Shown here: positions 1 through 34,329 of the stretch, piece by piece
Layout: each line of letters opens with the position of its first letter
Numbering within the stretch: the first letter of the stretch is position 1
NCBI GenBank assembly: GCA_021776315.1
Contig: JAJFGD010000235.1
Coordinates: 1 to 34,329 of the forward strand
Source of the DNA: Hyphococcus sp.
Lineage (GTDB): Bacteria; Pseudomonadota; Alphaproteobacteria; Caulobacterales; Parvularculaceae
Direction of reading: 5' to 3'
DNA length: 34,329 nucleotides
Notes under the pieces: generated by a model
What the model was told of the DNA's origin: nothing
The model's database searches: none
Seen by the model: only the letters and a program-made list of their open reading frames with translations
Position numbers and translations under genes: made by a program

Positions 1-780
1 GAAGATGACGACGTCAAAGCTGTGGTCTTGCGTATCGATAGCCCGGGTGGATCAGCATTCGCATCAGACATTATGCGCGACGAAATTCTGGCACTGAAAG
101 CCAGCGGCAAGCCAATCGTTGCTTCAATGGGATCGCTCGCCGCTTCTGGCGGATATTGGATTGCAGCGCCAGCAGACGAGATTTGGGCGTCGCCAACAAC
201 GATCACGGGCTCAATCGGGATTTTTGGATATTTCAATACGTTCGAAAATACCGCTGCTGAAATCGGTCTTTATGTTGATGGTGTTGGGACGACATCGCTG
301 TCACCATTGCTCGCGACGGGTATTGGTCCATTACCAGACGCTGCTTCTGACATCATTCAGCAGTCCATCGAGAACGGCTATGACCGTTTCTTGAAGGTTG
401 TTGGTGAAGGTCGCGGGTTAGAGCCTTCTTATGTCGACTCTGTTGGCCAAGGTCGGGTCTGGATTGGTGAGCGTGCACAAGAGCTACGTTTGGTCGACAA
501 GCTTGGTGACATTGATGATGCCGTCGCTGCGGCAGCCGCCCTAGCAAATCTTGAAGACTATGATGTTGTTGATATGACTGAAAAGCGCACACCGTTTGAA
601 GTCTTCTTTGGCGGGTCCGCAATGAAAGTGATGGCTATGACTGGCCTCGACAAAACAATACGAGCACAAAGCAATTCGCCTGCAGGCAAATTGGTCAAGC
701 AAGCGGAGGAGCAGTTTGAGTTCTTCTCTGAGTTCAATGATCCAAACGCTGCCTATGCACGGTGTCTTGCCTGCGAATAA
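1..780 (+). CDS. sppA: Signal peptide peptidase SppA-like S49 serine protease (5' end outside window)
   Basis: Open frame from base 1; VVLRIDSPGGSAFASDIMRDEI, VASMGSLAASGGYWIAAPADEI and ITGSIGIFGYF are typical of S49/SppA peptidases. Confidence 0.9.
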   Translation, partial: EDDDVKAVVLRIDSPGGSAFASDIMRDEILALKASGKPIVASMGSLAASGGYWIAAPADEIWASPTTITGSIGIFGYFNTFENTAAEIGLYVDGVGTTSLSPLLATGIGPLPDAASDIIQQSIENGYDRFLKVVGEGRGLEPSYVDSVGQGRVWIGERAQELRLVDKLGDIDDAVAAAAALANLEDYDVVDMTEKRTPFEVFFGGSAMKVMAMTGLDKTIRAQSNSPAGKLVKQAEEQFEFFSEFNDPNAAYARCLACE

Positions 781-812
781 TAATCGCGCCTCGGCGCTAA
801 ATGACTAAAGGG

Positions 813-846
813 CCGGCACTGCCATTGCGCGGTGCCGGTTTTGTTT
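813..846 (+). terminator. Rho-independent terminator after sppA
   Basis: CCGGCAC (813-819) / GTGCCGG (832-838) stem followed by TTTTGTTT. Confidence 0.75.
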
Positions 847-1425
847 ATGAAAGACCTAATGCGATATGCAGCGGCGTTAGAAGGGGCGGGCGACAAATCA
901 TTGCCGCCGGTACATCTTTGGAACCCCGATCATTGCGGCGATATCGACATGGTCATTAAGCGTGATGGCACCTGGTTTCACGAAGGCACGCCAATTGGTC
1001 GGGCGCGGCTTGTGCGGTTATTTTCAACTGTTCTTAAGATAGAAGATGATGACTATTTCCTGGTGACCCCGGTCGAGAAAATGCGCATCACCGTTGACGA
1101 TGTCCCGTTTGTTGCGGTTTTGATGCGGGTTGAAGGCGAGGGCAAAGACCAGCGCCTGATCTTTACGTCCAATGTTGGCGATGAGGTAACGGCCGGACCA
1201 GAAAACCAGCTTGTGTTTCGCAAGAGTGCTGTTCCTGGTGAAGATGCTCCCTATATAGACATGCGGGCAGGCCTGGAAGCGCGCATTGCCCGAGCGGTGT
1301 TTTATGACCTTGTCGCGCTGGGCAAAACCCACCAGATAGATGGCGATGAGAAATTTGGTGTTTGGTCACAGGGAGTTTTCTTCCCATTTGGACCAGCGGA
1401 TGAGGTTTTTTCCGCCAATCCGTAG
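847..1425 (+). CDS. DUF1285 family protein
   Basis: ORF 832-1425; ATG at 847 preferred because the GTG at 832 lies inside the terminator stem. PPVHLWNPDHCGDIDMVIKRDGTWFHEGTPIGR is typical of DUF1285. Confidence 0.8.
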   Translation: MKDLMRYAAALEGAGDKSLPPVHLWNPDHCGDIDMVIKRDGTWFHEGTPIGRARLVRLFSTVLKIEDDDYFLVTPVEKMRITVDDVPFVAVLMRVEGEGKDQRLIFTSNVGDEVTAGPENQLVFRKSAVPGEDAPYIDMRAGLEARIARAVFYDLVALGKTHQIDGDEKFGVWSQGVFFPFGPADEVFSANP

Positions 1426-1473
1426 TGCCAATAAAATTGATCAGTAATCGTAACTAGGTTGAAAGCAGACAAT

Positions 1474-2124
1474 ATGGACTGGCGTACCCGCATCGAACAA
1501 AATTTAAACCGCGCTTCAGCGCAGCGGGTGCGCGCGATGTTCAGTGAGATCAATCCACACCTTGTCGGTGACAAACTATTTGAGAGCCGTTGGAGTGACA
1601 TTCGCAAGGATGCGGCTGTGCTCGTGCCGCTTATTCCGCGACCATCAGGACTTCATGTTGTTTTAACCGTGCGCTCATCGAATATGCCTTCCCACGCAGG
1701 ACAAATTAGCTTCCCCGGTGGCAAAGCGCATCCAGATGACGCAAGTCCGGTGGCGACCGCGCTGCGTGAAGCCCACGAGGAGGTCAATATTGCGCCGGAA
1801 CGGGTCGACGTAGTAGGGCGTCTTGGTGTGCATAAAGGCGGGCTTGGATTTTCCGTCACGCCAATTGTCGGCATTGTCGATTCGCAAACGGATTTTGTGC
1901 CATGCCCGCGCGAGGTTGCAGAGATTTTTGAAGTACCAATCGACTTTGTTGCGGACCTCAATAATCACGTGACGGAACAACGTGAACATAAGGGTGTAAA
2001 ATACAATATGTTTGCGGCACCCTATGGCCGTTTTCACATTTGGGGATTGACGGCGGGAATATTACGGACTTTGGCAGAAACGCTTCAGGACGGTGAAACC
2101 ATCAATGTTGAGACAGGCAGATGA
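1474..2124 (+). CDS. NUDIX hydrolase, CoA pyrophosphatase-like
   Basis: SSNMPSHAGQISFPGGKAHPDD...ALREAHEEVNI (NUDIX box with preceding CoAse motif); ATG at 1474 preferred over TTG at 1459. Confidence 0.85.
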   Translation: MDWRTRIEQNLNRASAQRVRAMFSEINPHLVGDKLFESRWSDIRKDAAVLVPLIPRPSGLHVVLTVRSSNMPSHAGQISFPGGKAHPDDASPVATALREAHEEVNIAPERVDVVGRLGVHKGGLGFSVTPIVGIVDSQTDFVPCPREVAEIFEVPIDFVADLNNHVTEQREHKGVKYNMFAAPYGRFHIWGLTAGILRTLAETLQDGETINVETGR

Positions 2125-3356
2125 GCAAGCAAGCGTCGTTGATTGGATTGACCCCAGAGCAGCGAACGCATTTTTCCTGGTTGAACGCGCCTAATCTTAA
2201 ATCAGTGATTGCAGCGCTTGATGCGGTTGACCCTGGTGGATCGCGCTTTGTCGGTGGTTGCGTGCGCGATAGTCTTTTGGGCGAACAACCCAAAGATTTT
2301 GATGTCGCCACACGCTTAACACCAGACGAAGTGATGGGCGCATTGAAGGCAGCAAAACTGGGTGCCGCCCCAACCGGGCTTGCGCATGGAACCGTAACCG
2401 CGATTGCTGACCACCAAGGAATAGAGGTAACGACGCTAAGATCCGATGTGGCAACGGATGGTCGACGGGCGGTCGTTGCCTTCACAAAAGATTGGGCCCA
2501 TGACGCAAACCGTCGCGACTTTTGTATGAACGCAATTTATGCAACGCCAGACGGCGAACTATTCGATCCGGTTGGTGGCCTTGCGGATATCGCGGCGCGG
2601 CGTGTTGCGTTTATCGGTGATGCGGAAAAACGTATTCGCGAAGATTATTTGCGCATTTTACGGTTCTTTCGTTTTACGGCCAGGTTTTCAGAAAACTTCG
2701 ACGATGCAGGGCTTGCGGCCTGCGCACGGTTGAAAGATGGTATCAGTGCTCTGTCTGCGGAGCGCATTGGTGCGGAGTTGATGGCCATCCTGACGCTTCC
2801 GCGGGCTAGCTTCGCTCTGAAAGCCATGAACAATACTGGTATCTTAGCGCAAATTTGGGATGCGCCGGCAAAACTTAAAAATTTTGATCGCTTAAAACGG
2901 GCAGCGCCGAATGTTGAAGCGCCGGTGGCGCTGGGGGTTTTATTTGGTGATGCCGGCGACGGTATTGGTGCAAGGCTGCGATTGTCGAATGCTGAAAAAG
3001 CGATTCGTTCAAAAGCGATGAAAGGGGCGACGGCGATTGAACGGAACATGGCCGAATCGCAAGTGCGCATTCTCATCTATCAACTCGGCCGCGATGTTTT
3101 TCAGGACGCTATTGCGGTGGCTCATGGCAATGATTCGATCGACGGGCCAGACCATGATCGCTTGCAAGATATTGCAGATAACTGGATGCCACCGGTTTTG
3201 CCCATTTCCGGGCGACATATTGTGGCCAAAGGGGTCAAGCCGGGTCCAGAGGTCGCGAAAACTCTGGCGCTCATTGAACAGCAATGGATAGACGAGGGCT
3301 TTCCAGGCGGAGATCGTGTCGAGGACATTCTGAAAGCGCATCTCCCAACGCACTGA
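2121..3356 (+). CDS. CCA tRNA nucleotidyltransferase / poly(A) polymerase family
   Basis: RFVGGCVRDSLLGEQPKDFDVATRLTPDEVM, RRDFCMNAIYA, RIREDYLRILRFFRFTARF; ATGA overlap with upstream NUDIX gene. Confidence 0.9.
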   Translation: MSKQASLIGLTPEQRTHFSWLNAPNLKSVIAALDAVDPGGSRFVGGCVRDSLLGEQPKDFDVATRLTPDEVMGALKAAKLGAAPTGLAHGTVTAIADHQGIEVTTLRSDVATDGRRAVVAFTKDWAHDANRRDFCMNAIYATPDGELFDPVGGLADIAARRVAFIGDAEKRIREDYLRILRFFRFTARFSENFDDAGLAACARLKDGISALSAERIGAELMAILTLPRASFALKAMNNTGILAQIWDAPAKLKNFDRLKRAAPNVEAPVALGVLFGDAGDGIGARLRLSNAEKAIRSKAMKGATAIERNMAESQVRILIYQLGRDVFQDAIAVAHGNDSIDGPDHDRLQDIADNWMPPVLPISGRHIVAKGVKPGPEVAKTLALIEQQWIDEGFPGGDRVEDILKAHLPTH

Positions 3357-3488
3357 TCTTTGGCCGAATATCGCGAGCAATCTGCGCTGCGCGAAATTTT
3401 TTTACAAAATCACAGCCATTCCTGTTTGACCTGGGCCGTTGCAAGCGATTTTATGACGTAAAACAACCACTTTAGGGAGATATGCGGC

Positions 3489-5105
3489 ATGATGGGATTA
3501 ATGATGGACCGGCCGTTGCTGACGTCCGACATCCTCAAACACGCGGTGCGCAATTTTCGCAACACGGAAATTGTTACACGTACGGTTGAGGGCCCCATTC
3601 ATCGCTACACGATTGGCGACTCGGAAAAACGCATTTGTCAGCTGGCCAATGCTTTGCGTGCCATGGGTGTCAAACAAGGCGACCGCATTGGCGTCATTGG
3701 TTGGAATACGTACCGACAGTTCGAGATGTATTATGCGGTCAGCGGCATTGGGGCGGTCCTGCATACTATTAACCCGCGCTTAGGTCCTGAGAATGCGGCC
3801 TTCGTGATCAATCATGCAGAAGACGGCTATCTTTTCTATGACACGACATTTGCGCCTCTCGTCGCTGCTTTGCGTCCTCATCTGAAAACGGTGAAAGAAT
3901 ATGTCGTCCTCACCGATGCTGACCATGTTGGCGAAGCCGGAGCGGGCGCTTCTGTCTATGAAAATCTAGTGTCGGGCGAAGGCCAAACTTTTGACTGGCC
4001 GGAGTTCGATGAAAATTCGGCCGTCACGATGTGTTACACATCCGGCACAACAGGCGACCCAAAAGGCGTCTTATATTCACACCGTGCATTGGTGTTGCAA
4101 ACTTTCGCATCATGTTTGCCAACGGCACTTGGTGTGAAGGAAGGGGACGTCTTGTTACCGGTGGTACCGATGTTCCATGTGAATGCGTGGAACACACCAT
4201 TCTCTACATTGATGGTTGGCATCAAGCAGGTTTTCCCAGGCCCGCGCCTAGATGGCGAAGGTCTTTATGAATTGCTGGAGAGTGAAAAAGTTACATACTC
4301 CGCCGGCGTTCCAACTGTTTGGCTTGGCTTGCTGCAATATTTGCGTGAGTCCGGCAAAAAGCTAACCCACTTGAAGAAGGGGATGAGTGGTGGTTCTGCA
4401 TTGCCGGAGGCATTGATCCGCGGCTATCTCGAATATGGTGTCGAGCTACAACAAGGATGGGGCATGACGGAAATGTCACCGATCGGCACGGTCAATGTGT
4501 TGCCACCAGAAATCGAGGCTTTACCCGTCGACGAAAAAATCCCTTACCAGCTAAAAGCTGGTCGCGCGCTGCCATTTGTTGATATGCGGATCGCTGATGA
4601 AAGCGGCAAAGTATTAGAATGCGATGGTGTTTGCGAAGGGCAACTGCAAGTCCGTGGTCCTTGGATTATTGATGCCTATTATAAGGCAGAGGCCGAAACA
4701 CTCACGAAAGATGGGTGGTTCGATACGGGCGATGTCGCGACGATTGACCCCGATGGTTTTTTGACCATCACCGACCGATCGAAGGACGTTATTAAGACCG
4801 GCGGTGAGTGGGTGTCATCCATCGAAATCGAAAATGCAGCGCAGATGCACAAAGGCGTAGCACTCGCGGGCGTCATCGGCGTGCATCACCCGAAATGGCA
4901 AGAGCGTCCGTTATTGATTGTTGTGAAAACGGTTGGTGAAAACCCTACGCCTGAAGAGATCCAAGAGTTTTTGAAAGAAAAATTGGACAAGATCGCCTGG
5001 CCAGATGCGGTCGAATTTGTCGATGAAATTCCATTGGGCGCAACCGGCAAGGTTCTTAAAACGGAACTACGGAAGATGTTCAAGGACTATAAATTACCGG
5101 CTTAA
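3489..5105 (+). CDS. AMP-dependent synthetase / long- or medium-chain acyl-CoA ligase
   Basis: [77 protein letters not shown]. Confidence 0.92.
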
Positions 5106-5150
5106 GAAAATTGACGAAAACGAGCGCCATCATTGGTGGCGACCAAATGG

Positions 5151-5188
5151 AAACCCGGTTCAATAATCATTGAACCGGGTTTTTTCTT
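5151..5188 (+). terminator. Strong rho-independent terminator between convergent genes
   Basis: 14-bp perfect stem AAACCCGGTTCAAT / ATTGAACCGGGTTT, loop AATC, followed by T tract. Confidence 0.92.
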
Positions 5189-8100
5189 ATCCAGTAACAG
5201 GTGTGCCGTCGCCGAGAGGGGGCTGGTCGTTGTTCTCGGTTAGTGCTTCATCAAAGTTTGGCTGTTTCTTGCCTTTAAAGAGATAGATGAAGAAGCGACG
5301 TATATCGGCTCCGATGGCATAAAGCGCTGGGACAAAGAACAATGTCACAAAGAGCGCAAATAAAACGCCGAATGAAAGCCCAACGCCGACAGGGACAAGA
5401 TAGGCGGCCTGGATCGATCGCTCCATCATCAAGGGGAGCAATCCGACAAAAGTCGTGAGCGACGTTAGCAGGATTGGGCGAAAACGTTTTGTGCCTGCTT
5501 CAACTAAAGCTTCAGCACCGTCCATGCCCTTTTCACGTAGCTTGTTAATGTAATCGATCAAAACCAAATTGTCGTTCACCGCGACACCCGCGGCGGCCAT
5601 GATCCCAAGATAGGAAAACAAGGACAAGGATAGACCAAGGAACAAATGTCCAATCATCGCCCCCGTAAAGCAAAACGGGATAGCCGCGAACAGAATGAGG
5701 ATCGGTTCAAAGTAAGATTTGAATGCCACCGCGACTAAGAAATAGGCAACGCCAATCGCAATCAATCCGAGGATCATGATTTCGGCCATGAATTCTGCCT
5801 GACCTTGGGCCCGGCCAATGTTGCCGCGCGTCACTGTCGTATGTCGAGCGTCAAATTCTTCAAAGTAGTCGTCCGACAAAGCCGTGCGGATTTCCTCAAT
5901 ACGTTCTGATGCGACTTCGGCGCTAACGATCACAGCCCGCTGGCGTTCACGTCGTAAGATCCGAGTGATACCGTCGGCAAAGCCGATGTCAGCAACAGAG
6001 TAGAGCGGTAATTCACGACCATCAGCTGTGCGGACACGCATGTTACGAAGATGATCGAGGGATTCCCGGTCGGAACGGGGGTAACGAACAAACACCCGGA
6101 CGTCCTGGCCGTCACGCGGCAAGCGTTGAACCTCTTCGCCGTAATAGCCTTGTCGCACCTGACGGGCCACATCAGCAATGGTTACACCCAATGCTTCTGC
6201 GCCAGGTTTCAGGTCAAACTGGATCTCGTCCGTTGAAGACTGCGTATCATTGACGACGTTGTACACGCCATCGAAGCTTCGCAGCTTATTCATTAGATCT
6301 TCTGCAGCAACATTCAGATCTTCAAGGCTTTTGGAATTCAATACATATTGAATGGGAGGACTATTGTCATTGCCTTGATAATGTACGGAGATCGTTTCCG
6401 CATCGGGAATTTCGCCGATAAGTTCACGTAAACTTTCTGCTGTTTCCTTTGCCGTCAATGTACGCGTCTCTGGCGGCACGAGTTTCACAAGGGCCAAAAC
6501 CTGATTGTCCCGTGAACGCGTATACCAGTTTTCGATCAGCTCGCCTTCGCCGCCGGTCAATTCTTTGACGTCGTCGACGAGTTGTTTTTCTGCGATCTGG
6601 ATTTGTTCGAGCACTTCCAAGGTGCGCGCATAGGGTGTGCCTTGCGGTAGATTGACGGTGATTTCGATTTGATCAGATTCAACCTCAGGCATGAAGGACG
6701 TGCGCACGATTCCATTTGTCAGCAATCCAATAGATAGGATCATTGCGCCTAAGAAACACGCAGCCGTTAGGTAGCGCCTTTTAATCGCTGTCTGAATGGC
6801 CGGGCGATAAACTTTGCGGGAAAAACGCACCACTGAGTCTGCAATTTTTTCTTGGAACTTAGCAATTTTCCCCGTGGGTTTTGTGGGCTTTAGATGTGAC
6901 AAGTGCGCCGGCAGAATGAGCAAGGATTCAACCAATGAAAAGGCCAATGCCAGAACAACAACGAGGGATATCGCTCGCGTAAATTCAGCCGTTCCGCCAC
7001 CAACAAACATCCATGGGGCAAAGAAGATCATGGTTGTTAAAACTGCAAAGATGACCGGCATGATCACCATTTTTGTGCCATTAACGGCGGCTTCAGCACC
7101 GGTTTCACCTTCTTCAATCTTACTATGAATGGCCTCGCCAACAATGATCGCGTCATCAACGATCACCCCGATGACGAGAAGGAAAGCAAAAGTGGATATC
7201 ATATTGAAGGAAACGCCAACCATCGGCAGGAACGCAACGCCACCGGCGAAGGCGACACCAATTCCGACCGCGACCCAAAAAGCCACGATCGGCCGTAGGA
7301 ACAACATCAGCGTGATGAGCACCAAAAGAAGCCCAGTCAAAAAGTTTGACATGATGGTGTCAATACGGCCGGTAAACGCATCTTCCTGATTGTCCCAAAC
7401 AGTAAGGGAGATACCTTCTGGTGCATTGGGACGCTCTTCTTCGAGATAGGCTTCGACTTCGCGCGAAATTTTGACAACGTCCATTTCCGGACCGCTCATC
7501 ACTTGCACGAGGATCGTGTGCTCACCATTGACGGTGGCGAGTAGATTGACCTCTTCAAACCCGTCTTTCACCGTTGCAATATCGCCAATGCGGACAACGG
7601 CACCACTGCCCAGTTGTCGGACAACGATGTTTTCAAAGTCCGCCTGGGTATCGGCCAATTTGCGGGTACGCAATTGCATATCCCCAAGATCAGTGCGGAC
7701 GCGACCGGCGGACAGATTGACGGATGACCCGCGGACAGCTTGTGCAACATCGTTGAAATTCAGCCCGTAGCGGCGCAAGGCTTCTTCGGAGACTTCAATA
7801 GAAACCTCTTCCTCGCGCACACCAAACAGATCCACTGACGGTACGCTTGGCAGTAAGGCGATGTCCCGACGGATTTTATCCGCATAGCGTTTTAGTATAC
7901 GTTCATCGACTTCCCCGCGAACGGCAATCCGTACGATTTCATTTCGGCTTTTGAATAGGCTGAGTTGAGCGGGCTCAGCCGCTGCAGGAAATGTATTGAC
8001 GGAATCAATTTCACGTTTGAGGTCTTGTAAGAACTTCGCTTCATCAAGATCATCATCACCGATGACAAAAACCGTGCCTTGGCTTTCAGCGGCTTCAGAC

Positions 8101-8345
8101 CACAATTGGTCTATGCCGTTGACGCGGCTGACGGCCTCTTCGAGGCGCACGACGATTTGTTCTTCAATATCTTGCGGTGAAGCACCGAGCCATTGCACTG
8201 AAATACGGGCGCCAGGCAATTCCACATAAGGATCAAGTTCTCGTTCGATGCGAAGGAAACCAACCACACCAGCAATGATGATTCCGAACATTAAGAGATT
8301 GGCTGCAACCTTGTTTCTCGCCCACCAGGAAATGATACCGTCCAT
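5187..8345 (-). CDS. RND efflux transporter permease (HAE1/AcrB-like)
   Basis: Long RND ORF; start set at MDGIISWWARNKVAANLLMFG (8345), preceded by AGGAG; DDAIIVGEAI, FLRPIVAFWVAVGI, AAGVAVNDNLVLIDYINKLREKG. Confidence 0.93.
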   Translation of the reverse strand: MDGIISWWARNKVAANLLMFGIIIAGVVGFLRIERELDPYVELPGARISVQWLGASPQDIEEQIVVRLEEAVSRVNGIDQLWSEAAESQGTVFVIGDDDLDEAKFLQDLKREIDSVNTFPAAAEPAQLSLFKSRNEIVRIAVRGEVDERILKRYADKIRRDIALLPSVPSVDLFGVREEEVSIEVSEEALRRYGLNFNDVAQAVRGSSVNLSAGRVRTDLGDMQLRTRKLADTQADFENIVVRQLGSGAVVRIGDIATVKDGFEEVNLLATVNGEHTILVQVMSGPEMDVVKISREVEAYLEEERPNAPEGISLTVWDNQEDAFTGRIDTIMSNFLTGLLLVLITLMLFLRPIVAFWVAVGIGVAFAGGVAFLPMVGVSFNMISTFAFLLVIGVIVDDAIIVGEAIHSKIEEGETGAEAAVNGTKMVIMPVIFAVLTTMIFFAPWMFVGGGTAEFTRAISLVVVLALAFSLVESLLILPAHLSHLKPTKPTGKIAKFQEKIADSVVRFSRKVYRPAIQTAIKRRYLTAACFLGAMILSIGLLTNGIVRTSFMPEVESDQIEITVNLPQGTPYARTLEVLEQIQIAEKQLVDDVKELTGGEGELIENWYTRSRDNQVLALVKLVPPETRTLTAKETAESLRELIGEIPDAETISVHYQGNDNSPPIQYVLNSKSLEDLNVAAEDLMNKLRSFDGVYNVVNDTQSSTDEIQFDLKPGAEALGVTIADVARQVRQGYYGEEVQRLPRDGQDVRVFVRYPRSDRESLDHLRNMRVRTADGRELPLYSVADIGFADGITRILRRERQRAVIVSAEVASERIEEIRTALSDDYFEEFDARHTTVTRGNIGRAQGQAEFMAEIMILGLIAIGVAYFLVAVAFKSYFEPILILFAAIPFCFTGAMIGHLFLGLSLSLFSYLGIMAAAGVAVNDNLVLIDYINKLREKGMDGAEALVEAGTKRFRPILLTSLTTFVGLLPLMMERSIQAAYLVPVGVGLSFGVLFALFVTLFFVPALYAIGADIRRFFIYLFKGKKQPNFDEALTENNDQPPLGDGTPVTG

Positions 8346-8355
8346 TGGTTTTCTC

Positions 8356-9603
8356 CTAGTTGGTTGCTGTTGCAAGGGTGGTGGTTTCGTTGTCTGGCCG
8401 TCCGGCAACGGCAATCTCAATACCTTCTGCCGCGCCACGCACAGGCGAGGTTATGACCTGTTCACCTGGTCGTAGGCCACCAATCAATATGGCTCTCGTA
8501 CGATCAGAACTCGCCACGGTTACCTGTCGGATCTCCAACGTGTTTTCGTCCGTGGCAACAAAAACCTGATCATTGCCGCGGAGCGCCGTGCGGGGAATAA
8601 TCACACTGTCGTCAATCTCGCGTCCTTGGATTTCCGCATTAACGAACAAACCCGCCGCGATGGGCGCGCCATCATCGGCACCCTCGCCATATGGATCAAC
8701 AACCTGCGCATAGGCAAAAAGAACCCGTGTCTGTCGATCATAGCTGGAATCCGTATGGGCAATATGTCCTTGCCATTGCCGCGGGGCACCACCGACCAAG
8801 GCGGTCAGGATAACTTCGGGTCCGAGATCGTCGCCTTCGCTGCGTAAGCCAATAGAAAGCCCCAATTCACCGATCTCTGCATCGGTCAGCGGCAATGCCA
8901 CTTCCATGACATCGGTTGAGAATAGATCACCAAGATTGTCGCCTGGTCTGACAAACTGACCAATATTGGCAAATTGTGTTTGTACGCGTCCTTTAAAAGG
9001 GGCCCTAAGGACCGTGCGTTCTAATTGTAATTCGGCTTCGTGTAGTTGTGCCTGGGCTGAGGCGAGTGCCGCTTCAGCTTCGGCCATTTGTGGTTCACGG
9101 CGGGCGAGGGCGCTACCTTCACCTTCGCCAAGTTCATCCCATTCTTTTCGAGCGATGCGGGTCTCAGCCTCTTCACTTGCATATCGACTTCTGGCTTGAG
9201 CGACATTAGCGCGGGCCTGGACAACGCGGAATTTATATTCTGCCGGCTCGATGCGCACGAGAACATCGCCGGCTTCGAACGCGCCACCCTCAATAAATTG
9301 GGGTGCAACGAAATTAATCTTGCCGCTGACCTGTGAGGTCAGTGTAATTTGAGTGAGCGGTCTGGCTTCCCCTTGTGCATTAACCGATAGGCGCACTTTC
9401 TCAGACAATGCGTCTGCCACCACGACCGGCGTGGCCTTAATGACCTGTTCTTTTTCTTCGGGCTTTGGTGTGAAAATGCCCATGGCGATATTCGCGCCTA
9501 ATGCGCCAACGATGACGACGGCGGGTAAGCCCAGGACGAGCAATCGCTTAATGGCAAGGCCAATATCCTTTGGCTTCTTGATGAATGATAAACGCGGTCC
9601 CAT
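8356..9603 (-). CDS. RND efflux periplasmic adaptor (membrane fusion protein)
   Basis: N-terminal TM, GEARPLTQITLTSQVSGKI, coiled-coil repeats, LERTVLRAPFKGRVQTQFANIGQFVRPGDNLG; directly upstream of the permease. Confidence 0.92.
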   Translation of the reverse strand: MGPRLSFIKKPKDIGLAIKRLLVLGLPAVVIVGALGANIAMGIFTPKPEEKEQVIKATPVVVADALSEKVRLSVNAQGEARPLTQITLTSQVSGKINFVAPQFIEGGAFEAGDVLVRIEPAEYKFRVVQARANVAQARSRYASEEAETRIARKEWDELGEGEGSALARREPQMAEAEAALASAQAQLHEAELQLERTVLRAPFKGRVQTQFANIGQFVRPGDNLGDLFSTDVMEVALPLTDAEIGELGLSIGLRSEGDDLGPEVILTALVGGAPRQWQGHIAHTDSSYDRQTRVLFAYAQVVDPYGEGADDGAPIAAGLFVNAEIQGREIDDSVIIPRTALRGNDQVFVATDENTLEIRQVTVASSDRTRAILIGGLRPGEQVITSPVRGAAEGIEIAVAGRPDNETTTLATATN

Positions 9604-10102
9604 TGTCTTAACTCCCTTACTGCGTCGTCAATCGACACGGCTCCTGCCCGGTGCGGAGCCATTTGCCGAAGCGGTTATCTTCCTAGTGATCTTGTTAATA
9701 TCGCCGTAACCGACGGCGAATTATTTTGCGTTCTTATCCACGCGCATCCGGCCTATACAATCTCGGGTTTTCCATGGCGATTTTCTAGGGGGGGAAGGGC
9801 CCAATATCGGCGCTCTATCGAGCCCGAAGCACGGTCTATCTGATTGATGGGGGAGTTAATTTTCTGTTGTGCCAAAAGCGCTTAGCAGCACAACGGGTTT
9901 GCCGCCTTAGGCACATAACAGCTTATCGCAGAGGGCGGTCACTTTGTCGTGAATTGGCGCGAATGCAGTCCTATTTGCATTCTCGCCAAATTTTGGTCCG
10001 GTTCGTAGGCGCGCAGACAACTGATTGTTAATAAGAGTGCGTGCTTAGTTAAATTTGCCGTTGCGTCACGCCTTCAATTGCCAAATTGGGCGCAACCAAT
10101 TT

Positions 10103-10552
10103 TTACTCTTCGAGTAGGGCAAAAAGCTCAGCAAACTTCGTTTTTGCTTTGCCTACATGGCGGGCACTTTTTGCGTCTTCAAGATTAGGCGTGTGATCTC
10201 CAACAATAACCAAACTCACCATACCCATGCCGTAATGGGGCATGCATTTGACACCATAAACACCCGCTTGTGTGGCGTCGAAGACGACATCTTGGTTCAT
10301 CTTTCCCTTAAACCCTGTCGCACCTTCTGGAACCATTCCTTTGATGGTTTCGGCATTGTGACTCGGATCCGTGGCGACAAAACGGACCGTATCACCGACT
10401 TTTGCTTTCACGAGCTGAGGTTCAAACACCATAATTGATCCGTCGGTGCCTTTGTTCAGCATCTTCACAACAATCTCTTCAGCTGACGCCATGGTTGGGA
10501 TGCAAAGTAAAAGAGTTGAGGCCAAAATACTTTTAATAGAAAAAATTCGCAT
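10103..10552 (-). CDS. Pseudoazurin (periplasmic blue copper protein)
   Basis: Signal peptide, VVKMLNKGTDGSIMVFEPQLVKAKVGDTVRFV..DPSHNAETIKGMVP and YGVKCMPHYGMGMVSLVIVGD (type I Cu ligands H, C, H, M). Confidence 0.93.
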   Translation of the reverse strand: MRIFSIKSILASTLLLCIPTMASAEEIVVKMLNKGTDGSIMVFEPQLVKAKVGDTVRFVATDPSHNAETIKGMVPEGATGFKGKMNQDVVFDATQAGVYGVKCMPHYGMGMVSLVIVGDHTPNLEDAKSARHVGKAKTKFAELFALLEE

Positions 10553-10608
10553 GTTCCTATTCCTTTAAAAATGAGCGGCAATTGTTTGGGTTCTTGACTT
10601 AGGGATTA

Positions 10609-10633
10609 AAAGATGTATTGTCAATACATCTTT
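10609..10633. promoter_or_regulatory. NsrR-like operator (perfect 12-1-12 palindrome)
   Basis: AAAGATGTATTG-T-CAATACATCTTT, perfect inverted repeat; resembles the NsrR consensus AAGATGYATTTnAAATRCATCTT; sits between pseudoazurin and the small-ORF/ccoS unit. Confidence 0.7.
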
Positions 10634-10724
10634 AATGAAAAACCCGGAAATACCTTTGTGTTTTCAGGTCAGTGTATTCAAAAATTCCAGCGCCAGTTGG
10701 AACGAGGCGATTAGGAAAAATCAA

Positions 10725-10895
10725 ATGGTTTTTTTGAAAATACTTGGCGCGATATTCATGCTGCCGGGTAATATTGTTTTAGCAAAACTAAAAATTTCAG
10801 AAATAGAAGACGGAGGAATTTTCCGGTCGATGATCAATATGTTGGTATGGGGTGTTGTTTGTATCGTACTCATGCTCCCCTACATCCAATCGTAA
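10725..10895 (+). CDS. Small hypothetical membrane protein (56 aa)
   Basis: ATG at 10725 preceded by AGGA; MVFLKILGAIFMLPGNIVLAKLKISEIEDGGIFRSMINMLVWGVVCIVLMLPYIQS, two hydrophobic segments; ORF track gives a longer version from 10635. Confidence 0.5.
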   Translation: MVFLKILGAIFMLPGNIVLAKLKISEIEDGGIFRSMINMLVWGVVCIVLMLPYIQS

Positions 10896-10906
10896 AAAAG
10901 CAGTAT

Positions 10907-11014
10907 ATGGTTTCAAACAATCCAAAGCGCCATCAATTTGAATTTTCGTTTCCTCTTGAAGCAAGCGGAAAAAACCTTCAAATTAAATTGGTAGTCAAAA
11001 GTTTGCGTTCATGA
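10907..11014 (+). CDS. Candidate 35-aa ORF overlapping the ccoS start codon
   Basis: MVSNNPKRHQFEFSFPLEASGKNLQIKLVVKSLRS; stop TGA overlaps ccoS ATG (ATGA); weak RBS, so uncertain. Confidence 0.3.
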   Translation: MVSNNPKRHQFEFSFPLEASGKNLQIKLVVKSLRS

Positions 11015-11175
11015 ATATTCTGTTCTTGCTAATCCCCATATCTTTGCTTTTCGGCGCTGTCGCGCTGGGGGTGTTTCTTTGGTGTCTCAAGAATAAACAA
11101 TATGAAGATCTTCGCGGCGCTGCAGAACGCATACTGATCGATGATGAACCGCAAAGCCCGAGCGACAATCTCTGA
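11011..11175 (+). CDS. ccoS: cbb3-type cytochrome oxidase assembly protein CcoS (copy 1)
   Basis: MNILFLLIPISLLFGAVALGVFLWCLKNKQYEDLRGAAERILIDDEPQSPSDNL; canonical CcoS pattern; below the ORF-track size cut-off. Confidence 0.9.
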   Translation: MNILFLLIPISLLFGAVALGVFLWCLKNKQYEDLRGAAERILIDDEPQSPSDNL

Positions 11176-11216
11176 AAATTTAAAAAATTACGCCCCTATT
11201 CGCGGTCGATACGGTC

Positions 11217-11999
11217 TTATTCATCGCCAAATGTCGACGCATAGGCGCGCCAAGATGCATGCGCAATTACCGGATATGTTACGATCAGACCAACGAAGAA
11301 GGTGGCAAAGCCGAACCCGATAAAGAGGGTTACAAGCGCTCCCCATAAAAGCATGGCAGCTTTGTTTTTCCAGGCAGTGGCCATGCTTTTGCCCATAGCT
11401 GTAAACGCGTCTGTTTTTCGATCAAGGAGCATGGGCAGGGAAAAAACGCTGATAGCGAAAGCAAAGGAGGCGAATAATGCGCCAACAATGGTGCCGGTTC
11501 CAAGCATGAACCAGCCGGTAGGGGTCGTAAACAAAATTGGAATGATCTGATCCCCACCTGGGAACGGGCGCAAGCCGAAGAACACCGCATAAATAAGGAC
11601 GGCCGAACGCATCCAAAGAAGCGCCAGAAGAGATAAGAGCACACCAACGAAAACAACTTGGCCGCCGGATGCGGGCTTAATGAAAACCATCTGCGCAAAT
11701 GTCGTTGATTTGCCTTCTTGTAGATTTTTTGATTTCAAATAGAGGCCCGTCGCAAACAATGGCCCTGCGATGACAAAAGCGGATAGCGCTGGAAGTAAGA
11801 AATAGTCTAGCCGCCAAAAATATAAACCAGCGACAATAACCGCCGAAAGCATAAACACAATAAAACCAGCGAATAGACTACTGCCGGGTTTGGCGGTAAA
11901 ATCTTGCCAACCGAGGGAAATCCATTTCAAGGGTTCTGACGCATTAATCCTTGGCGCTTCAAATTTGTTGGGCAGGGTTTCAGTTGCTTCCAAAGTCAT
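11217..11999 (-). CDS. DUF2189 domain integral membrane protein (copy 1)
   Basis: PLKWISLGWQDFTAKPGSSLFAGFIVFML, VYPVIAHASWRAYASTFGDE C-terminus; likely start MTLEATETLPNKF at 11999; paralogous to 29369-30136. Confidence 0.8.
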   Translation of the reverse strand: MTLEATETLPNKFEAPRINASEPLKWISLGWQDFTAKPGSSLFAGFIVFMLSAVIVAGLYFWRLDYFLLPALSAFVIAGPLFATGLYLKSKNLQEGKSTTFAQMVFIKPASGGQVVFVGVLLSLLALLWMRSAVLIYAVFFGLRPFPGGDQIIPILFTTPTGWFMLGTGTIVGALFASFAFAISVFSLPMLLDRKTDAFTAMGKSMATAWKNKAAMLLWGALVTLFIGFGFATFFVGLIVTYPVIAHASWRAYASTFGDE

Positions 12000-12027
12000 A
12001 ACGTCTAGTCCTTGATATCGTCGATGT

Positions 12028-12216
12028 TCAGCACGACGGCTTGGCAGCCTTAGAGCGATAGGCTTCATCAGTATCGTTCAACGCCACACAAGTTGGCTTT
12101 AATGAAAATGCGGCTTTTAGCAGTTGTGCGTTACCCATAGCCACAGCAATGAGAAAGAGTAAGGCACCGGCCCACAACACCCCAAATCGTTTAAACTGTT
12201 GTGCGAACCGCGCCAT
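12028..12216 (-). CDS. Small single-TM hypothetical protein downstream of ccoP
   Basis: MARFAQQFKRFGVLWAGALLFLIAVAMGNAQLLKAAFSLKPTCVALNDTDEAYRSKAAKPSC; starts 3 nt after the ccoP stop. Confidence 0.6.
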   Translation of the reverse strand: MARFAQQFKRFGVLWAGALLFLIAVAMGNAQLLKAAFSLKPTCVALNDTDEAYRSKAAKPSC

Positions 12217-12218
12217 GA

Positions 12219-13094
12219 TCAATCTTCACTCACTGTTTCGCTTAGCTGGGATACATACAGCGTTAAAAGCTTTAGGTCAGTGTCTGAAATGCGCCCATCC
12301 CAATGGGGCATATGTCCAGCGCGTCCATAATAGATTGTTTGGTATATTGACGGTTTATCGCCGCCATAGAGCCATACCGCATCTGTGAGGTTTGGTGCGC
12401 CGAGAAGCTGTTCACCTGTACCATCAATACCGTGACAGCTTGAGCAGTTTGTTTCGAACAATGCGGCGGCGGCGGTATGTTGTTGTTCGTTCTGCGTTGG
12501 CTCTGAAAAGGATGTGACATAATCCGTCAACATTGAAATTTCGTCGCGCGACAATATTTGCATTTCGCCATACGCCATCATTTGGGCGAAGCGCGTTTCA
12601 TCATGGCGGGAATTGATGCCACCTCGAACTGTTTGATAGATCTCGTCGACAGTGCCACCCCATAGCCAATCAGTATCGTTGAGCGTTGGGTATCCAGCAT
12701 TTCCAATGCCGCCAGATGCATGGCAAACGGAACAGTTATCTTCAAAAAGGACTTTTCCTGCGTCTTTTGCGACCTGCAATATCTGTTCGTTTCCGGAGAG
12801 TTCGGCAAGGTCATTTGACGCAACGATTGTCTCCCACGTACTGCGATCAACTTTACCAGCCGCAAGTGCTTCGTTGACTTGGTCCCGTTGGTCAATGCCA
12901 AGAATGCCCTTGGTGTAAGTACTGATCCCTGGCCATGCCGGAAGCAGTATCCATAGGACCACACAAATGGAGAACCCAATACCTAAAAACCAATAGACGG
13001 GTTTCGGTACCGGCGTGTTCAGTTCTTTGATACCGTCCCATTCGTGATCGGTCAGTTCTCTACCCGTATAGGGATCGATTTCGCGCTTGGTCAT
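12219..13094 (-). CDS. ccoP: cbb3-type cytochrome c oxidase subunit CcoP (diheme), operon 1
   Basis: DPYTGRELTDHEWDGIKELNTPVPKPVYW and two CxxCH motifs (CSVCH, CSSCH). Confidence 0.96.
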   Translation of the reverse strand: MTKREIDPYTGRELTDHEWDGIKELNTPVPKPVYWFLGIGFSICVVLWILLPAWPGISTYTKGILGIDQRDQVNEALAAGKVDRSTWETIVASNDLAELSGNEQILQVAKDAGKVLFEDNCSVCHASGGIGNAGYPTLNDTDWLWGGTVDEIYQTVRGGINSRHDETRFAQMMAYGEMQILSRDEISMLTDYVTSFSEPTQNEQQHTAAAALFETNCSSCHGIDGTGEQLLGAPNLTDAVWLYGGDKPSIYQTIYYGRAGHMPHWDGRISDTDLKLLTLYVSQLSETVSED

Positions 13095-13249
13095 TTCTCG
13101 TCCTGATCGTGAAAAATGCTTTTGGCAGCTCGGTCAAATTTTTCCTTGTTGGCCGGCCATAAGGCATAGGCTACGGCAATGCCGAAAAGGAAGATCAGAT
13201 AAAATAGACCCCAAGATTTTGAGAGCATGACAAAAAAATCATGTGTCAT
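13091..13249 (-). CDS. ccoQ: cbb3-type cytochrome c oxidase subunit CcoQ, operon 1
   Basis: MTHDFFVMLSKSWGLFYLIFLFGIAVAYALWPANKEKFDRAAKSIFHDQDEK between ccoO and ccoP; not in ORF track. Confidence 0.9.
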   Translation of the reverse strand: MTHDFFVMLSKSWGLFYLIFLFGIAVAYALWPANKEKFDRAAKSIFHDQDEK

Positions 13250-14004
13250 GAGTTATCCTCCTCGCTTGGCGTATCACTAGATGGCTCCACGCCCGGTGCA
13301 TCAGGTAAATCTGTTAGCTGTCCCAATATTTGAAGATAAGCGACTAACGCATCCATTTCGGTTAGCTTGCGCATATCCCCGTCAAAGTTTCGAACATTGG
13401 TCTCGGCACCATAACGATCATAAACGCCATCAGATAAATCGCCATCTGGATCGGCTTGGCCGATCGTATCTGCCGAGGCATTTTCAATCATTTCGTCTGT
13501 ATACGGGACCCCAACAGTGCGGAGTGCTCTCAAGTGACTTGCCATTTTGTCTGGCTGAACCTGAATGCGATCAAGAAATGCATAGTTGGGCATTTTCGAC
13601 GCCGGCACTAAAGAGCGCGGCGCGCGCAAATGCTGTGCTTGCCATTCATCCGAGTATTTTCCGCCAACGCGCGCAAGGTCGGGGCCGGTGCGCTTTGATC
13701 CCCAAAGCATCGGGTGATCATATTTCGACTCGACCGCAAGGGAGTAATGCCCGTAGCGCTCAACATCGTCACGTAAGGTTCTAATCATTTGGGAATGGCA
13801 GACGTAGCAGCCTTCACGAATATAGATGTTTCGGCCGGCTGTTTCGAGTGGTGTATAAAGCCGCATATCCGGATCGGCCTCGACCGTTTCATCAATGGTG
13901 AAAAGGGGCGCAATTTCAACAAAGCCGCCAATCGATGCAACCACGATGACACCGAGGACAAACGCGATGGAATTTCGTTCTAGTTTTTTGTGGACACCAA
14001 ACAT
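13246..14004 (-). CDS. ccoO: cbb3-type cytochrome c oxidase subunit CcoO (monoheme), operon 1
   Basis: [64 protein letters not shown]. Confidence 0.97.
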   Translation of the reverse strand: MFGVHKKLERNSIAFVLGVIVVASIGGFVEIAPLFTIDETVEADPDMRLYTPLETAGRNIYIREGCYVCHSQMIRTLRDDVERYGHYSLAVESKYDHPMLWGSKRTGPDLARVGGKYSDEWQAQHLRAPRSLVPASKMPNYAFLDRIQVQPDKMASHLRALRTVGVPYTDEMIENASADTIGQADPDGDLSDGVYDRYGAETNVRNFDGDMRKLTEMDALVAYLQILGQLTDLPDAPGVEPSSDTPSEEDNS

Positions 14005-14005
14005 G

Positions 14006-15640
14006 TTAAGCGGCTCCCTCTAAAACGCCATCCGGCGAGGTGCTGACGCGACCCACGATTTTGCTCGAACTGATCGTCTTCCAAACATTATAGGCGCAGA
14101 CAAGACCGCCCATTAAAAACAGAAGGCCGCCGACAGCGCGTGCAATATAGTAAGGATGCATGGCCTCTAGGGATTCAATAAAGGAATAGGTTAGCGTGCC
14201 ATTTTCGCTATATGTCCGCCACATGAGGCCTTGAATAATGCCCGAATTCCACATCGCGAAAACGTAAATGACGGTGCCTGCGAGGGCGAGCCAGAAATGA
14301 ACCTCCACCAATGCTGGTGAGTACATGCGTTCGCGTTTCCACAATTGCGGCACGACGGAATAGATCGCCCCAAATGTTATAAAGGCTACCCAACCAAGCG
14401 CCCCTGAATGTACATGACCAATCGTCCAATCCGTATAGTGGGACAATGAGTTCACTGGACGGATTGCGAGGAAAGAGCCTTCGAATGTTGAAAGGCCATA
14501 AAATACTGCCGCGACCATCATGAAACGCAAAGTGGCGTTATCTCTTACTTTGTCCCACGCGCCATTCAGGGTCAGCAAGGCATTCCCCGCCGAGGCCCAG
14601 GATGGTACTAGGAGTACGATTGAGAACGTCATGCCAAGCGTCTGCACCCAATGAGGTAACGCTGTATAATGTAGGTGGTGGGAACCAGCCCACATATACA
14701 TGAAAGTAATGCCCCAAAAACTGATAATCGACATCCGGTAAGAGAAAATGGGTCGGCCAGCCGCCTTGGGGAGATAGTAATACATCATCCCCAGGAAGCC
14801 TGCGGTGAGAAAGAACGCTACCGCATTATGCCCATACCACCATTGGGTCATGGCATCTTGAACGCCTGAAAATGCTGAATAGCTTTTGGTGTCGCCGAAT
14901 GAAACGGGTACAGCGAGATTGTTCACAATGTGGAGCAAGGCGACCACAACAATAAATGCAATATAATACCAGTTGGCCACATAGATGTGTTTTTCTTCGC
15001 GCCGCGCGAGGGTGTTCAGAAAAACAAAGAAATAGCCAACCCAGACAACTGTCAGCAAAATGTCCGCATACCATTCTGGTTCTGCATATTCCTTTGATTG
15101 GGTAACACCCAAGAAATAACCGGTTACGGCCAAAAGGCAGAATAGGTTGTAGCCTAGCAAAATAAAGATCGGCCCATAACGCCCGGGCAAAGAGGTCCGG
15201 CAAGTGCGTTGAACGACGTGAAACGATGTGGCCATCAAAGCATTGCCACCAAACCCAAATATGACGGCAGTGGTATGGGCGGGACGTATCCGGCCAAAAG
15301 ATGACCAAGCCGCATCAAATGTCAGATCTGGATAAGCGAGGAGCCAAGCAACCCAATCTCCGATAAAAAATCCAAAGATTGCCCACGCTATTGAAAGCAA
15401 GATCCCGAGCTTGATAGGCGTGTCGTAATAGACATCACGTGAATAGGGTTGAGCTTGGGGTTTGTTATAGTCTTTTGCAAAACCAAAAAACGCCAGGACA
15501 CCAAATGCAAAGAACATCGCGCCATGTGTCGTAAAGGCAGCAGATTGGCTGCTCACCATCATGACCACACCAATCAGGATGGCGACAAAACTGGTCCCAA
15601 TGGCGGCATCTCGTTCTGCGGGAGAAAAATCAAAGGTCAC
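14006..15640 (-). CDS. ccoN: cbb3-type cytochrome c oxidase catalytic subunit CcoN, operon 1
   Basis: [73 protein letters not shown]. Confidence 0.97.
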   Translation of the reverse strand: MTFDFSPAERDAAIGTSFVAILIGVVMMVSSQSAAFTTHGAMFFAFGVLAFFGFAKDYNKPQAQPYSRDVYYDTPIKLGILLSIAWAIFGFFIGDWVAWLLAYPDLTFDAAWSSFGRIRPAHTTAVIFGFGGNALMATSFHVVQRTCRTSLPGRYGPIFILLGYNLFCLLAVTGYFLGVTQSKEYAEPEWYADILLTVVWVGYFFVFLNTLARREEKHIYVANWYYIAFIVVVALLHIVNNLAVPVSFGDTKSYSAFSGVQDAMTQWWYGHNAVAFFLTAGFLGMMYYYLPKAAGRPIFSYRMSIISFWGITFMYMWAGSHHLHYTALPHWVQTLGMTFSIVLLVPSWASAGNALLTLNGAWDKVRDNATLRFMMVAAVFYGLSTFEGSFLAIRPVNSLSHYTDWTIGHVHSGALGWVAFITFGAIYSVVPQLWKRERMYSPALVEVHFWLALAGTVIYVFAMWNSGIIQGLMWRTYSENGTLTYSFIESLEAMHPYYIARAVGGLLFLMGGLVCAYNVWKTISSSKIVGRVSTSPDGVLEGAA

Positions 15641-16130
15641 AATTTCTTCCCTCTGTCTCGTCGGTGTCTTTTTTGGTTTTTCATCAGTTTCAAATAGGGC
15701 CAGAACCGATCAGTAGGGATATATACCGATGCGCATTATTCTTGAGGGGCTGTGGCCAGGTTCCTTTCTTGTGTTTCTATTTTCCGGTTAATTTGCAGTC
15801 ACGAATTTTTATCATTTTTTGCCAAATAATTGGTCAGTTACTATTTCATCAAAGTACTGAACATATAAAAACCTTCCGGTCCCATAAAAAATTTCACTTT
15901 TCAGATCGTCAATTTCGACGAAACAAAATCCTATGCGGCAAAGTCACTTGAACAATCAGTTTATGAAGTATTTCATATCGTTTGGTTGCATCGCCAAGAT
16001 AATGATCTTCACATTTGCGCGATAAATTGTTGCGCAAGAATTCAACTGGCTAATAGACAACGCCATTTACTAAAAGTCGCATGAGTTCAGCTTTTTAAAA
16101 AAAAGCTTGACCGTTTTTGTGTAGCTGATT

Positions 16131-16155
16131 AAAGAGGTATTGTAAATACATCTTT
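16131..16155. promoter_or_regulatory. NsrR-like operator upstream of the sNOR cluster
   Basis: AAAGAGGTATTG-T-AAATACATCTTT, 23/25 identical to the element at 10609-10633; overlaps a possible promoter (TTGACC 16107 - 17 nt - TAAAGA). Confidence 0.7.
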
Positions 16156-16169
16156 AAAGGTAAAATGCT

Positions 16170-16718
16170 GTGCAACAATTCGCGCTTTTGACAAGCTTAA
16201 TTCTCATATTCGGCGTTATTGCTGGGTTTTTGTATGTGGCAATCAATACTTCCCAGGCTGGAGACAAGGCCGAAATCCAACAATCGATAAATACTCTAAG
16301 AACAAAAACCCTTTGGCTTATGATCGGTGTAGGCGTGCCGCTTACCTTGGCGTTGGCTTATCGCTGGCCACATGCGCCTGAAGGGTTTCAAGGTGAGCCG
16401 ATTACGGTCTCAGCTGAAAGCGGGCAATGGTATTGGAATCTCAGCCAATTTGAACTGCCAGTTGGGACGCCCATCGTTTTCGAATTGACAACAGTCGATG
16501 TGAACCATGGCTTTGGTGTTTATGACGAAGAGTTTGAACTGGTCACTCAAGCCCAGGCCATGCCAGGTTACACCAACAAACTCAATTATGTATTTAAAAA
16601 ACCCGGCCTTTATACGGTTGCTTGCTTAGAATATTGCGGGGTCGCGCATCACGCGATGCTTGCTGAAATCGACGTGGTCGATCCTGTTACTTATGCCAAC
16701 AATCAATCAAACGAATAA
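16170..16718 (+). CDS. norS: Heme-copper oxidase subunit II with CuA site; probable sNOR subunit NorS
   Basis: ESGQWYWNLSQFELPVGTPIVFELTTVDVNHGFGVYD and complete CuA motif CLEYCGVAHHAM; TTG/GTG start at 16170. Confidence 0.82.
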   Translation: MQQFALLTSLILIFGVIAGFLYVAINTSQAGDKAEIQQSINTLRTKTLWLMIGVGVPLTLALAYRWPHAPEGFQGEPITVSAESGQWYWNLSQFELPVGTPIVFELTTVDVNHGFGVYDEEFELVTQAQAMPGYTNKLNYVFKKPGLYTVACLEYCGVAHHAMLAEIDVVDPVTYANNQSNE

Positions 16719-16730
16719 GGAATCCGCACG

Positions 16731-18194
16731 ATGTCGGAGAGCGACGTAATAATTGCGAAAGATCAAACAATGCCAACGGGCCAAGTCTCACTCATTGCAC
16801 GTTCTGCAATATTAATAGCGAGCCTCGTATTTGTGCTCATGATGGCGGTTGGGCTGCTTTTGCGTTCTGTACAAGGTGGTTTTGTGACCATCGCACCAGA
16901 TATGTTTTACAAACTCATGACACTACATGGGGTTGGTATGGTCGGCGCCGCTGGATTGGCTGGTTTTGCCGTCATGTGGTATTTTCTCAATAAATATGTT
17001 GCGCTTTCCAAAGCAATGTTTCTTGCATTTTTAGGGACGTTTCTTATTGGCGTCGTGGTCATTATTGGTTCGATAATGATTGGAGGCTTTGGCGGGGCTT
17101 GGACATTTCTTTATCCGCTGCCGGTTCAATCTGGCGGCGTTTGGGAAGCACAAGCGGCAATATTGTTTCTCGTCGGATTGCTTCTTATCGGCGTTGCTTT
17201 TCTGCTTGGCTATCTCGATGTGGGACGCGCGCTGATTAAAGAATATGGTAGCCTTGCAAAGTCGATCGGTTGGCCGGCTTTGTTTGGAAATGCAGAGGCA
17301 CCACCCCCAACCATTGTTGCTTCAACGGCGGTTACCATTGTGAATGTGATTGGTACAGTTGCCGGCGCTGCGATCATCTTGATGAGTATTTTTAATGCAA
17401 TCGCGCCAACATTTAGTGTTGATGCATTGCTTGCGAAAAACCTCACTTATTTCTTTGGGCATGTCTTTATCAATGCATCGATCTATATGACGGTGATGGC
17501 GGTTTATGAAATTGTGCCTCTCTATACTGGGCGTGCGTGGAAAAGCTCCAAGATCTTTCTCATCGGGTGGACAATCACTCTGTTTATGGTGATGGCGGTG
17601 TATCCCCATCATTTGTTTCAAGATTTAGCGATGCCCCCATGGCTGCTCGTCGCTGGCCAGATCGGTTCCTATGTTAGTGGAATTCCAGTAATCGCGATTA
17701 CAACATTGGCGCTGTTTGGATATTTGTTCAAAAGCGGCGCGCGCTGGGATTTGTCCCTATCCTTGTTGGTCTTGGGTGTTTTTGGCTGGGCTGGCGGTGT
17801 CATTCCCGCGATTATTGATGGGATTATTTCGGTCAACAAGGTTATGCACAATACTATGTGGGTGCCTGGCCATTTCCATTTCTATTTGTTGATTGGCATG
17901 GTTTCGATGGCTTTTGGGTTTATGGTTTGGATCGGCCGCCAAGGGACTGCGTCGGCATTTCGTGGCGTCGAGAAATTGAGCTTTGCTGCTTATGTCATCG
18001 GCGGATTGGGCTTGGTGGCAATGTTCCTTATTTCCGGTGCGAATAGCGTGCCGCGTCGCTGGGCTGAACATTTGGTTCAATGGCAAAGCTATAGTCAGCT
18101 TGCTACCGTCTTTGCTGTCATCACCGTTTTAGGGGCAATCGCCATGCTGTTTTATGGGATCGCCGGTGCCGCAAAGACCGCGACAAAGACTTGA
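16731..18194 (+). CDS. norY: Heme-copper oxidase superfamily subunit I; probable sNOR subunit NorY
   Basis: MTLHGVGMVGAAG, GHVFINASIY (Asn where oxidases carry the cross-linked Tyr), YPHHLFQD, HNTMWVPGHFHFYLL, SVPRRWAEH; order norS-norY-senC-orf1. Confidence 0.82.
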   Translation: MSESDVIIAKDQTMPTGQVSLIARSAILIASLVFVLMMAVGLLLRSVQGGFVTIAPDMFYKLMTLHGVGMVGAAGLAGFAVMWYFLNKYVALSKAMFLAFLGTFLIGVVVIIGSIMIGGFGGAWTFLYPLPVQSGGVWEAQAAILFLVGLLLIGVAFLLGYLDVGRALIKEYGSLAKSIGWPALFGNAEAPPPTIVASTAVTIVNVIGTVAGAAIILMSIFNAIAPTFSVDALLAKNLTYFFGHVFINASIYMTVMAVYEIVPLYTGRAWKSSKIFLIGWTITLFMVMAVYPHHLFQDLAMPPWLLVAGQIGSYVSGIPVIAITTLALFGYLFKSGARWDLSLSLLVLGVFGWAGGVIPAIIDGIISVNKVMHNTMWVPGHFHFYLLIGMVSMAFGFMVWIGRQGTASAFRGVEKLSFAAYVIGGLGLVAMFLISGANSVPRRWAEHLVQWQSYSQLATVFAVITVLGAIAMLFYGIAGAAKTATKT

Positions 18195-18204
18195 TGTAAA
18201 AGCC

Positions 18205-18816
18205 ATGATCAAAACACTTCTTGCCACGATTGGAATTTTGATGGTGGGTGTGAGCACAATTCACGCCAGCACTGATAGGTTTAGTGCGTTTACGGCAGAA
18301 GGTGCTCGACGTTATTCAGCCATCAATAATCCCAATTCTGTTTTGCCCATCCAGTTAACAACGCATACAGGGGAGGCGACTACATATTTTGGGAATAGTG
18401 ATCAAATCCTGGTGGTTGAGTTCATATTCACCCATTGCCCAGAGGTTTGTCAGACTTTGGGCCGATCGTTTTTCCAACTTCAAGAAAAAGTCCGCGCGAT
18501 TGGTATCGACGATCGGGTTCAGTTTGTCAGTGTTTCTTTCGATCCAGAATATGATCATGTCCCTGAGCTTGCGGCATTTGCTGAGCGTCACCAGGCGAGG
18601 TCTGAAATGTGGCGTGTTGCACGACCGCAAACAGATGATGACCTACAGTATCTCTTAAAGACGTTTGGTGTTGTTGTGATTGACGATCCGTTTTTGCGCT
18701 ATGTGCACAATGCTGGTCTACATTTTGTTTCACCGGCCGGTAATTTGGTGGCGATCTTAGACGCTGACGATGTTGAGGGTGGTATTGAATTGATTAAGGC
18801 CGCCCCATGGCTTTAG
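18205..18816 (+). CDS. senC: SCO1/SenC copper chaperone
   Basis: FTHCPEVCQTLGRSFFQLQ (CxxxC), VQFVSVSFDPEYD, YVHNAGLHFVSPAGNLV; start set at MIKTLLATIG (18205). Confidence 0.9.
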   Translation: MIKTLLATIGILMVGVSTIHASTDRFSAFTAEGARRYSAINNPNSVLPIQLTTHTGEATTYFGNSDQILVVEFIFTHCPEVCQTLGRSFFQLQEKVRAIGIDDRVQFVSVSFDPEYDHVPELAAFAERHQARSEMWRVARPQTDDDLQYLLKTFGVVVIDDPFLRYVHNAGLHFVSPAGNLVAILDADDVEGGIELIKAAPWL

Positions 18817-19451
18817 CGCGTATGGGGCATAACGCGTTTTTGATCGGCGGTTTTGCGCTGTGGTTATTTTTGGTTCTTCCGGGGACGACCGACATTTTAG
18901 AGGCAAACCTACCAAGCCATTTTCTGGTTCAATTACCACTATTGGCTTTGGTTGGTTGGCTTTTGGGATGCGATCCGCGCATTGGACGTGTTTTTCGAAC
19001 CGCTGACTGGAACCGTTATGGCATCACGGGGTTGGTGTTAGCGCTTTTGGCATTGCTTTTTTGGATGATCCCACGATCCCTTGATGCAAGCCTCATTGAT
19101 GGTTGCATGGCCGTCGCAAAATATTTCTCATTTCCACTTTTGGTCGGGTTGCCATTACGTTTAAGCTGGCCGGCAGCACCATTTTTTGTGAAAGGGTTTC
19201 TTCAAGCAAACCTTCTATCGATGATCGTGTTTCTCGCTTGGTTATATCACGCGGCTCCAGTGCAGCTTTGCAATAGCTATCTGCGGGAAGACCAACTCTT
19301 ACTCTCTCAATTTCTGATCAAGATATTTTTTGTCCTAAGCGTCATTTTTGCATTCAAACCAATATTCGGTTTTTCACCAACTAGAATTTTATCCCGAGTT
19401 TCTGAGCAATTCGGACAACATTTAGTAAGGTATCAAGATGGACATTCCTAA
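18807..19451 (+). CDS. Multi-TM membrane protein in the orf1 position of a norSY-senC-orf1 cluster
   Basis: Overlaps senC; repeated hydrophobic helices; position-based assignment. Confidence 0.7.
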   Translation: MALARMGHNAFLIGGFALWLFLVLPGTTDILEANLPSHFLVQLPLLALVGWLLGCDPRIGRVFRTADWNRYGITGLVLALLALLFWMIPRSLDASLIDGCMAVAKYFSFPLLVGLPLRLSWPAAPFFVKGFLQANLLSMIVFLAWLYHAAPVQLCNSYLREDQLLLSQFLIKIFFVLSVIFAFKPIFGFSPTRILSRVSEQFGQHLVRYQDGHS

Positions 19452-20244
19452 TACGAACCAACATTTCTCTGCCATCGCCAAGAAGAAAATTACGCATCTC
19501 ACATCTAACCCTATTGGGTTTTTTATCGCAGCCATGATGGCCGGCGCTTATGTTGGCGTCGGGATTATTCTTATTTTGAGTGTAGGTGAACATGCCGACC
19601 CCTCCGTCAGGACATTGGTGATGGGGGCAAGCTTTGGTATTGCTTTGACGCTTGTTATGTTTGCGGGCTCAGAGCTTTTTACTGGTTACACCATGTATAT
19701 GACCCAAGGTGTGTTGGGAAAAACCGTCACTCCGAGCCAAGCCGTGATGTCTTGGACCGTTGTTTGGGTCGGCAACCTTGTTGGGTGTCTCTTATTGGCC
19801 AGTATTGCGGTCGTCGGTGACATCAACATTGTTGGGGCTCATGGTGAACTTTTATTCAAACTGGCTGAAAAAAAAATGCATCTCGAGCCGCATCAAATGG
19901 TGGCGCGAGCAATGCTTTGTAATTGGTTGGTCTGTCTATCGATATGGACATCCGCACGAACCGACAATGATGTCGCAAAGATCATGCTTATCTTTTGGTG
20001 CCTGTTTGCGTTCATTGCGAGTGGGTTTGAGCATTCGGTTGCCAATATGACTGTATTCTCCTTGGCACTATTGGCCGATCATGGTGAGGCTATCAATATG
20101 GCTGGAGCGGCCAAAAGTCTTTTCTGGGTAACCCTGGGTAATACGCTCAGCGGGGTTTTCTTCCTGGCGGGCGGGTATTGGGCTGTTGGAAAAAAAACCG
20201 CCAGACACACCGGGAAGGCAGCCGTTATCGAACAAAGCGCCTAA
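19438..20244 (+). CDS. nirC: Formate/nitrite transporter (FNT) family, NirC-like
   Basis: NPIGFFIAAMMAGAYVGVGIIL, AGSELFTGYTMYMTQGVLGKTV, ARAMLCNWLVCLSIWTSART, SGFEHSVANM. Confidence 0.9.
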   Translation: MDIPNTNQHFSAIAKKKITHLTSNPIGFFIAAMMAGAYVGVGIILILSVGEHADPSVRTLVMGASFGIALTLVMFAGSELFTGYTMYMTQGVLGKTVTPSQAVMSWTVVWVGNLVGCLLLASIAVVGDINIVGAHGELLFKLAEKKMHLEPHQMVARAMLCNWLVCLSIWTSARTDNDVAKIMLIFWCLFAFIASGFEHSVANMTVFSLALLADHGEAINMAGAAKSLFWVTLGNTLSGVFFLAGGYWAVGKKTARHTGKAAVIEQSA

Positions 20245-20318
20245 CGATTGATGCATTCTGTTTTTGACACCAATTTTAACCACAAACTCTCCCCCAGGGT
20301 GGTATTGGTGTCAAAAGC

Positions 20319-20356
20319 GCCCCCTTGTTGCGCGTCGTGGTCGGCAACAAGGGGGC
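20319..20356. terminator. Probable terminator hairpin, mainly for minus-strand ompW
   Basis: GCCCCCTTGTTGC / GCAACAAGGGGGC 13-bp perfect stem; followed by CTTTT on the minus strand. Confidence 0.65.
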
Positions 20357-20421
20357 AATTCATTTGGACGATTTGTATTCTGAATCGAATTCAATCGCGA
20401 CGAAGCGACGCGACGTATGAA

Positions 20422-21072
20422 TTAAAAGCGGTAGCCGAAACCAACGCCAGCAACGAAGGGGTCAAGATCCACATCGACGGTATTGAGCGTACCGCCAGAA
20501 TTCAACGTTGCCGTCGTGTCGATTTGGATATATTTGACATCGGCGTTGAAAAACCAACGATCGGTGAGCTGAAAATCAGCGCCAATTTGGAAAGCAACAC
20601 CGACAGAATCATCAAGATCGACAGTCGTTGGTCCGACAGCATTCACCAATGAGGTTGATGCATCTTCATTGTAAAAGATCGTGTAGTTGACGCCGACCCC
20701 AGCATAGGGACGTATCTTTCCATTTGGGTTGAAGTGGTACTGGAATGTAAGTGTCGGTGGCAGGGCCATGATGTCTGCGATTTCGCCAAGACCTGCCAAA
20801 TTGCCCTCTCCAATGATATCATGGGGGCTTGTCGCGAGAATGAGCTCAGCGCCGATATTGTCACTTATAAAGTAGGTGAAATCGAGTTCTGGGACGATGG
20901 CATTCTCTACGCCCACTGATCCGCCAGGGAATCCTGGGAGTACGTCGGTCGCATTTTCCGTTGGCGCCACGATGATACCACGTAGGCGGACCAACCAATC
21001 GCCTTGCGCTGCGGCGGCAGATTGAATGAAACACGGTAAAACCAAAGCGGCTGTGAGTAGCTTTCGCATCAT
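20422..21072 (-). CDS. ompW: OmpW family outer membrane protein
   Basis: Signal peptide, QGDWLVRLRGIIVAPTENA, TYFISDNIGAELILATSPHDI, LPPTLTFQYHFNPNGKIRPYAGVGVNYTIFYNED, DPFVAGVGFGYRF. Confidence 0.95.
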   Translation of the reverse strand: MMRKLLTAALVLPCFIQSAAAAQGDWLVRLRGIIVAPTENATDVLPGFPGGSVGVENAIVPELDFTYFISDNIGAELILATSPHDIIGEGNLAGLGEIADIMALPPTLTFQYHFNPNGKIRPYAGVGVNYTIFYNEDASTSLVNAVGPTTVDLDDSVGVAFQIGADFQLTDRWFFNADVKYIQIDTTATLNSGGTLNTVDVDLDPFVAGVGFGYRF

Positions 21073-21132
21073 TTTCTTCCTCTACGGATGACTATCAACA
21101 AATGTGATATGGGAACCCGTCGAAAAGAAAAC

Positions 21133-21146
21133 TTGATCCAGATCAT
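21133..21146. promoter_or_regulatory. FNR-like box between ompW and hemN
   Basis: TTGAT-CCAG-ATCAT (9/10 to TTGAT-N4-ATCAA). Confidence 0.7.
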
Positions 21147-21204
21147 GCGGTGTCTAGAAAGCGCTTTTTTTGCAATAAAAAACGTACCAATCCAATCTTG
21201 GAAT

Positions 21205-21218
21205 TTGATCTAGGTCAG
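21205..21218. promoter_or_regulatory. Second FNR-like box upstream of the hemN start
   Basis: TTGAT-CTAG-GTCAG (8/10 to consensus), about 34 nt before ATG 21252. Confidence 0.5.
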
Positions 21219-21251
21219 AAACAGAAGCGTCACCGTTCTTATCGTGCCCCT

Positions 21252-22592
21252 ATGAAGGAAATCTGGCGAAAATATCTGGGCGAACGCATGCCTCGATATA
21301 CGAGTTACCCGTCGGCACTGCACTTTGATAGATCAGTGACGGCAGCCGACTATGCAGAAAAGATTGACGAGATTGGTCTTTATGAGCCGATATCACTTTA
21401 TGTTCATGTTCCATTTTGCCGCCAGCTTTGTTGGTATTGTGGCTGCAATATGCAGGTTGAAAACTACTATTCGCGCGCCCGTGGGTATGTCGACACAATA
21501 ATTCGGGAAATTGAGATTACTGGCCGCAAGCTAAATGGCCGCGGGCAGCCGACGAGCGTGCATTTTGGGGGCGGCACCCCGAACTATCTTTTAGGTGACG
21601 ATTTGGGCGAAATTGTCGGGGCGATTGAAGGTGCGATCGGACTAACTGACAGTGTCGATTTGGCGATAGAATTAGACCCTAGGATTTTACGCGATGATGA
21701 TGTGCATCATCTAACGTCAATTGGGTTCAATCGTTTTAGTCTCGGTGTTCAAGACTTTGATCCTACTGTGCAATCGGCCATCAACCGACTACAGAGTTTT
21801 GAATTGATTGAAGCCTGCGTTAGCGATATTCGCGCAGCGGGCGTTGACGATCTCTCATTCGATATTCTCTATGGTTTACCGCACCAGTCCGAGCAAAGTT
21901 TTGACGACACCATTGATAAGGCTATCTCATTGGCCCCAGATCGCATTTCGGTTTTTGGTTATGCGCATTTGCCAGATTCATTACCGCGGCAAAGGTTAAT
22001 CGACGAAGCGACTTTGCCCGGTACTCAATTGCGGGGCGTGCTCTCTGAACTGGCGGATCAAAAGCTGGTTGATGCTGGGTATCACCGAATTGGGTTTGAT
22101 CACTATGCCAAGCCCGACAACCCGCTCGCAAAAGCGGCCATAGAGCATCGATTAAAACGAAACTTTCAAGGGTTTACGGATGCTGCTGCATCCGCCCTGA
22201 TCGGATTTGGTCCGTCCGCCATCAGCTTTGTCGATGGCTTTTATGCGCAAAACGAAAAGGGTTTTGTTGACTATCGGCAGCGGGTCGAACATGGGGAACT
22301 TCCCATTGCGCGGGGGCTACAGCGCACGAAACGAGAATCAGTGATCGCGGCGGCAATTAGCGAATTGCTCTGTAATATGAAAACAAATATCAGCGCTGTT
22401 TTGCGCAGTGCTGCGCCGGGGGATGCGATCCGCATGTGCTCTTCCTTGGAACGGCTAGAAGCGGATGGAATCATTCAGTGGAACGGCGACGCGATTTCAA
22501 TCGCGGATGAGGCCTATGCCCTAGCGCGCGTCGTCGCCGCTGCAATTGATCCTTATTCACAACCCCAGATAGAGCACGCGACGGCTGTATAA
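21252..22592 (+). CDS. hemN: Oxygen-independent coproporphyrinogen III oxidase/dehydrogenase (radical SAM)
   Basis: YVHVPFCRQLCWYCGCNMQ (CxxxCxxC), VHFGGGTPNYL, LDPRILRDDDVHHLTSIGFNRFSLGVQDFDPTVQSAINR; MKEIWRKYLGERMPRYTSYPSA start at 21252. Confidence 0.96.
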   Translation: MKEIWRKYLGERMPRYTSYPSALHFDRSVTAADYAEKIDEIGLYEPISLYVHVPFCRQLCWYCGCNMQVENYYSRARGYVDTIIREIEITGRKLNGRGQPTSVHFGGGTPNYLLGDDLGEIVGAIEGAIGLTDSVDLAIELDPRILRDDDVHHLTSIGFNRFSLGVQDFDPTVQSAINRLQSFELIEACVSDIRAAGVDDLSFDILYGLPHQSEQSFDDTIDKAISLAPDRISVFGYAHLPDSLPRQRLIDEATLPGTQLRGVLSELADQKLVDAGYHRIGFDHYAKPDNPLAKAAIEHRLKRNFQGFTDAAASALIGFGPSAISFVDGFYAQNEKGFVDYRQRVEHGELPIARGLQRTKRESVIAAAISELLCNMKTNISAVLRSAAPGDAIRMCSSLERLEADGIIQWNGDAISIADEAYALARVVAAAIDPYSQPQIEHATAV

Positions 22593-22670
22593 ACTCAGTG
22601 CAGACTGACTGGATTGTCAGTATAAGCCGGTCTAATATATTGACCACCGGAAAACGATTCACGAGAAAAA

Positions 22671-23378
22671 ATGTCCTCGCTAACGCTCCCTGAAAATGAC
22701 TGCGTCGCGCCGAACCCGTTGTCGTCCTGCGATCTTTGCAGCGTACGGGAGAATTCTATCTGCGCAGATTTGGGTCCCAGAGAACTGGCGCAGGTTGAAA
22801 AGACAATGGCGCGGCGATCTGTGGTCAAAGGGCGCGCGCTCATGGAAGAGGGCGAGGCAAATGACAGCCTCTATATTCTCGTTCAGGGCAGTTTTCGGTT
22901 GCTCAAGCACCTCGAAGACGGACGGCGGCAGATCACTGGATTTCTATTTCCCGGTGATTTTGTGGGTGTGCGTCCTACCGATGCCAGCGCCTATACGGCT
23001 GAGGCCCTCGAAGACAGCCGCGTTTGCCATTTTCCACATAAGTTTTTCGATGCCATTGCATCGGATTGCCCTGGCGTCAAAGACCGGTTGATTGCGCGTG
23101 GACAAACGGAATACCACAAGGCACAGGATCATATTGTGTTGTTGGGTAAGAAGACTGCTGAAGAGCGGGTCGAGAGTTTTTTACTGCTAGTCGCCAGGTC
23201 GATCGGTGATATTGGGGAGAGTGGGGCAGTGAAAACCCCGCTGCCAATGCCACGTCAAGATATTGCGGATTATCTTGGTCTGCGGCTTGAGACGCTAAGT
23301 CGAAGTTTGGCGAGCCTTAAAAAGAAGGGCAACATTGTTGAACTTTCTCGCCATAGCGTTGTGCTGGCAGCGCGATAA
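22671..23378 (+). CDS. fnrL: Crp/Fnr family regulator, Fnr/FnrL type with Fe-S cysteines
   Basis: N-terminal CDLCSVRENSIC (C-x2-C-x7-C) plus internal Cys (SRVCHFPHK); cNMP-like domain; HTH PRQDIADYLGLRLETLSRSLASLKKKG. Confidence 0.92.
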   Translation: MSSLTLPENDCVAPNPLSSCDLCSVRENSICADLGPRELAQVEKTMARRSVVKGRALMEEGEANDSLYILVQGSFRLLKHLEDGRRQITGFLFPGDFVGVRPTDASAYTAEALEDSRVCHFPHKFFDAIASDCPGVKDRLIARGQTEYHKAQDHIVLLGKKTAEERVESFLLLVARSIGDIGESGAVKTPLPMPRQDIADYLGLRLETLSRSLASLKKKGNIVELSRHSVVLAAR

Positions 23379-23383
23379 CTATT

Positions 23384-23647
23384 TCATTTGGCGGTGTTCG
23401 TAGTCGATGCTTTCTGCCGAGGGCAGACACACGGGCCGTGACAAGCAAATTGTTGTTTTTCGGGGTTTGGGCTTTCTGGCGTACCAAAGCGGACCATGAT
23501 GAAGTCGTCACCATTGCTAGTACAAATAGGCATCCGGATGATATTGCCACCGCTGGTATTGCTGGTATGCGGGATCAATATCGCTGTGAGTGCGAGTGCG
23601 GCTGCCGAGCATGTGAATTTCGTTATTGTGGCGTAATGGGTGAGCAT
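23384..23647 (-). CDS. Small Cys-rich predicted secreted/membrane protein
   Basis: 87 aa, N-terminal hydrophobic stretch, IRMPICTSNGDDF and ACHGPCVCPRQK; fills the gap between fnrL and ccoN2. Confidence 0.5.
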   Translation of the reverse strand: MLTHYATITKFTCSAAALALTAILIPHTSNTSGGNIIRMPICTSNGDDFIMVRFGTPESPNPEKQQFACHGPCVCPRQKASTTNTAK

Positions 23648-23703
23648 AGGGTGCTTTTTTCGCGCTGCGACATATCGACAATAACGTCGCTTTTCGGCGC
23701 GTC

Positions 23704-23717
23704 TTGATTTAGGTCAA
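23704..23717. promoter_or_regulatory. FNR box upstream of ccoN operon 2
   Basis: TTGAT-TTAG-GTCAA inside the larger dyad GTCTTGATTTAGGTCAAGAC (23701-23720), about 60 bp before the ccoN start. Confidence 0.85.
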
Positions 23718-23774
23718 GACTAGGCTCAAGACCTAATGCAAAAGCAAAGAAAAACATGGGATCAGGACTGATTT

Positions 23775-25433
23775 ATGTCTGGAACACAAATGCAATCGCA
23801 AGCTAGCACTGACTTGGGTGGTGACCGCATGTTTGTTTGGGGCATGCTCATCATTCTCGCATTCTGGTCACTCTTCACGGTCGCGCGTTCTGCGGATCCT
23901 TTGATGGGGGCTCATGCGGCGCTTTTCCTCGGTGCATCGGTCATCGGGATATTTGCGATGATTGCTCATCGAACCTCTGGTTATGTGGCTGAAAGCGACT
24001 CATACGAAATGGGCGTCGTCAAAGCCGGTGTATTTGCTTCCGTATTCTGGGGGATCGCCGGATTTTTAGTCGGTGTGATTATCGCCGGACAATTGGCCTT
24101 TCCAAATCTTCTCTATTTTCCAGAATTGCCTTGGACGAGTTTTGGGCGGTTGAGACCTCTACACACCTCTGCAGTGATTTTTGCGTTTGGTGGCAATGTG
24201 TTGATCGCGACCTCATTTTACGTGGTACAGCGAACAAGCCGTGCGCGCTTATGGGGCGGTCTGACGCCATGGTTCGTATTCTGGGGCTATAATCTCTTTA
24301 TAGTTATCGCTGCGACTGGATATTTGATGGGGATCACTCAGTCGAAAGAATATGCGGAACCAGAATGGTATGCAGATCTTTGGCTAACAATTGTATGGGT
24401 TGCATATCTTTTCGTCTTTTTAGGAACACTTTTGAAGCGAAAAGAACCGCATATCTATGTCGCAAACTGGTTCTATTTAGCCTTTATCGTCACGATTGCG
24501 ATGTTGCACATTGTAAACAATCTCGCTGTGCCGGTGTCGTTGACCAGTTCGAAAAGTTACAGTCTCTTTGCCGGTGTGCAAGATGCGTTGACGCAATGGT
24601 GGTATGGTCACAATGCTGTTGGGTTCTTCCTGACTGCGGGCTTTCTTGCGATCATGTACTATTTTATTCCCAAGAAGGCGGAACGTCCGGTATATTCATA
24701 CCGTCTTTCCATTGTGCATTTCTGGTCACTAATCTTCATCTATATCTGGGCCGGTCCGCACCACCTTCATTATACGGCGCTGCCTGAATGGGCGCAGACG
24801 TTAGGTATGACTTTCTCAATCATGCTTTGGATGCCGTCATGGGGCGGTATGATTAATGGCTTGATGACCCTTTCGGGCGCGTGGGATAAGCTGCGCACAG
24901 ACCCCGTCTTGCGGATGATGGTGGTCTCCGTTGCGTTCTACGGCATGTCGACCTTTGAAGGGCCGCTCATGTCAATTCGGGCTGTGAATTCGCTATCTCA
25001 CTATACGGACTGGACAATCGGTCACGTTCATTCAGGTGCACTCGGGTGGGTCGGTTATATTTCCTTTGGTGCGCTCTATTGCTTAGTGCCTTGGCTTTGG
25101 AAACGAAAAGAACTTTATTCCCGACAACTTGTTGAGTGGCATTTCTGGATCTCTACGCTCGGCATTTTGCTCTATATTACATCCATGTGGGTGTCGGGAA
25201 TTATGCAAGGCATGATGTGGCGTGCTTATAACGAATTCGGTTTCCTCGAATACTCATTTGTTGAAACTGTCGAAGCCATGAACCCTTATTATATAATTCG
25301 GATGCTTGGCGGCGTTTTGTTTCTGATCGGTGCCTTTATCATGGCCTATAATCTATGGCGGACAGCACGGGGCGATGTCCGAGAAAAAGAATATGTACGC
25401 GACGCTAATATCGCTGCAATTCCGGCGGAGTAA
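23775..25433 (+). CDS. ccoN: cbb3-type cytochrome c oxidase catalytic subunit CcoN, operon 2
   Basis: [71 protein letters not shown]. Confidence 0.97.
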
Positions 25434-25442
25434 GGAAACACT

Positions 25443-26171
25443 ATGCTCGACCGTCATGAAATTCTTGAAAAGCGTGGGCTTCTTCTCAGCGTCGCAATTT
25501 TGGTTGTTGTTGCTATTGGTGGCATCGTGGAAATCGCACCGCTTTTTTATCTCGAGTCAACAATCGAGAAAGTAAAGGGCGTACGGCCATATTCACCGCT
25601 AGAGCTTGCAGGCAGAAATATCTACCTTCGCGAAGGCTGCTATACTTGCCATTCCCAAATGGTACGACCGCTTCGCGACGAGGTTGAACGCTACGGACAT
25701 TATTCCCTCGCTGCTGAGAGTATGTATGACCACCCTTTCCAATGGGGATCGAAGCGTACTGGCCCAGATCTCGCGCGCGTAGGCGGGAAATATTCAGATG
25801 CCTGGCATCAACAGCACCTTGTTGATCCAAGAAGTGTCGTACCCGAATCTGTCATGCCGCCATATGCTATGTTGAATGAGCGTGCGCTTGACTATTCGCA
25901 AGTCGAGGCCTGGCTAAAAGCCAACCGGGTCGTCGGCGTGCCTTATACAGATGAGATGATAGAGAACGCGAAAAATGACTTGGAAGCCCAGGTCGACCCA
26001 TTCTCAGAAATCTATGACGATTTTATTGCGCGATACCCGAAAGCCCAGATCCGGGAATTTGATGGCGATCCGCGAAAAATCACAGAGATGGATGCAATGA
26101 TTGCCTATCTCCAGGTGCTGGGCACCATGGTCGATTTCTCGACTTATGAAGCTGAAGAAAATTACCGGTGA
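25443..26171 (+). CDS. ccoO: cbb3-type cytochrome c oxidase subunit CcoO, operon 2
   Basis: [64 protein letters not shown]. Confidence 0.97.
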
Positions 26172-26177
26172 TCCGAG

Positions 26178-26342
26178 ATGTATGAAACGCTTTCAAGTTT
26201 TGCTCAGACATGGGGTTTATTGCTGTTCATTCTCGCCTTCGGGTTAGTGCTTATTTATGCGCTTAGTCCCCGAAATCAGGGCAAGTTCGATAAAGCAAAG
26301 CAAATACCACTAAACGACGAGGATGATGCGCATGTCGGATAA
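26178..26342 (+). CDS. ccoQ: cbb3-type cytochrome c oxidase subunit CcoQ, operon 2
   Basis: MYETLSSFAQTWGLLLFILAFGLVLIYALSPRNQGKFDKAKQIPLNDEDDAHVG; not in ORF track. Confidence 0.9.
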   Translation: MYETLSSFAQTWGLLLFILAFGLVLIYALSPRNQGKFDKAKQIPLNDEDDAHVG

Positions 26343-27201
26343 GGAAATTGATCAGCCGACCGGCGTAGAAACTACCGGCCATGAGTGGGACGGAATCAAA
26401 GAACTCAACAACCCATTGCCGCGATGGTGGTTGATCATTCTCTGGATCTCTATCGTGTGGTCGGTTGTGTATTGGATTTTAATGCCTTCATGGCCCGGAA
26501 TTTCAGGTCACTTCGCGGGTATACGGGGACATTCAGACCGAGAAAATGTTGCTATTGCTATCTCTGCATTGGAGACAGAGCGCAGTGCGCAGATGCAACA
26601 GTTGAAGAGCGTCTCGTCCATTAATGATATCGAAAGTGATCCCCAGCTTTTGCAATTTGTGTTGGAGGCCGGAGAATCAATGTTTGGCGACAATTGCGCG
26701 ACATGTCACGGTGCAGGCGGGCAGGGCTTTAAAGGATATCCAGCACTTGTTGACGACGCTTGGTTGTGGGGCGGTACGCTTGATAACATTAGCAAGACCT
26801 TGCACCACGGTATTCGATCGACACATCCTGAATCCCGACTGAGTGTAATGCAGGCTTATGGTGAACTCGGCGTGTTTAATGGGGACCAGATCAATGATAT
26901 GGTCGAGTATGTGGTCAATTTGTCAGGGCGCGATGCAAACGCGGATGCGGTGGCCCGTGCGACACCACTATACCAACAACAATGCGTCAGTTGTCACGGT
27001 GTCGACGGGACCGGAGATCAGACTCAAGGTGCACCTAATTTGACTGATGCAATCTGGTTATATGGCGGTGAGCGTAGCGAGATTTATGAGACGATTAAAA
27101 ATGGTCGCGAAGGCGTCATGCCGCATTGGACTGATCGCTTGACTGATGAACAAATAACCGCGCTTGCTGTTTATGTTCATTCACTTGGTGGTGGCGAGTA
27201 A
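26332..27201 (+). CDS. ccoP: cbb3-type cytochrome c oxidase subunit CcoP (diheme), operon 2
   Basis: EIDQPTGVETTGHEWDGIKELNNPLPRWW and CATCH, CVSCH heme motifs; start MSDKEID at 26332. Confidence 0.96.
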   Translation: MSDKEIDQPTGVETTGHEWDGIKELNNPLPRWWLIILWISIVWSVVYWILMPSWPGISGHFAGIRGHSDRENVAIAISALETERSAQMQQLKSVSSINDIESDPQLLQFVLEAGESMFGDNCATCHGAGGQGFKGYPALVDDAWLWGGTLDNISKTLHHGIRSTHPESRLSVMQAYGELGVFNGDQINDMVEYVVNLSGRDANADAVARATPLYQQQCVSCHGVDGTGDQTQGAPNLTDAIWLYGGERSEIYETIKNGREGVMPHWTDRLTDEQITALAVYVHSLGGGE

Positions 27202-27217
27202 GGGGTAATGTTCGTTT

Positions 27218-28723
27218 GTGACCGAACTCAAAATCAACCGGGTGCAAGGCGCTAACGGCAATCAGGCAGCCGAAGGCGTTGCTGTTCTTGACGCGGCGGC
27301 GGTCAATAGCGCAGCGGCGCGCGAGCTCTATAAAAAACGCGAACCAATTTACCCAAAACTCGTTCATGGGAAATTTCGTGCCCTGAAATGGTTTCTGCTT
27401 TTCGCAACATTGGGCGTTTACTATCTATTGCCGTGGGTCCGGTGGCCGCGCGGTATCGGCGAACCTGACCAAGCCGTACTAATCGATTTTGCTGGCGGGC
27501 GGTTTTATTTTTTCTTTATCGAGATTTGGCCCAGTGAACTCTACTACGTTACTGGCCTGCTCATCCTCGGGGCGGTCGGCTTATTTCTCGCGACCGCGTT
27601 ATTCGGCCGTGTTTGGTGTGGTTATGCATGTCCACAAACGGTGTGGACCGATCTTTATATTGCCGTGGAGCGATTGATCGAAGGGGATCGCAATAAGCGT
27701 ATGCGGCTTGCGCAAGCGCCTTGGACTTTTGAGAAAATCCGCAAAAAATCAATGAAACATACCATCTGGCTTCTAATTGCTGCGGCGACTGGCGGCGCTT
27801 GGGTGTTTTATTTTCATGATGCGCCGACAATCTTCCCTAAACTTTTTACCGGTGAGGCACCAGGTTCAGCTTATCTGTTTATGGGTCTGCTAACATTTAT
27901 GACCTACGCCCTCGCCGGGACCATGCGAGAGCAGGTTTGCACCTATATGTGCCCATGGCCACGTATTCAGGCTGCGCTGACTGATGACGAAACACTTCAG
28001 GTCACATACAAAAAAGATCGCGGTGAAAAGCGCGGTCCCCACAAAAAGGGGGAAACGTGGAGCGGCCGCGGCGATTGTATTGATTGCAAAGCCTGCGTAG
28101 CTGCCTGTCCTATGGGGATTGATATTCGTGATGGTGCCCAACTTGAATGTATCAATTGTGCACTTTGTATTGATGCCTGCGACGACATAATGGGGCGTAT
28201 TGATCGACCAAAAGGTCTGATCGCTTATGATACTGACGAAAACATGTTCCGCCGTTCTCAAAGCAAGCCGCCAAAAATACGGTTGTTGCGATCAAGAACA
28301 ATTTTTTATGGCACCGTGTTTGTGATTGTTTCGGCCATCATGTTCATGGCTTTAACCTCACGGGCCACACTGGACGTGAATGTGTTGCGTGATCGAACAC
28401 CCCCATTTGTTCAATTGTCGGATGGGTCAGTTCGTAACGCTTACACGGTCAAAATTGTGAACAAAGCAAATGTGGAACGAGAGTTTTTTGTAAAACTCAC
28501 TGGCATTGATACAATTACGATGGGGGCAATTGGCGAAGAAGTGACAGATAACCAAATGCGGGTTAGCGTTCTCGGCGATGATGTGCGATCCATTCGCGTT
28601 TTTGCCACCTTACCGCCAGGCATAGATCGGCCTGCCTCCATGCCGCTGTCGTTTATTATTCGCGAGAGCGTAAGCGATGAAGAGAAAACAAATCCAACCG
28701 TATTCCTGACGGAGAGACGCTAA
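27218..28723 (+). CDS. ccoG: Cytochrome c oxidase accessory protein CcoG (FixG/RdxA, ferredoxin-like)
   Basis: FGRVWCGYACPQTVWTDLYIAVERLIEGDRNKRM, CIDCKACVAACPMGIDIRDGAQLECINCALCIDACD; GTG start. Confidence 0.96.
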   Translation: MTELKINRVQGANGNQAAEGVAVLDAAAVNSAAARELYKKREPIYPKLVHGKFRALKWFLLFATLGVYYLLPWVRWPRGIGEPDQAVLIDFAGGRFYFFFIEIWPSELYYVTGLLILGAVGLFLATALFGRVWCGYACPQTVWTDLYIAVERLIEGDRNKRMRLAQAPWTFEKIRKKSMKHTIWLLIAAATGGAWVFYFHDAPTIFPKLFTGEAPGSAYLFMGLLTFMTYALAGTMREQVCTYMCPWPRIQAALTDDETLQVTYKKDRGEKRGPHKKGETWSGRGDCIDCKACVAACPMGIDIRDGAQLECINCALCIDACDDIMGRIDRPKGLIAYDTDENMFRRSQSKPPKIRLLRSRTIFYGTVFVIVSAIMFMALTSRATLDVNVLRDRTPPFVQLSDGSVRNAYTVKIVNKANVEREFFVKLTGIDTITMGAIGEEVTDNQMRVSVLGDDVRSIRVFATLPPGIDRPASMPLSFIIRESVSDEEKTNPTVFLTERR

Positions 28724-29208
28724 TGGGAACGGAATTTCGTTTAACAGGTAAGCATGTATTGGCGATGCTGATCGGGTTTTTTCTCGTCATTTTGATCGCC
28801 AACATCTTTTTGATAAATTTTGCCGTGAAGTCCTTCCCGGGGGAGAAGGAAGAAAAATCCTACCTTCAGGGGTTGAATTATAATCAGCGACTGGCTGCCC
28901 GAACAGAGCAGGCCGCTTTAGGCTGGACGACAACAATCGACGAAGCATTATTAGTCGATGACAATATCGAGTTTAAAATTGTCATCAAGGATGCTAACGC
29001 ATTGCCGATTCCAAATCTCGACATTGTCGGTGTGTTTTCCCGTCCGGCCAACGATGCGGATGATCATTCATTCGTTTTTTCAGGTATTGGCAATGGAACT
29101 TATATTGCAACGGTACCGGGATCTCCAGGGCTTTGGGAGTTAGAGGGAACAGCCGTCGATGATCGCGGCAATAGTTTCGTCTTTACGAGCCGAATGGTTT
29201 TGCAATGA
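28723..29208 (+). CDS. ccoH: FixH/CcoH family protein
   Basis: N-terminal TM, VLAMLIGFFLVILIANIFLINFAVKSFPG, YNQRLAARTEQAALGW; between ccoG and ccoS. Confidence 0.9.
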   Translation: MGTEFRLTGKHVLAMLIGFFLVILIANIFLINFAVKSFPGEKEEKSYLQGLNYNQRLAARTEQAALGWTTTIDEALLVDDNIEFKIVIKDANALPIPNLDIVGVFSRPANDADDHSFVFSGIGNGTYIATVPGSPGLWELEGTAVDDRGNSFVFTSRMVLQ

Positions 29209-29372
29209 CGGGACTGTTATACCTTATTCCCATTGCACTGCTCCTGGGTGCGCTCGGGCTTGCTGGTTTCATCTGGGCGATCCGGTCGGGGCAGTTTGAT
29301 GACCCTGACGGAGCAGCGGCACGCATCCTGTTAGATGACGATCTCCAAGATGATGATGAAAGCTCAGTTTAG
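29205..29372 (+). CDS. ccoS: cbb3-type oxidase assembly protein CcoS (copy 2)
   Basis: MTGLLYLIPIALLLGALGLAGFIWAIRSGQFDDPDGAAARILLDDDLQDDDESSV; ATGA overlap with ccoH; not in ORF track. Confidence 0.93.
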   Translation: MTGLLYLIPIALLLGALGLAGFIWAIRSGQFDDPDGAAARILLDDDLQDDDESSV

Positions 29373-30136
29373 ACGGAACCGCGAATATCGCGATAGGCAT
29401 GCCAACTCGCATGACCGAGCAGTGGAAATGCGATAGCAAGACCGACGAAAAATGTTGCCACGCCTGCCGCCGTGATAACTGCAATGAGCCATGCCCATAA
29501 AAGCATTGCACCGAAATTTTGATTGACGGCTTTTAAACCAACACCAATAGCACTGAAAAAATCTGTTCGTTCATTCATCAGCATCGGCACGGAAACAACC
29601 GTAAGCAAATAAATTGCAAAGGCGATAAAGCCACCGACAAGTGTGCCAACGAACGTCATGCCCAGGCCGGGACCAGTCGAGATCGCGAAACTCATAAACT
29701 GATCAATTGGGATGTAATTGCCATTTGAAAATAATGCATAGAGCAACATGGCAAGGCGCATCCATACAAGCGCTGCGAACATCAGAAAAAACCCGATATA
29801 GGCAAGCTGCATAGGTGAACGGGGCCCCGCAAATTTGACTGGAAAGAGCCTCGGTGGTTCCCCAGCCTCAATGCGCCGGCTCATCTCATAAAGGCCAACA
29901 GCCAGCAGCGGCCCGAAAATAGCGAAACACCCAAATACGACGGGAATTAGTGAAGCATAGCCTGTCTTCCATAGCAGATAGATCAGGCCAGCTCCGCCAC
30001 CAATAACGAGGATACCATAACCCAGGCTGAGATGCGGGGCTTTGAGCAAGTCACGAAAACCAGCCCCAAGCCAACGCCAGGGCGCATCCATAGTCAAAGA
30101 GGAACTTGAAGTGTCCGAAGTCGTCATATCTGCCAT
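29369..30136 (-). CDS. DUF2189 domain integral membrane protein (copy 2)
   Basis: PWRWLGAGFRDLLKAPHLSLGYGILV, AFPLLGHASWHAYRDIRGSV; likely start MADMTTSD at 30136. Confidence 0.82.
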   Translation of the reverse strand: MADMTTSDTSSSSLTMDAPWRWLGAGFRDLLKAPHLSLGYGILVIGGGAGLIYLLWKTGYASLIPVVFGCFAIFGPLLAVGLYEMSRRIEAGEPPRLFPVKFAGPRSPMQLAYIGFFLMFAALVWMRLAMLLYALFSNGNYIPIDQFMSFAISTGPGLGMTFVGTLVGGFIAFAIYLLTVVSVPMLMNERTDFFSAIGVGLKAVNQNFGAMLLWAWLIAVITAAGVATFFVGLAIAFPLLGHASWHAYRDIRGSV

Positions 30137-30170
30137 ATAAACACCAAACACCAATTTGTCATTACGGTTT

Positions 30171-30184
30171 TTGACCTGCATCAA
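30171..30184. promoter_or_regulatory. FNR-like box upstream of DUF2189 copy 2
   Basis: TTGAC-CTGC-ATCAA (9/10 to TTGAT-N4-ATCAA). Confidence 0.55.
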
Positions 30185-30249
30185 AAGTCTCGGCACCAGC
30201 CTTATTGTGCAAGGTGATTACGGCTTTGAGCCGGTGGTTTTGCTTTATG

Positions 30250-30294
30250 GTTGCATTATTAGACCAGTTTTAGTAATTGGTTTCATAATGCAAC
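30250..30294. promoter_or_regulatory. Nested dyad upstream of the HxlR regulator (candidate operator)
   Basis: GTTGCATTAT (30250-30259) / ATAATGCAAC (30285-30294) perfect arms, with inner ACCAGTT / AATTGGT. Confidence 0.55.
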
Positions 30295-30309
30295 TAAAAA
30301 TGGGTGCAC

Positions 30310-30783
30310 ATGAAGGCCAAATCCTATGCAGAGATGCAGTGTTCGATTGCCAGAACCCTTGAGCATGTGGGGTCTTGGTGGTCATTGCTTATCATCCGCG
30401 ATGCAATGATGGGGGCGCGTCGCTTTAAAGATTTTGAAAAATCTCTGGGCATTGCCAAGAACACGCTGACGAACCGGCTTACCAAATTGGTTGATATCGG
30501 CATATTTGAAAAGGTGGCGGTTTCAGAAAATTCAGCCTTTGAAGAATATGTACTGACCAAGCAGGGACGGGACCTTGCGCCCGTGATGATCGCTCTCGCA
30601 CAATGGGGTGATAAATGGGTTCCTCATGAACAAGGGCCGTCTACTGAAATCATTGATGCCGATGCAGGTCGAAAATTGTCTCGGATTTGGCCAAGGCGTC
30701 AGGACGGTGAAATAATCCCGTTACGGAAAATTCGTATGAAGCGGGCAAAGGGTGCCCCTAAAAAAGTTTGGGAAGAGGCGTGA
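30310..30783 (+). CDS. HxlR family winged-helix transcriptional regulator
   Basis: CSIARTLEHVGSWWSLLIIRDAMMGARRFKDFEKSLGIAKNTLTNRLTKLVDIGIFEKV. Confidence 0.92.
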   Translation: MKAKSYAEMQCSIARTLEHVGSWWSLLIIRDAMMGARRFKDFEKSLGIAKNTLTNRLTKLVDIGIFEKVAVSENSAFEEYVLTKQGRDLAPVMIALAQWGDKWVPHEQGPSTEIIDADAGRKLSRIWPRRQDGEIIPLRKIRMKRAKGAPKKVWEEA

Positions 30784-30842
30784 TCGGCTGCTGGAATTAA
30801 ACAGTTGGGCCTTAACCCAAATTGAGAGAAAGGATTAGATTC

Positions 30843-31226
30843 ATGATAACTCCGATATATTTGATTTTTAACGCTATCGGAATTGGTGCAATTGGTATCT
30901 TATATCTTTACGACCCTAATATTCTGCTTGCTCGCTATGATTTGGCGACGAGCAGTATTGGAATGGATAACATGCTCCGTTCTGCCTATGGCGGGGTCTA
31001 TTTAGTGTCGGCAATCGTTTTTCTGCTCGGCGTGTTGCAAAGAAAGAGACAGCGCGATTCGGTTGGTTTTACAGCATTGTTCATGACCGGGGCCGCGATT
31101 GGTAGAATTGCGAGTATGAATGCTGTTGGTGCACCGCCGGCAACAATCATGATGCTGCTCTATTTTGAAATCGCCATGGCATTAATTGGGTATTTCATGT
31201 TTTTCCGATTTGCAAAGGCTGAATAA
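30843..31226 (+). CDS. DUF4345-like small membrane protein
   Basis: Four hydrophobic segments; YDPNILLARYDLATSSIGMDNMLRSAYGGVYLVSAIVFL. Confidence 0.65.
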   Translation: MITPIYLIFNAIGIGAIGILYLYDPNILLARYDLATSSIGMDNMLRSAYGGVYLVSAIVFLLGVLQRKRQRDSVGFTALFMTGAAIGRIASMNAVGAPPATIMMLLYFEIAMALIGYFMFFRFAKAE

Positions 31227-31306
31227 GAATTTACACGATTTTGCTTACCAGAGCGGTGCTGCCTGATCCAATCGATACTAGCGTGTTTGAAAAGCAAAAG
31301 CACACC

Positions 31307-31393
31307 TGGTGCCCAGGAGAAGACTCGAACTTCCACGGCCTTGCGGCCACTGCGACCTGAACGCAGCGCGTCTACCAATTCCGCCACCTGGGC
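31307..31393 (-). tRNA. tRNA-Leu (anticodon CAG), CCA encoded
   Basis: Reverse complement GCCCAGGTGGCGGAATTGGTAGACGCGCTGCGTTCAGGTCGCAGTGGCCGCAAGGCCGTGGAAGTTCGAGTCTTCTCCTGGGCACCA; acceptor GCCCAGG/CCTGGGC, anticodon loop TTCAGGT, long variable arm. Confidence 0.96.
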
Positions 31394-31779
31394 AGGAGGG
31401 GGAGGCGCGATGCTTAACGGGGCAACGCCAGAGATGTCAATTGTTGTCGGATATTCAGCGGGTCAGCCGGGCGAAGGGCGCCGCGCAGAAATCGCGCGCA
31501 ATAGGCTGCGGCTTTGCAAAAGCAGCCCTTGGCCATTACTACGCCCCCCATCGGGCCATTAGGCGGAGCATTGCACAACCCTTCCGCTTAGACCCGTGAC
31601 GCTTTTTGGCGCGCCCGTCCCGCCAGAGTTGGTGGCTGAATGGGCAAAATCATGGAAATAGAAAGCAAGCTTGGTGCCAACGCGGCAATTACGCGATTGT
31701 CCCAGCGGTAAAATTCGGATAGGCCAAGCCCATTAATATTTTTGCGCGCTGGGCGGTTGGCGTACGAAAGGATCATGGT

Positions 31780-32754
31780 GTGACGGGCAAATTAGCAGTT
31801 GTTTTTGGCGGGTCAGGTTTTGTCGGACGCAATGTGGTCCGCGAACTCGCAAAACGGGATTGGCGCGTTCGGGTAGCGGTGCGCCGTCCCCATTTGGCGC
31901 AGTTTCTGCGGCCCATGGGTGCGGTTGGCCAGATCCAGTTGAAACAAACCAATGTCCGCTACCAGCCATCAGTGGCAGAGACGGTTGAAGGAGCTGACGC
32001 GGTCATTAACCTGGTCGGTTTGCTGCACCAGACCGGTGCCCAACGCTTTGATACGGTGCAGGCGGGTGGCGCGGCCACGATCGCCAATGCGGCAGCCGAT
32101 GCCGGCATCGACAATATCGTTCATGTTTCGGCCATTGGCGCAGATGCGGATAGCGATAGTCTTTATGCTAGCACCAAAGGGGAAGCTGAGCAGGCGGTGC
32201 GCAAAGCAGTGCCCAGCGCAAAAATCCTTCGGCCATCGATCGTCTTTGGCCAGGAAGATGGCTTCTTCAATAAATTTGCGTCAATGGCGACAACTACCCC
32301 GATCACGCCATTGCCGCTTATCGGTGGCGGAAAAACGAAATTCCAACCGATTTATGTGGATGACGTTGCCGATGCGGTTTGTGAAGCGCTGGTTCGCGCC
32401 GATGCGCCAGGGCGCACATTTGAACTAGGTGGGCCGCGGGTCTACAGCTTCAAGGAATTGATGGCGTTGATGCTGCGTGAGATTGGTGAAAGCCGCGTGC
32501 TCTTGCCGGTGCCATTTCCAATCGCGTCAATGATCGGCTTCGGTGGTGAAATGGCTGGTATTGCGCCGTTTATCGATCCGCCCCTGACCCGTGATCAGGT
32601 GAAGCTTTTAAAGCATGACAATGTTGTTGATACCAGCGGCGCGGTTGGGACTGTCGCTGATTTCGATATTGACCCGTCGACCGTGGAATCCATATTGCCA
32701 AGTTATATGGTCCGTTACCGTCGCTATGGTCAGTTTACTGAGGTTTCGGCCTAA
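31780..32754 (+). CDS. NAD-dependent epimerase/SDR, complex I NDUFA9-like
   Basis: LAVVFGGSGFVGRNVVRELAKRDWRVRVAVRRPH, VHVSAIGADADSDSLYASTKGEAE, ILRPSIVFGQEDGFFNKFA; GTG start. Confidence 0.9.
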   Translation: MTGKLAVVFGGSGFVGRNVVRELAKRDWRVRVAVRRPHLAQFLRPMGAVGQIQLKQTNVRYQPSVAETVEGADAVINLVGLLHQTGAQRFDTVQAGGAATIANAAADAGIDNIVHVSAIGADADSDSLYASTKGEAEQAVRKAVPSAKILRPSIVFGQEDGFFNKFASMATTTPITPLPLIGGGKTKFQPIYVDDVADAVCEALVRADAPGRTFELGGPRVYSFKELMALMLREIGESRVLLPVPFPIASMIGFGGEMAGIAPFIDPPLTRDQVKLLKHDNVVDTSGAVGTVADFDIDPSTVESILPSYMVRYRRYGQFTEVSA

Positions 32755-33785
32755 TCAGTATACCCGTCTGGGTTCTGGCTTTGCCATCGCCAATGGTCGG
32801 CGCACATTTCTTTTAGGCTTTTTTCTGCGCGCCAATTGAAAAGTTTTTGCGCCAAACTGGCGTTCGCATAAATTTCCGCAATGTCACCATCGCGTCGCGG
32901 TACAATCTCGTAAGGAATATCGCGATTGGATGCCCGCTTGAACGCGGCTACAGCCTCTAGCACAGAATATCCGACACCTGTGCCAAGATTGACGTCAATG
33001 GCGCATCCAGTTTCTTGTTGGTGAAGATAGGAGAGGGCGGCCGCATGTCCGCGGGCCAAATCACTCACATGAATGTAGTCACGAATGCCTGTCCCATCCG
33101 ATGTGGGGTAGTCATTACCAAAGACACTTAGTTTCTCGCGGCGACCGACGGCGACTTGAGCGATGAACGGAAAAAGATTGTTGGGTAAGCCATTTGGGTC
33201 TTCGCCGATTTTCCCCGATGGGTGCGCGCCAACGGGATTGAAATACCGCAAATTGACAGCACGCCACTTATCATCAGATCGCGCAATGTCTTTTATCATA
33301 TCCTCGATGAAATATTTCGTTCGACCGTACGGATTTGTCGGCGCTGTCGCGCCAGCCTCATCAACGGGATTTGCATTGTCCTCGCCATACACTGTGGCTG
33401 ATGACGAAAAGACAATGGTGCGCGCATTTGCGGCTTCTAGCGCCTCTATTAGGGTAAGCGCTGACCCAATATTGACGCTGTAATAGCGAGCAGGTTCTGC
33501 AACCGATTCACCAACAGCCTTTAAGCCGGCGAGATGAATACCGCCATCAGGGCGAAAATCTTTGACAGCTTTAACAATGTCCGTTTTATGTGCGGGATCA
33601 GCCATATCGCGCTCTAAAAGAACGACGTCGGCATTTGCTATTTCCTGAATACGGGTGACAGCTTCTGGATGAGAATTCGCAAAATTGTCTATAACCAAAA
33701 GTGATGCCCCTCGCGAAAGTAACTCGACGCAGACATGGCTGCCGATATATCCAGCGCCACCGGTGACAACGATGCGATCCGACAT
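32751..33785 (-). CDS. galE: UDP-glucose 4-epimerase
   Basis: VVTGGAGYIGSHVCVELL, VFSSSATVYGEDNANPVDE, NPYGRTKYFIEDM, LRYFNPVGAHPSGKIGEDPNGLPNNLFPF. Confidence 0.96.
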   Translation of the reverse strand: MSDRIVVTGGAGYIGSHVCVELLSRGASLLVIDNFANSHPEAVTRIQEIANADVVLLERDMADPAHKTDIVKAVKDFRPDGGIHLAGLKAVGESVAEPARYYSVNIGSALTLIEALEAANARTIVFSSSATVYGEDNANPVDEAGATAPTNPYGRTKYFIEDMIKDIARSDDKWRAVNLRYFNPVGAHPSGKIGEDPNGLPNNLFPFIAQVAVGRREKLSVFGNDYPTSDGTGIRDYIHVSDLARGHAAALSYLHQQETGCAIDVNLGTGVGYSVLEAVAAFKRASNRDIPYEIVPRRDGDIAEIYANASLAQKLFNWRAEKSLKEMCADHWRWQSQNPDGYTD

Positions 33786-33798
33786 CTAAGAATTTCCT

Positions 33799-34329
33799 TT
33801 ACAATAGGTCCGTTCGACCGCGTTTTTTTAACTCTTCTACAAGCTCGCGTACTTGTTGTGAATTGTCACGCCGCGCAACCAAAACGGCATCGCCGGTTGC
33901 GACGATTACAAGATCTTCGACGCCCGTTGCCGCGATCACGGGGCCGCTTGTTCGGATAACAGTGTTCTTACAATCGACCGTCGCGATGTTGTCGAGATTA
34001 TCTTGTGTTTCAACTTCACCCCAACTGCCAATATCGGTCCAACCGACATCAACGGGCGCAATGATTGCGGCCTTGTCGGTTTTTTCCATGACCGCGTAAT
34101 CAACAGAATCCGATGGACAGGTTGAAAAAATCTCCTCATCCAGTTTTAGCGCAACGCCTGACATGACGCTGTTGTCGAGCGCATCAGTAGCTGACGTTCG
34201 AATCTGCGGTGCGTGTTTTCCCAGCTCATCAAGCATGGCGCTGGCTCGGAAGAGGAAAATACCAGCATTCCAATAATAATTCCCGTCTTTTAAATATTTC
34301 TCTGCGGTTTCGCGGGCGGGTTTTTCTTT
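33799..34329 (-). CDS. Mannose-1-phosphate guanylyltransferase C-terminal part (5' end outside window)
   Basis: Frame stays open to window edge: KEKPARETAEKYLKDGNYYWNAGIFLFRASAM, then DYAVMEKTDKAAIIAPVDVGWTDIGSWGEV, NTVIRTSGPVIAATGVEDLVIVATGDAVLV. Confidence 0.92.
   Translation of the reverse strand, partial: KEKPARETAEKYLKDGNYYWNAGIFLFRASAMLDELGKHAPQIRTSATDALDNSVMSGVALKLDEEIFSTCPSDSVDYAVMEKTDKAAIIAPVDVGWTDIGSWGEVETQDNLDNIATVDCKNTVIRTSGPVIAATGVEDLVIVATGDAVLVARRDNSQQVRELVEELKKRGRTDLL

Follow-up and report, generated by a model that had tools for sequence, protein, structure and literature searches.

A candidate NsrR operator upstream of pseudoazurin and its second copy before an sNOR operon in Hyphococcus sp.

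Organisation of the locus

The window, by which we mean the whole 34,329-nucleotide stretch of contig JAJFGD010000235.1 (assembly GCA_021776315.1) analysed here, derives from Hyphococcus sp., an alphaproteobacterium of the family Parvularculaceae, and the features that bear on its proposed regulation are collected in Table 1. A perfect palindrome (site 1) lies next to a divergent gene on the minus strand for pseudoazurin, a copper protein that carries electrons, and beyond a cbb3 oxidase operon a second copy of the palindrome (site 2) precedes an operon for an sNOR enzyme.

Table 1. Coordinates of the operator candidates, their neighbouring genes and the candidate regulator
Feature	Position	Strand	Remarks
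Pseudoazurin, presumed target	10103..10552	-	TIGR02375 over cut-off; divergent from site 1
Site 1, candidate NsrR operator	10609..10633	.	Perfect 12-1-12 palindrome
cbb3 oxidase ccoN-ccoO-ccoP, then DUF2189-like gene	11217..15640	-	
Site 2, candidate NsrR operator	16131..16155	.	2 mismatches to site 1
sNOR subunit II (NorS-like)	16170..16718	+	COX2 domain, CuA motif CLEYCGVAHHAM
sNOR subunit I (NorY-like)	16731..18194	+	COX1 domain, active-site Tyr replaced by Asn
SCO1/SenC copper-assembly protein	18154..18816	+	
Conserved sNOR-linked protein	18807..19451	+	In place of orf1 of norSY-senC-orf1
NirC-like nitrite/formate transporter	19438..20244	+	
NsrR-like Rrf2 regulator	C91:5364-5801		43% identity to E. 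coli NsrR, full length

Subunit I of the operon carries H-V-F-I-N aligned to H-P-I-V-Y of the Thermus ba3 oxidase, and the substitution of the active-site Tyr by Asn is a mark of sNOR (PMC8756737 Table A4). In keeping with this class, subunit II is of the cupredoxin type and senC and orf1 are linked to it. Subunit I is 35% identical to its homologue in Nitrosomonas eutropha, and the order COX2-COX1-SenC-orf is that of norSY-senC-orf1 in ammonia oxidisers (PMC4940428), which shares the active-site Asn; the present operon differs in having nirC after it and an NsrR-like site before it, no such site being found in the Nitrosomonas locus (L060). It encodes the only NOR-type enzyme found in the genome, where neither cNOR nor qNOR was found and where the other COX1-family proteins are two cbb3 oxidases and one protein on C239, presumably of aa3 type. 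There is dispute, extending to Nitrosomonas itself, over whether sNOR acts as an NO reductase or as an oxygen reductase of high affinity (PMC6967387). The enzyme is rare among kin (2 of the 148 genomes in the search of relatives, the window's own genome counted), a scarcity that fits horizontal acquisition.

Site 1 and its agreement with the NsrR motif

The palindrome AAAGATGTATTGTCAATACATCTTT consists of two arms (10609-10620 and 10622-10633) that are 100% complementary and separated by 1 nt, exactly as the original prediction had described it. The window has no other perfect 12-1-12 dyad, while 150 dinucleotide shuffles of the window yielded one such dyad in total, corresponding to about 0.007 expected. 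A perfect palindrome by itself is unremarkable for a 3.3-Mb genome; what is remarkable is its agreement with an independently published motif. Site 1 matches exactly the NsrR motif gATGyAT-N5-ATrCATc that was derived from other bacteria (Rodionov et al. 2005, PMC1274295), and it is the sole exact match in the genome. The predicted resemblance to an NsrR operator is thus well supported by the motif, by an nsrR-like gene in the same genome and by like sites at the nsrR-like genes and sNOR operons of relatives.

Site 2 and other motif matches in the genome

Scanning of the 3.3-Mb draft genome (275 contigs) with the 25-mer, as had been proposed, retrieved two copies at up to three mismatches, both of them in the window, and the reversed 25-mer gave no match over the whole genome at the same threshold. 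Site 2 lies 5.5 kb from site 1 and 14 bp ahead of the start codon of sNOR subunit II, with one mismatch to the published motif. The original prediction had recognised site 1 but overlooked site 2 and the sNOR operon starting at 16170, which is the best-supported target.

At up to two mismatches the motif has 31 matches in the genome against 8 for its reversed control. Seven matches have one mismatch: site 2, one in the divergent gap of nsrR, four within long ORFs (L134, L135, L137 and L140) and one before an unrelated 128-aa ORF (L136), and the last five were rejected as operators on account of those positions. Another match, on C92, was dismissed as no NO-related neighbour could be recognised. 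Site 2 was likewise discarded as a regulator of the first cbb3 operon, being about 490 bp from ccoN and adjoining sNOR subunit II. A 9-of-11 dyad, TTGCGCGATAAATTGTTGCGCAA (16015-16037), also occurs between ccoN and the sNOR operon.

The NsrR-like regulator

Three Rrf2 proteins are encoded in the genome, one of them IscR-like and adjoining a probable cysteine desulfurase gene, another with a weak HypR-like match. The third is the NsrR-like protein of Table 1, whose best solved relative is S. coelicolor NsrR and which, in an Rrf2 alignment from which row L015 (wrong frame) was left out, retains three cluster cysteines and Asp8, the residues that ligate the cluster of NsrR (PMC5411485, PMC10510648). 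The search for an nsrR gene of the Rrf2 family that the original prediction called for was therefore successful, and the absence of any Rrf2/NsrR-like regulator, which it had named as grounds against itself, does not apply. In common with the E. coli and S. coelicolor proteins it has full-length homology, the three Cys ligands and Asp8; it differs in missing the NCBIfam NsrR cut-off and in its gene partners, a globin gene (PF01152) behind it and, divergent from it, a 159-aa ORF and a TehB-like gene, which we take to be of DUF1971 type.

The divergent gap of the nsrR-like gene contains a third, related site, AAGATGTATATCATATCCATCTT. In genus and family relatives, pattern matches likewise adjoin nsrR orthologues and globin genes, and the same arrangement recurs with clearer sites, such as AAGATGTATTTCATATGCATCTT beside nsrR in G021 and TAGATGTATTGTAAATACATCTT ahead of a globin gene in G039.

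Linkage of sNOR and NsrR across proteobacteria

Footprints of NsrR-like sites (at most 5 mismatches) were sought in a set of 25 named sNOR loci. The 150 bp that lead up to subunit II held 26 sites, spread over 16 loci, whereas the other 99% of the sequence held 8, and the reversed pattern gave none in the same interval of the 25 loci; the other 9 loci had no site at this threshold. The corresponding binomial probability of 3e-47 exaggerates the significance, many of the Leisingera and Ruegeria loci being closely related. The site-carrying loci fall into five lineage groups, namely the Roseobacter group, a Hyphomicrobiales MAG, Pseudoalteromonas, Thioalkalivibrio and Piscinibacter. An earlier comparison of the sNOR upstream regions with shuffles by dyad alone had little power, since any 200 bp will by chance contain dyads with 8-9 of 11 pairs, and was replaced by this motif test.

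Genes resembling nsrR are also found within 16 of the 25 sNOR loci. In the Roseobacter group, sNOR and the nsrR-like gene are arranged divergently, the motif has shifted in the direction of AATAGGTATT-N3-AATACCTATT, and the companion of these sNOR loci is a cbb3 cluster. Conservation of the site before orthologous targets was accordingly seen for sNOR (16/25 loci) and for the nsrR gaps, but not for pseudoazurin (0/12).

Two further arrangements were observed among these loci. In Pseudoalteromonas, sNOR subunit II is preceded by a tandem pair of NsrR-like sites with a spacing of 25 bp (L020:8263-8310). In Ruegeria, a further NsrR-like palindrome, AATAGGTATTGACAATACCTATT (L013:2847-2869), stands ahead of a globin-DUF2189-DUF1971-ccoNOP cluster, which suggests that the cbb3 oxidase of Ruegeria is also under NsrR control.

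Pseudoazurin and the plus-strand side of site 1

Upstream of pseudoazurin, site 1 begins at a distance of 56 bp from the start codon, and it is from this position that we infer NsrR control of pseudoazurin. The gene is thus a likely target, as originally predicted, but support comes from this genome alone, since none of 12 pseudoazurin loci from relatives has an NsrR-like site. In a genome of the same order (G093), pseudoazurin adjoins nirK and has an nsrR-like gene and a regulator of FNR type in its vicinity, a neighbourhood that makes a link of pseudoazurin to nitrogen oxides plausible. NirK was set aside as its partner here, as no nirK scored over the cut-off in the draft genome. In Paracoccus, pseudoazurin donates electrons to cNOR and cd1 nitrite reductase (PMC6872814); here it could plausibly serve the CuA centre of sNOR subunit II.

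On the opposite side, the proposed membership of a small-ORF/ccoS unit in the regulon is not supported. The small ORF is not conserved, with no convincing relative among 118 related genomes, and ccoS starts at 11011, 377 bp past the operator; NsrR control of both was rejected on the lack of conservation of the ORF. The promoter elements that had been proposed for both strands do exist, TTGACA at 10624-10619 of the minus strand and TTGACT-N16-TATTGT at 10594-10621 of the plus strand, but promoter-like matches around site 1 do not exceed chance (7 against 9.6 expected), and the minus-strand TTGACA is followed by no good -10 element (TAAGTC at 17 nt, 2/6).

Alternative readings

The Rrf2 protein may sense iron or Fe-S status rather than NO, the sites then belonging to a RirA-type regulator, and the family models lean slightly this way, for the protein scores 143 bits with the NCBIfam RirA model (NF008886, cut-off 193) and 136 bits with the NsrR model (NF008240, cut-off 182), both below cut-off. 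Its sNOR-linked relatives fall below the NsrR cut-off too, and some are equally ambiguous between the two models, RirA being slightly ahead in two. However, RirA has a conserved Asn where NsrR has the cluster ligand Asp8 (PMC10510648), and the protein has Asp at this position. Its gene partners also argue for NsrR: a globin here, with sNOR and NirC in other bacteria. The IRO box is TGA-N9-TCA. The site fits the NsrR motif and matches that box at only 4 of 6 positions, and we regard the RirA reading as improbable.

Somewhat less improbable, though still unlikely, is that NsrR works through site 2 as its operator and that site 1 serves only a plus-strand transcript or is a non-functional relic, leaving pseudoazurin outside the regulon. 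The site-free pseudoazurin genes of the relatives and the want of a strong minus-strand promoter speak for it; against it, of the two sites the better one is site 1, which has retained perfect symmetry, it lies close to the pseudoazurin start codon, and the plus-strand ORF is unconserved. The palindrome as a terminator, an FNR/NnrR-type site or a product of chance is the least credible of all and very improbable, in spite of its symmetry and central TTG-CAA. It lies ahead of the start codon of pseudoazurin, with no gene end there, and its arms are AT-rich; TTG and CAA are 1 nt apart, unlike the FNR site TTGATnnnnATCAA and the NnrR site TTTGcgnnnncgCAAa (PMC1274295); and chance is opposed by the two copies and by sites at orthologous places.

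Proposed mechanism

The reading as an NsrR operator is well supported computationally because of the motif match, the NsrR-like regulator and the sNOR-NsrR linkage in other bacteria, and we consider it highly probable from these sequences that the palindrome is the operator of the NsrR-like repressor, which would block the pseudoazurin and sNOR promoters until NO appears. Given the two operator copies and the NsrR-like gene, the pseudoazurin and sNOR genes are probably induced together by NO. Without NO, the Fe-S NsrR dimer would occupy sites 1 and 2 and exclude RNA polymerase from both promoters. Attack of NO on the Fe-S cluster would then cause NsrR to release the DNA, whereupon sNOR, the copper-assembly protein SenC, the NirC-type transporter and pseudoazurin would be made, and pseudoazurin may plausibly supply electrons to the CuA centre of subunit II. 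Binding, NO response and repression are here modelled on characterised NsrR proteins; control of pseudoazurin by site 1, its donation to sNOR and the reduction of NO by sNOR in this organism are put forward more cautiously.

Relation to known systems and significance

Operators of NsrR in gamma- and betaproteobacteria precede hmp, hcp-hcr, dnrN/ytfE, nnrS, norB and nirK, and almost no NsrR was reported in alphaproteobacteria (Rodionov et al. 2005, PMC1274295). The present sites share the motif of those operators, exactly in site 1 and with one mismatch in site 2, as well as the 23-bp dyad, and differ in their alphaproteobacterial host and in their targets, sNOR and probably pseudoazurin. As far as seen, the kind of operator is already known and the targets are new; no paper that connects NsrR with either sNOR or pseudoazurin in these bacteria was found in a literature search that left subscription literature mostly uncovered, and priority is not established.

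The link between sNOR and NsrR is the useful part of this analysis, as it bears on sNOR function: that NsrR-like sites and nsrR-like genes recur at sNOR in alpha-, beta- and gammaproteobacteria is evidence, from the side of regulation, that the enzyme takes part in NO metabolism. It also points to Ruegeria, Leisingera and Pseudoalteromonas as tractable sNOR hosts and suggests pseudoazurin as a candidate electron donor. As a possibility rather than an expectation, NsrR-sNOR may be a widespread, largely undescribed proteobacterial regulon in which NsrR has here captured the pseudoazurin that feeds the CuA centre of sNOR, giving a dedicated NO-induced pseudoazurin-sNOR NO reductase system.

Other features of the window

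A second cbb3 cluster (23775-29205) comprises ccoNOP with FixG- and FixH-like genes. An exact FNR-type site, TTGATTTAGGTCAA (23704-23717), lies 57 bp ahead of it, which is not the case for the first cbb3 operon. The perfect inverted repeat AAACCCGGTTCAATAATCATTGAACCGGGTTT (5151-5182) separates two genes that converge on it and resembles a terminator used by both.

Follow-up and report, generated by a model that had tools for sequence, protein, structure and literature searches.

A predicted sNOR-type nitric oxide reductase operon with a NirC-type channel and NsrR-type operators in Hyphococcus sp.

Introduction

The norSY-senC-orf1 gene cluster, which encodes an sNOR, has been described from ammonia-oxidizing bacteria and is represented, for example, by NE0683-86 of Nitrosomonas europaea (PMC4940428). 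Whether sNOR acts on NO or on O2 is a debated question. No biochemically characterised member was found in the sources consulted, which counts against the reading as NO reductase, and transcript data from N. europaea have been interpreted as indicating a high-affinity O2 reductase (PMC6967387). Since annotation pipelines file sNOR as cytochrome oxidase, the reduction of NO to the greenhouse gas N2O may go uncounted in many genomes; the scale of the possible omission is indicated by 395 relatives found in one scan of GTDB genomes. The cluster type itself is already known, and the locus from Hyphococcus sp. described here, which helps to test the substrate question, adds a pair of operators, a link to pseudoazurin, a nar context and a family-wide linkage to a channel and a regulator.

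Genome and Gene Cluster

The analysed stretch of DNA (the window) is the entire contig C152 of 34,329 bp. It belongs to a 3.3-Mb draft assembly of 275 contigs with a completeness of 95% and a contamination of 3.4%, so that all gene absences reported below are provisional. Five plus-strand genes, norS, norY, senC, orf1 and a gene for an FNT channel, are arranged head to tail at 16170-20244 (Table 1), with overlaps of 10 bp between senC and orf1 and of 14 bp between orf1 and the FNT gene. An earlier note, made from the bare sequence, had proposed this order together with the overlapping FNT gene, and all five reading frames were confirmed. The senC frame is already open from an ATG at 18154, inside norY, but the ATG at 18205 is the more likely start because a signal-like N-terminus results.

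Table 1. Features of the norSY operon and of the pseudoazurin locus in the window.
Feature	Position	Strand	Description
norS	16170..16718	+	CuA subunit II; GTG start; two hydrophobic segments near the N-terminus
norY	16731..18194	+	Heme-copper subunit I; active-site Tyr replaced by Asn248
senC	18205..18816	+	SCO/SenC copper chaperone with CPEVC
orf1	18807..19451	+	Conserved polytopic membrane protein; possible distant CtaG-like copper-centre assembly factor
FNT channel, NirC type	19438..20244	+	Pfam Form_Nir_trans; PDB matches
Pseudoazurin	10103..10552	-	TIGR02375, 155 bits (cut-off 109.85)
NsrR-type operator at norS	16131..16155		AAAGAGGTATTGTAAATACATCTTT
Second NsrR-type operator	10609..10633		AAAGATGTATTGTCAATACATCTTT; near-perfect palindrome

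The gene order is not due to chance, since dozens of further genomes share it. After removal of near-copies at 85% NorY identity, 48 neighbourhoods extended far enough on both sides, and NorS was recognised in 46, SenC in 42 and orf1 in 44 of them; here and below, counts from this set span related genomes and do not represent independent events. Pfam assigned COX2, COX1, SCO1-SenC and Form_Nir_trans to the respective proteins and no accepted family to orf1, and none of the five scored above an NCBIfam cut-off. These missing matches probably account for the generic oxidase names carried by homologues: those of Ruegeria pomeroyi and Thermomicrobium are annotated as "cbb3-type cytochrome c oxidase subunit I", which bears out the earlier expectation that pipelines would label such genes as oxidase subunits.

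Active Sites and Phylogeny of NorS and NorY

The CuA motif C-x3-C-x3-H-x2-M is intact in NorS (CLEYCGVAHHAM) and present in 57/57 homologous loci checked. NorY keeps all heme and CuB histidines (H66, H244, H293, H294, H381, and H383). O2 reductases of the A and B families carry a cross-linked Tyr four residues past the first CuB His. At this position in helix VI (H244 +4), Tyr is found in the references for A and B oxidases and Glu in those for cNOR, and NorY has Asn248, a residue invariant in 66/66 aligned homologues including that of Thermomicrobium (33% identity). The absence of the oxidase Tyr that had been read from the sequence is thus real, and NorY equally lacks the NorB-type site with a helix VI Glu by which cNOR and qNOR are recognised, in a comparison that covered cNOR references. 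An AlphaFold model of NorY (pLDDT 87.5) has the heme-copper oxidase fold, with a TM score of about 0.8 against oxidases of A type and of 0.74 against those of ba3 type; this predicted structure backs the fold and says nothing on the substrate.

The best 80 of the 395 relatives, two of them from Nitrosomonas, were retrieved. A quick tree was calculated with cNOR and oxidases of the A, B, and C families as references, among which the A and B sequences were few and long-branched, and without bNOR, eNOR, gNOR, and qNOR. All sNOR sequences, including NorY of the window and of Nitrosomonas, fell on one side of a branch with an SH-aLRT support of 99, apart from the A, B, C, and cNOR references; within this clade the window's NorY grouped with alphaproteobacterial sequences and Nitrosomonas belonged to the other main part. 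In this sampling the tree shows that NorY belongs to the sNOR clade and does not settle the branching order of the families. The phylogenetic check suggested in the earlier note therefore came out in favour of sNOR identity, with NorY grouping with the Nitrosomonas sNORs and outside the A- and B-family oxidases. Clade membership with the ammonia-oxidizer NorY and the lack of the helix VI Tyr are accompanied by a CuA subunit II encoded upstream and by senC and orf1 downstream. The distribution of the cluster is patchy, since matches at E <= 1e-20 were obtained in 3/299 genomes from the order to which the window belongs (including its own genome) and in 6/398 genomes of a phylum sample.

Operators, Rrf2 Regulators, and Pseudoazurin

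The published NsrR palindrome has the form gATGyAT-N5-ATrCATc (PMC1274295). Two sites of this type, absent from the earlier note, as was the linkage to Rrf2 genes, occur in the window (16131-16155 and 10609-10633). The stretch described in the note begins at the first coordinate of the former. The norS site directly precedes the ribosome-binding region that belongs to the norS start codon and agrees with the consensus at 13/14 fixed positions (16134-16152); the second is located 57 bp ahead of the start codon of the pseudoazurin gene and agrees at 14/14 (10612-10630). Across the 3.3-Mb genome these are the only sites with <=1 mismatch to the 23-bp form, and the sole match stronger than the norS operator is the pseudoazurin site 5.5 kb away. 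A third site with three mismatches lies between an Rrf2 gene on contig C91 and its divergent neighbour. A fourth operator-like site (C92:13779), located inside a long coding frame resembling cobT, was rejected as a chance match.

Within the window alone, 15/100 shuffles yielded two sites at <=2 mismatches. As a bare palindrome the putative norS operator is unremarkable: the best inverted repeat in the region (9/11, p=0.07) lay elsewhere, and its identification rests on the consensus match. Because the bare palindrome did not single out the operator, a consensus-based test was applied to the other loci. The motif was found with <=2 mismatches upstream of norS in 23/56 loci, compared with a mean of 0.36 (maximum 3) in shuffled sequences and of 0.70 (maximum 3) in random windows from the same loci. 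A sigma-70 scan returned no promoter-like site on the plus strand at norS.

In the window no Rrf2 gene adjoins the norS cluster. The NsrR/RirA-like Rrf2 gene on contig C91 (L115:4909-5801), whose divergent promoter carries the weaker operator copy, overlaps a gene for a bacterial-like globin. Its product scores 143.3 bits against RirA and 135.9 against NsrR, both below cut-off, and has the Cys spacing C-x7-C-x5-C. These scores and this spacing could mean that the protein acting at the operators is a RirA-like member of the Rrf2 family that responds to iron, and that the operon belongs to an iron or FeS response. We regard this as quite improbable, as the sites match 13-14 of the 14 positions in the published NsrR palindrome, they lie at the genes for a putative NO reductase and a pseudoazurin, the Rrf2 gene of the genome adjoins a globin gene, and the Rrf2 protein encoded next to norS in another locus (L017) scores best against NsrR. 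From the sites and their targets we infer that NO is the signal to which the norS operator responds.

Pseudoazurins give electrons to periplasmic nitrogen-oxide reductases. The pseudoazurin of the window is a candidate co-regulated electron donor to NorS, because its promoter region carries an NsrR-type operator. None of the other 47 neighbourhoods has a pseudoazurin gene near norSY, which counts against this assignment and the functional reading built on it; a cytochrome c550-like gene is present in six of them.

Nitrogen and Respiratory Genes

The genome encodes a NarG (2198 bits; cut-off 1084) with an MFS-type gene upstream in its cluster, whereas NirK above cut-off, NirS, NosZ, NirB, and any other NOR were not detected in the draft contigs. 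Weak matches to NirK on contig C222 (43 bits; cut-off 296) and to NirS on contig C57 (28 bits; a short propeller fragment) were rejected. The sole NIR_SIR protein, a siroheme-type protein of 563 aa on contig C54 (L110:667-2355), scored below every NCBIfam nitrite and sulfite reductase cut-off and is not NirB. The earlier statement that a local denitrification pathway is lacking thus provisionally holds genome-wide as far as NirK, NirS, NosZ, and other NORs are concerned, but has to be amended for the presence of NarG. Four COX1-family proteins were found, one of A type, two of cbb3 type, and NorY, which is the sole candidate NOR detected. By its gene content, the genome looks like that of a nitrate-to-nitrite reducer with an NO reductase.

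Two cbb3 oxidase operons (11217-15640 and 23775-27201) flank the sNOR operon. Genes for DUF2189-type membrane proteins and for an FNR-type regulator (22671) also lie in this region, as does a radical SAM gene of the hemN-like kind (21150), and the whole is a micro-oxic respiration island. The window contains five FNR-box-like sites where 2.2 are expected, and two of these, each with one mismatch, are located just upstream of the hemN-like gene (21133-21146) and of the second ccoN (23704-23717). None of the FNR-type boxes detected lies upstream of norS.

This setting bears on the main alternative, that NorSY serves as a terminal O2 reductase of high affinity under low oxygen and high NO and is not primarily an NO reductase. 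In C-family oxidases a helix VII Tyr fills in for the helix VI Tyr, and NorY has three invariant tyrosines (Tyr252, Tyr259, and Tyr265), one of which may replace the missing residue. The position between two cbb3 operons with an FNR-type regulator nearby and the oxidase fold of the NorY model are likewise compatible with O2 reduction, which has been proposed for N. europaea, where a 2.7- to 10.8-fold induction was observed under O2 limitation (PMC6967387). Nevertheless, every homologue has Asn in the place of the Tyr that A and B oxidases carry in helix VI, the NsrR-type operators and adjacent Rrf2 genes suggest NO rather than O2 as the signal, and FNR-type boxes were found upstream of the hemN-like gene and of the second cbb3 operon and not of norS. 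We consider O2 reduction as the primary function unlikely, and NO reduction the best-supported and probable one.

The FNT Channel and orf1

The best PDB match of the FNT protein was NirC (4fc4, 228 bits), followed by HSC (3tdo, 176 bits) and FocA (67 bits); NirC was also its best NCBIfam match (258.7 bits), below the cut-off of 293. An FNT gene adjoins norSY in 25/48 dereplicated neighbourhoods and is absent from 23/48, so the coupling of a channel to norSY claimed for this one locus is a family-wide linkage. Rrf2/NsrR-type regulator genes adjoin the cluster in 29/48, and FNT, HPP, or Rrf2 genes occur in 37/48. The FNT gene is mostly located downstream on the same strand; in four cases it lies divergently upstream, and two have it elsewhere. 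Its place is taken by an HPP gene in loci of the Mariprofundus type and in a single locus from Nitrosomonadales, and a plant HPP protein has been reported to be a nitrite transporter (PMC4137279). A Rhodocyclales locus (L097) carries both, with HPP upstream and FNT downstream of norY. No paper on a linkage of FNT to norSY was found in a search that fell short of most subscription journals.

The channel gene could also be a passenger that came to adjoin norSY through a shared regulon or by hitch-hiking on a micro-oxic respiration island, and that has no working link to NorSY. Its absence from nearly half of the neighbourhoods, about 12 switches between presence and absence along the NorY tree, and the occurrence of cbb3 genes at the cluster in 8/48 neighbourhoods would fit such a history. 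It appears rather doubtful given that the FNT homologues found all lie within 1.7 kb of norY, in four different arrangements, that an FNT gene also accompanies the Thermomicrobium norY at 33% NorY identity, and that an HPP gene substitutes for it in the loci mentioned above.

Six residues of orf1 (W86, P89, K105, C155, Y158, and Q163) are invariant across 58 aligned members. Pfam and NCBIfam offered no accepted family; 13/58 members touched DUF1404 (best 4e-6). Its structure model is confident (pLDDT 92) and had no match in the PDB. Comparison with a single CtaG gave nothing (2% probability), whereas a four-sequence CtaG profile (Caa3_CtaG) gave a collinear but weak match (39.5%), and in Thermomicrobium a gene annotated as cytochrome c oxidase assembly protein stands in the same row. 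The weak profile match and the Thermomicrobium gene suggest, as a lead only, a role of orf1 in copper-centre assembly.

Proposed Function and Comparison with Known Systems

Gene content, ligand sets, clade membership, and operator sequences are direct observations, and on this basis the operon likely encodes an sNOR-type NO reductase together with copper-loading machinery and a nitrite channel. The best reading of its role is detoxification of NO and nitrite during incomplete nitrate respiration, with a pseudoazurin or cytochrome c feeding the sNOR. Cytoplasmic NarG would produce nitrite, and NO would arise as a by-product or come from neighbouring organisms. A repressor of the Rrf2/NsrR type, with its gene in another part of the genome, would free the norS and pseudoazurin operators once its FeS cluster meets NO. 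Electrons from pseudoazurin or a cytochrome c would then enter NorS at CuA and travel to the heme/CuB site of NorY. There, 2 NO would be converted into N2O in the absence of the Tyr in helix VI with which A and B oxidases cleave O-O. SenC, and probably orf1 too, would load copper into CuA and CuB. The NirC-type channel would carry nitrite through the membrane, most probably as export and not import, as no reductase was detected for the cytoplasmic nitrite made by NarG.

More tentatively, with the chances somewhat below even, sNOR and a dedicated nitrite channel may form one unit under an NO-sensing repressor in Pseudomonadota and beyond, with the unrelated nitrite transporters FNT and HPP interchangeable in an NO/nitrite detoxification module and orf1 acting in copper-centre assembly in the manner of CtaG. 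Independent genomic evidence in favour of NO as the sNOR substrate comes from the operator, from the NO-type repressor gene in the neighbourhood, and from the nitrite channel, and the question could be tested in the culturable R. pomeroyi.

The operon shares its gene order, the CuA subunit II, and the Tyr-less subunit I with the sNOR cluster of the N. europaea type, and its NorY belongs to the same clade at ~49% identity to Nitrosomonas NorY. Unlike in Nitrosomonas, NirK and cNOR were not detected in the window's genome, and the FNT gene, which is co-directional here, is located downstream on the opposite strand in both Nitrosomonas loci. The nearest solved sequence to NorY is the B-family ba3 oxidase of Thermus thermophilus, which shares the heme and CuB histidines but has Tyr in place of Asn248 and is about 18% identical in the fold alignment. 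The FNT protein has the motif SGxEHSVANMT in common with Salmonella NirC (4fc4); unlike the latter, it closes an operon of the NO-reductase type, in a genome where nirBD was not detected. On a plasmid of Thermomicrobium roseum, a member of a different phylum whose NorY is about 33% identical to that of the window, genes for subunit II, a Tyr-less subunit I, an FNT channel, and a CtaG-type protein stand in a row (L121:5336-9130). The megaplasmid of R. pomeroyi DSS-3 carries Rrf2-norS-norY-SCO-orf1-FNT (SPO_RS20740-20765) in the order of the window, with cbb3 and DUF2189 genes adjoining as well. It differs in its adjacent Rrf2 gene and in a cytochrome c gene that follows FNT, whereas the Hyphococcus operon has an operator without an adjacent Rrf2 gene and is accompanied by a pseudoazurin gene with an operator of its own.
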